Made by a program: the position numbers and the translations under genes. The notes beneath the pieces are model-generated. The model worked only from the letters and a program-made list of their open reading frames with translations, was not told the DNA's origin and made no database searches. A stretch of 64,000 nt of DNA from Solobacterium sp. (GTDB lineage Bacteria; Bacillota_I; Bacilli_A; Erysipelotrichales; Erysipelotrichaceae), in assembly GCA_017941735.1 (NCBI GenBank), contig JAGAVW010000043.1, positions 1-64,000 of the forward strand. Reading direction: 5' to 3'. Below are positions 1-64,000 of the stretch, piece by piece; the stretch's first letter is position 1, and the number at the start of each line of letters is the position of its first letter.

Positions 1-92
1 ACGTTAAATTTCTTGCCAATTATAACTTTTCCCCATCCTTCCTCTTTCCATAATCTGTAAATTTCTAATTTGTCTTCATAAGTTAATTTCAT
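1..92 (-). CDS. IS3-family transposase OrfA, N-terminal fragment (runs off window)
   Basis: The start codon is at 92 and the frame stays open to the window edge, giving 31 residues beginning MKLTYEDKLEIYRLWKEEGW. This is the helix-turn-helix start typical of IS3/IS150 OrfA proteins, which bind the element ends. GGAGGGG lies about 8 nt upstream, so the start is well supported. It lies inside the element end described separately. Whether the full gene is intact cannot be judged. Confidence 0.65.
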   Translation of the reverse strand, partial: MKLTYEDKLEIYRLWKEEGWGKVIIGKKFN

Positions 93-139
93 AAGAAAAA
101 CCCCTCCATTAGGTTGTCCTAATTTTGGGGTTCAGTACA
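1..139 (-). mobile_element. IS3-family insertion sequence (IS150-like), one end only
   Basis: Read on the minus strand, the element starts at 139 with TGTACTGAACCCCAAAATT, the TG...ACCCC type terminal repeat usual for IS150-group IS3 elements. An SD-like GGAGGGG and a transposase start at 92 follow. The rest lies beyond the window's left edge. The element abuts the 3' end of pgi, 21 bp from its stop codon. Family assignment rests on the terminus and on the first 31 residues of the transposase. The other end and any target duplication cannot be seen. Confidence 0.7.
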
Positions 140-160
140 TAATTCTAAGAGCTTCGTTTT

Positions 161-1438
161 TTATTCAGGTTTACCAAGAAGCTTGAACATGTTCTTTTTG
201 TATACTTCAACACCTGGTTGATTAAATGGGTTAATCTCTAACAAATAGCATGTCATTGCGGTCGCAATGAAGAACCAATAACAGAGATAGCCAAAGGAGA
301 ATTCTTTCATATCTTCTACATGAATCAAGATATTTGGAACACCCCCTACTTCTTCATGTGCGGCTAGGGTTCCTTCACAAGCCATCTTATTGACCCAATC
401 CAAGTTTTTACCAGCTAAATAATTCATCTTATCTAAGTTTTCTTCATCGCTTGGAATGATGATATCTTCGCTTGGTTTATCCACCGTAAGAATGGTTTCA
501 AAGAGAACCTTTTTCCCTTCTTGGATGAATTGTCCCATACTATGAAGATCAGTTGAGAAATTGACAGATGCAGGTAAGATACCCTTATCTTCTTTTCCTT
601 CGCTTTCTCCCATGAGTTGTTTCCACCACTCTGCTAAAGTGCGCAATTGCATTTCATAGGTCACAAACATTTCTACATCATAGCCTTGGTTTTGAAGAAT
701 TCGACGGGTTACCCCATATTGATAAGCAGGATTCTTTTCTAAATCATCGGTATTTAATTCTTCGGATGCTTGACAATAGCCATCCATGATTTTTTGAATA
801 TCCACACCAGCTAAAGCAAGTGGTAATAAACCAACTGGCGTAATAACCGAATAACGTCCACCAATATCATCGGGAATGACGAAGGTTTCATATCCTTCCG
901 CATCCGCTAATGCCTTAAGGGATCCACGCGCTTTATCGGTCGTAGCTAAGATACGTGCTCTCGCTTCTTCTTTGCCATATTTTTCTTCCATAAATTGCTT
1001 CAAAATACGGAAGGCTAATGCGGTTTCGGTTGTTGTTCCAGATTTTGAGATGACATTTAAGACAACACTCTTATCTTTTACATAATCAAGGACTTGTTTA
1101 AGATACGTACTTGAGAATGTATTTCCAACATAGATGAGTTCGTGTTCGCTTTGTGGGTATAAGCCTTGAATCATTTCTGCAGCGGCACGTGCCCCTAAAT
1201 AAGAGCCCCCAATGCCACACACAAGAATGACTTCTGCCTTCTCTTTTAAGCGTTTCGCAGCTTCTAAAATACGATTAAATTCTTCCTTGTCATAGGTCGT
1301 TGCCCAATCAACCCAGCCAAGATAATCATTCCCGGCACCGGTTTTTTCATGAATCATTTTGTGAATTGCAGATACCTTTTCTTGATAATCCAAAATGTTT
1401 TCTTGTAACTTTCCATGGCTTGAATCAAATTTCATCAT
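161..1438 (-). CDS. pgi: Glucose-6-phosphate isomerase
   Basis: Interconverts glucose-6-phosphate and fructose-6-phosphate in glycolysis, in the cytoplasm. At 425 residues it is close to the short bacterial form. The sugar-phosphate loop NVISKSGTTTETA lies near residue 130. GGRYSVITPVG lies near 190. The catalytic segment GESEGKEDKGILP is followed by the family signature with STDLHSMGQ near 280-305. The start is one of two adjacent ATG codons (1438 or 1435) and overlaps the end of the upstream S1-domain gene by 14 bp, which suggests co-transcription. An IS3-type element ends 21 bp past its stop; the coding region itself looks intact. Confidence 0.95.
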   Translation of the reverse strand: MMKFDSSHGKLQENILDYQEKVSAIHKMIHEKTGAGNDYLGWVDWATTYDKEEFNRILEAAKRLKEKAEVILVCGIGGSYLGARAAAEMIQGLYPQSEHELIYVGNTFSSTYLKQVLDYVKDKSVVLNVISKSGTTTETALAFRILKQFMEEKYGKEEARARILATTDKARGSLKALADAEGYETFVIPDDIGGRYSVITPVGLLPLALAGVDIQKIMDGYCQASEELNTDDLEKNPAYQYGVTRRILQNQGYDVEMFVTYEMQLRTLAEWWKQLMGESEGKEDKGILPASVNFSTDLHSMGQFIQEGKKVLFETILTVDKPSEDIIIPSDEENLDKMNYLAGKNLDWVNKMACEGTLAAHEEVGGVPNILIHVEDMKEFSFGYLCYWFFIATAMTCYLLEINPFNQPGVEVYKKNMFKLLGKPE

Positions 1439-1802
1439 GCTTCATTTCCTCCTCTGCATTTTTTATCCATTGATCCATATGTTCATTTATGGTAGAAAAT
1501 CCTTTCATCATTGGTGGTAAAGTAGCATCACTTAACTCCGTACGCTTACGGAATTGGGCCCGTTTATTCTTCAAAGCTTTTAAAGAAAGACGTGCTTGGT
1601 GCGTCTCTTTATCATAATCAATAATCTTCACTTTAATCGTATCATCTACACGCACATATTTGTGAATATCTTTGATATAACCGTCCGCAATTTCAGAAAT
1701 ATGAATTAATCCACTTGTTTCTTCATCTAAAAAGACAAAGGCCCCATAGGGTTGGATGCCAGTGACTTTTCCTTCTACAATTTCTCCTACTTTGTACTTC
1801 AT
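1425..1802 (-). CDS. S1 RNA-binding domain protein (YugI/CvfD-like)
   Basis: A 125-residue protein. Residues 1-75 form one S1 OB-fold (YKVGEIVEGKVTGIQPYGAF ... GLIHISEI), followed by a basic, hydrophilic tail. Related Firmicute proteins (YugI, general stress protein 13, CvfD) bind RNA or ribosomes. The frame is open further upstream, but the start is placed at 1802 because GGAG lies 5 nt before that ATG and the S1 fold begins there. It overlaps pgi by 14 bp downstream and is divergent from the YuiD-like gene at 1871. The exact RNA target cannot be told from sequence. Confidence 0.85.
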   Translation of the reverse strand: MKYKVGEIVEGKVTGIQPYGAFVFLDEETSGLIHISEIADGYIKDIHKYVRVDDTIKVKIIDYDKETHQARLSLKALKNKRAQFRKRTELSDATLPPMMKGFSTINEHMDQWIKNAEEEMKHDEI

Positions 1803-1870
1803 TTTCTCCGTGTCCAAGTATATCATAGCACCTTTGAGTGTGCTATACTTGTGTGGCGAGGTGAAAGCAA

Positions 1871-2326
1871 ATGTTTCGTACGATGTATCCATTTTGGTCC
1901 GCTATCGTATCTGCATTATTAGCACAAGTATTAAAACCTTTTATATATTATATGTACCATCGGCAATGGCAATGGAAGCTCATGCATGCAAGCGGTGGCT
2001 TCCCAAGCTCCCATAGTGCACTTGTTTCTGCACTTGCCCTGTCGGTTGGCCTACACGAGCAATTTCGTTCCACGATATTTGCGGTAACACTTGCGATGGC
2101 AGTCATTGTCATCTATGATGCAGCGAATGTTCGCTACTATAGCGGTCAAAATATTCGAATTACCAAACAGTTAATTAAAGACTTACAAGATGAATTACCC
2201 ATTGATTTGGATGATCCCATCTATGAAACAAAGATTAAAGATGTATTAGGTCATAAATGGACCGAAGTATTTGGCGGAATTGCCTTAGGATTACTCATCG
2301 CAACCCTATTCCACTTCTGCATGTAA
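1871..2326 (+). CDS. Divergent PAP2 family membrane protein (YuiD-like)
   Basis: A 151-residue polytopic membrane protein of the YuiD/DUF212 group, distantly related to PAP2 phosphatases. It carries the family hallmark GGFPSSHSALVSALALSVG around residues 41-60. A hydrophobic N-terminal helix, a central hydrophobic block and a C-terminal membrane segment (GGIALGLLIATLF) are visible. GAGGTGA lies 7 nt before the ATG, and a TATACT -10 lies at about 1845. The PAP2 active site is only partly kept, as is normal for this subgroup, so phosphatase activity is uncertain. The nfu gene follows after 17 bp, probably on the same transcript. Confidence 0.85.
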   Translation: MFRTMYPFWSAIVSALLAQVLKPFIYYMYHRQWQWKLMHASGGFPSSHSALVSALALSVGLHEQFRSTIFAVTLAMAVIVIYDAANVRYYSGQNIRITKQLIKDLQDELPIDLDDPIYETKIKDVLGHKWTEVFGGIALGLLIATLFHFCM

Positions 2327-2343
2327 GATTTGAGGTGTTTTAA

Positions 2344-2640
2344 ATGAGTGAAACAGATGTATTAGAAAGAATTGAAAAAACCATAAACAAAATTCGTCCC
2401 TATATTCAAGCGGATGGTGGAGATGTCCAATTAGTCGATTTCCATGATGGCATTGTTACGGTACAAATGCTTGGGGCATGTGCTGGCTGTATGGCCATTA
2501 ACACAACCCTTGTGGATGGCATTCAAGCCATCTTGCTGGATGAAGTGCCAGAAGTCAAAGAAGTACGCTTAGATGACTCCTTTGAAATGAATTCGTTTGA
2601 TGCGGGGGATAATAGCCCAAGTGGTTATACCTACTACTAA
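2344..2640 (+). CDS. NifU-like Fe-S scaffold protein (Nfu type)
   Basis: A 98-residue protein with only the C-terminal NifU domain. It has an N-terminal helix, IQADGGDVQLV, and the cluster-binding CAGC pair at Cys46 and Cys49. Proteins of this size carry and deliver [4Fe-4S] clusters to apo-proteins. Fe-S clients in this window include the Rnf subunits. GAGGTG lies upstream and a strong hairpin terminator follows directly after the stop. The last 20 residues are acidic and low-complexity, outside the conserved fold. Confidence 0.9.
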   Translation: MSETDVLERIEKTINKIRPYIQADGGDVQLVDFHDGIVTVQMLGACAGCMAINTTLVDGIQAILLDEVPEVKEVRLDDSFEMNSFDAGDNSPSGYTYY

Positions 2641-2665
2641 ATCATGGCATGCCCATGATTTTTTC
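2640..2665 (+). terminator. Intrinsic terminator after the NifU-like gene
   Basis: Inverted repeat AATCATGG / CCATGATT with a 5-nt loop, followed by a T run. It starts at the stop codon of the NifU-like gene and separates it from the sugar operon that begins at 2692. Confidence 0.85.
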
Positions 2666-2691
2666 ATTTATGCCAATGGTATAATAAATGC

Positions 2692-3258
2692 ATGGCAAAA
2701 GAAATCTTTGCAAATGGTATTCAAATCGTACCCCTATCTTCTTACGTGGATGAACGTGGTACATTTTTAGAAATCTTTAATGAAACCATTCCTTTTCTTG
2801 TCAAACAAGATAATTTAACCTATACCAAAAAGGCAGGTACATTACGTGGACTACACACGCAAATAGGGCCTTACGCCCAAAGTCGTATCGTTTATTGTAT
2901 CAAAGGGGCATTCTATAGCCTTTCGGTGGATTTACGGAAAGGAAGCCCCTATTACGGCAAGAGTCATATCCTTTTAATGGAAGAAGAAAAACCAGCCTTA
3001 CAATATATCCCTAAAGGCTTTGCGCATGGGATCTTAAGTCTAAAAGACGATACCATCTATACGATTAAAGTCGATGAAAGTTATAATAGAGATAGAACCA
3101 ATCATATTACTTTAAGTGCATTTTATGATGCAAATGAGTTGGATTTTGATAAACTAGTACCTGGGTTACCTCTGATTCAATCACAGCGTGACCAAAAGGA
3201 GGCTTATCAGAATCCACAAGAGATTGATTCTGGAGTCATTTATACTGAGGAAAACTAA
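2692..3258 (+). CDS. dTDP-4-dehydrorhamnose 3,5-epimerase family protein (RmlC-like)
   Basis: A 188-residue cupin of the RmlC/RfbC family, which epimerises dTDP-4-keto-6-deoxyhexoses. The catalytic His lies in LRGLHTQ (His55), the Lys in CIKGAFYS (Lys71), and the probable acid Tyr at residue 131. GFAHGI at 109-114 is the family signature. It opens an operon with a GT2 enzyme, a polytopic membrane protein, an NDP-hexose 2,3-dehydratase and an aldo/keto reductase, so it may act on a 2,6-dideoxy intermediate rather than in rhamnose synthesis; no rmlA, B or D is seen here. An extended -10 TGGTATAAT ends at 2685, only 6 nt before the ATG, with no SD site, so the mRNA is probably leaderless. Confidence 0.85.
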   Translation: MAKEIFANGIQIVPLSSYVDERGTFLEIFNETIPFLVKQDNLTYTKKAGTLRGLHTQIGPYAQSRIVYCIKGAFYSLSVDLRKGSPYYGKSHILLMEEEKPALQYIPKGFAHGILSLKDDTIYTIKVDESYNRDRTNHITLSAFYDANELDFDKLVPGLPLIQSQRDQKEAYQNPQEIDSGVIYTEEN

Positions 3259-4080
3259 ATGGAAGAACCAATTATTCACACATTTGTTGTTTTGGCTTAT
3301 AAAGAATCTCCTTACCTAGAGAATGCGATTCAATCCGTATTGAATCAAGATTATCCAAGTAAGGTAATTATTGGTACCTCAACCGATAATGAATATATTC
3401 GCTCTTATGCCAAAAAATATAACTTAGATGTTGTGGTCAATCCGATTAAAAACGGAAACAACATCGGGGATTTTGATTTTGCCTGGAGTCATGGCGATAA
3501 CACGATTGTCACCATTGCCCACCAAGATGACCAATATGACCACGATTATTCTAAGAAAATTGTTGAAGCCTATCATAAACATCCAGAATCGATTATTCTT
3601 TTTACCGATTATTATGAAGTACGCAATGGCGAGCGTGTTTATACCAATACCCTTTTGAAAATTAAGCGGGTGTTACTATTCCCAATGAAACTGCTCAAAT
3701 CAACCAAATCAAAGTTCTGGAAACAATCCGCACTCAGATGGGGGAATGCGATTTGTTGTCCAAGTGTTGCCTTTGTGCCTCACAATATCCCTTTTGAAAA
3801 AGTCTTTCGACAAGATGAGTTCATTGGGGTTGGAGATTGGTATGGATGGTACAACTTATCGAACGTCGATCAAAAGGCATTCACCTTTATTCCAGAGCCA
3901 CTTATGGGACATCGCATTGATGAAGAAACCCATACATCTAGAGAAATTAGAGATGGTAGTCGTACACGCCAAGAGTTGGAGATGTATAAAAAGTTCTGGC
4001 CGGTATGGTTTGCGAAGTTACTAAACCATTTCTATCGCAAAGCCCAAGACAGCAACAAACTAGACAATTTAACGCAATAG
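3259..4080 (+). CDS. Glycosyltransferase family 2
   Basis: A 273-residue GT-A fold enzyme. The N-terminal strand THTFVVLAYKESPYLENAI is followed by the metal-binding acidic motif AHQDDQYD near residues 88-95. A conserved acceptor region (GVGDWYGWYNLS) lies near 195. There is no membrane helix, so it acts in the cytoplasm on nucleotide-sugar donors. It starts directly after the stop of the RmlC-like gene, with GAGGAAA upstream, and should be translated from the same mRNA. Donor and acceptor are not readable from sequence; the neighbours suggest a deoxysugar used for an envelope glycan. Confidence 0.85.
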   Translation: MEEPIIHTFVVLAYKESPYLENAIQSVLNQDYPSKVIIGTSTDNEYIRSYAKKYNLDVVVNPIKNGNNIGDFDFAWSHGDNTIVTIAHQDDQYDHDYSKKIVEAYHKHPESIILFTDYYEVRNGERVYTNTLLKIKRVLLFPMKLLKSTKSKFWKQSALRWGNAICCPSVAFVPHNIPFEKVFRQDEFIGVGDWYGWYNLSNVDQKAFTFIPEPLMGHRIDEETHTSREIRDGSRTRQELEMYKKFWPVWFAKLLNHFYRKAQDSNKLDNLTQ

Positions 4081-4162
4081 TCCCTGTCTAATCAAAATAA
4101 ACGTAAAAGAATCTATGCTATACTTGTATCGATTCTTTTATTTTGAATTGAAAGGAAAAAGA

Positions 4163-6220
4163 ATGAAACGCATTATTCTAGTAGTCGCAATTTTATTCCT
4201 CTTATTTGAAGGAGTGGGAAGCTGGATTGCGAAGAAAATAAAATATGACGGTTTAAAACTCAATGCCCCTATTGGCTTTGCGTGTATATTAGGACTTTTA
4301 CAAGTCTTATACTACCCTATCCTCTTTTTTAATCTTTCTTTTACTTGGATTGTGGTTGTGACAAGTATTGTATTGGGTTTAGCTCTTATCTTAACCCTTC
4401 TCTCCTTAAAAGATGTATTCAAACATCTAACTTCCAAAACGATGTTATTCGTATTCTTGAGCACATGTTTTTTTGCGTTTATCTTATCCAAATGCTATGT
4501 CGATTTAGATTATTCCGATAGTTCTACCTATCTAAACTATATTGCCTTAAATATTAATGCCCCTCAATTAAACCTCTATAGCTTATCGAATGGGTTACGT
4601 GGAGAAGAATGGAATATCTATTACCAATACCAAGGTTATTATCATTTCTGTAGCTATCTTTGTTGGCTCATTAATATTCCTTATTATTTACTTGGATCTA
4701 ATACGGAAGTGCCAAATCTAGTCATTACTGTATGGGGAATGGGCCTTCTTTATCACTTATTAACAAGCGCCTTAATTGTGAATCTAGTGTTATCTTTCAA
4801 AGACTGCAAAGCTTTCTTCCGTTATAGTCTGCTTGTCTTTTTATTACTCTATTCCAATTTCTTCTATTGGAATATTCCGCTTGCCTTCTATGGCAATACG
4901 ATGCGGGCACTCTTTATCATGTTAGCGATATATCTAATCTATTCTTATGACAAAGAGGCAAATGATAAGATTCTCTATCTTTTAATTCCTACCATTTCTT
5001 CGGGTTTAGCTTGCTCATCAACCTTCTTATTTATGGGCTTTGCAATTATCTATGCTTTAGCTGTTTATCTCTTTCATCAAAACATATCACATTCTTTCCA
5101 TAAACTTTATGCCATCATTCTTCCTTTTGTGCTTTATGTCGTGATGTTTTTATCAAGAAGTCATCTCGCGCTTGGCTTAGCGCTTGGCCTTATTTATCTT
5201 GTCATTCTTTTCTTACAAAATAGAAAACCAATGGATGCTCTCTTTTCTTGGTTTGATGCATTCTTATTAAAATATGGTGAAAAGATCTTCCTAATTGTTG
5301 TGCCCGTTCTTTTTGCGATTGGTTCCTTTATCATTCATTTAACGGTGAAAAACGATTTTACATCCTATGGTTATTATTTTAAAGATTTTAGCCATTCCGA
5401 TATGATGAGTAATTATCTTTTGATTCCAGATAAGTGGCTCGAATTATTCTTAAATGTCTTTAGGTGGGCAAGCGTTATCGTTGTGCTTTTCTTTATCAAG
5501 AAAGAAGAAGTGCGTTGGTTAAGGATGTTATTGATTACGATGCTTGTTTTCTTCTTGAATCCACTTTGTACGATTTTATTGATGCAGACGATTACGGGTC
5601 TAGTCTTTTATCGTAATTTTATGGTTGTGTTTAATCCAATTACCGAAGGTTTTCTTTTCTATTACTTATATCAAAAACTAAAACAACAACCTTTCCAAAT
5701 TGGCTTTGCGTGTATCTTAGCTTGTGCAACCATCCTAGGTAATGTGGGTTCCTTTATGGAAGATGAACAAACTGGTATCTATTGGGTTTATTACAAAGGT
5801 GGAAAAAATGTGGATCCAATCTACAAACTCGATCCAGATGAATACCAAGCAACCCTCTTCTTAAAAGATGAAATTAGGAATGCTTCTATAGACCATCAAC
5901 CAGTTTTAATTACCCAAAGTGGTGGTACCCTTACTTTTATTCCAGAAGCTTATCAAGTCTTTGGGCCTTGGCAATATTATTATGAATTAGACCGTGTCGA
6001 TGAAGATTTCTATCAAGTGGCACGTAAGCCAGAAGATTGGCTCGATAAAACAAATCCGAAGTATGAAAATACCTGTTTATATCTCCATGGTTACCAAGTA
6101 GATTATGTCTTATTACAATATTGGGCAAGTGATGAATTTGATAAGTATTCGGATGGATGTACGGTTACCCTTTATGAAGGGAGTAAATATAAAGTGAAAA
6201 AAGTTGTACCACAACAATAA
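4163..6220 (+). CDS. Large polytopic membrane protein, GT-C/DUF6077-like
   Basis: A 685-residue protein with about a dozen hydrophobic helices over residues 1-530 and a soluble C-terminal part (540-685) with Tyr-rich, sugar-binding-like character. The layout and the motif near LDYSDSSTYLNYIALN resemble DUF6077-type and other GT-C-like proteins that use lipid-linked sugars outside the membrane. This start is preferred over one 48 nt upstream, because that ATG lies inside the -10 element (TATACT at 4124-4129) and AAAGGA lies just before 4163. It sits between a GT2 gene and a 2,3-dehydratase gene, so a role in envelope glycosylation is inferred. Confidence 0.6.
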   Translation: MKRIILVVAILFLLFEGVGSWIAKKIKYDGLKLNAPIGFACILGLLQVLYYPILFFNLSFTWIVVVTSIVLGLALILTLLSLKDVFKHLTSKTMLFVFLSTCFFAFILSKCYVDLDYSDSSTYLNYIALNINAPQLNLYSLSNGLRGEEWNIYYQYQGYYHFCSYLCWLINIPYYLLGSNTEVPNLVITVWGMGLLYHLLTSALIVNLVLSFKDCKAFFRYSLLVFLLLYSNFFYWNIPLAFYGNTMRALFIMLAIYLIYSYDKEANDKILYLLIPTISSGLACSSTFLFMGFAIIYALAVYLFHQNISHSFHKLYAIILPFVLYVVMFLSRSHLALGLALGLIYLVILFLQNRKPMDALFSWFDAFLLKYGEKIFLIVVPVLFAIGSFIIHLTVKNDFTSYGYYFKDFSHSDMMSNYLLIPDKWLELFLNVFRWASVIVVLFFIKKEEVRWLRMLLITMLVFFLNPLCTILLMQTITGLVFYRNFMVVFNPITEGFLFYYLYQKLKQQPFQIGFACILACATILGNVGSFMEDEQTGIYWVYYKGGKNVDPIYKLDPDEYQATLFLKDEIRNASIDHQPVLITQSGGTLTFIPEAYQVFGPWQYYYELDRVDEDFYQVARKPEDWLDKTNPKYENTCLYLHGYQVDYVLLQYWASDEFDKYSDGCTVTLYEGSKYKVKKVVPQQ

Positions 6221-6230
6221 ACTACATAAT

Positions 6231-6261
6231 CGTCTTAATTCATGAGATAATAAGTAAGACG
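6231..6261. promoter_or_regulatory. Inverted repeat around the -10 of the 2,3-dehydratase gene
   Basis: CGTCTTA at 6231-6237 and TAAGACG at 6255-6261 flank an extended -10 (TGAGATAAT, hexamer 6246-6251) that lies 13-16 nt before the start of the dehydratase gene. It could be an operator, or a weak hairpin after the preceding gene. The sequence alone does not separate these. Confidence 0.35.
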
Positions 6262-6264
6262 GTT

Positions 6265-7665
6265 ATGATGATAGATAACAAAGAAAAACTATTCGTTTAT
6301 ATATTAGAATCATGGGCAACAACCAAGAATCCTTTTAACTCCACAAAGGACCTTTTAGCGTGGCTTGAAGAAATGAATACCCATGCGAAGGTGAATATTC
6401 AAAAGTTGCCTTACCAATACGATGGCTTTTGGCACTATGACAAAGAAGCTCTTGGCATCGTCAATGATCAAAATTCCTATTTCCAAATTAAAGGCATTCG
6501 CCTAAAACACGAGGAAGGCATCCTTGAACAACCTATCATCGTACAAGATGGGATTGGTTATTTAGGTATTATCACAAAGGTCATTGATGGCGTGCTTTAT
6601 TTCCTCATGCAGGCGAAATTAGAACCAGGCAATATCAATGGCTACCAAATCTCCCCTACCATTCAAGCAACAAAGAGTAACTTTACCCGTGTACATGGTG
6701 GGAAAGAACCTGCCTTCTATCGCTATTTCGCAAATAAAGAAAACTATATGATTATTGCGGATCAAATCCAATCCGAACAAAGTTCGCGCTTCTTAGGCAA
6801 ACGCAATCGCAATATCATTCTTTGTGTCGAAGAAGAGATGGAGATTCCACCCACCCATAAATGGATGACTCTTGGCCAAATCAAAGAGCTCATGCATCAT
6901 GATAACCTCATCAATATGGATGCGAGGTCGGTGATTTCTTGTATTCCTTTTGCGATGCGTAATTTATCAAATGAATTATTAGAACGTGTGCGTCCTTTAT
7001 TTAAAGAACCTTCGTTCTTTCAATCCATGTTTTATGGGGATTCGGCACAATCTTTAATTGATATTTACCAATATATGAATGATTTTAAGATGTTAAAAAC
7101 CTATGAAAAAGAACTCATTGATTTGAATTCGGTTAAGGGTTGGAAATTTGAAAATGGCGAATATATTTCTGATCATAGTAGTTTTAAAATCATTTATTGT
7201 GATATTGAAATTGAAGGAAGAGAAGTCCAACACTGGCAACAACCACTTCTTGAAGCAATTGGCATGTCTGAATTTGGGCTCATCTATCGCAAACACAGTG
7301 ATGGTGTCATGCAGTTTTTAGTCCAGGCGAAATCCGAAGTTGGTTGTTTTGATAAGATTGAAATTGCCCCTTCCATTCAAAAAGAACCAATTGATCAAAG
7401 AATTGAAAATGAAGTGGATCAAATCTTCTTTGACCAATTAGAAAAACAAAAAGGCATTGCCTTACGCACGGTATTATCGGAAGAAGGTGGTCGCTTCTAT
7501 CATGAAGAAAACTACAATACCATCATGGAAATTGAAGATGATGCCTTAACCAGTTTACCTTCGGGTTATTTCTGGGTGGATTTTCAAACCTTAAATACCC
7601 TCATTCAATTTAATAACTGCTTAAATATTCAATTACGAAATCTGATTTCGCTTTTAAATTTATAG
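6265..7665 (+). CDS. NDP-hexose 2,3-dehydratase family protein
   Basis: A 466-residue protein made of two homologous halves (about 70-230 and 280-460). Each half has the pattern ...LYFLMQAKLEPG... / ...MQFLVQAKSEVG... followed by an APS/SPTIQ segment. This tandem layout is that of EvaA/TylX3 enzymes, which remove the C-2 hydroxyl of dTDP-4-keto-6-deoxyglucose in 2,6-dideoxyhexose synthesis. The product needs a 3-ketoreductase, and the next gene is an aldo/keto reductase. ATG codons at 6265 and 6268 are equally possible; neither has an SD site. Such enzymes are best known from antibiotic producers, which makes the setting notable. Confidence 0.8.
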   Translation: MMIDNKEKLFVYILESWATTKNPFNSTKDLLAWLEEMNTHAKVNIQKLPYQYDGFWHYDKEALGIVNDQNSYFQIKGIRLKHEEGILEQPIIVQDGIGYLGIITKVIDGVLYFLMQAKLEPGNINGYQISPTIQATKSNFTRVHGGKEPAFYRYFANKENYMIIADQIQSEQSSRFLGKRNRNIILCVEEEMEIPPTHKWMTLGQIKELMHHDNLINMDARSVISCIPFAMRNLSNELLERVRPLFKEPSFFQSMFYGDSAQSLIDIYQYMNDFKMLKTYEKELIDLNSVKGWKFENGEYISDHSSFKIIYCDIEIEGREVQHWQQPLLEAIGMSEFGLIYRKHSDGVMQFLVQAKSEVGCFDKIEIAPSIQKEPIDQRIENEVDQIFFDQLEKQKGIALRTVLSEEGGRFYHEENYNTIMEIEDDALTSLPSGYFWVDFQTLNTLIQFNNCLNIQLRNLISLLNL

Positions 7666-7675
7666 AGAAAAACTT

Positions 7676-8524
7676 ATGAACTATTTTACACTTAATAACG
7701 GAATCACGATGCCTGCTTTAGGTCTAGGCACATCGAATTTAAAAGGCATCGATTGCGAAGATGCGGTGGCTTTTGCCTTGCAGAATGGATATGAACATAT
7801 CGATACCGCAAGTTCTTATTACAATGAAAAAGCAGTAGGTCGTGGTATTGCGAAAAGTCGCGTGGCACGCGAAAAGATGTTTATTACCGTTAAGGTATGG
7901 CCTTCCGATTATGAGCACGCAAAAGAAGCGGTACAAGGCTCTTTTGCACGCTTAGGGATTGATTATGCGGATATGTTAATTGTGCATCATCCTACGGGAG
8001 ATTATGATGCTTGCTACAAAGCGTTTGAAGAGCTTTATCAAGAAGGAAAAACGCGTAGTATTGGTTTATCCAACTTCTCAAAAACCCAAATCTTACATTT
8101 CTTAAATGATTTCACGATTGCTCCTTCCTTAGTGACCGTTGAAGCGCATCCCTATTTCCCACAAGAGGAATTACATGAATTCTTAAATGCGCATCAACTT
8201 GTCTTAGAAGCTTGGTATCCATTAGGACATGGCGATGAAAATCTCACGAAAGAGCCAATTTTATTAGAACTAGCAGAAAAGTATCAAAAGAGTGTTGTCC
8301 AAATTCTCTTACGTTGGCATATTCAAATGGGGAATTCCGTCTTACCTGGCTCTAAAACCCCAAGTCATATCGCGGATAACATCAACATCTTTGACTTTGC
8401 CTTAACAAAGGAAGATATGGAGAAAATAGCAAGCTTAAATAAGCACCAACCATACAAAGAATTTAATGATGAAATGTATACACGTTTCCTAAACTGGAAA
8501 CCAGATTGGAACGATCAAGAATAA
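7676..8524 (+). CDS. Aldo/keto reductase
   Basis: A 282-residue NADPH-dependent AKR with an intact tetrad: Asp43, Tyr48 (HIDTASSYY), Lys73 (ITVKVWP) and His104 (LIVHHPTGD). The C-terminal cofactor signature is LPGSKTPSHIADNINIFDF. By sequence it looks like a general AKR (YvgN/Dkg type). By position, 10 bp after the 2,3-dehydratase, it could reduce the unstable 3-keto intermediate in a dideoxysugar route, a step done by AKR12 enzymes elsewhere. That assignment is inference. It is the last gene of the operon; a perfect hairpin terminator follows 2 bp after the stop. Confidence 0.88.
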   Translation: MNYFTLNNGITMPALGLGTSNLKGIDCEDAVAFALQNGYEHIDTASSYYNEKAVGRGIAKSRVAREKMFITVKVWPSDYEHAKEAVQGSFARLGIDYADMLIVHHPTGDYDACYKAFEELYQEGKTRSIGLSNFSKTQILHFLNDFTIAPSLVTVEAHPYFPQEELHEFLNAHQLVLEAWYPLGHGDENLTKEPILLELAEKYQKSVVQILLRWHIQMGNSVLPGSKTPSHIADNINIFDFALTKEDMEKIASLNKHQPYKEFNDEMYTRFLNWKPDWNDQE

Positions 8525-8526
8525 GA

Positions 8527-8553
8527 AAACCGCATAGCTATGCGGTTTCTTTT
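8527..8553 (+). terminator. Bidirectional intrinsic terminator
   Basis: Perfect palindrome AAACCGCATAGCTATGCGGTTT at 8527-8548, with a T-rich tract on the plus side and AAAA (T on the minus transcript) on the other. It can end both the sugar operon and the minus-strand tRNA-Leu transcript. Confidence 0.85.
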
Positions 8554-8557
8554 TATA

Positions 8558-8644
8558 TGGTGCCCATGATCGGAGTCGAACCGATACGCTGTTGCCAGCG
8601 GCAGATTTTGAGTCTACTGCGTCTACCAATTTCGCCACACGGGC
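8558..8644 (-). tRNA. tRNA-Leu (anticodon CAA)
   Basis: Acceptor stem GCCCGTG/CATGGGC, discriminator A and an encoded CCA. The anticodon stem is GTAGA/TCTGC with loop CTCAAAA, giving anticodon CAA. A long variable arm (GCTGGCAACAGC) marks a class II tRNA. TTCGACTC forms the T loop. It decodes UUG. Confidence 0.95.
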
Positions 8645-8673
8645 AAGTGTGCTTAATTATTGTATCTTAGTGT

Positions 8674-8708
8674 ATAAAAAAAGACAAGGAGTTTTCACTC
8701 CTTGTCTT
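8674..8708 (-). terminator. Intrinsic terminator after the EF-G-like gene
   Basis: On the minus strand AAGACAAGGAG and CTCCTTGTCTT form an 11-bp stem with a 6-nt loop, followed by a run of at least six T. It lies 10 bp past the stop of the EF-G-like gene, upstream of tRNA-Leu. Confidence 0.9.
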
Positions 8709-8717
8709 GCCTCTTGA

Positions 8718-10790
8718 TTAAGCTTCTTTCTTTTCTTTTGCAGCAGCGATCACTTTATCTGCTACTTCCTGTGGAGCTGCTTGATAGCGGTCAAAGGTAA
8801 TTGTGAATTTACCACGACCTTGGGTCATGGAACGTAATTCATTCGCATACGTCAGCATTTCTGCCATTGGTGCTTCTGCTTCAATTCTTTGATCTCCATC
8901 TTCGGTCATCTGCATATCCAAAATCAAACCACGACGTTTTGTAAAGTCACCCATCAAGGTACCCGTGTATTCTTCTGGTGCATAGACAACGACTTTTCCA
9001 ATTGGTTCAAGTAAGGCAGGTTTTGCCTTTGGCATTGCTTCGTTATACGCTAAGCGTGCTGCTTCTTTGAAGGCAACTTCCTTCGAGTCAACTGGGTGAT
9101 AAGAACCATCGTATAAGGTTGCTTTTACGCCAACCACTTTATAGCCTGCTAATGGACCATGTTCCATGCAGTCACGTAAGCCTTGTTCAACTGGTGGGAA
9201 GTATTGTTTTGGAACGGCACCACCGAATACTTCTTCCGCAAATTCCATATCATCGCTTTCGGTTGGTTCAAAACGTACCCAAACATCACCATATTGGCCA
9301 GCACCACCATTTTGTTTCTTATATTTGCCTTGTGCTTCTGCTTTCCCACGAATGGTTTCACGATATTGCACGGTAGGAACACTAGTCGTTACTTCAACTT
9401 TGTATTTGGATTTGAGTTTCGAAAGAATCAAATCAATGTGTTGATCACCAAGGCCATAGAGTACTTGTTCATGCGTTTCCGCATTCTTATCTAAGCGAAT
9501 CGTATGGTCTTCTGCACACATATTACGAATACCCACACTCATCTTATCTTCATCAGCTTTGGTCTTTGGCCAAATCGCATAACCTAAGTTTGGTTCTGGG
9601 AATTCAATTGGATCATAAGTAACCACTTTAGCGTTTGTGCAAAGCGTATCATTGGTTTCCGTATTTTGGAGTTTAACGACTGCTCCAATATCACCGGTAA
9701 AGAGTTTTCCAACACCAACTTGGAATTTTCCATTGATGACATAGACTTGGGCAATCTTTTCATTCACGCCTTTATTCGCATTGTATACTTGCGAATCAGA
9801 GTTTAAGACCCCACTCATAACTTTGAGATAAGAGATTTGTCCAACGAATGGGTCAATGATGGTTTTGAATACAAAGGCCGACATAGCTTCTTGTTCGTTG
9901 GTTTCCATATCCAAGGTCTCCCCTTTGGCATTACGTGCTTGTACACGTCCTTTTTCTGCATAACTTGGGAAGTATTCCGTAATCAAATCCATTAAACGTT
10001 CAATTCCAGTTTGGTTATTTGCACTACCACAATAAACAGGACGAATGTCGCCACTACGGACACCAATACGTAACCCTTTTGCGAGTTCATGCATATCAAA
10101 CTTTTCACCACCGATGAATTTTTCCATGAGTTCATCATCCGTCATCGCAATTGTTTCAGCGATTTCGTTATAGAATTCATCGACTTGCGCACGCATATCT
10201 TCTGGTACTTCTTGTGCTTCATCGTGGTTATCATAATACCAAGCTTTATCACGTAAGATGTTTACGGATCCTACGACTTTACCATCTTTCATGATTGGCA
10301 TTTCAAATGGAATGACACTCTTTCCAAAACGATCACGTAACGCATGATAGGTTTCTTCAAAGCTAGCATGTTCTTCATCAATCTTATTCACAAAGAAGAT
10401 GGTAGGTAATTTTCTCTTTAGCGCTGCTTCTTTCCAAGCACGCTCGGTTCCAGCTTCAATGCCTTCTTTTGCATCGACAACGATTAAGGCATTATCCCCT
10501 ACGGTTAGACCTGTAACTTCTTCGCCTTCATAGTCCATATAACCAGGCGTATCAATGAAGTTGATTTTCATGTTTTTCCATTCCACTGGTGCTAAATGGC
10601 AATAACAAGATAATCCTCTTTTTCCTTCTTCTGCATCAAAGTTTAAGGCCGTTGTGCCATCTCCACTCTTCCCATAACGATCAATCGCTTTGGTGAAATA
10701 GAGACATGCTTCTACAACACTACTTTTTCCAGCGCCCGAATGTCCTAAGACAACGACGTTTCTTACTTCATTAGCTAAATAATCTTTCAT
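8718..10790 (-). CDS. Elongation factor G-like translational GTPase
   Basis: A 690-residue translational GTPase with all five EF-G domains. G1 is GHSGAGKSS (residues 16-24) instead of the GHIDAGKTT of canonical FusA; G3 is DTPGY near 79 and G4 is NKID near 134. Domain IV carries the GGAGQYGDVWVRFEP stretch. The altered G1 places it in the EF-G-like (EF-G II) branch, which usually accompanies a normal FusA and may work under stress or in ribosome rescue. It follows the ankyrin gene after 13 bp, with a leader and attenuator upstream of both. It is not obviously a tetracycline-protection protein; specific function is unknown. Confidence 0.85.
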   Translation of the reverse strand: MKDYLANEVRNVVVLGHSGAGKSSVVEACLYFTKAIDRYGKSGDGTTALNFDAEEGKRGLSCYCHLAPVEWKNMKINFIDTPGYMDYEGEEVTGLTVGDNALIVVDAKEGIEAGTERAWKEAALKRKLPTIFFVNKIDEEHASFEETYHALRDRFGKSVIPFEMPIMKDGKVVGSVNILRDKAWYYDNHDEAQEVPEDMRAQVDEFYNEIAETIAMTDDELMEKFIGGEKFDMHELAKGLRIGVRSGDIRPVYCGSANNQTGIERLMDLITEYFPSYAEKGRVQARNAKGETLDMETNEQEAMSAFVFKTIIDPFVGQISYLKVMSGVLNSDSQVYNANKGVNEKIAQVYVINGKFQVGVGKLFTGDIGAVVKLQNTETNDTLCTNAKVVTYDPIEFPEPNLGYAIWPKTKADEDKMSVGIRNMCAEDHTIRLDKNAETHEQVLYGLGDQHIDLILSKLKSKYKVEVTTSVPTVQYRETIRGKAEAQGKYKKQNGGAGQYGDVWVRFEPTESDDMEFAEEVFGGAVPKQYFPPVEQGLRDCMEHGPLAGYKVVGVKATLYDGSYHPVDSKEVAFKEAARLAYNEAMPKAKPALLEPIGKVVVYAPEEYTGTLMGDFTKRRGLILDMQMTEDGDQRIEAEAPMAEMLTYANELRSMTQGRGKFTITFDRYQAAPQEVADKVIAAAKEKKEA

Positions 10791-10803
10791 ATTGCCTCCC
10801 CTA

Positions 10804-11472
10804 TTACTTCAAAATATCCTTTAGGTCCGCTAAGCATTCTTTACGAACATAATGAATTGCCATATTCCCGTCATAATCCTTCTTATCTTTTTCAGCACCA
10901 TGTTCTAATAAGAAGTTCACGAGTTCTGGGAAGCCAATATATGCCGCACGCATTAATGCGGTACATCCACGATTATCCATCGCATTGACATCTGCACCAT
11001 GATCAATTAAGAACTTGATGACATCCGCTTTATACGCATTGACTGCTTCCATTAAAGCGGTTCTGCCTTGTTCATCTTTTGCGTTTACATCTGCGCCTTT
11101 GGATACTAAGTATTCCACTACTTCTTCTTCCCCAAGTAAAGCGGCACGCATCAAAGCCGTACGGCCTTTGTTGTCGTGGGAATTGACATCGGCACCAGCA
11201 TGTTCCAACATCCGACAAATTTCTAAGTGTCCTTTCTTTGCAGCGCCCATTAATGCGGTTTTATTATTTTTGTCACGCGCTCTTGCATCCGCACCATTGT
11301 CCAATAAATAACGGACAATCTCCGCATGCCCTCGTTTGGAACTGCGCATTAAAGCAGTTCTTCCATCGCCATTGGCCACATTCACATTTGCGCCTTTTGC
11401 GACTGCTGCACAAACTTTTTGGAAATCGCCTCTTGCAGCTGCATCATAGAATTCTTGATTTGTTTGATCCAT
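10804..11472 (-). CDS. Ankyrin-repeat protein
   Basis: A 222-residue protein made almost wholly of about six to seven 33-residue ankyrin repeats (consensus G-RTALM-AA--GH-E-V--L---GADVNA). There is no signal peptide or membrane helix, so it is a cytoplasmic protein-binding module. The start is at 11472, where GGAGG precedes the ATG by a good distance; the frame is open further upstream, but that stretch is the attenuator leader. It is encoded 13 bp ahead of the EF-G-like GTPase, so the two are probably co-transcribed. A physical or regulatory link between them is inference. Confidence 0.9.
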   Translation of the reverse strand: MDQTNQEFYDAAARGDFQKVCAAVAKGANVNVANGDGRTALMRSSKRGHAEIVRYLLDNGADARARDKNNKTALMGAAKKGHLEICRMLEHAGADVNSHDNKGRTALMRAALLGEEEVVEYLVSKGADVNAKDEQGRTALMEAVNAYKADVIKFLIDHGADVNAMDNRGCTALMRAAYIGFPELVNFLLEHGAEKDKKDYDGNMAIHYVRKECLADLKDILK

Positions 11473-11508
11473 AATAATTCCTCCATTTCCTTTTTGGTTA
11501 TATGGATT

Positions 11509-11539
11509 AAAAAAGATGGACGCACTCGTAGCCCATCTT
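11509..11539 (-). terminator. Candidate transcription attenuator before the ankyrin/EF-G-like operon
   Basis: On the minus strand AAGATGG pairs with CCATCTT, with an inner ACG-AGTG-CGT stem, and TTTTTT follows. It lies 37 nt before the ankyrin start, with no other gene between, so reaching the operon from the 11680-11707 promoter requires read-through. The 5' arm overlaps the stop codon of a 34-codon leader reading frame. Confidence 0.7.
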
Positions 11540-11642
11540 AAAAACAATGATTTGTATGACACACATCCCCGCCGAAAAGAAGCTCCCCTCTAACGACAGG
11601 TAGGCACTGTACAATGAAAACAGATACCAATTTGTGAGTCAT
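11538..11642 (-). CDS. Putative 34-residue leader peptide
   Basis: ATG at 11642 has GGAG 9 nt upstream (GGAGTGAACAATCATG), and the frame runs 34 codons to TAA at 11540-11538. The peptide begins MTHKLVSVFIVQCLPVVRG and ends HTNHCF. Its stop codon overlaps the 5' arm of the terminator at 11509-11539, so a ribosome at or near the end of the frame would mask that arm. This suggests a translation-coupled attenuator. The peptide itself matches nothing I recognise, and a 34-codon open frame can arise by chance, so a purely structured RNA leader remains possible. Confidence 0.45.
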   Translation of the reverse strand: MTHKLVSVFIVQCLPVVRGELLFGGDVCHTNHCF

Positions 11643-11679
11643 GATTGTTCACTCCAATCTAAATAAATAACCTAATTAA

Positions 11680-11707
11680 ATTGTACCTAATTCTACTAAA
11701 TCTTCAA
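11680..11707 (-). promoter_or_regulatory. Promoter of the ankyrin/EF-G-like leader transcript
   Basis: Minus strand: -35 TTGAAG (11707-11702), 16-bp spacer, -10 TACAAT (11685-11680). The predicted start near 11673 gives a leader of about 200 nt before the ankyrin gene, containing the small reading frame and the attenuator. Confidence 0.55.
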
Positions 11708-11766
11708 TATGAAATCCTAGTTTTTTATTGAAAATGTATGAAAACTTTCAAACCAAATGAAAATCC

Positions 11767-12459
11767 TTACATTCTTTTTAGGATTGCCTCATATTCATAA
11801 TATTGGGGCATATGTTTGAGGATGGCTTGGTAAAAGCGTTTGGAATGATTTGGCACTAAGAAATGGGTATATTCGTGTAAAAGAATAGCCTCCAAGCAAA
11901 CACTTGGATAATGAATTAAACGCGTACTCAACATGATTTTTGAGCGACTTGTATAACAAACACCCCAGCGGCTTGTCATATAACGAATCCCAATCGTAGG
12001 TAGTGGTAAGCCATTTGCTTCACAGACTTTAATATCCCACTCTTCCCGTAAACCATTGACCATATTCATAAGTACTTTTGAGGCATGTTTACGGAAGGTG
12101 GTTTCAATGGTCTTTTGATCCATGGACTTTAAATAAAAGGTTAAGATATCGCCATCAATAAATAGATAGTTACGAGAGCTTGGTTCATAGCGTACATATT
12201 TCTTCTCTCCAAGCCAATACACAATTGGGCCTTGTACCCCTTCTCGATTCATCATTTCATGACGCTTTTGGGTATTGGTTGTTTTTTGAATCCACTTGGC
12301 TTTGGATTGTAAGAAAGAGGCAATATAAGCTTCACTTACCCCTGGTCTACATGATACTCTTAATACCCCATCTTCTTTCACACGTAAGATAATGAGGCTC
12401 TTCATTCTTTTATAAGTAACTTCTACCTGATAATCTCTTCCAGCAATATTTACAATCAT
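11767..12459 (-). CDS. YgjP/SprT-like zinc metalloprotease (M48-like)
   Basis: A 230-residue YgjP family (DUF45) protein. The zinc site LLHEYTHFLVPNHSKRFY lies near residues 194-211: HExxH plus a third His ten residues on. GIRYMTSRWGVC and LSTRLIHYPS precede it, as usual in this family. No signal peptide is seen, so it is cytoplasmic; substrates are not known. An ATG at 12465 abuts the -10 TATAAT (12471-12466) and cannot be transcribed from it. The in-frame ATG at 12459 lies exactly 6 nt past the -10 and is taken as the start of a leaderless mRNA. No SD site is present. Confidence 0.8.
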   Translation of the reverse strand: MIVNIAGRDYQVEVTYKRMKSLIILRVKEDGVLRVSCRPGVSEAYIASFLQSKAKWIQKTTNTQKRHEMMNREGVQGPIVYWLGEKKYVRYEPSSRNYLFIDGDILTFYLKSMDQKTIETTFRKHASKVLMNMVNGLREEWDIKVCEANGLPLPTIGIRYMTSRWGVCYTSRSKIMLSTRLIHYPSVCLEAILLHEYTHFLVPNHSKRFYQAILKHMPQYYEYEAILKRM

Positions 12460-12515
12460 ATGCATATTATACCTTGCGAATTACGTATCTTTCATGTAAA
12501 ATGGTTAATGCTCAT

Positions 12516-12593
12516 GGCGGTTGTGGTGAAGTTGGTTAACACACTGGATTGTGGCTCCAGCATTCGTGGGTTCGAGTCCCATCAATCGCCCCA
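12516..12593 (+). tRNA. tRNA-His (anticodon GTG)
   Basis: G at -1 (12516) pairs with C73. The acceptor stem is GCGGTTG/CAATCGC, the anticodon stem CTGGA/TCCAG with loop TTGTGGC, the T arm GTGGG-TTCGAGT-CCCAT, and CCA is encoded. The extra 5' G is diagnostic of tRNA-His. Confidence 0.95.
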
Positions 12594-12602
12594 TTGAGAA
12601 TA

Positions 12603-12632
12603 AAAACCGCATAATCAATGCGGTTTTATTTT
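12603..12632 (+). terminator. Terminator between tRNA-His and the surface protein gene
   Basis: AAAACCGCAT / ATGCGGTTTT with a 5-nt loop, followed by TTATTTTTT on the plus side and A-rich on the other. It serves tRNA-His and probably also the convergent surface-protein operon. Confidence 0.85.
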
Positions 12633-15600
12633 TTATTGGTACTTCTTAAGTTGTTTGCCAGTAAGGATTGCGATGCCTACCGCAATAAAGCCTAAGACCA
12701 TATGGAATAATACCGAATACGAATCTCTAGTATTAGGGACAATGGGTTTTGTGGAAACAGGAATCACACTCGGAACAGGTTTACTTTCTTCCACATGGTT
12801 TTCTACACGATTCGTGCTATTTTTTAAATCCACATTGTTTAATTGATTCTGGTCAATATCACGATCAAATTCTGCCTGATTAACAATCTCTTGTGTTTCT
12901 CCTGTTACCTTCACTTTAAATTGGACTGTCTTTTTTTCATCTTTCTTTAAATTCCCAATAAACCAAACAATCCGATTGCGCTCTTTTTGATATACACCTT
13001 CATTTAACACTTCTTCTAGGGTAATCCCTTTTGGAAGAACATCACTGATTGCCACATTCTTAGTTTCTTCCCCACCAATATTTGAAATATGAATGGTATA
13101 GGTAAGAATAGCTCCTTGTTTTACAGTGCCAATTGGGTTTACTTCTTTTACCGCCATTAAGCTAGGTGGCAAGACTTCCCCTTGTAAACCATGGATGGTG
13201 ATTTCACTTTGGTGTGTCCCTTCTTTATCGGTTGTATAGGTTGCTTGGTTGCGAATTAATTTTGTGTTTTCTAATACTTTCACACGGAAGCGGAAGGTGC
13301 GACTTTCTTGAGGCTTTAAGGCTTCTGTTTCAAATAAGACTTGGCCATTTTCAAATCTACCTGGAGTCGAAATCGAATCTTTCACAAGTTCAGTTCCTGC
13401 AGGGATCGCATCATTAATAAATGTCTTTCCTGATACATGGTCGCCTGTATTTACCGCTGTTAAGACATATTCAATTTCTTCTCCTACCTTCACATAACTA
13501 CCAGAAGAAGGATTAGAAGATTTATGCACAGTCACAAAAGAACCACGGATATAAGATTCTTCGATTTCTTTCACTTCATTATTAACTGTATTAGTTGGGA
13601 CATCCTTAGCTTCCTCTACAGATACATAAGCTGTATTTGGAATCTTGCCATTTTTCATATCTACTTTGACTTGGAAATGGAGTTGTTTTTGTTGTAAACC
13701 TTCTAAATCAAATTCCCAAGATAAATCCTTTCCTTCTTGTTTTCCATTCTCTTCAATTGACACAAGGCTAGTGCCTTCAGGGATCGTATCTTTTACAATA
13801 AAGTGCTTTGTCTCTTCACTTACATTTTCAATGGTTAAGACATAATACAAGATGGAATTACGTGCGACCTCTTGATTATGGATGTCTTTTCCTTCTTGAT
13901 TGAAGACTTGTTTTAGATAGAGTGAAGCATCATGCATCCTAGGTTTATGGTTGCGTACACGATTTGTCTTAAGCGTGATTTTATCTATTTGCACTTCTGC
14001 TTCATTTTCAAAGGTAACTGGTTTTCCTTCTAATACTTTGACTTCAAAGGAAACCATCTTTTTTTCATGGGGATTTAATTCAGGCTCCCATGTGACTATA
14101 CCCTCTTTGAATGTTCCCTTATCACTAGCCCGCACAAATGCTACACCTTCTGGTAAGGTATCGGTAATTGTTACTTTCTTTTTAGAAGAACTTGGGTTTT
14201 GGAATGTAATTTCATAAGTAAGTGCATCTCCAACATTCACATACTTCCCGTTTACATTTTTCCCATCTTTATTCTTTACGAATTTGGTAGGTTTTGTTGG
14301 GGTATCATTTTGTACGATATTTGATTCCATAGTGGTATCTTCCACATGTTGGATGGCTTGGTTTTCAATATGTACGCCTTCTCCTAATGCTTTCGCATCA
14401 AAATGAACCGTCTTTTCTTCATTTGGAGAAAGCTCAAAGCGCCACGTAATAATGCCATTCCGGTTGATGCCTCCATCTAATATCTTTTCAAGTATGGTAT
14501 TTGTGGGAATTGTATCGGTTACGGTAAAGACTTTAGTTTCTTCGGTTGTATTTTTGACAGTTACTGCATAATGCAAGATGGAATTTTCTAATACCACTTC
14601 CCCATCAATGGATTCTCCCGCATCATTTTTAACTTCTTTTTTAGGAGGCATGGGAACATAAGATAAAACTGGATTAGAAGTGATGGTTGCTTCTGGAGTG
14701 CTTTGGTTAGCTTCATTTGGAATCTTCACTTCCTTTTCGCTTGCCTTTACCACAAAAGAGACTTGTTGCGCTTGTTTCGCCCCTAATTTCTTTTCCCATA
14801 CCACAACCCCATCAACTAGTTTTCCGCCTTCACTAGCGGAAACAAATTCCGTATGTTTAGGTAAAGTATCACGGATGGTAAATATGCGTTCATGATTGGT
14901 GGGATTTTCAAAGGTAATCACATAGGTGATTTCATCCCCTTCCGATGCCATTTTTCCTTGTAGATTACGTCCAAATTCATCCTTTACTTCCTTGATTGGC
15001 TCTTTCATTGGAACATAAATTACTTCAATATGATGATCTTCTTTAATCTCTTTAAATTCCATTTTTTCTAAATAGCTTTCTGGATTCTCAATAAGTTTTC
15101 CATCCACTTCAATGGAATCAAGGATATGTTTTGGATTTGGTTTGTATTCAACGGTTTTATTTTCAAGCTTTTTAATCTTTTCAATGGTCGGTGTAATTGT
15201 TCCATTTATGACTTTTGTGGTGATCTTATGATAAGGAAGATAGAAGACATCAATCGTCAAATCTTCGCCCGGCATACTTCCTTGAACCGTGCTTTGTTTT
15301 TCATCTTCCAAATAGTAGTCTTTTACTTCTGGAGATTTTACTTGGTATAACTTTCCTTTTTCAAGTACGGTAGGTCCATATTGTTTCGCTAAGACTTTAT
15401 TGGTTCCTTTTTCTAAATAACGAATCGTTAATTTCGCATCTTTTTCATAAAAGACATCATAAGTAATATCCTGTGCAGGCATCTTTCCTTCGATGACTTT
15501 TTCCTCTTCTTTTACTAAGTGATAGCCTTCAATCACCGGTGACTCCAAGCGATAGTTTGCGCCTTCTTCTAGTCCTTCTTGGCTTTTTGCTTCATGTAAT

Positions 15601-16529
15601 ACTTGATTGGTACCTTTTTCTAAGTAATTAACGGTGACCTTATAAAGTGGGGTTCGGTCAAAACCAAAAGTAAATGTATTTGGGGCCCACCACATACTCA
15701 TACCATAAAAGCGATAGGTCATTTTCTTGGCTGTAATTGGAAAAGCCGCAACCGATGGTGCAAAACCTGAAATATCATTTGGATCATCATGAAAGCTTTG
15801 ATAAGGGGCTGCCCCAACATAAGTTAAACCATCCATCTCCATTGTCCTTAAGGCAGAATTCTCAGAAACATAAATCGAGCCACTTGGATTCGTGACATTC
15901 GCAACCATTTCGTTATGGTCATGCCAAGTAGGCGCACTTGGATCATGAACGCCTAATGAACCAAAGGTCATATAGGAATTTTCTAATTGAATGATTTCTT
16001 GGCTTGGATCATCGGTATAAAAGAATTCATAAGAAACTTGAATATCTTTATAGGGGCCTCCACCCGACCAATCAATACTTCCCCCTTCACTTGCTCGATT
16101 TGCTAAAGATAAGGCAAAGCCATCCTCATCCCCAGGTAATTTTTCATAGGTTACAATGGCACCAATTTTACGGTTATTATAGGTAGCGACATCCGCATAT
16201 ACCTTCTGCATGGATACTCCACTTTTTTGCGCAATGATACGCTCCCATACATCGCCACTTGCTTGGGCGGCTAGGATCTCTTCATGGGAACGACAATCTT
16301 GATTCCAAATGAGTTTCCCATTCTCCTTCACAAATTGTTCGGTTACAACTTGGAGTTTTGGGGAAGATGCCATTAAGAGTGGTGCTTCTTCTATGACCCC
16401 TTCTTCCCACATGATCTCTGCGTCCCCTTCTTCGATATAAATATCTTCTTCTGCTTGTATAGGATTTAGAAAACCTGTTACAACGAGAAATAATGCACTA
16501 AGATAGTAAAACCATTTATTTTGTCTCAT
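12633..16529 (-). CDS. Large surface protein with MucBP-like and DUF11-type repeats
   Basis: A 1298-residue secreted protein. It has a signal peptide (1-26, cut after IQA), a unique Gly/Trp-rich N-domain (about 50-300), two or three MucBP-like modules (YKVTVNYLEKGTNQVLHEA; LTIRYLEKGTNKVLAKQYG) over about 310-500, then six DUF11-type Ig-like repeats of about 115 residues (Y-ITF-N ... DTLPEG ... G-V-W). The C-terminus has PIVPNTRDS, a hydrophobic helix and KKYQ, like a sortase signal but without the usual Gly of LPXTG. An adhesin or cell-wall stalk role is likely. It follows the SAF-domain gene after 10 bp and should be co-transcribed with it. The repeats are divergent from each other. Confidence 0.82.
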   Translation of the reverse strand: MRQNKWFYYLSALFLVVTGFLNPIQAEEDIYIEEGDAEIMWEEGVIEEAPLLMASSPKLQVVTEQFVKENGKLIWNQDCRSHEEILAAQASGDVWERIIAQKSGVSMQKVYADVATYNNRKIGAIVTYEKLPGDEDGFALSLANRASEGGSIDWSGGGPYKDIQVSYEFFYTDDPSQEIIQLENSYMTFGSLGVHDPSAPTWHDHNEMVANVTNPSGSIYVSENSALRTMEMDGLTYVGAAPYQSFHDDPNDISGFAPSVAAFPITAKKMTYRFYGMSMWWAPNTFTFGFDRTPLYKVTVNYLEKGTNQVLHEAKSQEGLEEGANYRLESPVIEGYHLVKEEEKVIEGKMPAQDITYDVFYEKDAKLTIRYLEKGTNKVLAKQYGPTVLEKGKLYQVKSPEVKDYYLEDEKQSTVQGSMPGEDLTIDVFYLPYHKITTKVINGTITPTIEKIKKLENKTVEYKPNPKHILDSIEVDGKLIENPESYLEKMEFKEIKEDHHIEVIYVPMKEPIKEVKDEFGRNLQGKMASEGDEITYVITFENPTNHERIFTIRDTLPKHTEFVSASEGGKLVDGVVVWEKKLGAKQAQQVSFVVKASEKEVKIPNEANQSTPEATITSNPVLSYVPMPPKKEVKNDAGESIDGEVVLENSILHYAVTVKNTTEETKVFTVTDTIPTNTILEKILDGGINRNGIITWRFELSPNEEKTVHFDAKALGEGVHIENQAIQHVEDTTMESNIVQNDTPTKPTKFVKNKDGKNVNGKYVNVGDALTYEITFQNPSSSKKKVTITDTLPEGVAFVRASDKGTFKEGIVTWEPELNPHEKKMVSFEVKVLEGKPVTFENEAEVQIDKITLKTNRVRNHKPRMHDASLYLKQVFNQEGKDIHNQEVARNSILYYVLTIENVSEETKHFIVKDTIPEGTSLVSIEENGKQEGKDLSWEFDLEGLQQKQLHFQVKVDMKNGKIPNTAYVSVEEAKDVPTNTVNNEVKEIEESYIRGSFVTVHKSSNPSSGSYVKVGEEIEYVLTAVNTGDHVSGKTFINDAIPAGTELVKDSISTPGRFENGQVLFETEALKPQESRTFRFRVKVLENTKLIRNQATYTTDKEGTHQSEITIHGLQGEVLPPSLMAVKEVNPIGTVKQGAILTYTIHISNIGGEETKNVAISDVLPKGITLEEVLNEGVYQKERNRIVWFIGNLKKDEKKTVQFKVKVTGETQEIVNQAEFDRDIDQNQLNNVDLKNSTNRVENHVEESKPVPSVIPVSTKPIVPNTRDSYSVLFHMVLGFIAVGIAILTGKQLKKYQ

Positions 16530-16539
16530 AAAGCCTCCT

Positions 16540-17259
16540 TTACATTTTTTGAAGATAAGAAGTAACTAAAGAATCCTGGCAAAGAATTGCCTCTTCCTCT
16601 GTTTCATAGCTTTTACTCGATGCAACTAAGCGAATCGACCCAATCCGTTCTGCCACATTGAATAAGGCTACATCCTCTTTAGATATCGCTAGTACAACAA
16701 AAGAAGGAACCCCAGTACTATTTTCATCCGCGAGGTCTAATCCCTTATGGTCTTTAATCGATACGATGCGCACATTTTCAAATAAACAATCACTAATTGG
16801 TGCTTCTTCTTTCCGATCAATCGCAAGGTAAATATCTACGCGTTGCCCTGCCACAATTGGTCCACCTAGCTTTTCCATATCTACACTTAACGTATAAGCA
16901 CTTTGTCCTTCTCTTAGTTGGGCGCTTGGTAAATCTGGAATCGCTTCTTCCGCAAATAACATGGATTTATAAAAGATAGAGCCGGCTGGAATCATGCCTT
17001 GAATCTCCGTATACTTTCCTACGATGTCTTCTTGCGTGCGATAGGCATGATCAAAAAGATAGGTACTTGGAATGGTAATTGGTAATAAATCACTTTCTTT
17101 GATTTGTGTGCGTGGTGGGATATCACGCGCAGCCACATAAGTTGTTTGTAAGTTTAATTCTTTTTTGACGGATGCTTTGATCGCAACCGAAAACAAAAAA
17201 AGGAGTAAAAAACTACATCCTAGTATGGCCATTACTTTCTTTACAATTTCATCTTTCAT
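16540..17259 (-). CDS. SAF-domain protein, CpaB/FlgA-like
   Basis: A 239-residue protein with one N-terminal membrane helix (about 8-28) and an extracytoplasmic SAF domain (YVAARDIPPRTQIKESDLLP, residues 40-60). A second domain (YTLSVDMEKLGGPIVAGQRVDIYLAI) matches the RcpC/CpaB type found in Flp/Tad pilus loci. The start is at 17259, with GGAGG 8 nt upstream. No other pilus gene is in the window; its only partner is the large surface protein gene immediately downstream. A role in presenting or anchoring that protein is therefore suggested, not shown. Confidence 0.7.
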   Translation of the reverse strand: MKDEIVKKVMAILGCSFLLLFLFSVAIKASVKKELNLQTTYVAARDIPPRTQIKESDLLPITIPSTYLFDHAYRTQEDIVGKYTEIQGMIPAGSIFYKSMLFAEEAIPDLPSAQLREGQSAYTLSVDMEKLGGPIVAGQRVDIYLAIDRKEEAPISDCLFENVRIVSIKDHKGLDLADENSTGVPSFVVLAISKEDVALFNVAERIGSIRLVASSKSYETEEEAILCQDSLVTSYLQKM

Positions 17260-17305
17260 ACTTCTTCCTCCACCTATATACTTCGTAAAGAAAGAAGCCT
17301 CCCCT

Positions 17306-17337
17306 AAAAAAAAGAACCAATTTTTCAATTGGTTCTT
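17306..17337 (-). terminator. Intrinsic terminator of the rnf operon
   Basis: AAGAACCAATT and AATTGGTTCTT form an 11-bp stem with a 4-nt loop, followed on the minus strand by seven T. It starts 7 bp after the rnfB stop. It also shows that nothing belonging to rnfB is encoded further on. Confidence 0.9.
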
Positions 17338-17343
17338 AATAAG

Positions 17344-17622
17344 TTAGTTTGCTGGATGTTCCGCTAAGTATTGCTTAATTGCTTCTCTTGCATCAGGTTT
17401 ACTTGGCTTACAACTCGCCACATCTGCAGAGCCTTCTGCTAAGGCATCTGCCATTCCTTGGCAACCAGGAAATCCACAGCCACCACAATTATAACCAGGT
17501 AGTAATGCAAGAAGATCTTGTGCACGGTGGTCTGGTTCGACATGGAAAATCTTAGAAGAGATTCCTAGCAACAAGCCCATGACTCCACCTAATACAAGCA
17601 TCACAAGTACTGCATTAATCAT
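17344..17622 (-). CDS. rnfB: RnfB, minimal form (single Fe-S domain)
   Basis: A 92-residue RnfB. It has an N-terminal membrane helix (2-21) and the [4Fe-4S] domain GYNCGGCGFPGC ... ASC with Cys46, Cys49, Cys54 and Cys71. Normal RnfB continues with two or more ferredoxin-type clusters that take electrons from reduced ferredoxin; here the protein stops after 92 residues and a terminator follows at once. GGAGG lies before the ATG, and the start overlaps the upstream Cys4 gene by 8 bp. The truncation looks clean, with no frameshift remnant downstream. How ferredoxin electrons enter the complex is therefore an open question. Confidence 0.85.
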   Translation of the reverse strand: MINAVLVMLVLGGVMGLLLGISSKIFHVEPDHRAQDLLALLPGYNCGGCGFPGCQGMADALAEGSADVASCKPSKPDAREAIKQYLAEHPAN

Positions 17623-17800
17623 TTTTGTTTCCCTCCGTTTGATTCTGGCGCATTGCGCAATTCACGATTCCACAAGCGTGACAATCTGGTCCTAGATTCT
17701 CACAACCTTCTGGTACCGGTGTTTTTTTATTCAGCACCGTTAAGAGTACCGTCATACCAACAAGTACCCCTGCGATGAGTATCGCATATACTGCCTGCAT
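17615..17800 (-). CDS. Small one-helix Cys4 protein in the rnf operon, NqrM-like layout
   Basis: A 61-residue protein with one membrane helix (about 4-23) and a short soluble tail carrying four Cys (33, 40, 43, 48: EGCENLGPDCHACGIVNC). NqrM (DUF539), needed for Fe insertion into the NqrD/NqrE site of Na+-NQR, has the same plan of one helix followed by a Cys cluster after a CxxLG-like turn, though spacing differs. RnfA and RnfE are homologues of NqrE and NqrD. It lies directly between rnfA and rnfB, with tight spacing on both sides. A role in Fe-S maturation or as an extra redox carrier is inferred; the family is not one I can name with certainty. Confidence 0.6.
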   Translation of the reverse strand: MQAVYAILIAGVLVGMTVLLTVLNKKTPVPEGCENLGPDCHACGIVNCAMRQNQTEGNKND

Positions 17801-17801
17801 A

Positions 17802-18374
17802 TTAAACTAAGCCCGCAAAAGCACTGAAGGCAATCGCCATAATAGCAGCGACAATAAACGCAATTGGATTCCCTTGGAATGGGCGTGGTACATCGGCCCC
17901 ATCCAAACGCTCACGAATCGTTGCGAAGATGACTAACATCAACATAAAGCCTGCCGGTACACCTACGGAATTCACCATTGTTTCCACAAAGTTGTAGCCT
18001 TGGGTAATGTTGTCTAAAGCAACATATAATACAGCACAGTTTGTGGTGATGAGTGGTAAGTAAATACCTAAGGATTTATATAAAGATGGTGAAGTCTTCT
18101 TGATAAACATCTCGGTAAATTGCACGAAGGATGCGATGAGTAAGATGAAACAAATCAATCGCATATATGTTAATCCTAATGGTTCTAATACATAGTAATA
18201 AAGCAACCATGAGAAGATAGATGCGCCAAAGATGACGAAGATAACCGCAATCCCCATACCAATGGCACTGGATAGTTTGGTGGAAACGCCCATGAATGGA
18301 CAAATTCCTAAGAATTTAGAAAGAATAATGTTGTTAATCAGCATTGCACTGATGAATATTGTGAATAGATTCAT
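17802..18374 (-). CDS. rnfA: Electron transport complex subunit RnfA
   Basis: A 190-residue integral membrane subunit with six hydrophobic helices. The Cys in LSKFLGICPFMGVS (near residue 25) and in LITTNCAVLYVAL (near 112) are the ligands that, with RnfE, hold the intramembrane Fe-S centre. It starts within the end of rnfE (ATGA overlap, 18371-18374), which implies coupled translation. Length and motifs are normal. Confidence 0.95.
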   Translation of the reverse strand: MNLFTIFISAMLINNIILSKFLGICPFMGVSTKLSSAIGMGIAVIFVIFGASIFSWLLYYYVLEPLGLTYMRLICFILLIASFVQFTEMFIKKTSPSLYKSLGIYLPLITTNCAVLYVALDNITQGYNFVETMVNSVGVPAGFMLMLVIFATIRERLDGADVPRPFQGNPIAFIVAAIMAIAFSAFAGLV

Positions 18375-19063
18375 GCGTGTTGTGCCTCCTTTTCTTTCTG
18401 AAGCGCCTCTGCCTTGATCTTTTCAGCTTTTTCATCATTTGTATATTTGAACCATGTCACAAATGCAGCTAAGACCGCAAAGGTAATAAAGGCACCCGTT
18501 TGTGTTGTGAATAATGGAATGACAAATTTTTCAGGGATAATCTGTAAATTGAAGACCTCGGTATTTGTCAAAGGATTGGTAAAGGAAATCGTTCCTTTTC
18601 CAAGAAGCTCACGAATGAAGGACATCGCAAGAATACTTAATGTATAAGACAAACCCATCATTAAGCCATCTTTTGCGCTTTCTGCAACATTGTGGCTTTG
18701 TGCATATGCTTCTGCTCTTCCTAGAATGATACAGTTTACGACAATTAAGTCGATGAATGCACCAAGTGCAGAGTAGAGCTGTGGTGTAAATGCTTGCATC
18801 AACATGCCTACAATCGTAACGAGTGAAGCAATGATGACGATATAAACTGGAATATGAATTTCATCTGGTGTAATTGGGGCAATTAAGGAAATCACAATGT
18901 TAGACATCGTAAGAACCACAATAACCGCAACCCCCATACCAATCGCATTGTTAATGGATGTTGTAATCGCTAAGGCGGAACAGATTCCTAAATACAATCC
19001 AAAGACTGGATTATTGTAAATCAGTTCTGAGCCAAAACTTTTCTTTTCTTTTTTTGTGCTCAT
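18371..19063 (-). CDS. rnfE: Electron transport complex subunit RnfE
   Basis: A 230-residue RnfE. It has conserved FGLYLGICSALAITT and VVNCIILGRAEAYA with the paired Cys that mirror RnfA, and six membrane helices. A short basic N-terminus and a charged, Ala/Lys/Glu-rich C-terminal tail of about 25 residues face the cytoplasm. The start at 19063 has GGAGG just upstream. Frame-open sequence before it is the tail of rnfG and is not part of the gene. Confidence 0.95.
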   Translation of the reverse strand: MSTKKEKKSFGSELIYNNPVFGLYLGICSALAITTSINNAIGMGVAVIVVLTMSNIVISLIAPITPDEIHIPVYIVIIASLVTIVGMLMQAFTPQLYSALGAFIDLIVVNCIILGRAEAYAQSHNVAESAKDGLMMGLSYTLSILAMSFIRELLGKGTISFTNPLTNTEVFNLQIIPEKFVIPLFTTQTGAFITFAVLAAFVTWFKYTNDEKAEKIKAEALQKEKEAQHA

Positions 19064-19073
19064 AGTTCCCTCC

Positions 19074-19484
19074 TTAATTTCCACTTGCTGCATTTAAGGC
19101 AGCAGCAGCCATCGCTACTAACGACTCACTTGTATAGGTAGCACCAGTAACACTATCGACGTCATCACTTAAGCCTTTACCAACAAAGAGTTGTTGTGCT
19201 TCTTCCGTGGTTGCTAAGTCGCCAATGCCTTCGGTATCTCCAAATACAGTTAATGTATAGTTCGTAATGGTTTTACTTGCTAAATCAACCGTGATTTCTG
19301 CTTCATTACGTTTATATTCATGTCCACTTGAGGAAGCGATGCCATCTGGATCAATTAAGCCAAAGCCACGTGCTGTCACGTGATACACCGCTTGGCTTCC
19401 ATCGTTACTGATTTCTTCGACTTCACAACGATTGTCTTTGAAGTCTTTGCCTAAGCTAATTGGAGCACCAAAGTTCGTTGCAGC
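19074..19484 (-). repeat. Direct repeat copy 1: FMN-domain duplication (rnfG 3' end)
   Basis: Covers the last 136 codons and stop of rnfG. The same block, 131 of 136 residues identical by my count, ends rnfD at 20050-20460. Near identity also continues into the SD region after each stop codon (CCCTCCTTA on the plus strand). It reads as a recent tandem duplication or ongoing gene conversion. Confidence 0.9.
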
Positions 19485-20036
19485 AACAGCTGGTTCTGCG
19501 ACCGCATTTGGATCGTATTCAATTCCTGCTTCCGCATTGAATAATGCTTTTGCGGCATCAAATCCTTTTTGGATAGCAGAACTTGTAATCGTTGCTCCAC
19601 TTAAGAGTGGTAATGGATCACTACTTGTTAAGGAAGTGACTTGATTCACATAATCCTCTTCGAAACAACGAGCACCAAAGCCATCCGTTTCCCCATGCTC
19701 TAGTACTTGGAAGCCACCTACGGTTCCATCGTTATTGAATGCGATCAAGAAGTTAAATCCATTTGCGTTATAACCAGTTACTTGTGCTTTATAAACCGTA
19801 CCAACGCCTTCTGCTTTATAGACACCGGTAATGGTTCCACTTTCATCTTGGTAATCTTTTACTTCTGTAAAGGTTGCACCTGGATAAATCTTTTCTAAGT
19901 TTGCGAGTTCTTTTTGAATGGATGCGGCTTGGATGATGGGTGCGGTGATGCTGTTAACTCCCGCTAGCAACAATCCACAAATTGCACACAACACACCAAG
20001 GAGACAAACTTTATATAAAGTTGAATCTTTCTTCAT
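19074..20036 (-). CDS. rnfG: RnfG with two covalent-FMN domains
   Basis: A 320-residue RnfG. It has an N-terminal membrane anchor (about 10-30) followed by two FMN_bind domains outside the membrane. The first ends with the flavinylation motif LLSGATITSSA; the second (185-320) has DSVTGATYTSESL. In both, the Thr after GA is the expected site for phosphoester-linked FMN. Normal RnfG has one such domain. The second is nearly identical to the C-terminus of RnfD. The start at 20036 is preceded by GGAGGG. The divergent apbE gene encodes the enzyme expected to load both sites. Confidence 0.9.
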   Translation of the reverse strand: MKKDSTLYKVCLLGVLCAICGLLLAGVNSITAPIIQAASIQKELANLEKIYPGATFTEVKDYQDESGTITGVYKAEGVGTVYKAQVTGYNANGFNFLIAFNNDGTVGGFQVLEHGETDGFGARCFEEDYVNQVTSLTSSDPLPLLSGATITSSAIQKGFDAAKALFNAEAGIEYDPNAVAEPAVAATNFGAPISLGKDFKDNRCEVEEISNDGSQAVYHVTARGFGLIDPDGIASSSGHEYKRNEAEITVDLASKTITNYTLTVFGDTEGIGDLATTEEAQQLFVGKGLSDDVDSVTGATYTSESLVAMAAAALNAASGN

Positions 20037-20049
20037 GTTCTTTCCCTCC

Positions 20050-20460
20050 TTAGTTTCCACTTGCTGCATTTAAGGCAGCGGCAGCCATCGCGACTAATGA
20101 CTCACTTGTATAGGTAGCACCCGTAACACTATCGACTTCATCACTTAAGCCTTTACCAACAAAGAGTTGTTGTGCTTCTTCCGTGGTTGCTAAGTCGCCA
20201 ATGCCTTCCGTATCTCCAAATACAGTTAATGTATAGTTCGTAATGGTTTTACTTGCTAAATCAATCGTGATTTCTGCTTCATTACGTTTATATTCATGTC
20301 CACTTGAGGAAGCGATGCCATCTGGATCAATTAAGCCAAAGCCACGTGCTGTCACGTGATACACCGCTTGTGTGCCATCGTTACTGATTTCTTCGACTTC
20401 ACAACGATTTTCCTTAAAGTCATTGCCTAAGCTAATTGGAGCACCAAAGTTCGTTGCAGC
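20050..20460 (-). repeat. Direct repeat copy 2: FMN-domain duplication (rnfD 3' end)
   Basis: Codes for the last 136 residues and stop of rnfD. Five residue differences from copy 1 are seen (N/K, E/D, T/S, I/V, E/D), with a few more silent changes. Confidence 0.9.
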
Positions 20461-21579
20461 TGCTGCTCCCCCTTCAGCACTTGGTGCAGCAGCACCACTT
20501 GTGCTTTCTTCTGCAGTTGTCTTTAAGCCAAACATACCAATCAATAAGCCAATACAGAGACAGCTTAATGTAGAAGCAAGAACACGTGTACGAATCTTCC
20601 CTGCATCTTTGATTTGGTTTCCATCAAAGAGTTTATCAATTGCTGGTGTTAACATATTCATCAATAAGATGGAATAGAGTACACCATCTGCGAAATTACT
20701 TCTCCAACGGAAGATGACAGTTAAGACCGCAGCCCCTACCGCATAAACAATTCTTCCAGGAATGGTGACCGGTGTAGTAACCGGATCGGTGCACATGAAG
20801 ACACCTCCAAATAACACCCCACCTGCTAAGACATGGAATAAACCATAACCTAAGCCAGCACCTTTTGCTAAACCGATGATTGCGGTTAAGACAAAGACGG
20901 TACCGATATAGAAGACCGGCATTTGCCAATCAATATCTTTTTGCCAGATGAGGAAGATCAAACAAAGTACTAACAAGATTGCACAGGTGCTACCAATTGT
21001 ACTTGTATAACCACCTAACAACATCTTGCCAAAGCCACCAAAGGATTCCACTGTCTTTGCTAAGCTTTCGCTTGTTGCGATCCAGTTACTACCTTTCATC
21101 ACCATGGTTGGTGTTGCGGTTGTCATCAAATCCGTACGATTGCTTGCCGCAAACGAACTCATGAGAATTGCTTCTCCAAAAGCGGCTGGATTAAAGATAT
21201 TTTGACCAAAGCCACCAAATACGAGTTTGCCGAATAAAATCGCAATAATCGTTGAAATGGCTAAGCCATAGTAACTTACATTAACGGATGAGATGAGTGT
21301 CAAAATAATAGCTGTGACCCATCCATAAGAAGAGAGAATTCCTTCTTTGACATTTTGTTTGGTTGCCATAAACCATACTGCTTCGGTACAAAGTGCTGCT
21401 ACGATGGACGTCACCATCAATAACACGACACGAAGTCCCGTTTCCATTCCCCAAGCCAAACCGTAATACACCACAGCGAAGACCGTAACTGCACATAAGC
21501 AGATGGTCAAATCACGCATAATGGAGTCGGTACTTTGTGGACTACGGTAGTTTGGAGATGGCTTGAATGAAAGTTTCAT
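20050..21579 (-). CDS. rnfD: RnfD fused to an extra C-terminal FMN-binding domain
   Basis: A 509-residue protein. Residues 1-340 are a normal RnfD with about nine to ten membrane helices, the covalent FMN region GGYTSTIGSTCAI, and CTDPVTTPVTIPG. A short Ala/Ser/Gly-rich linker (about 350-372) joins it to an FMN_bind domain (373-509) with its own DSVTGATYTS flavinylation motif. This extra domain is absent from RnfD families I know and is a near copy of the RnfG C-terminal domain. One stop codon closes one continuous frame, so this is a true fusion. The extra domain would sit on the outer face beside RnfG. Confidence 0.92.
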   Translation of the reverse strand: MKLSFKPSPNYRSPQSTDSIMRDLTICLCAVTVFAVVYYGLAWGMETGLRVVLLMVTSIVAALCTEAVWFMATKQNVKEGILSSYGWVTAIILTLISSVNVSYYGLAISTIIAILFGKLVFGGFGQNIFNPAAFGEAILMSSFAASNRTDLMTTATPTMVMKGSNWIATSESLAKTVESFGGFGKMLLGGYTSTIGSTCAILLVLCLIFLIWQKDIDWQMPVFYIGTVFVLTAIIGLAKGAGLGYGLFHVLAGGVLFGGVFMCTDPVTTPVTIPGRIVYAVGAAVLTVIFRWRSNFADGVLYSILLMNMLTPAIDKLFDGNQIKDAGKIRTRVLASTLSCLCIGLLIGMFGLKTTAEESTSGAAAPSAEGGAAAATNFGAPISLGNDFKENRCEVEEISNDGTQAVYHVTARGFGLIDPDGIASSSGHEYKRNEAEITIDLASKTITNYTLTVFGDTEGIGDLATTEEAQQLFVGKGLSDEVDSVTGATYTSESLVAMAAAALNAASGN

Positions 21580-21592
21580 ACGTCCTTACCCC

Positions 21593-22876
21593 CTATTTCA
21601 CAAGTGCCATGTAGCGCTTTGCTCTACGAACACCTTCGGTTACATCAATCTTTGATGGGCAAACATAAGAACATAAACCACATTCAATACAAGAGTTGAT
21701 GTCTAATTTCTTTAATGTTTCAATATCTTTTACTTTTTCTGCACTGTTAATGCGTACTGGTTCAAGACCCGATGGACAAGATTCCGTACACTTACCACAG
21801 CGTAAGCACTTCACAACTTTAACTGGTTCATTTTTGAATACCGTTAAACCATTGGAAGCTGGGCCAATTACGAATTGGTCATTAGGAATGGTGCTTCCCA
21901 TCATTGGACCACCTGCAATTAGCAAGCAATCATCCGAAGTATAACCACCACAAGCTTCAATGATGTCGTGGGCTGGTGTACCAACTAAGACAACTACGTT
22001 TGCTGGTTTTGCAACCCCATCCCCAGATACCGTTACATATTTCTTTGTGATTGGCATCCCATTGAGCATCGCATCACCTAAGGCAATTGCAGTCGAAGCG
22101 TTATTGACGATACAACCTGCTTCAATTGGTAACTTGTCATAGCGTTTACCTGTCAACATATAAACAAGTGTGCGCTCCCAACCAGCTGGATACACATCTT
22201 TGACGGTACGTACTTCAATTTCTGTACCCGCAAACGTTTCCTTTAATTTTTCAATTAAATCTTTCTTGTCTTCTTTCACCGAAACACAAGCTTTCTTTGC
22301 CTTACTCAATTTATGGAAGGCAAGTGTTCCTGCTTTAAGAAGCTTAAGGTTTTCCATCATGTTTTTATAATCTGCGGTTAAATAAGGTTCACATTCCACC
22401 CCGTTAATAATCAACAGATCAACATTTTCTGGATTTGCATATTTGACATAGGTCGGGAATCCAGCTCCCCCTAGTCCTAGCATGCCTGCGTTTTTCACAA
22501 ATTCATGTAGTTCTTCCCAACTTGCGTTTTCATAATCGATTGGCGCAAATGGTTTACTAATTGTCCCTTTGCGATCATTTTGAATACGTAAATGATCTGC
22601 CATTTTCATCGAAGCAGTCATTTTCTTTTCAATGGCGGTCACAACTCCAGACACTGGTGAAAAAAGTGGTAGATAGAAGTGGTCATTGCGTTCCGCAATC
22701 TTTGTGCCAACCTTGACTTCATCTCCAACATTCACAAGTGGCGTACATGGTGCTGCCCCATTTACCAAAGGAATCCATACTGTTTCTGGATTCTCTAGAT
22801 GAAGGACTTCATCATGTGCAGTGAGTTCTTTATGGCCATCTAAATGTTCATTCATAGGACCTGTAAATAATGACAT
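21593..22876 (-). CDS. rnfC: Electron transport complex subunit RnfC
   Basis: A 427-residue peripheral subunit that exchanges electrons with NAD(H). The Gly-rich nucleotide/FMN region LGLGGAGFPTYVKY lies in the middle. Two C-terminal [4Fe-4S] motifs follow, CLRCGKCTESCPSG and CIECGLCSYVCPS. Length is normal. The start is set at 22876, where AAAGGGG precedes the ATG; frame-open sequence further upstream is non-coding. It is the first gene of rnfCDGEA-(Cys4)-B. Because RnfB here lacks ferredoxin clusters, RnfC holds the only bacterial-ferredoxin-type domains in the operon. Confidence 0.95.
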   Translation of the reverse strand: MSLFTGPMNEHLDGHKELTAHDEVLHLENPETVWIPLVNGAAPCTPLVNVGDEVKVGTKIAERNDHFYLPLFSPVSGVVTAIEKKMTASMKMADHLRIQNDRKGTISKPFAPIDYENASWEELHEFVKNAGMLGLGGAGFPTYVKYANPENVDLLIINGVECEPYLTADYKNMMENLKLLKAGTLAFHKLSKAKKACVSVKEDKKDLIEKLKETFAGTEIEVRTVKDVYPAGWERTLVYMLTGKRYDKLPIEAGCIVNNASTAIALGDAMLNGMPITKKYVTVSGDGVAKPANVVVLVGTPAHDIIEACGGYTSDDCLLIAGGPMMGSTIPNDQFVIGPASNGLTVFKNEPVKVVKCLRCGKCTESCPSGLEPVRINSAEKVKDIETLKKLDINSCIECGLCSYVCPSKIDVTEGVRRAKRYMALVK

Positions 22877-22941
22877 GTTCTCACCCCTTTTATTTCTAAC
22901 AAACGCATATATTTTAACATTATTTAATAGTGAATTCCACG

Positions 22942-22967
22942 ATAGGATACCTTTCCTATGATATAAT
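22942..22967 (+). promoter_or_regulatory. apbE promoter with inverted repeat ATAGGA-N6-TCCTAT
   Basis: An extended -10 (TGATATAAT, hexamer 22962-22967) ends 9 nt before the apbE ATG. Just upstream, ATAGGA (22942-22947) and TCCTAT (22954-22959) form an inverted repeat in the spacer, in the intergenic region shared with rnfC. It could be an operator coordinating apbE with the rnf operon. Confidence 0.45.
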
Positions 22968-22976
22968 GAGCGCGTT

Positions 22977-24098
22977 ATGTATAAAAAGGTGCTTTTTTCA
23001 CTACTTTCACTTTTCTTGGTAGTTGGTTGTGCAAAGCCACAAGAACCCATTGAGACAAAATCGAATATCTGTATTGATTGTGGTTTTGATACCTTTTTTT
23101 CGATTCAAGGCTATGTCGGCGAACAAGAAACCTTTGATACCTTATTCAAAGAAGCTTCCGAAGAATTTAAACACTACAATGACCTCTTTGATATTTATTA
23201 TGAATATCCAAATCTCAATAACCTCAAAACCATCAATCAACAAGCGGGTATAGAACCCGTCAAAGTAGATCCAATTATCATTGAACTACTTGAAGAAGCA
23301 AAACATTATTATGACCTTTCGGGTGGTCAATTCGATATTACAATGGGGACGTTACTCAAGGTATGGCATACATATCGCTCTGAAGGAATCAGCTTAAATG
23401 AAGATGGGGAATATGGAGAAGTCCCTCCCCAAGAACTTCTTGAAAAACAAAGCCAGTATCGTGGTTGGGAACATATCCACATTGATAAAGAAAAAAGTAC
23501 CGTCTATATTGATGATCCAAATATCTCACTCGATGTTGGGGGTATCGCCAAAGGATTCGCAACCGAAAAAATTGCGGAAAAGTTAATTCAAGAAGGCGCC
23601 AAAAATGGAGCGGTGAATGCGGGAGGCAATAATCGCACCCTTGGTCAAAAGGCGGATGGCACTTCTTGGCGCGTGGGCATTCAAAATCCTGCTCATTCTG
23701 GAAGCTTATTAACGATTTCAATTGATGGCGAGTGCTCCTTTGTGACAAGTGGAGATTATGAGCGTACCTATGTCGCTAGTGATGAGAAATCTTATCACCA
23801 CATCATTGACCCTCATACCCTCTACCCGGCAACCTATTATCATTCTGTTTCCATTGTTACCACTGATTCAGGTGCTGCCGATTGTTTATCTACTACCCTT
23901 TTTACGATGCCCTATGAAGAAGGTTTAAAACTCATTGAAACTTTCCGTAAGGAACATCCAGAAGATCGTCTTGAAGTCATTTGGATTTTAGATGAAACAA
24001 GTCCAATCCAAACCGATAATAAAAAGGTCATAGACGGGCAACTGGTTGTCTATACCGAAGGTTTAAAAGATGTGATTAAGTGGGCAACTCCTCAATAA
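22977..24098 (+). CDS. apbE: FAD:protein FMN transferase (ApbE), lipoprotein
   Basis: A 373-residue ApbE. The lipoprotein signal ends LFLVVGC with Cys18, so it is anchored on the outer side of the membrane. Family motifs: SLDVGGIAKGFATEKI, NAGGNNRTLG, and the Mg/FAD-binding C-terminal block with HHIIDPHT and TTDSGAADCLSTTLF. It splits FAD and attaches FMN to Thr in SGAT-type motifs; three such domains lie in the divergent rnf operon (RnfD extra domain, RnfG twice), besides RnfD's own site. There is no SD site and the -10 is 9 nt away, so the mRNA has little or no leader. Confidence 0.95.
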   Translation: MYKKVLFSLLSLFLVVGCAKPQEPIETKSNICIDCGFDTFFSIQGYVGEQETFDTLFKEASEEFKHYNDLFDIYYEYPNLNNLKTINQQAGIEPVKVDPIIIELLEEAKHYYDLSGGQFDITMGTLLKVWHTYRSEGISLNEDGEYGEVPPQELLEKQSQYRGWEHIHIDKEKSTVYIDDPNISLDVGGIAKGFATEKIAEKLIQEGAKNGAVNAGGNNRTLGQKADGTSWRVGIQNPAHSGSLLTISIDGECSFVTSGDYERTYVASDEKSYHHIIDPHTLYPATYYHSVSIVTTDSGAADCLSTTLFTMPYEEGLKLIETFRKEHPEDRLEVIWILDETSPIQTDNKKVIDGQLVVYTEGLKDVIKWATPQ

Positions 24099-24123
24099 AG
24101 ATGCTAGATAGCCATTTGGTTGT

Positions 24124-24153
24124 TTGACATTTTTTTATCTTTTAAGCTATCAT
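24124..24153 (+). promoter_or_regulatory. Promoter of the DUF5684-like gene
   Basis: Consensus -35 TTGACA (24124-24129), 18-bp spacer, -10 TATCAT (24148-24153). It lies just ahead of the SD (GGGGGAG) and ATG at 24179, and is one of the few classical promoters in the window. Confidence 0.65.
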
Positions 24154-24178
24154 TTAATTATGAAGGGGGAGAAAGAAT

Positions 24179-24748
24179 ATGAATATGAATTTTTCGATGA
24201 ATTGGAATGTTAATTTGGCTGGTATCCTAACAATTATCGGATTTTGGGGAATCTTCTCACGTTTTCAAGAAGCGGGATGGAAAGCAATTGTTCCAATCTA
24301 CCGTGAATACGTTTGGTCCAAGATTTTAAAACGAGAAGATCTTGGCAAAAAATATGTATGGACTTCGGTTGCGGCCATCATCGTAGGCATCATTATCACC
24401 ATTCTAGCGGTTATAATTATGGCCATGGGTAAAGTAGAACAAACAGGCCCCAATTCCTTTGAATTACGTGATTTCAGTGCCGTTCCACGTTGGATGGTAC
24501 TTGTCTTAGGACTTGTTACATTTGTCTTGTTGGCTCTAGGAATCTATGTACTTGTTTTACAATATCAATTAGGCAAAGCACACGTAGAAATGGACCATGG
24601 TGCTTCTTGGCTCAAGTGGTGTTGGTTAATCATACCTTCTATCACTGCCATTTACTTTGGATTCATCCACACAAGATATCACATCGATGCCTTATGGGAT
24701 AAAAACTACCAACCAAATCCAAATCCAACGCCTGACAATCCACAATAA
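24179..24748 (+). CDS. DUF5684-like small membrane protein
   Basis: A 189-residue protein with four hydrophobic helices. The conserved first loop GFWGIFSRFQEAGWKAIVPIYREYVWSKIL is the DUF5684 pattern, found in membrane proteins often near signal peptidases. The C-terminus is a short Asn/Pro-rich tail. It has a strong SD and a classical promoter and ends in a bidirectional terminator, so it is a single-gene unit. Function is unknown. Confidence 0.7.
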   Translation: MNMNFSMNWNVNLAGILTIIGFWGIFSRFQEAGWKAIVPIYREYVWSKILKREDLGKKYVWTSVAAIIVGIIITILAVIIMAMGKVEQTGPNSFELRDFSAVPRWMVLVLGLVTFVLLALGIYVLVLQYQLGKAHVEMDHGASWLKWCWLIIPSITAIYFGFIHTRYHIDALWDKNYQPNPNPTPDNPQ

Positions 24749-24752
24749 GAAA

Positions 24753-24784
24753 AAGCCAACTTCATCAAGTTGGCTTCTTTTTTT
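24753..24784 (+). terminator. Bidirectional terminator
   Basis: AAGCCAACTT-CATC-AAGTTGGCTT followed by a T-rich run on the plus side, and AAAA on the other. It separates the DUF5684-like gene from the convergent rubredoxin gene. Confidence 0.88.
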
Positions 24785-24944
24785 AGTCCATTTTTTCAAA
24801 CATGTCTTTGCTGACACCACAGATTGGACAAACCCAATCCTCTGGTAAATCTTCAAATGCTGTGCCAGGTGCGATGCCACTATCTGGATCGCCTACTTCT
24901 GGATCATAGACATAACCGCAAGGACCACATACATACTTATCCAT
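24783..24944 (-). CDS. Rubredoxin
   Basis: A 53-residue rubredoxin. The two iron-binding pairs are [11 protein letters not shown] (Cys6, Cys9) and WVCPICGV (Cys39, Cys42), with the usual PGT..EDLPEDW between them. It carries one electron in the cytoplasm for oxygen/superoxide reduction or other redox partners. An ATG at 24950 is only 1 nt past GGAG; the ATG at 24944 is 7 nt past it and is preferred. It lies 22 bp after groEL on the same strand without a visible terminator, so it may be part of the heat-shock transcript. Confidence 0.93.
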
Positions 24945-24966
24945 GCTCATACTCCTTTTCTATTTC

Positions 24967-26586
<1,620 letters not shown>

Positions 26587-26597
26587 TCACTCCTTCT

Positions 26598-26885
26598 CTA
26601 CTTTTCTACAACGGCTAGAATATCTTCTGCACTGATCAAGAGATAATCTTTCTTATCCATTGTGATTTCGGTGCCAGAATACTTTTTATAAATGACTTTT
26701 TGGCCTTTTTTGAGGTCAATTTTAATAGTTTTGCCGTCTTCTACTTTACCAGGGCCAACCGCAACGACAACACCCATAGAAGGTGCTTCTTTTGCTTCTC
26801 CCGTTGTAAGAATAATGCCACTTTCTGTTTTTACTTCTTCTTTACATTTTTCTAATACAACATAATCATGTAATGGTTTTAACAT
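26598..26885 (-). CDS. groES: 10 kDa co-chaperonin GroES
   Basis: A 95-residue GroES with the mobile loop GIILTTGEAKEAPSMG (about 24-39) and the GPGKVEDGK turn. An SD (GGAGG) lies 5 nt before the start. First gene of the groES-groEL unit; the promoter and two CIRCE-like operators lie directly upstream. Confidence 0.98.
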   Translation of the reverse strand: MLKPLHDYVVLEKCKEEVKTESGIILTTGEAKEAPSMGVVVAVGPGKVEDGKTIKIDLKKGQKVIYKKYSGTEITMDKKDYLLISAEDILAVVEK

Positions 26886-26897
26886 AATTCCTCCTAT

Positions 26898-26924
26898 TTA
26901 GCACTCTTGTGCTATATTTGCTAA
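26898..26924 (-). promoter_or_regulatory. CIRCE-like operator A (HrcA site)
   Basis: On the minus strand TTAGCAAAT-N9-GAGTGCTAA. The second half matches consensus fully and the first keeps TTAGCA. It lies between the -10 and the groES start, as expected for HrcA repression. Confidence 0.8.
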
Positions 26925-26931
26925 CACGAGT

Positions 26932-26960
26932 ATTGTAATTCTTTGCTGTCACTCTGTCAA
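26932..26960 (-). promoter_or_regulatory. groES-groEL promoter
   Basis: -35 TTGACA (26960-26955), 17-bp spacer, -10 TACAAT (26937-26932): a near-consensus vegetative promoter. The -35 lies inside the spacer of CIRCE-like operator B. Confidence 0.8.
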
Positions 26961-26972
26961 TAGGAGTGCTAA
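26946..26972 (-). promoter_or_regulatory. CIRCE-like operator B overlapping the -35
   Basis: Minus strand TTAGCACTC-N9-GAGTGACAG. The first half is perfect consensus; the second keeps GAGTG. Its 9-nt spacer contains the TTGACA -35, and its outer end overlaps the last codon of the YfhO-type gene. Confidence 0.7.
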
Positions 26973-29143
26973 CTCCCTCTCTTACGCCGATTCTCATAAA
27001 TAACTAACGCTAAAAACAGTAAGAATCCAACCCCACTACAAACCACACCAACCTTTAAACCCGGCGTCATAAAATTAAGCTCTATATGATGTTCCCCTGC
27101 TTCTAAGGGAATCCCCATAAAGCCTCCATTAACTGGTATCGTGCTAAGGATTTCCCCATTATCGCGTACCGTCCATCCATCATTATTTGGAATCGCAATA
27201 TATAAAAGATTTGGCTTATCTAAGGTAATACTTCCTGATAGATAATTTGTCGCATAGGCCTCAATCATAAAGGGTTTCGTTTCTCCACCCTCATAGGTTT
27301 CATACACAAAATCATCTTCCACAAATAAGGTATCTAAAAGTTGTTTACTCTCTGTTAAGTTTGAGAAAGGTTCGATATGGCTTAAGGTATAGCCAAAGCC
27401 ATGGTAACTTTGATTTTCATAAACATTTAAGTCCGATAAATTCGCAAAATAAGTAAACTCTAATTCCTTTGGTAAATCACTTTCACTTTTCGCTAACCAA
27501 TACTTTGTGCCAAGGGCAGTTAAGGCATAGGAGTCATTAATATCTAATCTTATTTCATCAATTCCTAAAAAGGATAAGAATGGATAAACATTTGTATCAT
27601 ACGTAGATTCATACGTCTTCGCAGATAAAAAGTGATTTTGTAAGGAGATGTTTAAGTTTAAACCGGCTGGCACTACATCTTTCATATCAATATGATAACG
27701 ATAACGTAAATCGGTATCCGTATCTTGAAGATAACCCATCATGGAGGCATTCATGCGCCACGAAAAATCAGGAATCTCCACATACCACGTATGAACCATC
27801 AAAGATGCATAAAGGATCACTTGTCCTAAACTCACCCAATAGGCTCTTTTTAAATCCAAATGAAGCGTGAACCAAGCAAGCGTTAGACATACAAGTAAGG
27901 AAACATAATGAATCCAATATTGAAAAAGGGAAAGATCAAATAAAGGTAAAAGAATCACGATCACTGCACAACCAATCACATAGTTTTTAGCGAGTTGCCT
28001 ATTTCCCCATACTTCATTTTCTTCAAAGTACCGCGCCCCAAGAAATAGAATTAAAAATTGAATCACAAAATTCCAGCGCATGGAAGGATCACTAAACCCA
28101 TGAAGCATAGAGGAAAGGGGTAACACCAAAACACTTACGATTAAGCCAATCAAAAGAATGCCCCATCCTTTATTCTTTCTTCCAAAGGCAAAAGCACCAC
28201 AAAGCGGCAAGATGGTCACAAATTGGGAATACCAATACCCATACGCATTATCTTCAATTTGAAATAAATTGGCATATTTTGAATACAGTGGAAAGGGTGC
28301 ACTAATAAAACTAATTAAATAACCAAGCGTCACCTTGAGTGGCCAAAACAAGGAAAACTTCCGCACATGCGCAACGCGTGGATTCGAGACAATATAAAGT
28401 ACGGCTGGTACCGCTAAAAAGCCGGCTAGTAAAAAGCCAATGATGTAATATCCCAATAACATTCCTGCATCTTTGAAGAAGGCTTTGCCTTTCTGTTTCC
28501 ATTCGTTTTCTCTTACGATGCAATAAAATAATAGAAATAAAGAAAGTGGATACATATAGTAGAAACAATGATAAAAGAGGATTGCGACCGCAAGAACCAT
28601 GGGCCAACCTTTTTTATGATTGTGATAATATTCCACGCCAAAGAATAAGAGCGGCACAAAGGCATAGAAGCGATGGAACATATATTGCCCAATGAAAAGA
28701 ACACCCCATCCTCCAAAGGCATATAACATACTTGTATAATGGCGCACCCCTACTTTTTTAATTCCTGCTTCTTTTAAGAAGAAATACATCGAAAAAGCAC
28801 TGATGTAGATACATAAAATGGTTTCCACAAATAAGAAACGTGGCACATCTTGGAAGATAAAATAAAGCGGTAAGAATAGATCACCGGTTGTATAAAAAGC
28901 CATTGAAGCATAGAAGTCATTTCCCAAGAAAGTATGCCAAGAATACATCGGTAACCCTTTTCCCATAAACCAATTTTCAATCAGTTCAATCCACTCTTGG
29001 TATAGAGCGGTATATTCAAAAATCTGATCGTTATTGATGGTAAAAGGACGTCCGAAAAAAAGATACATCAAAAAGACGATACAAATACCAAGGGTCACCC
29101 CTAGAAATAACTTAAGCAGTGGATGGGATTGCCGTTTTTTCAT
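26969..29143 (-). CDS. YfhO family membrane protein
   Basis: A 724-residue polytopic protein with about 12-14 helices over residues 1-480, an extracytoplasmic region (490-690) and a last helix near 700. The N-terminus with FTINNDQIFEY and the C-terminal block GWTVRDNGEILSTIPVNGGFMGIPLEAGEH are typical of YfhO. Relatives are involved in teichoic-acid or lipid-linked sugar decoration. An extended -10 (TGCTATACT) ends 9 nt before the ATG and there is no SD site, so a leaderless start is likely. Its 3' end overlaps the groE operator region. Confidence 0.88.
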   Translation of the reverse strand: MKKRQSHPLLKLFLGVTLGICIVFLMYLFFGRPFTINNDQIFEYTALYQEWIELIENWFMGKGLPMYSWHTFLGNDFYASMAFYTTGDLFLPLYFIFQDVPRFLFVETILCIYISAFSMYFFLKEAGIKKVGVRHYTSMLYAFGGWGVLFIGQYMFHRFYAFVPLLFFGVEYYHNHKKGWPMVLAVAILFYHCFYYMYPLSLFLLFYCIVRENEWKQKGKAFFKDAGMLLGYYIIGFLLAGFLAVPAVLYIVSNPRVAHVRKFSLFWPLKVTLGYLISFISAPFPLYSKYANLFQIEDNAYGYWYSQFVTILPLCGAFAFGRKNKGWGILLIGLIVSVLVLPLSSMLHGFSDPSMRWNFVIQFLILFLGARYFEENEVWGNRQLAKNYVIGCAVIVILLPLFDLSLFQYWIHYVSLLVCLTLAWFTLHLDLKRAYWVSLGQVILYASLMVHTWYVEIPDFSWRMNASMMGYLQDTDTDLRYRYHIDMKDVVPAGLNLNISLQNHFLSAKTYESTYDTNVYPFLSFLGIDEIRLDINDSYALTALGTKYWLAKSESDLPKELEFTYFANLSDLNVYENQSYHGFGYTLSHIEPFSNLTESKQLLDTLFVEDDFVYETYEGGETKPFMIEAYATNYLSGSITLDKPNLLYIAIPNNDGWTVRDNGEILSTIPVNGGFMGIPLEAGEHHIELNFMTPGLKVGVVCSGVGFLLFLALVIYENRRKRGS

Positions 29144-29223
29144 AACAGTTAAAGTATAGCAAACTTAAGGGCGCAAGATGACACAATACCGAAATTCAAG
29201 TAAAATGAGTATGGTTAAAATCC

Positions 29224-30177
29224 ATGACAAAAATATCCATTGTGATTCCTTGCTACTTTAATGGCATGAATATTCCAGAAACCTATCCCACGATTGTAAG
29301 GGATGTTTTTGAGGTCCGCAAAGATATCGATTTTGAGCTTGTTTTTGTGGATGATGGCTCTAAAGATGATACTTTAGCCCAGCTTTTAAAAGTTCAAGAA
29401 AACGATGCCCGCGTTAAAATTGTGAAACTTTCCCGTAATTTTGGGGAATTTCGTGCCATTGTGGCAGGCTTAAGCCAAGCAACTGGGGACGCCGTTGCGG
29501 TCATGAGTGCCGACTTACAAGATCCCCCTTCTTTAATCCCGCAGATGATTTCTTCTTGGGAAAAAGGAAATCTTGTAAACCTTGCGGTACGCTCACAACG
29601 TGAAGAAAGTCCATTAAAGAATTTCTTTGCGGATACGTACTATAAGCTTGTGCGTAAATGGGTGCAACCAGATTATCCAAAACGTGGCTTTGATTTCTTT
29701 TTAATTGATAAAGCGGTTGCGGAAAAGCTAGTCCTCATGCAGGAAAAAAATTCCAGCATCTATGTACAACTCATCTGGCTTGGTTATCAACCAACAACCA
29801 TTGAATATACCCGTCAACATCGTGAAAAAGGAAAATCCATGTGGAGTTATAGTAAACGGATTAACCTTTTCATTGATACCTTTATTGTTTTTTCTCATAA
29901 ACCGATTCGGTTTATGACCGTGATTGGATTACTCTTGAGTCTTGTGGGTGTGATCTTTGCGATTTATTTCAGTATTGATTATTTCCATAATAGTATTTTA
30001 CCGGGATGGACTTCTTTGATTGTCGCAATCTTATTACTTTCTGGATTCCAAATGGTCATGCTTGGCATTATTGGTGAATATGTATGGCGTAACTTGGATG
30101 AATCGCGTAATCGTCCACTTTATGTAATTGAAAAAATCATTACGAAAGGAGATACGGATGGAAATCCTAGCAAATAA
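29224..30177 (+). CDS. GtrB/DPM1-like polyprenyl-phosphate glycosyltransferase
   Basis: A 317-residue family 2 glycosyltransferase with DDGSKDDT and the metal site SADLQDPP, followed by two C-terminal membrane helices (about 228-255 and 262-290). This plan is that of GtrB/ArnC-type enzymes that load a sugar on undecaprenyl phosphate for flipping. It leads an operon with FdtB and FdtA homologues, so the sugar may be a 3-amino-3,6-dideoxyhexose. No clear SD precedes the ATG; TATGGT at 29210-29215 could be a -10. It overlaps fdtB by 20 bp. Confidence 0.88.
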   Translation: MTKISIVIPCYFNGMNIPETYPTIVRDVFEVRKDIDFELVFVDDGSKDDTLAQLLKVQENDARVKIVKLSRNFGEFRAIVAGLSQATGDAVAVMSADLQDPPSLIPQMISSWEKGNLVNLAVRSQREESPLKNFFADTYYKLVRKWVQPDYPKRGFDFFLIDKAVAEKLVLMQEKNSSIYVQLIWLGYQPTTIEYTRQHREKGKSMWSYSKRINLFIDTFIVFSHKPIRFMTVIGLLLSLVGVIFAIYFSIDYFHNSILPGWTSLIVAILLLSGFQMVMLGIIGEYVWRNLDESRNRPLYVIEKIITKGDTDGNPSK

Positions 30178-31252
30178 CCTCAAACGGCAATATGACTTAT
30201 ATGCCAAAGAATATGAAGAAAAAGCCCTTGCGGTTTTACGTAAGGGTTGGTATGTGCTTGGTACAGAAGTCTCTTCTTTCGAACAAGAATTTGCGGATTA
30301 TGTTGGCGCAAAGTATTGTGTTGGTTTAGCAAGTGGGTTAGATGCGTTATGGATTGGCTTAAAAGCGATGGGCATCAAGGAAGGCGATGAAGTGATTGTT
30401 GCCGCAAATGCCTATATTGCTTGCGTCATGAGTATTACGATGAATGGCGCTACCCCTATTTTTGTTGAACCTGATGAATATGATAATTTAGATGCGAATA
30501 AGGTAGAAGAAAAGATTACCCCTTCCACCAAAGCCATTATGGCAGTACATCTTTACGGGCAAAGTTGTGATATGGATCAACTCATGAAGTTATCTCAAAA
30601 ATATTCCATTCCGATTATTGAAGATTGCGCCCAAGCGCATGGCACAAAGTTCAATGGAAAAACTTGTGGTACCTTTGGGAAAGTGGGCTGTTTTAGCTTC
30701 TATCCCACAAAGGGCCTAGGCGCCTTTGGGGATGGCGGTGCGATTGTGACAGATGATGCAGAACTTGCGGATTATGTGCGCATGTATCGCAATTATGGAA
30801 GTAAAGTACGCTATGAAAATGAAGTCGTTGGTGCCAATAGTCGCCTGGATGAAATTCAAGCTGGTTTATTACGTGTGAAATTAAAACACTTAGATACATT
30901 AAATGAAGAGCGTAATCAATTAGCCAAAAGATATTTAGAAGGAATTCAAAATCCTCTTATCACCTGTTTACAAACAAGACCACATTGTTATAACACCTAT
31001 CACCAATTTGAAATCCATTGCCCAAAACGCGATGCCTTAATAACCTATTTAAAAGATTTAGGAATTGGTACCATCATTCACTATCCAATCCCACCCTATC
31101 TTTCAAAAGCCTATGCCTACTTAGGTTATCAAGTTGGGGATTTCCCGATTACCGAACAATACGCAAACGAAATCTTATCCATACCCATGTATAATGGAAT
31201 GACACAAGAAGAACAAGATTATGTGATTAACGCAATCAATGCGTTTGAATAG
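30158..31252 (+). CDS. DegT/DnrJ/EryC1/StrS sugar aminotransferase (FdtB/QdtB-like)
   Basis: A 364-residue PLP enzyme. The PLP Lys lies in FSFYPTKGLGAFGDGGAI near residue 180, with the Asp of IIEDCAQAHG upstream. Such enzymes aminate the C-3 or C-4 keto group of dTDP-sugars. The next gene is an FdtA/QdtA-type 3,4-ketoisomerase, which points to a 3-amino product such as dTDP-Fuc3N or dTDP-Qui3N. The start at 30158 has AAAGGAG upstream and lies within the 3' end of the glycosyltransferase gene. No N-acyltransferase is seen here. Confidence 0.88.
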   Translation: MEILANNLKRQYDLYAKEYEEKALAVLRKGWYVLGTEVSSFEQEFADYVGAKYCVGLASGLDALWIGLKAMGIKEGDEVIVAANAYIACVMSITMNGATPIFVEPDEYDNLDANKVEEKITPSTKAIMAVHLYGQSCDMDQLMKLSQKYSIPIIEDCAQAHGTKFNGKTCGTFGKVGCFSFYPTKGLGAFGDGGAIVTDDAELADYVRMYRNYGSKVRYENEVVGANSRLDEIQAGLLRVKLKHLDTLNEERNQLAKRYLEGIQNPLITCLQTRPHCYNTYHQFEIHCPKRDALITYLKDLGIGTIIHYPIPPYLSKAYAYLGYQVGDFPITEQYANEILSIPMYNGMTQEEQDYVINAINAFE

Positions 31253-31262
31253 GAGAAGCAGG

Positions 31263-31679
31263 ATGGAATTATATCGTTTACTAGAATTCAAAGAATTAGG
31301 AGATGAAAGAGGAAACCTCATCGCCATTGAAGGTGGGCAAGATATCCCTTTTGAAATCAAACGGGTGTTCTATATGTATGGAACCGATGGCACAATGGTG
31401 CGTGGACAACACGCCAATCGCAACTCCCAATTTGTGCTTGTGAATGTGAGTGGATCTAGTACCATCTATATTACGGATGGTTGTGGACAAGAAGTCGAAG
31501 TGGTCTTAGATAAACCACGTACAGCCGTCTTTATCCCACGTATGATTTGGAAAGAAATGAAAAACTTCTCTTCCAATTCGGTCATCCTATGTTTAACCGA
31601 TACGCATTATGATGATGCGGAATACATACGTGACTTTGAAGCTTATCAAGAAGAAATGAAAAAAGCGCAAGTGGAATAA
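31263..31679 (+). CDS. dTDP-4-keto-6-deoxyhexose 3,4-ketoisomerase (FdtA/QdtA-like)
   Basis: A 138-residue single cupin (WxcM-like). It starts with LEFKELGDERGNLIAIEG and carries the catalytic His motif RGQHANRNSQ near residue 50; VFIPRMIWKEM follows. It moves the keto group from C-4 to C-3 before amination by the upstream aminotransferase. GGAGAAGCAGG precedes the ATG. A terminator hairpin overlaps its stop codon. Whether the product is the galacto or gluco isomer cannot be decided from sequence. Confidence 0.88.
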   Translation: MELYRLLEFKELGDERGNLIAIEGGQDIPFEIKRVFYMYGTDGTMVRGQHANRNSQFVLVNVSGSSTIYITDGCGQEVEVVLDKPRTAVFIPRMIWKEMKNFSSNSVILCLTDTHYDDAEYIRDFEAYQEEMKKAQVE

Positions 31680-31696
31680 CCACCTGCGCCTTTTTT
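31661..31696 (+). terminator. Bidirectional terminator overlapping two gene ends
   Basis: GCGCAAGTGG-AATAA-CCACCTGCGC (one mismatch), flanked by AAAAAA and TTTTTT. It includes the stop codon of the FdtA-like gene and reaches the stop of the convergent exchanger gene. Confidence 0.85.
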
Positions 31697-32660
31697 AGAT
31701 TAAGAATTGATATAGGGTAAATGCAGCATAGATACAAAGTAAGAGAATGCCTTGCCAACGGAATAATCTTTCTTTAATCAGTGCTGGTACACATAATAAC
31801 AACATCACAAGGAACATCACCGGAATATCAACGACCAACGAAGAATTCATTCCCATAATCATTTTTTCAGATGGAATGGAGAATGGGGAAATTGTAATCG
31901 CTGCCCCACTGACTAAGACAATGTTGAATAAGTTTGCGCCAATGACATTCCCTAAAGATAATGCACCATGTCCTTTCATCAAGGATGTAATTGCGGTTAC
32001 TAGTTCTGGCAAGGAAGTACCAAGTGCAACCATCGTCAAACCAATGACACTATCTGGTACACCAAGTGCGGAAGCGATAATCGTACCATTATTGACAAGA
32101 AGATTTGCACCAAAGGCAATCGCTACTGCCCCCACTAAAAGTAATACGAGCTCTTTCCATAGTGGCATTTCTTTATGTTCTTGTTCTTCAGTAGCCACTT
32201 CCACATCTTCCTTTTTCATTTGTAGAACGGAAAGAATCATATAGCATAAGAAAATCGTTAAGAACATAATCCCGTGCCATCTTTTAAAATCTCCACTTGT
32301 ATAAGCGATAAAGGAATAAATCGCTGCGGAAAAGAAGAAGGCAATCGTTGGTAAGCGAAGTGTGCTACGTTTCACTAAACCCGGTTTAATCGCAACCGTT
32401 AATGCTGCAATCAAACTTGTATTACAAATAATCGAGCCAATCGCATTTCCATAGGAAATACCGGCATTATGTTGTAATGCGGCTTGGGCACTGACCATGA
32501 CTTCTGGTAAGGTTGTCCCAATGGAAACAACCGTTGCGCCAATCAATAACTCTGGCAAATGAAAACGTTGGGCAATTCCAGTTGCCCCATCGACGAACCA
32601 ATCGCCACCTTTAATCAATAAAGCAAAGCCAACTAAAAACAAAATCACTGCAATTGTCAT
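31695..32660 (-). CDS. Ca2+/Na+ antiporter family protein (YrbG/CaxA-like)
   Basis: A 321-residue membrane protein with two inverted repeats, each holding the exchanger motif: GATVVSIGTTLPEVMVSAQA (near 41-60) and GLTMVALGTSLPELVTAITS (near 200-220), about ten helices in all. It belongs to the cation/Ca2+ exchanger superfamily. GGAGGT lies before the ATG. The 5' leader matches the yybP-ykoY Mn2+ riboswitch and ends in a terminator, so the gene is probably induced by Mn2+ and may export Mn2+; that substrate is inferred from the leader only. Confidence 0.88.
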   Translation of the reverse strand: MTIAVILFLVGFALLIKGGDWFVDGATGIAQRFHLPELLIGATVVSIGTTLPEVMVSAQAALQHNAGISYGNAIGSIICNTSLIAALTVAIKPGLVKRSTLRLPTIAFFFSAAIYSFIAYTSGDFKRWHGIMFLTIFLCYMILSVLQMKKEDVEVATEEQEHKEMPLWKELVLLLVGAVAIAFGANLLVNNGTIIASALGVPDSVIGLTMVALGTSLPELVTAITSLMKGHGALSLGNVIGANLFNIVLVSGAAITISPFSIPSEKMIMGMNSSLVVDIPVMFLVMLLLCVPALIKERLFRWQGILLLCIYAAFTLYQFLI

Positions 32661-32679
32661 ATCATGACCTCCTCAAAAT

Positions 32680-32795
32680 AAAAACAGCCGTTTAAAACGC
32701 CTGTGAGTCTCACCATTTAAAAATAGACCGGGATACGCCGTGATGTCGATCTATTTACGTCAATACGTCAGTTACTCCCTCAACGGTATCTATGG
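32680..32795 (-). ncRNA. yybP-ykoY (Mn2+) riboswitch with terminator
   Basis: Minus-strand leader with the class hallmarks in order: GAGGGAGTAAC, a short ACGT/ACGT stem, the AATAGA-TCGACA...CCCGG-TCTATT helix, and GGTGAGACTCA. A hairpin CAGGCG/CGGCTG with a T run (32703-32680) sits before the gene and can act as terminator. A promoter TTGACA-N16-TACCAT (32819-32792) lies upstream. No covariance search was run. Confidence 0.75.
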
Positions 32796-32860
32796 TATCA
32801 CAAAATAATTGCTTGTCAAAAATCATACAGGACGCATGAGGACTGTTATAATAATGCTTG

Positions 32861-34816
32861 ATGAAATTAAGTTATTTACTCTTTCAAAATTCCGTATTAT
32901 TCTTATTACTTCTTTATTCCCTTCTTGCTTTTTTGGGGCTCCTTTTTATTTTTACGAAGCTCTCCTTCCCAAAACAGGAAGTAAAAAAGAAGACATCTGC
33001 CCTTTCTTTTGTATGCCCTTCCCGTGCGCAAATGACTTATACAAAGAAAGATTATTTCTTTCTTGCTTTACTTACCATCCTTTATGCGATTTTCTCTTTG
33101 CATCGCTTAGGAAGTACTACCTTTCCTACAACTACTTGGCAACCCGTTAAAGAGAAACAAGAAATCATTTTACAACTCAATGAAAATACGCATTATGATG
33201 CAATCTATGCCCTCTATGGAGAAGGCGATAATAATAACAATCTCACTAATTACCAACTAGGCTTTGAAGGCATCCAATTATTAGGCTCTTATGACTTAGC
33301 TTCGTGGTCCCCTATTACCACACTTGGCGATACACGTATTTATCAATATGAAATTCATTCTGGGAATTGGGATTATCCTTATATCAAAGTTTTATGTGAA
33401 GATAAAAATAGTACGCTAACCGAAATAGGCTTTAAAGAAACGATGGAAGAACGCTTCTTACCCATATCCATTCATACAGATGAAGCAAATAGTTTCCAAT
33501 ATCCTGCTTCCTTACTCATTGATGAACAAGAAAAGCTTGTGACAACCCCAACCTATTATGATGAAGGTTATTTTGATGAAGTATATCATCCTCGTAACGC
33601 ATGGGAAATCGCAAATGGACAACATATGTATTATTCTGTGCATCCTTTATTAGGCACAAGTATCATGGCCCTATTTATTAAACTATTTGGCTTGAGTCCT
33701 TTTGTGTGGCGCTTTCCAGGGGCACTATTCGGGATCCTTTTAGTTCCTTTATTTTATGCCGTACTAAGAACCTTATTTCAAAGTACCAATTGGGCAGCCA
33801 TTGGCACGACCTTATTCTGTGTTGATTTTATGCATTTGACTACGTCTCGTATTGGTACCTTAGAACCATTTAGTATCTTCTTTATTTTGTTATCTTATTA
33901 CTTTATGATTCGCTATTTCTATCTCAATTTTTTTGATGCCTCAAAACAAGAACAATATACCTATTTAGGTCTATCTGGACTTACGATGGGTCTTAGTATC
34001 GCAACCAAATGGACTGGATGTTATGCGGCGATTGGTTTAGCAATCATCCTATTTACCAACTGGACAAAGCGCTACATGGAATATCGGAAAGCGAAAGCTT
34101 ATTTAGCTACAGAAAGCGAAGAGGCACTTGCCCAAAAAGAAGCGCAACACATCGTCTCTTCCTTTCCAAATACTCTTATCACTAGCATTCTATTTTGTAT
34201 TGGTGCCTTTATTGTTTTACCGATAGTGATTTATTTTGTTTCCTATATTCCATGTAAGATTTGGCGTGATGGCTATTCCCTTAAACATGTATTGGAACAA
34301 ATCGAATATATCTATAGTTATCATGCGAATTTAACTGCTACCCATCCTTTCCAAAGTACATGGAAAGATTGGTTACTCGATTTAAAACCAATTCTTTATT
34401 ACACAGGTACCGATCAAAATGGTTATTACCATACCATCTCTTGTATGAGTAACCCCATCTTGTCTTGGGCAGGTCTTCTTACCATCCTCTATACCATTTA
34501 TGCCTTCCTTCGTAATCGAAACAAAGAAGCCTTCTTAATACTTGTGGGATATATCGTAAACTTAGCCCCATGGATGTTGGTGGATCGTTGTGTATTTGCG
34601 TATCATTTCTATCCTACAAGTCTTTATATGATTTTAAGTATTGTCTTTTGTTTACGGGCTTGTGTACAAAAGAATCCTAAATCTAAAATCTTTGTGCTTG
34701 GCTTTGTGGCACTTAGTGTTTTATTCTTCCTTGTCTTCTTACCTGTCTTTAGTGGACTAGGCACTAGTAAAACCTATGTCCAATTATTGAGGTGGTTTAG
34801 CACATGGTATTTCTAA
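32861..34816 (+). CDS. PMT family (GT39-like) glycosyltransferase
   Basis: A 651-residue GT-C enzyme with about a dozen helices. YYDEGYFDEVYHPRNA near residue 230 holds the catalytic acidic motif, TSRIGTLEPFSIFF and TKWTGCYAAIGLA follow, and there is a PMT_4TM-like C-terminal half. Such enzymes move sugars from polyprenyl phosphate to proteins or glycans outside the membrane. ATG at 32861 is preferred to the TTG 3 nt earlier. An extended -10 (TGTTATAAT) ends 8 nt before it, with no SD site. It overlaps the next gene by 13 bp. Confidence 0.85.
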   Translation: MKLSYLLFQNSVLFLLLLYSLLAFLGLLFIFTKLSFPKQEVKKKTSALSFVCPSRAQMTYTKKDYFFLALLTILYAIFSLHRLGSTTFPTTTWQPVKEKQEIILQLNENTHYDAIYALYGEGDNNNNLTNYQLGFEGIQLLGSYDLASWSPITTLGDTRIYQYEIHSGNWDYPYIKVLCEDKNSTLTEIGFKETMEERFLPISIHTDEANSFQYPASLLIDEQEKLVTTPTYYDEGYFDEVYHPRNAWEIANGQHMYYSVHPLLGTSIMALFIKLFGLSPFVWRFPGALFGILLVPLFYAVLRTLFQSTNWAAIGTTLFCVDFMHLTTSRIGTLEPFSIFFILLSYYFMIRYFYLNFFDASKQEQYTYLGLSGLTMGLSIATKWTGCYAAIGLAIILFTNWTKRYMEYRKAKAYLATESEEALAQKEAQHIVSSFPNTLITSILFCIGAFIVLPIVIYFVSYIPCKIWRDGYSLKHVLEQIEYIYSYHANLTATHPFQSTWKDWLLDLKPILYYTGTDQNGYYHTISCMSNPILSWAGLLTILYTIYAFLRNRNKEAFLILVGYIVNLAPWMLVDRCVFAYHFYPTSLYMILSIVFCLRACVQKNPKSKIFVLGFVALSVLFFLVFLPVFSGLGTSKTYVQLLRWFSTWYF

Positions 34817-36507
34817 AAAAACACGAAAAGGATTTCATACTTCTTTTGTTTTCTATTGTGGTGGGAATTGGTTTTTGTTATCCATTCTTATTAAAAGATT
34901 TTTTATTGCGTGGGCATGATACGTTTTTTCATTTATCACGGATTGAAGGTCTATCCACTTCAATTGTGGAAGGCATTTGGCTTCCTCGTATTTATCCTCA
35001 TAAGAATAATGGCTTTGGGTATGCGAGCCCTCTTTTCTATAGTGATTTTCTTTTATATTTACCTGCCCTTTTATATCGCTTTGGTATGCCTTTGACGAAG
35101 TCTTATACCTTTTATATTGTTGTTATTAGTATTTTAAGCTGTTTTACGATGTGTCTTTTGATTGCCCGCATTACGAAAAATTCTTATGTTGCGTGTGTAT
35201 TAGGGTTTGCGTATCTTTTTAGTAATTACCGTATTTCCGATGTGTATATTCGAGGTGCTTTAGGAGAGTGCGTGGCAATGGTCTTTTTACCTCTTTTCTT
35301 ATTAGGGGTTTATCGTTTGTTTTATGAAAACCAAAGACATAGCACGCTTTATTTAACCCTCTCGTTAAGTGGGTTAATCCTAAGTCATAATCTCACTTTC
35401 TTTTTAACCTTTCTAACCTTTCTCTTTTTGATTCTTGTGCATTATAAATCTTGGTCAAAAAAAGTATGGCAATCCATTCTTGTCTCCTCTTTTTCTGCTT
35501 TCTTTTTAACTCTATTCTTTACACTTCCCATGTTAGAACAACTCGCAAGTCAAAAATTCATCTTGAGTTATTACAGTAGCCATAGTGCATTAGAAGAATA
35601 TAGTGTTCCATTATGGAAATATTTCGCAAACAAAACGGTGTTTGGTTATGGATCCAATGACCTAGATCCTAGTCTATCTATGTTAGTGAATGTGGGCTAT
35701 TTCTTTATGTGTATGCCTCTATGTTATTTGTTTAATAAAAAGAAAGATTTCTTTGGGCTTTTATGTTTTGGGATGGGTTATTTCTTCTTATTCTTCCCAC
35801 TTAACATCTTCCCTTGGCAAGCCTTTTCCTTTTTGCGCATCATTCAATTCCCTTGGCGCCTCATTCTGTTTGCGCCTTTATTCTTAAGCATTCCAATTGC
35901 GCTTTTTCTTACTAAGATTAAATACACCCAACTTCTTTCTATTTCCTTAATTTTCTTATTGGGAATAGAAGGCATCTATCACCTACAACCCATTTGGACA
36001 TTTCGAGATTATCTAACAAGTAAACATACTTATGCGGATTTATTAAATGGAAGTGTGATTGATCCTTACTTTTCCGCGAATTACATCCGTGTTGAATGCG
36101 CCGGTGGTGAATACTTCCCTCTTGACTATAAATCCTTTAAAGAATTAACTACCGATATCCGAAGTCTCAACCATCCAGATAAAAGTATTCCCTATGAAAC
36201 CAAAAGTGTTTCTTTATATTTTAAAGTGGATGAAGTAAACGAAGCAGAAACCCTTGTATTCCCACGAACATTCTATAAGAGATATGAACTTATAAATCTC
36301 GATACAAAAAAACAAGTGCCTGTCACAAAGAGTAACGAAGCACTTGTGGAAGGAATCATTACGGAAGCAGGTAACTATTGTCTTTCCTACGTACCTACCT
36401 TCTTACAGCGTAGTACAGTATGGATTTCCTTTGTTTATCTCCTACTTCTATTAATTCCCAAAAAAGGAACCAAAGTTTTCTTTAAATTGCTGGATTTGTT
36501 CCATTAG
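34804..36507 (+). CDS. Polytopic membrane protein, PTPS-related/GT-C-like
   Basis: A 567-residue protein with about 12 helices. The first outer loop GHDTFFHLSRIEGLSTSI ... PRIYPHKNNGFGYASPLF is the hallmark of the '6-pyruvoyl-tetrahydropterin synthase-related' membrane family, which despite its name resembles GT-C/YfhO proteins. A soluble segment (390-530) precedes a last helix. It is translationally coupled to the PMT gene and probably works on the same lipid-linked sugar. Its 3' end overlaps the convergent small gene at 36451 by 57 bp. Confidence 0.8.
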   Translation: MVFLKKHEKDFILLLFSIVVGIGFCYPFLLKDFLLRGHDTFFHLSRIEGLSTSIVEGIWLPRIYPHKNNGFGYASPLFYSDFLLYLPALLYRFGMPLTKSYTFYIVVISILSCFTMCLLIARITKNSYVACVLGFAYLFSNYRISDVYIRGALGECVAMVFLPLFLLGVYRLFYENQRHSTLYLTLSLSGLILSHNLTFFLTFLTFLFLILVHYKSWSKKVWQSILVSSFSAFFLTLFFTLPMLEQLASQKFILSYYSSHSALEEYSVPLWKYFANKTVFGYGSNDLDPSLSMLVNVGYFFMCMPLCYLFNKKKDFFGLLCFGMGYFFLFFPLNIFPWQAFSFLRIIQFPWRLILFAPLFLSIPIALFLTKIKYTQLLSISLIFLLGIEGIYHLQPIWTFRDYLTSKHTYADLLNGSVIDPYFSANYIRVECAGGEYFPLDYKSFKELTTDIRSLNHPDKSIPYETKSVSLYFKVDEVNEAETLVFPRTFYKRYELINLDTKKQVPVTKSNEALVEGIITEAGNYCLSYVPTFLQRSTVWISFVYLLLLLIPKKGTKVFFKLLDLFH

Positions 36508-36783
36508 TTGTTTAAGTTGTTCTAAGGATTCTTTTCCTTCCGTATTGAAGTATCCTTCTAACTGCGTCAGATTTGACGAAATACTTTGAATCGTTTCTTG
36601 GTAGGAATTCAAAATGGAATAAATGCGATATAACATCGTACCTAAGAACGCAACCACAATCCCAACCACCAAAACAATCAAAATCGTTTTAATGACGCGA
36701 ACTTTTTCATTACGTCGTTTTTCTAAGACGAGTTCTTGAAGAAGTTCTTGTTGACTCATTTGTTCAACCGATAAACGCTCCAT
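36451..36783 (-). CDS. Small one-helix coiled-coil protein downstream of pheT
   Basis: A 110-residue protein with an acidic/Gln-rich N-terminus (ELLQELVLEKRRNEKV), one membrane helix (about 31-53) and a C-terminal coiled-coil with heptad-like Leu/Ile spacing. I recognise no family. It starts 1 bp after the pheT stop and is probably part of the pheST transcript. Its last 57 bp overlap the end of the convergent gene at 34804-36507, each coding in its own frame. Confidence 0.65.
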   Translation of the reverse strand: MERLSVEQMSQQELLQELVLEKRRNEKVRVIKTILIVLVVGIVVAFLGTMLYRIYSILNSYQETIQSISSNLTQLEGYFNTEGKESLEQLKQLMEQIQQFKENFGSFFGN

Positions 36784-36784
36784 A

Positions 36785-39184
36785 TTATGCCCTCAATTCC
36801 GCATGAATTTGTTTTTGGAGTTGTTCTAGCACGGCTTGGTGTGCCTCGGTGATTTCTTCTTCTTTTAATGTATGATCAGAAGCTTGATAAATTAAGCGTA
36901 AGGCAATGGATTTGTATCCTTCTTTTACGTGCTCTCCTTCATAGACATCAAAGATTTCACTGGAGCGAAGAATCTTTTTACCTGCTTTACGTACGGCATC
37001 TAAGATTTCTTTTGCCTTTACATTCTTTTCAACCACAAAGGCAATATCTCTGGATACACTTGGATAACGTTCAATTGCACTATAGCGTGTTTTAGAAGTC
37101 TTCCCTTCCATGAGTGGTAATAGTCTTAACTCTCCATAGACTACATCTTTTAAATCAAATTTCTTCGCATAGGTCGGATGTAAGTTCCCAATCACACCTA
37201 ATAAAGTCTTATCGCACCATACTTCTGCACTGCGATATGGATGGAAGTGTTCAACATCTGTCTCATTTTCTTTGAATTGAATGCGGTTATTGCCATAACC
37301 AAGTTTATTCAAATATGCACTCACAATGCCTTTTAGCGCATAATAGTCACCTGGTTCTTCTTCTTTATGAAGTGGATCACTGATGAGTTTTCCATCTAAG
37401 ACAAGTGCTAAACGAGGATCTTCGATATCTTTTGCATAAACAGAAGAGAGTTCAAAGAAATGATTGTCTGTATTTTGGTGTGCTTCGTTATATTGGACAC
37501 ACTCTAATACACTATTCATTAAGCTTGTGCGTACGTACTTACGCGCTTCACTCATTGGCATCGCTAAGGCAATTGCTTCACCACTAGGTTGATATGCATC
37601 CTTGATATAGTCTTCCCCAACTAAGGTATAGGTCACAATTTCATGTAAACCAAAACCGGTAAGTACTTCTTTGGTTGTACGACGTAAGGTTTGAATTGGG
37701 GAAAGCTGTCCTACTGTTGCGCTCATTAGAGGTAAGGTGGAGTCTAGCTCATCAAAGCCAATCAAACGAATGATTTCTTCATCAATATCTGCGTTACGCG
37801 CAATATCCGTACGATAACTTGGAATATGACAGGTGATTTCATCCCCATTTACTTCTGGTTTAAAATCTAGGTTTGTTAGAACTTGTTGGACTTGTTCCAT
37901 AGTGAATTGGGTACCTAATAATTCATTACAATGCGACAATGTTTCTTTTACAACAACTGGTGTATAGGATGCATCGCCCTCAATAATGGTTTCTTCAAAG
38001 CCACTCGCATCTGCGTATTCCGTTAATAGTTGTACCGAGCGGTCCATTGCCTTTTGCATCGCTAATGGTTCAACGCCCTTCGTGAAGCGTTGGGCAGCTT
38101 CGGTTAATAGGTTTAAACGAAGCGAAGTTTTACGTACCGCTACCGCATCGAATTTCGCTGCTTCAATGAAGATCCCTTGTGTATTTTCATCAATCATGGA
38201 TTCTTCTCCACCCATGATACCCGCAATACCGGTTGCTTCTTGGTTGGTGGTAATTAATAAGTCGCCCTTTTCAATTTGGAACTCTTCCCCGTCTAAAGCA
38301 ACCATCTTCATTTCGCGATCATCAACAACCGTAATCTCATGATGTGGTAATTTGGCATAATCATAATAGTGTAATGGTTGACCGGTTTCTAACATGACAA
38401 AGTTTGAGATATCAACCACATTGTTGATGGAGTTGATACCAGAGGCATGTAAGTAATTCGCCATCCATTTTGGAGAAGGCCCTACTTTTACATGGTTTAC
38501 AACTTTCCCATAGAAAGCAGAACAATTAGGCGTTGCGAGTGAAACCTTAAAATTTGTCTTCTCTCCAACATTTGCCTTACCTTCATAATCTGGCCAATGG
38601 ACTTCTCGATTTAAAATCGCGCCTACTTCTTTTGCCATATTCCACATGGCCGAACAATCCGCACGATTTGGAGTAAGCGAAACATCAAGAATCGTATCAT
38701 CTAGACCTAAATAGCCTAGTACATCACTTTCCCCAACTGGTGCATCTTCCGCAAGTTCTTCAATACCAGCGAGTTGTTTTTCACTTAACCATTTTTTATC
38801 TACACCAAGTTCTGCCAACGAACAAATCATCCCGTTACTTTCTTGGCCACGTACCGGTTTCGCAAGAATCTTGCCACCAGGAAGCTCTGCCCCATTTTTT
38901 GCGACAACAACTTTTAAACCAGCACGACAATTTGGTGCTCCACACACAATCTGTACAACATCTTCCGCATTTGGACCAATTTTGGTTTGGGTCACATGGA
39001 GGTGGTCACTATCTGGATGGTCGATGCATTCTAATACTTCCCCAATCACAAGGTTTGTGCCCTCTGCCATGGGTTCAATGCCCTCTACTTCTAGACCTGC
39101 TGTTGTCATTTTGTCTGCTAATTCTTGAGGGGTAATCCCTGCTAAATCGACATATTCGCTAAGCCACTTATAACTTAATTTCAT
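36785..39184 (-). CDS. pheT: Phenylalanine-tRNA ligase beta subunit
   Basis: A 799-residue PheT. The N-terminal tRNA-binding (EMAP-like) domain contains VIGEVLECIDHPDSDHLHVT (about 45-65). B3/B4 editing domain, B5 (DIARNADIDEEIIRLIGF), and a C-terminal ferredoxin-fold anticodon-binding domain with YPSVSRDIAFVVE follow. Length is standard. It follows pheS after 14 bp and shares its T-box control. Confidence 0.97.
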   Translation of the reverse strand: MKLSYKWLSEYVDLAGITPQELADKMTTAGLEVEGIEPMAEGTNLVIGEVLECIDHPDSDHLHVTQTKIGPNAEDVVQIVCGAPNCRAGLKVVVAKNGAELPGGKILAKPVRGQESNGMICSLAELGVDKKWLSEKQLAGIEELAEDAPVGESDVLGYLGLDDTILDVSLTPNRADCSAMWNMAKEVGAILNREVHWPDYEGKANVGEKTNFKVSLATPNCSAFYGKVVNHVKVGPSPKWMANYLHASGINSINNVVDISNFVMLETGQPLHYYDYAKLPHHEITVVDDREMKMVALDGEEFQIEKGDLLITTNQEATGIAGIMGGEESMIDENTQGIFIEAAKFDAVAVRKTSLRLNLLTEAAQRFTKGVEPLAMQKAMDRSVQLLTEYADASGFEETIIEGDASYTPVVVKETLSHCNELLGTQFTMEQVQQVLTNLDFKPEVNGDEITCHIPSYRTDIARNADIDEEIIRLIGFDELDSTLPLMSATVGQLSPIQTLRRTTKEVLTGFGLHEIVTYTLVGEDYIKDAYQPSGEAIALAMPMSEARKYVRTSLMNSVLECVQYNEAHQNTDNHFFELSSVYAKDIEDPRLALVLDGKLISDPLHKEEEPGDYYALKGIVSAYLNKLGYGNNRIQFKENETDVEHFHPYRSAEVWCDKTLLGVIGNLHPTYAKKFDLKDVVYGELRLLPLMEGKTSKTRYSAIERYPSVSRDIAFVVEKNVKAKEILDAVRKAGKKILRSSEIFDVYEGEHVKEGYKSIALRLIYQASDHTLKEEEITEAHQAVLEQLQKQIHAELRA

Positions 39185-39198
39185 TTTCTTTCCCCTCC

Positions 39199-40233
39199 TT
39201 AGTCAAACCGATTAAACATCTTTAAGAAACGCATATCATTCGTATAGAAATTACGGATATCATCAATGCCATACTTCAACATCGCAACCCGTTCGAGCCC
39301 AACCCCAAAGGCAAAGCCAGAACATTTTTCCGGATCAAATCCATTCATTTCTAAGACATGGGGGTGAACCATTCCTGCCCCAAGGATTTCAATCCAACCA
39401 GAGCCCTTACATACGGAGCACCCTTTCCCATTACAGAATGGACAAGATACATCCACTTCAACGGATGGTTCTGTAAATGGAAAGTAGCTCGGACGGAAAC
39501 GTACCGTTCTTCCTTCCCCAAACATCGCATTTGCCATGTAAGTTAAGGTACCTTTTAAATCCGCTAAGGTAATCTTTTCTCCTACCACGAGTCCTTCACA
39601 TTGCATGAATTGATGGGAGTGCGTCGCATCGTCATCATCGCGACGATACACTTTCCCAGGACAAATCAGTTTAATCGGAAGTTGTCCTTTCGCTTTTTCT
39701 AATTCACGCATCTGCATTGCGGTGGTATGTGTACGTAATAACGTATTGGGATCAATATAGAAGGTATCTTGCATATCACGCGCTGGGTGGTCATGGGGAA
39801 TATTCGCAAGTTCAAAGTTGTAATAATCGAGTTCGACTTCTGGTCCTTCCGCAATCTTATAGCCCATGCCTAAAAATAAGTCTTCCAGTTCTTGTTGCAC
39901 CAAATATAAAGGATGAATGGTTCCAATTTCCTTTTTACGACCTGATAATGTGATATCAATCTTTTCCGCTTCGAGTTGCGCATGGATGGCGCCAGATGAT
40001 AATTCTACTTGTTTTTGATCAAACGCATCCGTAACGAGTTGTTTTAACACATTCACCTTTTGCCCAAAGGCAGGCTTTTCTTCCTTTGGCAAGGATTTCA
40101 TCTCTTGCATCAAAGCTTGCACACTTCCCTTTTTCCCTAAATAGGTAATACGGAGTTGTTCTAAATCTTGTAGGTTGCTTGCCCCATTAATCGCTTGGAG
40201 TGCTTCCTCTTGTACTTGTTGAATTTTATCCAT
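39199..40233 (-). CDS. pheS: Phenylalanine-tRNA ligase alpha subunit
   Basis: A 344-residue PheS. It has an N-terminal coiled coil ([13 protein letters not shown]...), class II motifs including [12 protein letters not shown] (motif 2 region), and [22 protein letters not shown] (motif 3). A CxxC...CxxC zinc-like insert ([12 protein letters not shown]) is present. The start is at 40233, with GAAAGGGG upstream; the frame is open further, but into the T-box terminator. It charges tRNA-Phe together with PheT. Confidence 0.97.
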
Positions 40234-40250
40234 ACGTTTACCCCTTTCAA

Positions 40251-40460
40251 ATAAAAACGTTCCTGTCAAACAGGAACGCAATCTGCGCGGTACCATCCTG
40301 ATTCGTATTTTCATACGCTCTTAATTCATCGATAACGGTGATAGCCGGAGAGGATTAGTCTCACTAAAAAGTGAATTCACTGAGTTCAATAAACAAGGTA
40401 TTTCCACCAACTAACCTCTCTCTTTGTTCTGTTTCTCAGCTACTCTTCTTTTTTACGCTG
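40251..40460 (-). ncRNA. T-box riboswitch (Phe) upstream of pheST
   Basis: The minus strand holds the T-box core GGATGGTACCGCGC (40298-40285), Stem I elements including GAAGAGTAG and GGTTAGTTGGTGG, a candidate TTC (Phe) specifier in GTGAATTCACT, and a terminator hairpin CGTTCCTGT/ACAGGAACG followed by TTTTTA (40279-40251). TATAAT lies upstream near 40470. Uncharged tRNA-Phe is expected to favour read-through. Confidence 0.93.
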
Positions 40461-40497
40461 TAGTGAAATTATAAAATTGAATGCCCACAAAAGCAAA

Positions 40498-41193
40498 TCA
40501 TTCTTGTTCAAATTGATAACGTAAATAGAGTTCGTCTAAATCTTCCTCATCCACTACACGACTATTGCCAAAAAGCTCATAATGTTCCCCATCAAACAAC
40601 ATCCCACTTTGTTGGGGTAAAAGTACAACCCGTTTGCCTAAGCTTTCAATCGCAAAGATGGTTTCGCGAAGCTCTTCTAAGCGCTCATTATAGTCCATCA
40701 TAAACGCAATCCCAGGTAACACCCCTAAGCCTACATAATATTCCCCATACGTACGGTCATAAAATTCATCAAGGAATAGATGATTGGCTTCCGCAAGCGT
40801 AATCACAATGCCATGAAAGCGCAAAATCGCATCCATCACAGCTGGTAACTCTTCTAAGCGTAACATCGCTTCTCTTGCGTTATCTGCTAAAAGCACGAGA
40901 ATCGAAGCTTCTTGAATCTTTTTTAAAACACTTTCTTTGGAATCCACAAAGTGGTCACAATAGGTAATTCGATCTAAGCGAATCCCATAATTTAATAAAG
41001 GACGATTGATATCTTCACGATATTCGGAACCACTTTGAAAACGATCTTGCCAATCTTCATGATCACTTGCCCACCCTTCATCTAAAGATAAAGGTAAAAC
41101 ACAAACTCGATCCTCTTGGCGAAATAAATCCATAAGATAAGGACTTGCCCAATCTTGGTCAAAATCCGTTTTATTTAATAGAATATTCATCAT
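40498..41193 (-). CDS. Peptidase E/class I amidotransferase-like protein, active site degenerate
   Basis: A 231-residue cytoplasmic protein whose fold pattern resembles the S51 (peptidase E) group. SILVLLADNAREAMLRLEEL stands where the GGGD motif is expected, and HGIVITLAEANHLFLDEF where the nucleophile elbow SAGAN is expected; both lack the key Gly/Ser residues. It is probably not a peptidase. In-frame ATGs lie at 41199, 41193 and 41190; the -10 on this strand ends at 41203, so 41193 (9 nt away) is chosen. It is divergent from acylphosphatase, with a shared -10. The family call is tentative. Confidence 0.45.
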   Translation of the reverse strand: MMNILLNKTDFDQDWASPYLMDLFRQEDRVCVLPLSLDEGWASDHEDWQDRFQSGSEYREDINRPLLNYGIRLDRITYCDHFVDSKESVLKKIQEASILVLLADNAREAMLRLEELPAVMDAILRFHGIVITLAEANHLFLDEFYDRTYGEYYVGLGVLPGIAFMMDYNERLEELRETIFAIESLGKRVVLLPQQSGMLFDGEHYELFGNSRVVDEEDLDELYLRYQFEQE

Positions 41194-41202
41194 ACGCATT
41201 CT

Positions 41203-41212
41203 ATTATATAAT
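41203..41212. promoter_or_regulatory. Shared palindromic -10 for two divergent genes
   Basis: The 10-bp palindrome ATTATATAAT contains TATAAT on both strands (plus 41207-41212, minus 41208-41203). The plus-strand ATG starts 6 nt after its hexamer and the minus-strand ATG 9 nt after its own. Only 25 bp separate the two genes, so both transcripts must be nearly leaderless and should compete. Confidence 0.65.
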
Positions 41213-41218
41213 CAAAAC

Positions 41219-41506
41219 ATGAAACGTTATTATGCAATTGTGGAAGGTCGTGTCCAAGGGGTTGGTTTTTGCTCGTTCTGTATCCAAACCGCACGGGAAT
41301 TTGGTTTAACTGGTAGTGTACGAAATCTTAGTAATGGCATGGTAGAAATCTATGTCCAAGGGGAAGCGTTAAAGATTGATGCTTTCTTTGCTGTCTTAAA
41401 ACAAGGCGATTTCTTAATTCGCGTGGACAATATCTCACAAAAAGAGGTTCCAATTGAACCTCGTGAGAAAAGTTTTGTATGCAATTATGATTCTTCTTGG
41501 TATTGA
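41219..41506 (+). CDS. Acylphosphatase family protein with Arg-to-Cys change
   Basis: A 95-residue acylphosphatase fold with the family signature GRVQGVGFCSF (residues 10-20) and GSVRNLSNGMVEIYVQG (32-48). The Asn of VRN is kept. The Arg that normally follows GVGF and binds the phosphate is Cys here, so normal catalysis is doubtful. The start is 6 nt after TATAAT with no SD site. The last 22 bp overlap the end of the convergent methyltransferase gene. Confidence 0.8.
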   Translation: MKRYYAIVEGRVQGVGFCSFCIQTAREFGLTGSVRNLSNGMVEIYVQGEALKIDAFFAVLKQGDFLIRVDNISQKEVPIEPREKSFVCNYDSSWY

Positions 41507-42216
41507 TACATTAAGATACCACCCGCAACCGCAACATTTAAGGATTCAAATCCCGCCATCTCAATACGCACATTTTGATCGGTTAACGTAAGGAGTTCTT
41601 TTGAAACTCCTTTTCCTTCATTTCCTAAGAGAAATGCCATTTTGTCATATCTTTCAAGTTGTTTCATGGGAAGTGACTCTTGTAAGGAAGTACCAATTAC
41701 TTTTACGCCTTCTTTTTTTAAAGAAATGATTGCGTCTATAAGCGACATGCGCACAATGGGAATATGGAAGAAAGCACCTTGCGTAGATTGAATGACTTTT
41801 TCGTTATATACATCACAACAACCTTCCGATAAATAGATTCCATCAAATTGAAAGGAAACAGCACTTCGAATTAAAGTGCCTAAGTTTCCTGGGTCTTGTA
41901 TTTCATCGAGTAATAAAAGACGCTTATTTGAAGTCGGTTGATGTTCTAGACGCCGACAAATCCCAATCACATCCCCGTCTGATTGACGCATGGAAACTTT
42001 ATTTAATACCTCTTGGCTTACTTCATAACTTGGATAATCTGGAAATGGATTCTCCTTAACATAAAGCACGCATTCTAATGCCTTTGCCTTGATTGCTTCT
42101 TGAAGTAAGTGTTTGCCTTCAACTAAATATTGATTTGTAAGATCTCGTTGTTTCTTTTGGTGTAAGGCACACCATTCTTTTACTTTTTTATTCTGCAAAG
42201 AGGTAATCTTTTCCAT
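41485..42216 (-). CDS. TrmH/SpoU family RNA methyltransferase (YsgA-like)
   Basis: A 243-residue SpoU methyltransferase. It has an N-terminal L30e-like substrate domain (1-95; KVKEWCALHQKK, LVEGKHLLQEA) and a C-terminal knotted SAM domain with LLLDEIQDPGNLGTLIRSA, LLGNEGKGVS and the final SLNVAVAGGILMYQ. It methylates a ribose in rRNA or tRNA; the exact site is unknown. It lies 3 bp after another SpoU gene and ends in a 22-bp convergent overlap with the acylphosphatase gene. Confidence 0.9.
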   Translation of the reverse strand: MEKITSLQNKKVKEWCALHQKKQRDLTNQYLVEGKHLLQEAIKAKALECVLYVKENPFPDYPSYEVSQEVLNKVSMRQSDGDVIGICRRLEHQPTSNKRLLLLDEIQDPGNLGTLIRSAVSFQFDGIYLSEGCCDVYNEKVIQSTQGAFFHIPIVRMSLIDAIISLKKEGVKVIGTSLQESLPMKQLERYDKMAFLLGNEGKGVSKELLTLTDQNVRIEMAGFESLNVAVAGGILMYQYQEES

Positions 42217-42219
42217 TTT

Positions 42220-42939
42220 TTATTTCCCCTTTCTTTGTCTTTTTACTTCAAATGCAAAAATGGCTGTTGCGGCTGCTGCATTTAGTGCATTATGGAAATC
42301 ATTCGCATAAGGAATATAAATATTTTGATCGGCACAAGCTAAGACTTGACTGGATAAGCCACGCATTTCTCCACCAATCATGATTAAGATTCCTTTTTGA
42401 TAATCCACTTCATCATATTCTTTGGCCTCTTTCCGCATGGCCGCATAAACATAAATACCTTGTGCTTTTAAAGTCTCGATGTCTTTTACTAAATCATCCG
42501 AAGTAAAAATTGGTAACCATTCAAAAGCCCCTGCACTCGACTTTAAAATGATATCTTCTACTTTACTCCAATCGCGTTTTGGTAAAAATAAACCATCACA
42601 CCCTGCACTATATAATGTGCGCATGATATAGCCTAAATTAAAGGGATCTTCTACCCCTTCTACTAAGGCAAAAAAAGGTGTTTCCTTAATAAGGTAATCT
42701 TCTAGTTTTTCATAAGGGCGATTATTTGCTTCCGCAAGTAAGCCACCATGGGTTTTGCCTAAGGCAAGAGCGTCGATTTCTTCCCGTGGTAAAAGTTTAA
42801 TCGGTACGTTTTGTTCGGTAGCTAAGCGCAAAATATAATTTGTATCTTTATCTTTTTTCTTTTCATCCACATAGATACAATTCACATCTCTTTTTCTTGC
42901 CTGTAAGACTGCCTTAACACTGATGTTACCTTCAATCAT
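42220..42939 (-). CDS. TrmH family RNA methyltransferase (RlmB-like)
   Basis: A 239-residue SpoU methyltransferase. The N-terminal domain (MIEGNISVKAVLQA...) resembles RlmB. The SAM knot has LVEGVEDPFNLGYIMRTLYSAG, MIGGEMRGLSS and NALNAAAATAIFAFE. RlmB methylates G2251 of 23S rRNA, but the Tyr in the NLGY motif and the divergent N-domain leave the target open. The start overlaps the end of the U32 gene by 8 bp, so it is part of a four-gene RNA-modification operon (42.2-45.0 kb). Confidence 0.87.
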   Translation of the reverse strand: MIEGNISVKAVLQARKRDVNCIYVDEKKKDKDTNYILRLATEQNVPIKLLPREEIDALALGKTHGGLLAEANNRPYEKLEDYLIKETPFFALVEGVEDPFNLGYIMRTLYSAGCDGLFLPKRDWSKVEDIILKSSAGAFEWLPIFTSDDLVKDIETLKAQGIYVYAAMRKEAKEYDEVDYQKGILIMIGGEMRGLSSQVLACADQNIYIPYANDFHNALNAAAATAIFAFEVKRQRKGK

Positions 42940-44143
42940 GACTGATTCTCCTTAAGAAATCCTCTTTTTCCACAGGGAATGGAATGGGAATATAGAGGCT
43001 TGCCATCGGTTTCTTACTCTCTTCTAAATACTCTCCCAGTTCATTTTTGATGCTTTGAACTTGGAACGTGCGTAATTCTTTTTTAGGACTTAATACTTCA
43101 ATCGTATCCCCTAAGGCAAATGGATTTCTGGTAGAAATTTTGGCGATGCCTTCTTGATAATCTTCAATGCGACCAATGTAGCTATGATTGACTTCTTGGT
43201 TGCTATTGGGGGTTGTGATAATGGATTCTTTCCCTGCTCTACCTTTATAAAAACCAACACAGGTCAAGCGATTCTCTATTTTTTGAAGTTCGTTTTGATA
43301 ATACATTTGTCTTTCTTCTTCCAAGTGGCCATCCTTTTCTACGATTTCATCTATCAAATGACGATATAACGAAACAATCGAGGCAATATAATATTCTGTC
43401 TTCATGCGTCCTTCAATTTTTAAAGACGTAACCCCTGTACTTAAAATCTCAGATAATATAGGAATGGTACATAAGTCTTTTGAGCCCATCGTAAAAAGAT
43501 TCTCTTTGGTCGAGATTTCTTGATTCTCTTCATAAAGATGGTAAAACCAACGACAACTTTGTGCACAACCACCACGATTCGCATCGCGTAATGTCATACG
43601 ATTACTTAAGGTACAGCGACCTGAATAATTCACACACATGCCCCCATGAATAAAGACTTCCGTTTCCACATTCGCCTCTTTTGTGATGGTACGAATTTCT
43701 TCCAGTGTACATTCTCTTGCTAATACCACGCGGTCTATCGCAAAACGGGTTTTTAAAAATTCAATGGCTGAAACATTTGTAACACTAAATTGGGTTGAAC
43801 AATGAATTTCTAGTTTTGGGGCGACCTTACGTGCTAATTCCATGACGGATAAAGAAGCCACAATGATGGCCGATACCCCTGCTGCTTCGAGTTGTTTTAA
43901 GTATTCTTCTAGCCCTTCAAAATCTTCTTCATGGGGCACCATGTTGACGGTCACATGAATTCGAGCGCCATATTCTTTCGCAAACCGACATGCTTCTTGG
44001 ATGTCTTCTATTGTGAAATTGGAAGCACGTGAGCGCAAGGAGAATTGTTTCCCACCAATGTATACCGCATCTGCACCAAAACGAATCGCTGTCTTACAAC
44101 GATCCAAATCTCCTGCAGGTGCTAATAATTCTGGTTTTCTCAT
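42932..44143 (-). CDS. U32 family peptidase-like protein (TrhP2/YrrO-like)
   Basis: A 403-residue U32 protein with the family signature EVFIHGGMCVNYSGRCTLS (near residues 165-185) and further Cys (GGCAQSCRW) likely to bind an Fe-S cluster. In B. subtilis and E. coli relatives (YrrO/TrhP) the role is prephenate-dependent hydroxylation of tRNA U34, not proteolysis. It follows its partner gene with a 4-bp ATGA overlap and precedes two RNA methyltransferases, which fits a tRNA/rRNA modification role. Confidence 0.88.
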   Translation of the reverse strand: MRKPELLAPAGDLDRCKTAIRFGADAVYIGGKQFSLRSRASNFTIEDIQEACRFAKEYGARIHVTVNMVPHEEDFEGLEEYLKQLEAAGVSAIIVASLSVMELARKVAPKLEIHCSTQFSVTNVSAIEFLKTRFAIDRVVLARECTLEEIRTITKEANVETEVFIHGGMCVNYSGRCTLSNRMTLRDANRGGCAQSCRWFYHLYEENQEISTKENLFTMGSKDLCTIPILSEILSTGVTSLKIEGRMKTEYYIASIVSLYRHLIDEIVEKDGHLEEERQMYYQNELQKIENRLTCVGFYKGRAGKESIITTPNSNQEVNHSYIGRIEDYQEGIAKISTRNPFALGDTIEVLSPKKELRTFQVQSIKNELGEYLEESKKPMASLYIPIPFPVEKEDFLRRISHD

Positions 44144-44970
44144 TTGATTGTTTTCTCCTTATAATACCCACTTCCTAGTGGATAAGCATGATATTTTTCT
44201 TGATACGCATTTGCAATCGCATCCATCTCTTCCCCATTTAATATTGCTTGATAGGCATGGATGGTATCCTTCAACATTTCTTCTTCCATCCATTCGCCAT
44301 GGATGACATAGCGTAGCCCTTCTATTCTCTTCAATTCTTTCATGAACGAGAAAGAAGTAAGAATGTAATCGCTATAGACATAGGTCCCATCTTCATCTTC
44401 ATAAATTGGCATCTTCGCATCTCGGTTTTCTTCGGTGATGCTAAGTTGTTCTTTTCCCATAAGTCCTTCTTGATAGGCACTTAATAAAGGACGCTTACTC
44501 ATCGCCATTAAGATATTGCCATGAATGGTTAGTTCACAATTTGGTACTTTTTCTAAAATCATTTGGATTTCTTCATAGGTTAAAAGTGGCGAAATCGAAA
44601 CGGCCTTAATGCCTTGTTTATGCCACCAAGATACATCCATAGAATTGGTCATTAAGGTACTTGGATCATAGACCAATTTATCAACGAGACCAATTTTTGA
44701 GGCCAATGTATAGACAGCGGGGTCACTAAAAAGAATGCTTTTAACCGCATCGTCTTTGAATTGTTGTAAAGAAGTTTCTAAAAATGCCATCTCTTCTGGA
44801 AAGAAAAAACGATTACAGACGATTTGGGCACATTTCACCTCTTTAATCACGGAAAGCGGATACTTTGGAAGATAACCCATCGTTAATCCTTCTATTCCAA
44901 TTGCGACTTCATCGACCCCTTCTTTTAGAGTTGAAAAAGGCTCTTTACTGTATACAATTAATTGACTCAT
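44140..44970 (-). CDS. U32 family protein, small partner (TrhP1/YrrN-like)
   Basis: A 276-residue protein related to the N-terminal half of U32 enzymes (MSQLIVYSKEPFSTLKEGVDEVAIG ... LTIHGNILMAMSKRP). It lacks the Cys-rich signature of its larger neighbour and probably works with it, as YrrN does with YrrO. A TAAAAT -10 ends 6 nt before the ATG and no SD is present, so the operon's mRNA is likely leaderless. Confidence 0.8.
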   Translation of the reverse strand: MSQLIVYSKEPFSTLKEGVDEVAIGIEGLTMGYLPKYPLSVIKEVKCAQIVCNRFFFPEEMAFLETSLQQFKDDAVKSILFSDPAVYTLASKIGLVDKLVYDPSTLMTNSMDVSWWHKQGIKAVSISPLLTYEEIQMILEKVPNCELTIHGNILMAMSKRPLLSAYQEGLMGKEQLSITEENRDAKMPIYEDEDGTYVYSDYILTSFSFMKELKRIEGLRYVIHGEWMEEEMLKDTIHAYQAILNGEEMDAIANAYQEKYHAYPLGSGYYKEKTIK

Positions 44971-45012
44971 AGGAAAATTTTACCTTGTTTTGGAGACTTT
45001 TTGAATGCTATC

Positions 45013-45041
45013 TTGACCATTATATGGAAACTGGCTAGAAT
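45013..45041 (+). promoter_or_regulatory. folT promoter
   Basis: -35 TTGACC (45013-45018), 17-bp spacer, -10 TAGAAT (45036-45041), directly before the THF riboswitch. Confidence 0.7.
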
Positions 45042-45049
45042 ATATGCAA

Positions 45050-45190
45050 TGTAGAAAGTGTATCGCGTTAAGTGCTATAAGGTTGGGGAATCTTATGGAC
45101 GAAAAGAGTGATCTTGCGGTGATGCACCGATCCCAGATGTGTTTAAAGCTTCCCTTTACTCACTCTGTGGGAAAAGATAGGAGGCTTTTT
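45050..45190 (+). ncRNA. THF (tetrahydrofolate) riboswitch controlling folT
   Basis: The class core ATCGCGTTAAGTG (45062-45074) and the matching 3' part TTGCGGTGATGCACCGATCCC frame a stem-loop (GGTTGGGGAATC...). Downstream, AAAGCTTCC can pair with GGAGGCTTT, masking the SD just before ATG 45191, so translation control is likely. No covariance search was run, but the core and gene context agree. Confidence 0.88.
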
Positions 45191-45766
45191 ATGAACTTAT
45201 TTGCTCGTTTTAAATCTTCAGCACAAAAACTAAAATCAACCAAATATTTAGCTCTCATGGCCACAACCATCGCTATGAAAGTGATTTTATCTTTGCTTCC
45301 GTTTGCACGTATCCCCATTAGCCAAAATCTACGGATTTCTTTTGGTTATCTTATTGTTGCGGTGGAAGCAGCGATACTTGGTCCAGTTGCGGGAATGCTA
45401 TCCGCTGCGATTACCGATAATGTCGAATTCATGTTAGCACCTGATGGCATCTATTTTCCTGGCTATACGCTTAGTGCGATGCTTGGATCTCTTGTTTATG
45501 CCCTATTCTTATATGAGCGTAAAGTAAGTGTGCCTCGGTTAATTGGAGCGAAAGTCATTGTGAATTTATTTGTGAATGTATTACTTGGTTCCTTATGGAC
45601 TTCGATGATGTATTCAAAAGGTTATATTTATTATTTTATGCGTAGCATCACCAAAAATGTTTTGATGTTACCAATTGAAATTACTTTACTTACCATTGTC
45701 TTTCGTTTATTACTTCCTTACTTACAAAAAAAGAATCTTGTCATAGACCAAGATTCTTTGAAGTAA
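45191..45766 (+). CDS. folT: Folate ECF transporter S component (FolT)
   Basis: A 191-residue membrane protein with about six helices. The N-terminal ALMATTIAMKVILSLLPFARI and RISFGYLIVAVEAAILGPVAG are typical of folate S components, which bind folate and pair with an EcfAT energising module encoded elsewhere. The start is at 45191, with AGGAGG upstream; the open frame before it is the riboswitch. The last codons form a hairpin that serves as terminator for the convergent capA-like gene, and the two genes abut with no spacer. Confidence 0.92.
   Translation: MNLFARFKSSAQKLKSTKYLALMATTIAMKVILSLLPFARIPISQNLRISFGYLIVAVEAAILGPVAGMLSAAITDNVEFMLAPDGIYFPGYTLSAMLGSLVYALFLYERKVSVPRLIGAKVIVNLFVNVLLGSLWTSMMYSKGYIYYFMRSITKNVLMLPIEITLLTIVFRLLLPYLQKKNLVIDQDSLK
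45726..45758 (-). terminator. Terminator of the CapA-like gene, inside folT coding sequence
   Basis: Minus strand AAGAATCTTG-N8-CAAGATTCTT followed by TTTTTTT. The whole element lies within the last 14 codons of folT, since the two convergent genes have no gap. Confidence 0.85.
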
Positions 45767-46885
45767 TTATTGTAAACCACCAATTCGAATGGAATCATCG
45801 AGTTTATGGACAACTCCCTTATACTCTTCATAGATGGCATCCGCATTTTCTAAATCTCCTTCATTAAAGAGATTGAATGGTTTTGAAATGGTGGAACCAT
45901 CTGGGTTGATGACGGAATATAAGAATTCCACACGAGGATTGGTTAATTCAATCTTCTTATAATAATCATAGAGGGTTGTTTTGGTGATGGTCACTGCCCC
46001 AACCGCACCAAGACGTTCTTCTTCCTCTTTACTATCACTGACAAGATTTCCTAAGGAATAGAATACCAAGGTATCATCAATCCATTCGACTGGTTGAATG
46101 GCATTTTCCGCATTTCCCATAATGACGCTTGCCCCTGCATCCGCAAGACTCTTTGCGATTTGTCTTTGGCGTTCAGTTGGCATGCCTTTGTTTTCCCCTT
46201 GCCAATACATCGAAACAATTACCACATCACATTGCCATGCCGCATCCGCTACAATGAGTGGAGTTTTTTCTTCATCATAGACATTCACAAGATAGCGCTC
46301 ATGTTCGGGAAGCGTATCATTTAATACATCGGTAAATGATAAGAAAACAACCGAAATATCATTGACCTCAAAAGGACGAATTAAATTTTGTTGGTCGGTA
46401 CTTTGGTTCGTACCAGCGACATGAATCCCACTATTTAACCAATAATCTAATGAAGTATCGACCCCTTCTTTTCCTAGCTTTAAGCTATCCGCATTTGCTA
46501 AAGCAACCGCATTGAAGCCAGCTCCTACAACCGTATCTCCAAAAGCGGTTGGCACTTCATTTCCAATGAGTGTTTTTTGCGAGAAAGCACGGATATCATA
46601 GTTTGACGCAAGATTCTTAACATCAATAAGACGAATACTATAATCCTTTTCTTCAGGTGCTAAGGTACCATAGTCAGCCATTCCACTGACTAAAACATTA
46701 ATGACACTGGCTTCTTCTTGTGGAGCTACATAGGGTTCATTTTGATTTGCATCGACTAGCTCAGGTTGGTTTTTACGCTCTAAAAACATCGAGGTGAGAT
46801 TCATCGTTAAACTGATGAGCCCAACCACAAGTGCTAAGACGATTAAGAATTTCATTAAAATATCAACAAACTCTTCTTTTTTCAT
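45767..46885 (-). CDS. CapA family protein (PGA_cap metallophosphatase fold)
   Basis: A 372-residue protein with an N-terminal membrane anchor (about 10-33) and an extracytoplasmic CapA-like domain: INVLVSGMADYGTL, VVGAGFNAVALAN, DVVIVSMYWQGENKGMPTERQRQ, GNAENAIQPVEWIDDTLVFYSLGNLV. The standard HWG(x)E is changed to YWQGE, and the standard GHHPH to GNAEN, so several metal ligands are lost. The role is therefore uncertain: polyglutamate/capsule-related or a degenerate relative. TATAAT lies 17 nt before the ATG, with only a weak SD. Confidence 0.8.
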   Translation of the reverse strand: MKKEEFVDILMKFLIVLALVVGLISLTMNLTSMFLERKNQPELVDANQNEPYVAPQEEASVINVLVSGMADYGTLAPEEKDYSIRLIDVKNLASNYDIRAFSQKTLIGNEVPTAFGDTVVGAGFNAVALANADSLKLGKEGVDTSLDYWLNSGIHVAGTNQSTDQQNLIRPFEVNDISVVFLSFTDVLNDTLPEHERYLVNVYDEEKTPLIVADAAWQCDVVIVSMYWQGENKGMPTERQRQIAKSLADAGASVIMGNAENAIQPVEWIDDTLVFYSLGNLVSDSKEEEERLGAVGAVTITKTTLYDYYKKIELTNPRVEFLYSVINPDGSTISKPFNLFNEGDLENADAIYEEYKGVVHKLDDSIRIGGLQ

Positions 46886-46934
46886 AATCTTACAGCAATG
46901 CTATTATAACACGACTTGATGTATAATTTTGTCA

Positions 46935-47578
46935 TGGCAATTAACCTAGCGCAATATCAAGCGATTAAAGAAGCACTCCCTAAAGGCGTTACCCTTTGTA
47001 TTGTATCCAAGCATCATACAACAAAGGATATCCTAGATTACTATGCTTTGGGCGAGCGCATCTTTGCGGAAAATCGGCTTCAAGAACTACAGGAGAAGTA
47101 TCCTTTAAAAGAGGATATCCAGTGGCATTTTATTGGTCATGTACAAAAGAATAAGGTGCGCCAAATTGTCCCAATGGTTTCAATGATTCAATCTGTCGAT
47201 TCCATTGCGCTTGTTGATTGTATTCAAAAAGAGTGCGTACGTATTCAAAAAAAGATGCCTATCTTAGCGGAATTCCATCTTGCTTTAGACGATACCCATA
47301 AAACTGGCTTATTAGAAGAAGAAGCCGATGCATTTTTTACCCATTGTCAAAGCTTAGATCATATTTTATTAGAAGGCATCATGGTCATGGGCCCACATAC
47401 AACTGACATAAATGAAATTCATCAAGTTTTTCAAAAAGCCCAGGATTTATTTGAAACCTTAAAGAAAAAATATCCAATCACGACCTTAAGTATGGGCATG
47501 AGTGATGATTACCCAATCGCCCTAGCCCATGGAAGTACAATGGTACGGATTGGTTCAGCATTATATCAGGAGGATTAA
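46935..47578 (+). CDS. YggS family PLP homeostasis protein
   Basis: A 214-residue single-domain PLP-binding protein. The PLP Lys is in TLCIVSKHHTTKDI, followed by RIFAENRLQEL, HFIGHVQKNKVR and a C-terminal LSMGMSDDYPIALAHGSTMVRIG. It buffers PLP and affects amino-acid metabolism. The start at 46935 is 6 nt after TATAAT; an upstream frame-open ATG would lie before the transcription start. There is no SD. It leads an operon with a PLP aminotransferase (3 bp gap) and a phospholipase-like gene, so PLP is a shared theme. Confidence 0.92.
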
Positions 47579-47581
47579 CTT

Positions 47582-48811
47582 ATGGCATTTCCAAAACAAA
47601 GCGCAAATTTAACACCGCATAAAGATTCCGTCTTTACGATTGTTGAAATGGCAAAAAAGGCAAAAGCAGAAGTAGGAGAAGAAAACATTGTCGATGCGAC
47701 GATTGGTTCTTTGTATGATGAAAATAGTGAACTTGTTGCCTTTGAAAGTGTCTTTGATCACTATGACACAATAGACCATCGCCTCAAGGCGAAATATGGT
47801 TCCATTGCGGGTAATCCCAATTATTTAGAAACGGTCTATCAATGGGTTATGCCAAAAGAAGGCAGTAAGCTTTCCCATTGTGTGGTAGCAACCCCTGGTG
47901 GTACTGGGGCAATTACTTCTTCCTTTATCACCTTCTTAGAAGCAAACCAAACGATTATTCTCCCTGATGTTGCTTGGGGTTCTTATCGCATCATGGCAAA
48001 CCAGTTTCAATTTGATATTGCCACTTACGAGATGTTTGAAGATGATCACTTCAACTTGGCTTCCTTAAAAGCGCAAGTAGAAAATGTCAAACAAAAACAA
48101 GATCGTGTGGTTATTGTTCTTAACTCCCCATGCCATAACCCTACTGGTTATAGCTTATCTATGGAGGAATGGAAAGCACTTGTTTCCTATTTAAATGAAG
48201 TATCAAAAGAAAACCAAGTCATCTTAATTAATGATATTGCTTATATTGATTATGGATATGATGTAGAACATATGCGCGATTATATCAAACTCTTTGATAC
48301 CATTAGTGACCAATTTCTCGTCATGATTGCTTTTAGTTGTTCAAAGACGGTCACATCTTATGGACTGCGTTGTGGAGCAGCCATTGCCTTAGCACAAAAC
48401 GAGCAAGATATCACCGATGTCAAAGCCGTCTTAGAAAGAACAGCACGTGTTGTTTGGTCAAATATTCCCAATGCAGCAATGGAAAACTTTGTATGGGTCA
48501 TCAACGAGAATCAAGAAGCTTTCTTAAAAGAAAAACAAATCTATATTGATTTAATGAAAGAACGTAGTGCCCTCTTTGTGGAAGAAGCAAAACAATGTAA
48601 CTTGCCAATCTATCCTTACAAAGAAGGATTCTTTGTGACCTTAAAGATAGAAGATAACGAACAAGCAAAAACCATACATGAAGCATTCTTAAAGAATCAT
48701 ATTTATACGGTTCTTGTGAATAAAGGCATTCGTATTGCCTTATGTTCTTTACGTCTTGAAAAAATCAAAGGTCTTGCGCAAAAGATGCAAGCCATTATCC
48801 AAACACTATAG
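47582..48811 (+). CDS. Class I/II PLP aminotransferase
   Basis: A 409-residue fold-type I aminotransferase. VVATPGGTGAITSSF is the cofactor-phosphate loop, VVIVLNSPCHNPTGY follows, and the Schiff-base Lys lies in IAFSCSKTVTSYGLRCGA near residue 255. Substrate is likely an aromatic or dicarboxylic amino acid but cannot be fixed. AGGAGG lies before the ATG. It is coupled to the YggS-type gene upstream. Confidence 0.9.
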   Translation: MAFPKQSANLTPHKDSVFTIVEMAKKAKAEVGEENIVDATIGSLYDENSELVAFESVFDHYDTIDHRLKAKYGSIAGNPNYLETVYQWVMPKEGSKLSHCVVATPGGTGAITSSFITFLEANQTIILPDVAWGSYRIMANQFQFDIATYEMFEDDHFNLASLKAQVENVKQKQDRVVIVLNSPCHNPTGYSLSMEEWKALVSYLNEVSKENQVILINDIAYIDYGYDVEHMRDYIKLFDTISDQFLVMIAFSCSKTVTSYGLRCGAAIALAQNEQDITDVKAVLERTARVVWSNIPNAAMENFVWVINENQEAFLKEKQIYIDLMKERSALFVEEAKQCNLPIYPYKEGFFVTLKIEDNEQAKTIHEAFLKNHIYTVLVNKGIRIALCSLRLEKIKGLAQKMQAIIQTL

Positions 48812-48819
48812 GAGGAATT

Positions 48820-49656
48820 ATGCCTGCTGCTACAACTCATGTTGAATTCGCAAAAGATGTCTTTGTGGAATTACCAAAAGATACCCAACAAGCCATCGAC
48901 AATTTTCCCATGTATTATTTAGGTTCCCAAGGACCTGATATCTTTTTCTTTAGTAAAGGCGTGGTCTTACCAGGAACGCTCTATTCTCTTGGCCAAAAGA
49001 TGCATGATGAAAAAATCCAAGAAGTGATTTCGTACTTACAAGATTACACCAAAGAACATCCTTCTTTATATCCTTATTATGCTGGTTACATTTGTCACTA
49101 TGCATTAGACCGTGTTGTCCATCCGCTTGTAAACTATTACGCAAAAGTGTCCGCCATGAAGGATAGTGAAGCACACTTTCAATATGAAGGTGACATTGAT
49201 GTTTATACCCTCAACAAAAAACAACATGGCTATGATGTCTATGACCGCATCCGTTTAACCAAACAAGATGCAAAAGCCTTAAGCCAAATGTATCACTACC
49301 TTTTCTTAGCGGTCTATCAACTAAATGTCAAAGAAAGTGCCATCCAAGAAGCCATTGTTCATATGCCTGTTTTAACGAAATGGTTGCGTCCTGGAAAAAA
49401 ATGGAAGTATAACTTGGTATCACGTATTGAAAATCGTATAGGTAAACGTTTCGTCAGTGCCATGATGCTAGATGAAAAGGACCCCGTTAATAGTCCTGTC
49501 TTTAATAAGAATCATGAAGTATGGATGAATCTAGATAAAGAAGATACACGCTCCTTTGAAGATTTATATCAGTTAGCGATTCAAGAAGCTTCCCTTCTAT
49601 TAACGAACTTTAATCTTGATCAAGTGAATTTAGATTTTATAGGGAAACCTCTCTAA
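48820..49656 (+). CDS. Zinc-dependent phospholipase C family protein
   Basis: A 278-residue protein of the Zn_dep_PLPC type. The N-terminal PAATTHVEFAKDVF supplies a His, LGSQGPDIFFF an Asp, and YAGYICHYALDRVVHPLVNYY further His/Asp ligands. No signal peptide is visible, so it is probably cytoplasmic; substrates of such short forms are unknown. GGAGG precedes the ATG and it closes the three-gene operon; a terminator follows. Confidence 0.85.
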   Translation: MPAATTHVEFAKDVFVELPKDTQQAIDNFPMYYLGSQGPDIFFFSKGVVLPGTLYSLGQKMHDEKIQEVISYLQDYTKEHPSLYPYYAGYICHYALDRVVHPLVNYYAKVSAMKDSEAHFQYEGDIDVYTLNKKQHGYDVYDRIRLTKQDAKALSQMYHYLFLAVYQLNVKESAIQEAIVHMPVLTKWLRPGKKWKYNLVSRIENRIGKRFVSAMMLDEKDPVNSPVFNKNHEVWMNLDKEDTRSFEDLYQLAIQEASLLLTNFNLDQVNLDFIGKPL

Positions 49657-49678
49657 CAAAAATTCGATAACTAAAGTC

Positions 49679-49714
49679 AAGAGGTAAATCTAAGAATATT
49701 CAGATTTCCTCTTT
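49679..49714 (+). terminator. Terminator after the phospholipase-like gene
   Basis: AAGAGG(T)AAATCT pairs with AGATTTCCTCTT (one bulge, 10-nt loop), followed by TT. It marks host sequence left of the IS110 element. Confidence 0.7.
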
Positions 49715-49784
49715 TCTAATTCCGACCATAATGAAAACAGGAGAATAGTCCTCCTTTATCGTCACAGTATGGTTTATAATTCAG

Positions 49785-51005
49785 TTAAGAACGATACAGT
49801 TCGCCGCTTTTGGACAGCGAATAGATTATGGCCAGTAATTTATGCGCTGCAGCGGTATTGGCAGCTTTGGACTTCAATGGTGATTGAGACTGCTGCCTTT
49901 TCTTTTGGTTGAATTTATAGAGTATGTCATCTTTCTTCAAGCGGTAATTGCACGATGCGCCAAGATAAAGAAGACATCTCAGGTGACGGTTGCCTTTCTT
50001 GGAGATTCTCAAGTGGATGCCATCCACATCTCCCGATTGTCTGATCTTGGGATTAAGCCCCGCAAAGGCGGACAGAGCTCTGATATTGGGAAATCTTGAC
50101 ATATCACCAAGTTCGGCTATGAGTCTTGCAGCGAGGTTTTCGCCGATTCCGACAATAGAGACAATACAAGGGAAGTATTCGATCTTCCTGGCTTCTTCTA
50201 TAAGCTCGCCCAGAACAGAATCACACCGCTTCATCTGATCCTGCAGTTCTTCGATCATATCCGGAAGTTTCAATACCTCAAGATCATTGCTGTCGCAACC
50301 TGAATAACAGTGCAGTGCACACTCATACATCTTATGGACGATGTTTCTGATAAAAGCCGGTTTGTGATCTGTTTTCTTTTCAACCGCTTTGACGATTGTC
50401 TCTTCCTTATGTTTTAACAGTAATGAAGGATGAGGATATTTCTTTAATATCTCCATCGGAGCCGGATCATATAAGGAAGCTTTTCCTTTAAAACACCTAT
50501 CCATCAAAGGATAAACGATGTCCAGTATGCTTCTGAAAGCCACTTTACGCTTTTTCAGATGGGTAAGCTCATCTTCGTAGTATCTGTTCAGACGCTGTAA
50601 TCTGATGAATCTGTCTTCCTGTTTATAAAACGGAAGCAGGCAATCCTCGTTGTAGTAAGCCTTGGCAATATGAGCGCAATCCAAAGAATCCGTCTTATTG
50701 GCGTGCAGACTGGTATTGCGGTAGGCAGCTGATAGTAAGGGTGAGATGATGTAATAAGGGATATCATGATCATCAAGATACTTCTGCAGACAACGGTGAT
50801 AGACTCCTGTTGCCTCGAAGATAACAGATACACTTTGTGATCCGGATTTCTCTTTTGTTTTCTCAATCGTTTCTTTCAGTTCTTCAAAGCCCTCGAAAGT
50901 ATCGTGCAGTACTCTGGGCTTTCTTAAAGGCGTGCCTTTTGTGATAAAAGGCTGGTAGTGGCAGTTTGCTTTGGAGACATCCACCGTAATGATTGGCCCG
51001 TCCAT
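49785..51005 (-). CDS. IS110-family DEDD transposase/recombinase
   Basis: A 406-residue recombinase. The N-terminal RuvC-like domain carries Asp9 (ITVDVSK), Glu64 (FEATGVY), Asp106 and Asp109 (KTDSLDCAHIAK). A coiled-coil middle part (about 230-270) leads to the C-terminal Tnp_20 domain SIVGIGENLAARLIAELGD ... FAGLNPKIRQSGD with the conserved Ser. All catalytic positions are present and the frame is intact, so it may be active. GGAGGA lies upstream of the ATG. IS110 recombinases act with a bridge RNA transcribed from the element's non-coding end. Confidence 0.93.
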   Translation of the reverse strand: MDGPIITVDVSKANCHYQPFITKGTPLRKPRVLHDTFEGFEELKETIEKTKEKSGSQSVSVIFEATGVYHRCLQKYLDDHDIPYYIISPLLSAAYRNTSLHANKTDSLDCAHIAKAYYNEDCLLPFYKQEDRFIRLQRLNRYYEDELTHLKKRKVAFRSILDIVYPLMDRCFKGKASLYDPAPMEILKKYPHPSLLLKHKEETIVKAVEKKTDHKPAFIRNIVHKMYECALHCYSGCDSNDLEVLKLPDMIEELQDQMKRCDSVLGELIEEARKIEYFPCIVSIVGIGENLAARLIAELGDMSRFPNIRALSAFAGLNPKIRQSGDVDGIHLRISKKGNRHLRCLLYLGASCNYRLKKDDILYKFNQKKRQQSQSPLKSKAANTAAAHKLLAIIYSLSKSGELYRS

Positions 51006-51352
51006 TTAATGATTCCTCCTTTTTGTGATGAACGCATAGAATCCAGGCAAGACTTCTCTGCGCTTTGTATCCGACCATTTTTCTAGGTTATATACGGCAT
51101 TCCAATATGAATCCTTGTGGATGGCCATTTCGATAAAGCGGACTTGAATACAAAAGGGAAGCAGGACGTTTTTTGTTGCTGACTATGATTCCTCATGTCT
51201 AAAAAAGAGCACATCCTTACTTTGCCCGGACCTTTCGATCTATATGTCTATAGAAAGAAAGGCCAGGAACATCTGGCGATCCTGACCCTTTTATCATAAC
51301 GATGAATGAGTAAATACTTCCACTATGATCAGGTACAGATCTTCCTGATTTC
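51006..51352 (-). ncRNA. Candidate bridge-RNA region of the IS110 element
   Basis: This non-coding stretch upstream of the transposase holds strong hairpins on the transposase strand: ATCAGG...CCTGAT (near 51344-51323), GCCAG...CTGGC, and a two-tier stem GGCCTTTC-CTATA-GACA-TATAG-GAAAGGTC with an internal loop (about 51265-51227). In IS110 elements such as IS621 the bridge RNA comes from this end and has stem-loops with internal binding loops. Exact ends and the target/donor loops cannot be assigned by eye. Confidence 0.5.
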
Positions 51353-51358
51353 ATAATA

Positions 51359-51381
51359 GAAAAAGGAACAGTACCTGTTCC
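51359..51381 (-). terminator. Terminator after the pyrophosphatase-like gene
   Basis: GGAACAG-TAC-CTGTTCC (51365-51381) followed on the minus strand by TTTTTC. It starts at the base after the gene's stop codon. Confidence 0.85.
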
Positions 51382-51774
51382 CTAATTGTCGGTCACGCTC
51401 CAAGCAGGAATATCATTTCCTCTACGGACGAGGACCGTTTTTTGATAATCGGTTTGATTTAAGAAATGTAAGACTGCATTTTCCTCTTCTTCCGTGCAAC
51501 CTGCGACCAGTTTGACATCTAACGATTTTTCTAAGATATCTGCTGCTACAATAACCGCAGTTATAGTATTTCTTGAATTACTTCCCAAGTATACGGAAAC
51601 GCCTTCTGGATTCGTCCCGGAAATATCTACGAGTCTACCGTAATCGACAGGATAAATCATATTGCTGAACTTGGGATGGGTTTCCCCTTTTTTACGTAAT
51701 ACTTTTAAGTTACCGGATAAGAAAAATGTATCAATCTTTTGCCAGAAATAGGCATTATTTTCATAGGTCGACAT
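51382..51774 (-). CDS. Inorganic pyrophosphatase-like protein, short form
   Basis: A 130-residue protein. HPKFSNMIYPVDYGRLVDISG ... GVSVYLGS resembles the family I pyrophosphatase entry segment (HPx..xxYPVNYG), but the acidic Mg-binding cluster DxDPxD of true enzymes is not seen (TNPEGVSVYLG instead). It is thus a short relative, probably not a classical pyrophosphatase. Such proteins occur in Firmicutes with unknown roles. The IS110 element lies directly downstream, outside the gene; the frame is intact. Confidence 0.65.
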   Translation of the reverse strand: MSTYENNAYFWQKIDTFFLSGNLKVLRKKGETHPKFSNMIYPVDYGRLVDISGTNPEGVSVYLGSNSRNTITAVIVAADILEKSLDVKLVAGCTEEEENAVLHFLNQTDYQKTVLVRRGNDIPAWSVTDN

Positions 51775-51854
51775 ATCTTCACCCCTCAGTGAAAAATATT
51801 ATATATAGAATTAATAAAAATGTAAATAGGTTACAAAAAATGTAACTATTTTCA

Positions 51855-52408
51855 TTAAAAGTGCCGTAACTTGGTATTACATTGTTTTAAAAGTTCATCA
51901 ATATCATAGATTTGCGCAAGGTTCATAATGTTGGCGACAATCATCAAACACCCATACGCATCACTTCCCGCATGATGGTGATCTAAGTCGATATTCATAT
52001 AGGAACACATATCATTTAAGCGATGATGCGCAAGTTGTGGAAAGACACGTTTCGATAATTCAACGGTATCAAAATAATCAAAATGTGGTAACGGAATCCC
52101 ATTCAATAAACAAGCTGCCCTTAAGCATCCCATATCAAAGCGCGCATTATGTGCCACAACAATCGCATCTTCCAAATAAGGTTTCATCTCTAGGTAGACT
52201 TCTTTGAAATGGGGTGCTTCTTTTACATCTTCTGGATGAATACCATGGACCATAATATTCCCAGATAAAAAGTATCCCACTTCTTTTTCGGGTTGAATTA
52301 AGGAATAATACTTTTCTTCGACCGCTCCATCTTCTAGACAAGACACGCCTACCGCGCAAACACTTGCGGGTTGTTCATTGGCGGTTTCAAAATCAATGGC
52401 AGTAATTT

Positions 52409-52412
<4 letters not shown>
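51855..52412 (-). CDS. DnaQ-like 3'-5' exonuclease (DEDDh)
   Basis: A 185-residue exonuclease with Exo I AIDFETAN (Asp7, Glu9), Exo II VAHNARFDMG, and Exo III HHHAGSDAYG (His and Asp), so all DEDDh residues are present. It resembles stand-alone epsilon-like enzymes of Firmicutes that trim DNA or RNA 3' ends. It overlaps the upstream PH-like gene by 4 bp (ATGA), giving coupled translation. Confidence 0.92.
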
Positions 52413-54083
<1,671 letters not shown>

Positions 54084-54085
<2 letters not shown>

Positions 54086-54106
54086 AAGGCTAACGATGTT
54101 AGCCTT
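54084..54106. terminator. Hairpin between convergent tgt and M32 peptidase genes
   Basis: AAGGCTAAC-GAT-GTTAGCCTT, flanked by TTTTAAA. It overlaps the tgt stop and the peptidase stop codon (54099-54101). The T run is better for the minus-strand gene. Confidence 0.7.
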
Positions 54107-55598
54107 CTAAATGATAAAGTTTCGTATATTTTTCTTCTAAGTAATCGAGATAATATTTTGGATTAAAAGGTTCGCCAGTTGCCTTCGTAAGAATCTCATT
54201 TGCGGTATAACGACATCCATAACGATGGATGTTTTCTTTTAACCACTTCACGATTTCATCATAACGATTCTCACGCAATAATTGATCGACATCAATTTGT
54301 TGGCGCATGGTATGAACGATTTGAGCCGCAATTGCACTTCCTAAAGCATAGGTTGGAAAGTAACCAAAGTACGTCTCAGACCAATGCACATCTTGTAAGA
54401 TACCCTCTTTTGCGTTTTCACTATGAATGCCTAGATATTCTTCATACATCTTATTCCAAGTTTGATCTAAGTTTTCTGTAGAGAGTTCGCCAGAGAATAA
54501 ACGCTTTTCAATTTCATAGCGAATCATAATATGTAAAGGATAGGTTAATTCATCTGCTTCTGTACGGATTAAAGAAGGACTCGACGCATTAATCGCATCC
54601 ACAAAAGCATCTAAGGAAACATCTTTCAGTTGTTCAGGGAAACATTCTTGTAGTTTTGGGTAATTGTATTCCCAGAAGGCTTTTGTACGACCAAGATAGT
54701 TTTCCATTAAACGGGATTGGGACTCATGCATACCCGAAGAGACACCATTTGAAAGAATCATCCCATCGTATTTTGGATCAATATCATGTTCATACGTCGC
54801 ATGCCCGACTTCATGTACAGTAGACAAGATCGCCGCAATGATATTGTTTTCTAAATATTTGGTTGTGGTACGGCAATCGTTCTCACAAACCCAAGTTGTA
54901 AATGGATGTTCGGTTTCGTTTTGATAACCCCAATCTGGTTCAAAACGAATATATTTTAGAATTTCATCCATGTATTCTCTTTGTTTGGCAATTGGATAAC
55001 TCTTATATAAGAATGAAGTATCCACTTGTTTTGCCTTCGCAATTCTTTGGATAAGTGGTACTAAACGTTCTTTAACTTGTGCAAAGAAGTCATCGTATTG
55101 TGCCATCGTCATGCCTGGTTCATAATCATTTAACATTTGATCATAAAGAGGCACATCACTTTTCCGATACGCATAAATCTTCTTCACTTCTTCAATGAGT
55201 TTGGTAAGGGTTGGCTCAAAAATGGAATAATCATTTTTGGTCTTTGCTTCAAGCCAATCGTTATAGGCTTTACTCTTTAGATTTTGGAAGGCGACATATT
55301 CGTCTTTTGGAATCGAGACCACCTTCATCATCTCTTGATAGTAAAGTTCGACTGCCTTTTTTGTATCGCCATCTAACTCTTCTTTTAATAATTCTTCTAA
55401 TACCTTTTGTATTTTGGGGTCGGTATTGAGTTCAAATAATTCCCCCGCAAGAATGGCGGTTCTTTGGTCACGGTATTCATTTCCTCCAACCGGCGCAATG
55501 GTCATTTTATCCACACCAATCACGGATAAAGCCATTTCGTAAGCAGAAGCTTTTAATACCCACTCTTCATACAATTTCAAATTTTCTTCTTTTGTCAT
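54099..55598 (-). CDS. M32 carboxypeptidase (carboxypeptidase Taq)
   Basis: A 499-residue, mostly helical zinc carboxypeptidase. The zinc motif STVHEVGHATYEHD lies near residue 265 (HExxH), followed by the family's GMHESQSRLMENYLGRT with the third ligand and by YPLHIMIRYEIEKRLF. It removes C-terminal residues from peptides in the cytoplasm. AAGGAAGG precedes the ATG. It follows the HAD gene after 12 bp on the same strand. Confidence 0.95.
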   Translation of the reverse strand: MTKEENLKLYEEWVLKASAYEMALSVIGVDKMTIAPVGGNEYRDQRTAILAGELFELNTDPKIQKVLEELLKEELDGDTKKAVELYYQEMMKVVSIPKDEYVAFQNLKSKAYNDWLEAKTKNDYSIFEPTLTKLIEEVKKIYAYRKSDVPLYDQMLNDYEPGMTMAQYDDFFAQVKERLVPLIQRIAKAKQVDTSFLYKSYPIAKQREYMDEILKYIRFEPDWGYQNETEHPFTTWVCENDCRTTTKYLENNIIAAILSTVHEVGHATYEHDIDPKYDGMILSNGVSSGMHESQSRLMENYLGRTKAFWEYNYPKLQECFPEQLKDVSLDAFVDAINASSPSLIRTEADELTYPLHIMIRYEIEKRLFSGELSTENLDQTWNKMYEEYLGIHSENAKEGILQDVHWSETYFGYFPTYALGSAIAAQIVHTMRQQIDVDQLLRENRYDEIVKWLKENIHRYGCRYTANEILTKATGEPFNPKYYLDYLEEKYTKLYHLEG

Positions 55599-55610
55599 AA
55601 CTACCTTCCT

Positions 55611-56426
55611 TTATACAATTTGTAATGCTTCTAACATCTTCGCTACCCCATCTTGATCACATGCTTCCGCAACGTAATCGCCATGTTGTTTGATTTCTTC
55701 TTTCGCATTTCCCATCATGACGCCAATGCCTGCCTTTTCAATACAAGGTACATCATTCCCCGCATCCCCAAAGGCAATCACTTGGCTCCAGTCTAAACCA
55801 TATTCCTTAATGACTCGATCCACCGTTAAGGTTTTATTAATGGAATTCAAAAAGAGATCATAGCTCTTATTACGCGCATAGGTAATGGTAACACCAGGGA
55901 AATCATTGAGATGTTGGTCAATGATGCTTTCTTCCCCAATCAGAAATGTACCTAATGGCATGCCATATTCCAAATGGTGATCTCGTTTTTCATCATTGTT
56001 GATGATTAGTTTTTCAGCTTGTTTGCCTTCGGCAATATAATATTTCACAAATAAATCATGTTGGTTATATGTCACAACCGCATCGGCAAACTTAAAACCA
56101 ATAGCTAAATCATACTGATTGCCAAAGGCAATGATTTGATTCATTAATGCTTCATCCATCGGATGGGTTTCAATAATCGTTCCATCTTTTTTGACTAAAC
56201 AAGCGCCATTAATGGTACCAATATATTCCATGGGAATATCTTCAAACATGGAAGGATAAATGAAAGTATAATGACGCCCTGTATTTAGCATCACATAGAT
56301 TCCCTTTTCTCTTGCCTTATGAAGATCTTCTTTCAAACGCGACGAAATGCGATTAACGCCATCTTTTACGATGGTGTTATCTAAGTCCACCACAATCAGT
56401 TTAATATCCCTATTTTCATTTAACAT
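55611..56426 (-). CDS. Cof-type HAD-IIB phosphatase
   Basis: A 271-residue HAD hydrolase. The nucleophile motif KLIVVDLDNTIVKDG has both Asp, motif II is VMLNTGRH, motif III is the Lys at TVDRVIKEYG, and motif IV is IAFGDAGNDVPCI. The C2 cap marks the Cof/sugar-phosphatase group; substrate unknown. The start is at 56426: an extended -10 TGCTATAAT ends 7 nt earlier and there is no SD. The frame remains open upstream, but that part precedes the transcription start. Confidence 0.9.
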   Translation of the reverse strand: MLNENRDIKLIVVDLDNTIVKDGVNRISSRLKEDLHKAREKGIYVMLNTGRHYTFIYPSMFEDIPMEYIGTINGACLVKKDGTIIETHPMDEALMNQIIAFGNQYDLAIGFKFADAVVTYNQHDLFVKYYIAEGKQAEKLIINNDEKRDHHLEYGMPLGTFLIGEESIIDQHLNDFPGVTITYARNKSYDLFLNSINKTLTVDRVIKEYGLDWSQVIAFGDAGNDVPCIEKAGIGVMMGNAKEEIKQHGDYVAEACDQDGVAKMLEALQIV

Positions 56427-56468
56427 AATTGCAATTATAGCATGGTGTGATAAGATAATCACGGTTAT

Positions 56469-56545
56469 GTGCCCGTGGCGCAACTGGACAGCGTGTCAGA
56501 TTCCGAATCTGAAGGTTGAGAGTTCGAGTCTCTTCGGGCGCACCA
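56469..56545 (+). tRNA. tRNA-Arg (anticodon CCG)
   Basis: Acceptor stem GTGCCCG/CGGGCGC, discriminator A and encoded CCA. The anticodon stem TCAGA/TCTGA has loop TTCCGAA (CCG). The T arm GAGAG-TTCGAGT-CTCTT is intact. A 16-bp inverted repeat GTGAT-N6-ATCAC (56447-56462) lies just upstream. Its last bases, GCGCACCAT, recur at 59203. Confidence 0.95.
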
Positions 56546-56546
56546 T
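56538..56546 (+). repeat. 9-bp direct repeat, tRNA-proximal copy (possible attL)
   Basis: GCGCACCAT at the 3' end of tRNA-Arg, repeated in the same orientation at 59203-59211. The two copies frame the A/T-rich accessory genes. Confidence 0.5.
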
Positions 56547-56555
56547 GTTCAAATT

Positions 56556-56603
56556 ATCCGAACCAAGACCTATTTGCTTTAGGAGACGGTTCGGATTATT
56601 TTT
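56556..56603 (+). terminator. Terminator after tRNA-Arg
   Basis: ATCCGAACC pairs with GGTTCGGAT across a 23-nt loop, followed by TATTTTTA. Confidence 0.75.
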
Positions 56604-56630
56604 ATACCTCTAGTTCTCACACTTATTGTT

Positions 56631-57380
56631 TTATTTCGAAATTATTTTGTCATTATATAACAGATAGTCTTCTATTTCTTTCCGTTCCTTTAATTGTTCC
56701 TCATTATTTATATCTATAAATCCGTCAAAAAGTTTTATAAATCCTGGCTCTTCAAAATGAAGATGGTATTTTCCTTCTAACGACTTAATTCTATCTAACC
56801 CTATTTTTTCCAACATCTCTTCATTCCAGTAATTATATCCATACAAGGTTGCAGGAATTTTACTCCCATCCGACTTAATATACTTCTGTGAATCATTAAG
56901 CGGTTGACGATTTGCTATGCAACCAAAATAAGGTTTGAATAACCAAATTAAGCTTTCGAACATTTCACATATCAAGCTTTTATTTATATCTAAAATTGCT
57001 TTTATTTGATTGAATCGAAAATCTATGATTATTGTATTCGGAATTAGATTGTAAGTATTTCCAAAACGGAATTTGTAAGAAATCTCACAATTACCATCAC
57101 TTATAATGGACGAAAACAAACTAAAACTGTATCCAAAATCTATTATTAATTTTCCATCCTCTTTATTACATCCATTCCACATTTTTGTCTCGATGGTTTT
57201 CCTATCAAGTATAATAGGAACAGCTTTTTTGTGCACATAAGTATATCTTGGCTTAATCGTCTCAGGTAAAGTGTCAAGATATTCAAATATTGGCATTGCG
57301 TTATCCACTACCTCATCAAAAGAGATATCCTCTCTTTCTGCTTTCTTCCATAAAATAATACTGTAATAATCTTTTTCCAT
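56631..57380 (-). CDS. Hypothetical protein of the accessory island, possible immunity-type
   Basis: A 249-residue soluble protein rich in Ile, Tyr, Lys and Asn. It starts MEKDYYSIILWKKAERED; no signal peptide or catalytic motif is visible. Its size, Trp/Tyr-rich strands (GYNYWNEEMLEKIG, FEEPGFIKLFDGF) and setting recall Imm52-like immunity proteins of polymorphic toxin loci, but no toxin gene is found here, so this is a guess. It is far more A/T-rich than neighbouring genes. The start has no strong SD. Confidence 0.55.
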   Translation of the reverse strand: MEKDYYSIILWKKAEREDISFDEVVDNAMPIFEYLDTLPETIKPRYTYVHKKAVPIILDRKTIETKMWNGCNKEDGKLIIDFGYSFSLFSSIISDGNCEISYKFRFGNTYNLIPNTIIIDFRFNQIKAILDINKSLICEMFESLIWLFKPYFGCIANRQPLNDSQKYIKSDGSKIPATLYGYNYWNEEMLEKIGLDRIKSLEGKYHLHFEEPGFIKLFDGFIDINNEEQLKERKEIEDYLLYNDKIISK

Positions 57381-57411
57381 CTTAAATCCCTATCGTAATG
57401 TTGTAACCACA

Positions 57412-58392
57412 TTAATTTGGCACTTCCACAAATGCATTCTTTTTCGTGTCAAAAATTTTAAGTAGATGATTTCCTTTATAGAATACAATTAAATCTTTGC
57501 AGTTGTGTACTTCATCACAAGTTTTATTTATCTTTCCTAATGAAATTGTTTCTTGTGTCTCAAAACTATAATGCAGTAATTCAAAATTCCTTGTTAACAT
57601 ATATATTTCTTTGTCTATATACCGAATAATTATATTATCAGTAATATAGACCTCTTCCATTTCATCAGTAATAGAGTTGTATTTATACAAAATGTCTGAA
57701 TGCTTGCGATTTAAAATGGCACGAAAATCTATTTCATTTGGAGGAGATAATTTTTCACCTAAACGAGATATATAATAATAATTATTGTTTTGATATCTTG
57801 AAATGCCAAAAGAATTACCATGATGATTATCGTTAGGAATATCAATATGTTTATGATCTTCTACGGCTTGTTTTTTTAATATATAATAGTCGATACCATA
57901 CCAAGAAACTCTACAAAAAACATCATCTAAATAATAATACTCGTCACTCCCTATCATTGCTCCATTTAATGAATAAAGTCCTCCGCTGCAATAATATAAA
58001 TCAAGCCTTCCTTTATAGAATCCTGATTTAAAATTATTATCTTGTAAAAATATTCCAGATGATAGTTCAATGACAGTTTTATCATCTACCATAACGTCTT
58101 CATATCTCTTAACAATTTCATTTCCATTAACTAATACTATACTGTTGTCAATAAACTTAAATTCTTCACTCGGAAAACTATTTGTATTTACAATCAAATT
58201 GTCATACTCAATCACTCTTTTATTATCAATCAATATATATTTTAAGCCATCAAAATAAGTATACTTAGTAACAATTGATTCTTGGTTATAATGATAAACT
58301 TCCGGTGCTTTACGCAATAAATACTGTCTATATTTAAATAGACACGTTATAAATAAGCATGCTAATAAAATAACTATTGTTTTTCTTTTCAT
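57412..58392 (-). CDS. Hypothetical membrane-anchored protein of the accessory island
   Basis: A 326-residue protein with one N-terminal membrane helix (about 5-22) and a long extracytoplasmic part made of short Tyr/Ile/Asp-rich strands, several with repeated ...YYY..D... spacing that suggests a beta-propeller-like fold. No family recognised. It is A/T-rich like its neighbours. It lies 31 bp upstream of the 249-residue gene and may share its transcript. Confidence 0.55.
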   Translation of the reverse strand: MKRKTIVILLACLFITCLFKYRQYLLRKAPEVYHYNQESIVTKYTYFDGLKYILIDNKRVIEYDNLIVNTNSFPSEEFKFIDNSIVLVNGNEIVKRYEDVMVDDKTVIELSSGIFLQDNNFKSGFYKGRLDLYYCSGGLYSLNGAMIGSDEYYYLDDVFCRVSWYGIDYYILKKQAVEDHKHIDIPNDNHHGNSFGISRYQNNNYYYISRLGEKLSPPNEIDFRAILNRKHSDILYKYNSITDEMEEVYITDNIIIRYIDKEIYMLTRNFELLHYSFETQETISLGKINKTCDEVHNCKDLIVFYKGNHLLKIFDTKKNAFVEVPN

Positions 58393-58611
58393 TTTTATCC
58401 ACTATTATTTAATGATTTCATGACTATAGATTTATAACCTGGAGAATGAATACGTTTTTTATATCTTCTATGCCATCCTTTAATACTACAGAATCGCTAA
58501 ATTCATTATAGATCAAGTAACTACATAAATCATATTATTCACTGACAAGGCTCTAGTTTTTTAACCATTTTTGATTCACACCTTTTCTATAAAATGATTG
58601 GGGTGACTAGT
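58393..58611. other. Gene-free stretch inside the accessory island
   Basis: About 220 A/T-rich bases without a full gene. On the minus strand a 30-codon fragment (KGWHRRYKKRIHSPGYKS...) ends in a stop at about 58395; it could be the tail of a decayed gene. Nothing else is supported. Confidence 0.3.
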
Positions 58612-59121
58612 TTATTCTTCATTATAATAACTATTAATAATCAACTGATTATCATTCTTTTCAATTATTATATCTTTTGAAGCTGCATATGAAATGATTT
58701 CGGCACCCAAGGTTTCAGTAATTAAATACATATAATAGTCATATCCAAATGTAATGCCTTCCTTTTTGCCTTTACTATGTATTTCACACCAAAAGAATTC
58801 TCTTAGCGCTAGTTTCACAACACTTTTTAAATAGCTCATATCATATTCAGCATTACAATCAATCGTATTCAAAACATGATTATCTTTAGAAGATAGGCCA
58901 AGAAATCTAATGCTCTTTCTGTCCTCATTTTCTGTGACATTCTTTTCTATTTTTTTATTTGTTATGCTATTTACTCTTTTTTCTTCAAAATATATTTGTG
59001 CAATATTACAAAAAGCTTCTTCAATTTTAAAATAGTTGATAATCGTCAGCTTATCATCAATCTCAAAATCAGTAATAGATGTCCAATTATTACATGATTG
59101 TGGGGTCAACACTCTAAACAT
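58612..59121 (-). CDS. Hypothetical protein of the accessory island
   Basis: A 169-residue soluble protein with mixed helices and strands (MFRVLTPQSCNNWTSITDFE ...). Not recognised. GGAGGT lies 8 nt before the ATG at 59121, so translation is well supported; a TTG start 15 nt earlier would put the SD inside the gene. It is Asn/Lys/Ile-rich, as are the other island genes. No cysteine cluster, membrane helix or enzyme motif is visible. Confidence 0.55.
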   Translation of the reverse strand: MFRVLTPQSCNNWTSITDFEIDDKLTIINYFKIEEAFCNIAQIYFEEKRVNSITNKKIEKNVTENEDRKSIRFLGLSSKDNHVLNTIDCNAEYDMSYLKSVVKLALREFFWCEIHSKGKKEGITFGYDYYMYLITETLGAEIISYAASKDIIIEKNDNQLIINSYYNEE

Positions 59122-59202
59122 GGAATCTACCTCCAATCCATTTAAGCTAGGGCAACAACGCCATTGCAGTCAATAATCATCATTTTTATATGAATTTAGT
59201 TA

Positions 59203-59211
59203 GCGCACCAT
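59203..59211 (+). repeat. 9-bp direct repeat, distal copy (possible attR)
   Basis: GCGCACCAT, identical to the end of tRNA-Arg plus one base at 56538-56546. It lies between the last island gene and the terminator of the chromate transporter operon. Confidence 0.5.
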
Positions 59212-59217
59212 AAATAT

Positions 59218-59246
59218 AAAACAGTTCAAAATTGAACTGTTTTTTT
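59218..59246 (-). terminator. Terminator of the chromate-transporter operon
   Basis: Minus strand AAACAGTTCAA and TTGAACTGTTT form a stem with a minimal loop, followed by TTATATTT. It begins at the stop codon of the second transporter gene. Confidence 0.7.
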
Positions 59247-59814
59247 AGAATTGAAGTAAGATGCCAGCAAGCGCTGCCATACTGATTAATACAATCGGAT
59301 GTAACTTAGGCTTCCAAAACGCAAAGGCGGTTAGTGCCAAGAAAAGCGCAATGGCCTTCCATTGGAATAAGTCCATTAAGACACCGGTTGTTTGGAATAG
59401 ATTTATATTGAATAAAGCATTTAGGAAGATTGTAATAACCGCAGAAATAATAAAGCCTACTACAGCTGGACGTAAACCACGGAAGATGCCTTGGACAATG
59501 GGAGAATCATGGAATTGTTTTAGGGCTTTAGCAATGATACAAATCACAATCACGCTTGGTGTAACTAAACCAAGGGTTGCGACAATCCCACCAAGAAAAC
59601 CCATCGTTTCATAACCTACATAAGTAGCCATATTGATACCAATAGGACCTGGGGTGGACTCAGAAACCGCAATCATAGTTGATAACATTTCCATCGTAAA
59701 CCACCCATAACGCACGGACATTTCCTTTAAAAATGGTATGGTCGCAAGACCTCCCCCAATCGCAAATAAACCGGTCTTAAAGAATTCGAAGAATAAACGC
59801 CATAAGAGTTCCAT
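59245..59814 (-). CDS. Chromate transporter family protein, half-size subunit 2
   Basis: A 189-residue CHR-family membrane protein: FFKTGLFAIGGGLATIPFL, SESTPGPIGINMATYVGY with the family's PGP motif, and about six helices. Half-size ChrA proteins work as pairs; this one is encoded directly after its partner with no spacer. The native substrate (chromate, sulfate or other) is unclear. A terminator follows. Confidence 0.9.
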   Translation of the reverse strand: MELLWRLFFEFFKTGLFAIGGGLATIPFLKEMSVRYGWFTMEMLSTMIAVSESTPGPIGINMATYVGYETMGFLGGIVATLGLVTPSVIVICIIAKALKQFHDSPIVQGIFRGLRPAVVGFIISAVITIFLNALFNINLFQTTGVLMDLFQWKAIALFLALTAFAFWKPKLHPIVLISMAALAGILLQF

Positions 59815-60357
59815 CTATTTCTCCTCCTTCTTTATAAGGGAAAGACAATACCCAATAACACCTGCCACAAGAACAAGTACCATGGTTGAGATATTTGTGA
59901 AATACGATAATAGGAGCGCCCCTAAAAAGATTGCAAAACTGGCACCATCTTTGATGCCACTCTTAAATAATTTAATAATCGCCCTTAGCATAAGCACACA
60001 AACGGCAACTTGGATTCCTTTTAGTGCACTTTGAACAATCGCGAGTTCTGAAAAATTCGTAATTAAGCCTGCGATGATGGTGATGATGATTATGGATGGG
60101 GCAACGACACCAAGTGTAGCGACGATGGCCCCAATAATTCCTTTGATTTTATAACCAATAAATGTAGCGGTATTAACCGCAATGACACCAGGGGTCACTT
60201 GGCCTACTGCATAGTATTCCATGACCTCTTCTTCACTTGCCCATTGATGTTTTTCGATGACTTCTTTTTGAATCATCGGTAACATGGCATATCCACCCCC
60301 AAAGGTAAATAAGCCCATCTTAAACCATGAAGTAAATAACGCAATTAGTTCACGCAT
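59815..60357 (-). CDS. Chromate transporter family protein, half-size subunit 1
   Basis: A 180-residue CHR-family protein: WFKMGLFTFGGGYAMLPMIQKEV and AVGQVTPGVIAVNTATFIGYK (PG motif), about six helices. It is the partner of the adjoining half-size subunit; its stop codon abuts the next ATG. It follows ppaC after 9 bp on the same strand, so the three may be co-transcribed. Confidence 0.9.
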   Translation of the reverse strand: MRELIALFTSWFKMGLFTFGGGYAMLPMIQKEVIEKHQWASEEEVMEYYAVGQVTPGVIAVNTATFIGYKIKGIIGAIVATLGVVAPSIIIITIIAGLITNFSELAIVQSALKGIQVAVCVLMLRAIIKLFKSGIKDGASFAIFLGALLLSYFTNISTMVLVLVAGVIGYCLSLIKKEEK

Positions 60358-60366
60358 GTGATCACC

Positions 60367-62001
60367 TTATAGATTCTTTACCAATTGCGAAATCTTTGGC
60401 ATTAATTGTTGCTTACGCGAAATAATCTTTGAATCAAAACCAGTATGCTCATCAAAGTTTGTTTCAATGGTATCGCTAATGATATAGGAAAGTGGCCCAA
60501 AGTGCACAAATACTGAGCCTTCTCCTGCCACATGTGTAAATAACATGACTAATAAATCCAAATGCTTTTCTTCTTGTTCTTTTTGGATATAATCACGGAA
60601 AGCAGGTAAAATCATCTGCACTTCTTCCATATGACTATAGTTGGTTTGGCCAATCGCAAACTTATACTTACCAATTTCATAAGTCTTTAAGTCACGATAG
60701 AGGATATCTTTTGGGGAACTTTCTTTAAGATCTACCGATGCCCCTAACATTTCAGTCGCATAGGCATCAATATCTGTAACCCCCGCAATTTCTGCTAAGT
60801 ATTTGACCGCGTTCTTATCTAAATCGGTTGTCGTTGCAGATTTGAGGTTTAACGTATCGGATAAAATCGCAGACATTAATAAACCTGCCATGTCTTGGTC
60901 TGGTTCAATGCCATTTTCTTGATACATCCCAGTAATGATTGTACAGGTGCATCCACACTTCACATTGCGATAATTGATTGGATAATCGGTTGTGATATCA
61001 CCGATGTGGTGGTGATCGATGATGGCTTGAATTTCCGCATCATCCACATGATTAATGGATTGGTTTTTCGCACTATGATCAACTAAGACAAATTTACGTT
61101 TTTGGTAATTCAATGTATGATAACGCGAAATCGCGCCTACGATATTGCCCTCTTCATCTAGAACCGGATAACTACGTACACGAGACTTTGTCATTTTCGC
61201 AGCTACATCATTGACGTATTCATTATTCACAAAAGAGATGACATTCTTTGTCATAATCTTATCAATCGTATAGGATTCCATGATGGCTTGCGCGGTATGC
61301 ATACTATCATCACGTGTTTCAACGATGGCACACCCTTTTTCTTTTGCTAAATCAATGATATCTTTATCGGCTTTAATGCCACAAGTTAAGATTAAACACT
61401 TCGCCCCATTGTTGATGACCATGCGTTGGCGTTCGACGCCACTTGAAATAATACAAATCGCATCTTTGAGATTAAAGATTCGTGCTTCTTCCCCTTCAAG
61501 CGTAATAATATGAACACAACCATTTGTCTCAAAGACAGGTGGTTCATACGCAATATCTCCACCAATCGTATGGGAGATATCAGCTAGGTTAGCCGTTGCC
61601 ATTAACTTTTCAATATCACGTGCTTGTTGTAAACGATAAGCAGATAGATTGGAGTTTGTACAAACGCCACATAATTGATTGTTTTCATCCACCACAAAAA
61701 GAGAACGGTTTTGCGTACGCAACATCACATGCCACGCATGGTGTACCGTTGCATTCTTCGAAATCAAAGTTGGTTCATCAATATGAATGTCACGAATCAT
61801 AGCCCGTGCATCCGTCAACAATAATGGGTTTTCTTGATGAAAACGACGAAGAATAAACTTCGATTCTTCATTTAATGGACCCTGTCTACAAGCAATCGCC
61901 TCTGAACCGGTTAGATTTAATAAATTTGCATAAGCAATCGCGGAACAGATGGAATCACTGTCTGGGTGTTTGTGTCCTGTTACATAAATAACGTCTGACA
62001 T
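60367..62001 (-). CDS. ppaC: Family II Mn-dependent inorganic pyrophosphatase with CBS and DRTGG domains
   Basis: A 544-residue pyrophosphatase. The N-terminal DHH part has GHKHPDSDSICSAIAY; an inserted regulatory module (about 70-300) contains two CBS motifs split by a DRTGG domain; the catalytic continuation IDHHHIGDI, SDTLNLKS and a DHHA2 domain close the protein. CBS-type enzymes are regulated by adenine nucleotides. It hydrolyses PPi in the cytoplasm with Mn2+. GAGAGG lies 9 nt before the ATG. The link with Mn2+ is of interest given the Mn-type riboswitch at 32.7 kb. Confidence 0.95.
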   Translation of the reverse strand: MSDVIYVTGHKHPDSDSICSAIAYANLLNLTGSEAIACRQGPLNEESKFILRRFHQENPLLLTDARAMIRDIHIDEPTLISKNATVHHAWHVMLRTQNRSLFVVDENNQLCGVCTNSNLSAYRLQQARDIEKLMATANLADISHTIGGDIAYEPPVFETNGCVHIITLEGEEARIFNLKDAICIISSGVERQRMVINNGAKCLILTCGIKADKDIIDLAKEKGCAIVETRDDSMHTAQAIMESYTIDKIMTKNVISFVNNEYVNDVAAKMTKSRVRSYPVLDEEGNIVGAISRYHTLNYQKRKFVLVDHSAKNQSINHVDDAEIQAIIDHHHIGDITTDYPINYRNVKCGCTCTIITGMYQENGIEPDQDMAGLLMSAILSDTLNLKSATTTDLDKNAVKYLAEIAGVTDIDAYATEMLGASVDLKESSPKDILYRDLKTYEIGKYKFAIGQTNYSHMEEVQMILPAFRDYIQKEQEEKHLDLLVMLFTHVAGEGSVFVHFGPLSYIISDTIETNFDEHTGFDSKIISRKQQLMPKISQLVKNL

Positions 62002-62034
62002 AATTTAGCCTCTCAATGTATACATTGTACACTA

Positions 62035-62892
62035 TTAGTACGTTAAAATCTCGTTTCCTGTTTCGGTAATCAGGATGGTGTATTCCCATTGGGCACTATC
62101 TTTGCCATCCACGGTCGAAATGGTCCATCCATTATAGGGATCCATTAAGACACCAGCTTTTCCGGCATTAATCATCGGTTCAATCGTAAATACCATACCT
62201 GGCACAAGTAACATTCCCGTATGGGCTTTCGCAATATGCGAAACAAATGGATCTTCATGGAATTCAATTCCTACGCCATGCCCACCAAGTTCGCGCACCA
62301 CGCTATAGCCTAACCCATGCGCATAGTTCGCAATCGCATAACCAATATCCCCTACTGTGTTCCATGGTTTTGCGACCGCTAAACCGACTTCTAAACACTT
62401 CTTTGTTTCTTCAACTAAGCGTTTGCGCTCTGGTGAAACTTCACCAATACAAATCATGCGACTTGCATCGGCAAAATAGCCATTCTTAATCGTTGTACAA
62501 TCCACATTTACAATATCGCCTTTATGGAGTTTACGATGACGACTTGGAATGCCATGGCATACTTCATCATTGATAGAAGTACATACACTTTTTGGATAGC
62601 CTTCAAATTGATAAGGTGCACAAATACAACCTTGTTCTTTGGTGTAAGAAGCGACAATATCATCAATTTCTTGTGTACTCATACCTTCATGAACTTGTCT
62701 ACAAACTTCATCTAAAACAGCTGTATTTACGATACCAGCTTCTTTAATCCCTTGTATGTGACTTGGTCTCTTAATGAGGCGTTCATCTGGAATCGAATAG
62801 CCTTTCTTTCGGTATTCTTCCATTTTTTCTAATGTTTCTGCAGGAATCGGTTCCTTTAGAAATATTTCTTCGATTTGTTGTTGGATAGTCAT
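62035..62892 (-). CDS. map: Type I methionine aminopeptidase with N-terminal extension
   Basis: A 285-residue MetAP. The catalytic domain from about residue 45 has the metal ligands NVDCTT (Asp), FADASRM (Asp), GGHGVGIEFHEDPF (His), FTIEPMI (Glu) and QWEYTILIT (Glu). The first 40 residues (EEIFLKEPIPAETLEKMEEY...) are an extension found in some Firmicute enzymes. It removes initiator Met. It follows dut after 3 bp and ends just before ppaC's promoter region. Confidence 0.95.
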   Translation of the reverse strand: MTIQQQIEEIFLKEPIPAETLEKMEEYRKKGYSIPDERLIKRPSHIQGIKEAGIVNTAVLDEVCRQVHEGMSTQEIDDIVASYTKEQGCICAPYQFEGYPKSVCTSINDEVCHGIPSRHRKLHKGDIVNVDCTTIKNGYFADASRMICIGEVSPERKRLVEETKKCLEVGLAVAKPWNTVGDIGYAIANYAHGLGYSVVRELGGHGVGIEFHEDPFVSHIAKAHTGMLLVPGMVFTIEPMINAGKAGVLMDPYNGWTISTVDGKDSAQWEYTILITETGNEILTY

Positions 62893-62895
62893 TTG

Positions 62896-63417
62896 TTAGT
62901 CCTCTTTCTTTGTGGTACTTCCTAAGCCACCAATACGCTTAGTTTGTACATCATCATCCATTGTAATCCCAAAAGGCACAAAGATGCCTTGTACCATGCC
63001 TTCCCCTGCTTCTAGGAATACTGTTTTGTCTTCTCTTGTATCATTGGTTAATTTACAGAAAATATGGCCCATATTTTTAGCGAAGTAATAATCGCTATCA
63101 ATAATCCCTACGGTATTATTCATCTGTAAGCGATATTTGAAGCCAAGCGAGCTTCTTGGGAATAGCATGAGTACATATTGAGGGTCCATGGATACACGGA
63201 TACCGGTTGGAATTAAGACTTGTTTGCCTGGAGCAATCTCCATAGCACATGGCGCAAAGAAGTCATAACCTGCACTTCCCTCGGTCGCTCTTTTGGGGAG
63301 TTTAATTTGGTCATAAATCGTACGAATCTCTTCTTCGTTTTGATTTGGAAAATTCTTTTTCCAATCTTCTAAGAATTGTTCATAGGATACTTTTTCAAAT
63401 TGCGCAATTCGATTCAT
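62896..63417 (-). CDS. dut: dUTPase family protein
   Basis: A 173-residue trimeric-type dUTPase: motif 1 SAGYDFFAP, motif 2 PRSSLGF, motif 3 NTVGIIDSDYY (uracil pocket, catalytic Asp), motif 4 GEGMVQGIFVPFG, motif 5 RIGGLGSTTK. It has about 45 extra N-terminal residues (EQFLEDWKKNFPNQNEEEIR...). It hydrolyses dUTP to dUMP and PPi, keeping uracil out of DNA. It lies between the map gene and the edge gene on one strand, with very short gaps. Confidence 0.92.
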   Translation of the reverse strand: MNRIAQFEKVSYEQFLEDWKKNFPNQNEEEIRTIYDQIKLPKRATEGSAGYDFFAPCAMEIAPGKQVLIPTGIRVSMDPQYVLMLFPRSSLGFKYRLQMNNTVGIIDSDYYFAKNMGHIFCKLTNDTREDKTVFLEAGEGMVQGIFVPFGITMDDDVQTKRIGGLGSTTKKED

Positions 63418-63418
63418 C

Positions 63419-64000
63419 TTATTTCTCTCCTAATTCATTTAACATATAAACCACTAGTATCGCCAAGGCATTTTCTGATGGATACAAGGTTAAGCGTAAA
63501 TTCTCATTCAAGAATTCATCTTTTGGATAAAGAATCCCATGTACCATCCGCTCCACAACGCCATGAATCGTTAAGGTTTTTGTATATTCCTTAATGGTTG
63601 TTGGGCCGAGGTTTTCAAACGAGAAGTAAGTTTCTTCTACCGCCCGTTTAAAGTGCACTAAGATTTGGTTTCGTGCTTCTTCATAGGTATAGATGGTTTC
63701 TTGATTCAACTTACATAAATCCATTAAAGCATCCATACAACCAAAGAAGAATTCTTCATCTGTGAGAACTGGTTTATGTAATAAATCTGTTAACGCAGAA
63801 TAGATAGCCGCATCACTACGTAAGCTTTCATTGATATTACTTGCCAGCTTAATACGTGTTTCTAATAATTCAATGTCGCGATAAAAATTTAAGAAATAGC
63901 TTGGTAATTCACATTTTTCAAATGTATATAACCAACCTGAATAAACCCCATAGGTTTTCATCACATCGTGATAGCCATGCCAAATGAGCTTATCTAACCA
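63419..64000 (-). CDS. Hypothetical protein, 5' end beyond the window
   Basis: An open frame that ends 1 bp before dut and remains open to the window edge. Internal start codons at 63964/63961 lack an SD, and the codons before them read plausibly (...WHGYHDV-MKTYGVYSGWLYTFE), so the gene most likely starts outside. The visible 194 residues are soluble and helix-rich, with no recognised domain. Tight spacing puts it in one operon with dut and map. Confidence 0.6.
   Translation of the reverse strand, partial: WLDKLIWHGYHDVMKTYGVYSGWLYTFEKCELPSYFLNFYRDIELLETRIKLASNINESLRSDAAIYSALTDLLHKPVLTDEEFFFGCMDALMDLCKLNQETIYTYEEARNQILVHFKRAVEETYFSFENLGPTTIKEYTKTLTIHGVVERMVHGILYPKDEFLNENLRLTLYPSENALAILVVYMLNELGEK

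Follow-up and report, generated by a model that had tools for sequence, protein, structure and literature searches.

An RnfD subunit fused to a predicted extracytoplasmic FMN-binding domain in a Solobacterium Rnf-type operon

Rnf is a central energy-conserving pump of anaerobes. A 64,000-nucleotide stretch of Solobacterium sp. DNA (contig JAGAVW010000043.1; hereafter the window) carries an Rnf-type operon whose RnfD is far longer than its membrane part. An earlier note on this DNA had described a 509-residue RnfD continuing into a complete FMN_bind domain with the motif DSVTGATYTS, and had proposed a longer flavin wire on the outer face, perhaps for extracellular electron acceptors. The locus thus raises the question of whether the fusion is genuine, where its additional domain came from, and what that domain might do.

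RnfD carries an additional FMN-binding domain within a single intact reading frame. The 509-residue frame has no internal stop and contains two Pfam domains: NQR2_RnfD_RnfE at residues 6-321 (E 7.8e-71, above the curated cut-off) and FMN_bind at residues 436-504 (PF04205; E 8.3e-9, 36.4 bits against a cut-off of 22). The motif is present as first described, and TGATYT within it is of the S/T-G-A-T/S acceptor type. The core aligns with the solved RnfD chains 7zc6_D and 9eri_D over residues 2-323, and its fold matches 9eri_D, 8ahx_D and 7zc6_D, as well as NqrB. The solved RnfDs (310, 318 and 366 aa) align to this core part only.

The additional domain probably lies outside the membrane. An AlphaFold2 model places a helix at residues 326-350, followed by a strand-helix domain at residues 378-506; its confidence is moderate (mean pLDDT 79), with the linker below 50. 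The 19-residue hydropathy of this helix is 2.12, with five K/R before it and one after. A strongly hydrophobic 19-residue stretch occupies the same place in every family RnfD examined, both fused (29/29) and unfused (14/14). In several relatives, K/R residues after the helix are as many as those before it, and the charge bias there is weak. As the RnfD core has ten helices (PMC12174285), an eleventh should turn the FMN domain to the outside. A search of solved structures with the extra domain alone returned no match.

Flavin attachment appears to be what selection keeps. RnfD's own acceptor, Thr156, and that of the extra domain, Thr489, are both invariant across 29 homologues. Among 60 RnfD-borne FMN domains, the flavin-accepting column is Thr or Ser without exception (58 and 2, respectively), and it is Thr or Ser in all complete RnfG domains too. 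This argues that the RnfD-borne domains have been kept flavinylatable.

On its domains and motifs, the operon encodes a predicted multi-flavinylated Rnf. The gene order is apbE (divergent), rnfC, rnfD, rnfG, rnfE, rnfA and rnfB, and all six subunits have both Pfam and NCBIfam matches (Table 1). RnfC and RnfA exceed their NCBIfam cut-offs, as RnfE does that of PRK12405, while RnfD, RnfG and RnfB score below theirs. Cluster motifs are intact in RnfC, RnfA, RnfE and the proximal site of RnfB, and RnfD has the NQR2_RnfD fold together with its own covalent-flavin threonine, as Rnf membership requires. Two FMN_bind domains in RnfG, one in RnfD and RnfD's own site make four predicted covalent flavins, the number given in the earlier note. 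The flavin transferase gene apbE is divergent from rnfC, as had also been noted, and no other ApbE match was found in the genome. Directly downstream of rnfB lies an RcpC/CpaB-like gene (Flp pilus assembly; 16540-17328). A probable surface protein of 1298 aa, with repeated domains and a hydrophobic segment at the C terminus, is encoded at 12633-16529.

Table 1. Coordinates of the Rnf-type operon, the RnfD fusion and the repeated tract within the window.
Feature	Position	Strand	Evidence
rnfD fused to FMN_bind, 509 aa	20050..21579	(-)	open frame; PF03116 6-321, PF04205 436-504
Canonical RnfD core, residues 1-321, own flavin-acceptor Thr156 (codon 21112-21114)	20617..21579	(-)	PF03116; solved RnfD alignment; fold match
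Additional predicted transmembrane helix after core, RnfD residues 326-350	20530..20604	(-)	AlphaFold2 helix 326-350; hydropathy
Extra FMN_bind domain, RnfD residues 374-509, predicted acceptor Thr489 (codon 20113-20115)	20050..20460	(-)	PF04205; strand-helix fold predicted 378-506
Gene-conversion tract, RnfD copy: domain, stop codon, next ribosome-binding site	20042..20460	(-)	419 nt, 96.4% identity to 19066-19484
Gene-conversion tract, RnfG copy (probable donor)	19066..19484	(-)	419-nt direct repeat
rnfG, 331 aa, two FMN_bind domains (residues 83-173, 228-325)	19074..20069	(-)	two PF04205 stretches
rnfC, start MSLFTG; mechanical ORF extends upstream to 23050	21593..22876	(-)	TIGR01945 above cut-off
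rnfE, Cys of GICSAL and VNCII present	18371..19093	(-)	PF02508; RsxE/RnfE models
rnfA, Cys of GICPF and TNCAV present	17802..18374	(-)	TIGR01943 above cut-off
rnfB, 92 aa: membrane helix and one CGGCGFPGC...C cluster domain, no ferredoxin module	17344..17622	(-)	PF04060
apbE (flavin transferase), sole one found in genome	22977..24098	(+)	PF02424 E 7.1e-70

Sequence comparison identifies the extra RnfD domain as a recent gene-conversion copy of the second RnfG domain. The C-terminal 137 residues of the two proteins are 96% identical, and the repeated tract runs from the linker through the stop codon to the following ribosome-binding site. The same two domains share only ~67% DNA identity in the nearest relatives, L095 and L096. 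Both window copies are closer to the RnfG domains of these relatives (71-74% identical) than to their RnfD domains (only 62-63%). It is therefore most likely that the second RnfG domain overwrote the RnfD domain in the window lineage. Near-identity has also arisen separately in two other genomes (98.4% over 365 nt in G031; 94.9% over 393 nt in G086), while elsewhere the copies stay diverged, so homogenisation is episodic. Neither this near-identity nor the absence of ferredoxin modules from RnfB, described below, was part of the earlier note.

That an assembly or sequencing error fused rnfD with a duplicate of the 3' end of rnfG, a possibility raised at the outset, is extremely improbable. The contig does come from a 67-contig assembly, and two copies that are 96% identical are a setting in which assemblers err. 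Yet the copies differ at scattered, mostly synonymous sites, and many independent genomes have the same one-frame architecture with diverged copies, including the nearest named relatives L095 and L096.

The fusion is common among relatives of this bacterium. One to three RnfD FMN domains occur in 47 of 61 Erysipelotrichaceae loci and none in the other 14, although these loci (60 relatives and the window) were picked by similarity to a fused query, which biases the fraction upward. RnfG in the same loci has one to four. A contig scan, which reached close relatives only, matched named rumen and gut assemblies of Solobacterium and Erysipelotrichaceae. Among 392 genomes drawn from the phylum, full-length fused matches come from the same family, from another family in its order and from further families of the class, where long RnfD frames (480-740 aa) are frequent. 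The view that known RnfD ends after the membrane part thus holds for the solved proteins (310-366 aa) but not for Erysipelotrichaceae, in which the extension is common.

The RnfD domain appears to be old and seldom gained or lost. Its presence requires only four changes on a tree of RnfC, the RnfD core, RnfE and RnfA, for which support is by SH-aLRT only and which has one very long branch (G049). Relatives add extra FMN domains to Rnf in various ways: on RnfD (up to three), on RnfG (up to four), or in a multi-FMN gene of their own placed between rnfD and rnfG, the last in two genomes of another family (G451 and G389). Stand-alone multi-FMN genes in that position lie at L133:7414-8550 and L135:7642-9402. 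Three related genomes whose RnfD has two FMN domains (L056, L070 and L083) have an RnfE of 353-369 aa, compared with ~215 aa elsewhere. At L151:3686-5659, a 657-aa RnfD has a long extension that the FMN profile does not recognise.

Other families of the class have second, short RnfD copies; these were considered as a canonical Rnf control and rejected, as their operons lack RnfC and RnfB and look NQR-like. These RnfD/NqrB-type loci (306-314 aa; L134, L136, L138, L140, L142 and L144) have G, E and A homologues near them, and neither RnfC nor RnfB was found nearby. The next gene at L134 and L140, in the NqrF position, encodes 359-368 aa; no NqrA was seen at these two loci.

Could the extra domain be a by-product that the cell can do without, left by domain shuffling and by gene conversion between neighbouring repeats, and tolerated with no distinct role? 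Copy number is volatile, and near-identical copies recur inside single genomes, as this explanation would predict. But the acceptor residue has been kept in all 60 domains, the domain is present in most of the loci examined and outside the family, and synonymous codon changes outnumber non-synonymous ones even in the recent copy (9 to 5 across 137 codons). We consider a by-product unlikely.

The RnfB of this operon is short. It matches only positions 5-89 of the 190 in TIGR01944 and aligns with the first ~80 residues of the solved RnfB chains (174, 274 and 333 aa). The ferredoxin-type 4Fe-4S modules, through which electrons enter Rnf, are absent from this 92-aa protein. This places the complex in a divergent subtype of Rnf-type complexes rather than among its canonical members. 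With the proximal cluster site kept, ferredoxin might donate electrons to it directly, though NADH may instead be the electron source.

By its sequences, the short RnfB is the rule across the class. Family members have RnfBs of 89-149 aa, and almost all N-terminal matches listed for the class lie in frames of ~90-155 aa (296 genomes). Longer frames among the matches listed are those of G489, G333, G512 and G493 (268-286 aa) and of G456, G480, G321 and G479 (183-194 aa); the match in G057 lies in a 433-aa frame with stops in the match. No mention of a short RnfB was found in the literature searched.

Comparison with known systems places the operon close to Rnf, with several departures. Like canonical Rnf (RnfCDGEAB; Clostridium tetanomorphum 7zc6, Acetobacterium woodii 9eri, Azotobacter vinelandii 8ahx), it has six subunits, the RnfD core fold, RnfD's and RnfG's own flavin sites, and the RnfC and RnfA/E cluster motifs. 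In contrast, solved RnfDs (310-366 aa) have neither the extra helix nor the FMN_bind domain, and the window has two FMN domains in RnfG and an RnfB of 92 aa rather than 174-333 aa. Na+-NQR shares a homologous core (NqrB, NqrC), including the NqrB fold match, but the window operon lacks NqrA and NqrF and has RnfC and RnfB.

Two described groups of systems resemble the fusion more closely. Multi-flavinylated RnfG and multi-FMN proteins (Meheust et al. 2021, PMC8238504; PMC10339131) also bring several FMN_bind domains to Rnf, with proposed alternative extracytosolic acceptors; their extra domains sit on RnfG or on separate proteins, whereas the window has one on the RnfD membrane subunit. NQR/RNF-like systems (PMC8238504, PMC11334425) likewise add a C-terminal redox domain to an NqrB/RnfD-type membrane subunit, but that domain is cytosolic and NAD-binding in a two-subunit system, whereas here it is an FMN_bind domain, predicted to be outside, in a six-subunit operon. 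The fusion is absent from the solved RnfDs and the NCBIfam RnfD models. The open-access main texts searched describe multi-flavinylated RnfG and NQR/RNF-like fusions (PMC8238504, PMC11334425) and yielded no description of an RnfD-FMN_bind fusion; domain databases may nevertheless list such an architecture.

We favor, at a probability of roughly 0.45, a variant Rnf with an outer flavin arm on RnfD, together with the second RnfG domain, that forms a side branch to an external acceptor. RnfD would have gained an eleventh membrane helix, placing an FMN_bind domain flavinylated by ApbE at the outer face, and RnfG would carry its second FMN_bind domain behind the usual shuttle domain. Electrons would pass from the outer-face core flavins (the FMN of the first RnfG domain and the FMN of RnfD) to the tethered extra flavins and from there to an acceptor beyond the membrane. 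The arm would be a side branch of a working Rnf, in which the route to NAD through the core would be kept.

This explanation is the best single one chiefly for two reasons: an earlier study proposed that multi-flavinylated RnfG supplies alternative acceptors outside the cytosol (PMC8238504), and the genome holds exactly one plausible partner. The only FMN_bind protein outside the operon, on contig 37, combines FMN_bind and FAD_binding_2 and has an N-terminal membrane segment; it is one candidate acceptor. This candidate reductase (L001:1282-3132) lies beside a permease-like gene. The constant acceptor residue of the RnfD-borne domains also counts toward an external arm, as do the predicted extra helix, the adjacent sole apbE and the several ways in which relatives add FMN domains to this Rnf type. 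The complete lack of an extra domain in some family members counts against it.

A link between RnfD domains and extracellular flavin reductases was rejected. Across 57 genomes, the number of RnfG domains correlates with that of reductase genes (rho 0.58, p 2.6e-6) and the number of RnfD domains does not (rho -0.10); reductases were counted among the matches listed, with at most 11 scored candidates per genome and in frames of at least 540 aa only. Phylogenetically independent pairs on the tree support neither an RnfG nor an RnfD link. Many fused genomes lack such a reductase. The proposal of the earlier note is partly supported: the RnfD and FMN_bind subunit, its probable outside location and its conserved acceptor residue stand, whereas the wire to extracellular acceptors is plausible and gains nothing from the RnfD domain counts.

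The extra flavin domains might instead act inside the pump. In that case no external acceptor would be involved: the domains would pass on or hold electrons moving between the RnfA-RnfE iron-sulfur centre, the RnfG shuttle and RnfD, for instance by spanning the wide distance over which RnfG has to swing. This is a serious rival, and we regard it as possible. RnfG bridges ~35 A through a large movement (PMC12174285), the RnfD domain is old in the family, and the fusion is common even in genomes where no FMN-type extracellular reductase was found. On the other hand, canonical Rnf works without such a domain, and domain number varies widely among relatives, down to none in some members, which would be odd for a fixed relay.

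The fusion is a variant of a known energy-conserving complex, and through the outer arm that we favor the complex may pass electrons to something outside the cell. A broader and rather doubtful proposal is that much of the class has a distinct Rnf subtype, in which the ferredoxin modules of RnfB have been lost and interchangeable outer flavin domains have been added to RnfD and RnfG. Such a complex would work largely as an electron exporter to extracytoplasmic acceptors, its domains kept alike by gene conversion, perhaps because they pair. If a subtype with flavin domains on the membrane subunit and a stripped RnfB is widespread, conclusions drawn from solved Rnf complexes would not be simply transferable to these gut bacteria. 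The fusion further points to a possible donor, in the membrane, for the extracellular flavin reductases of these bacteria.
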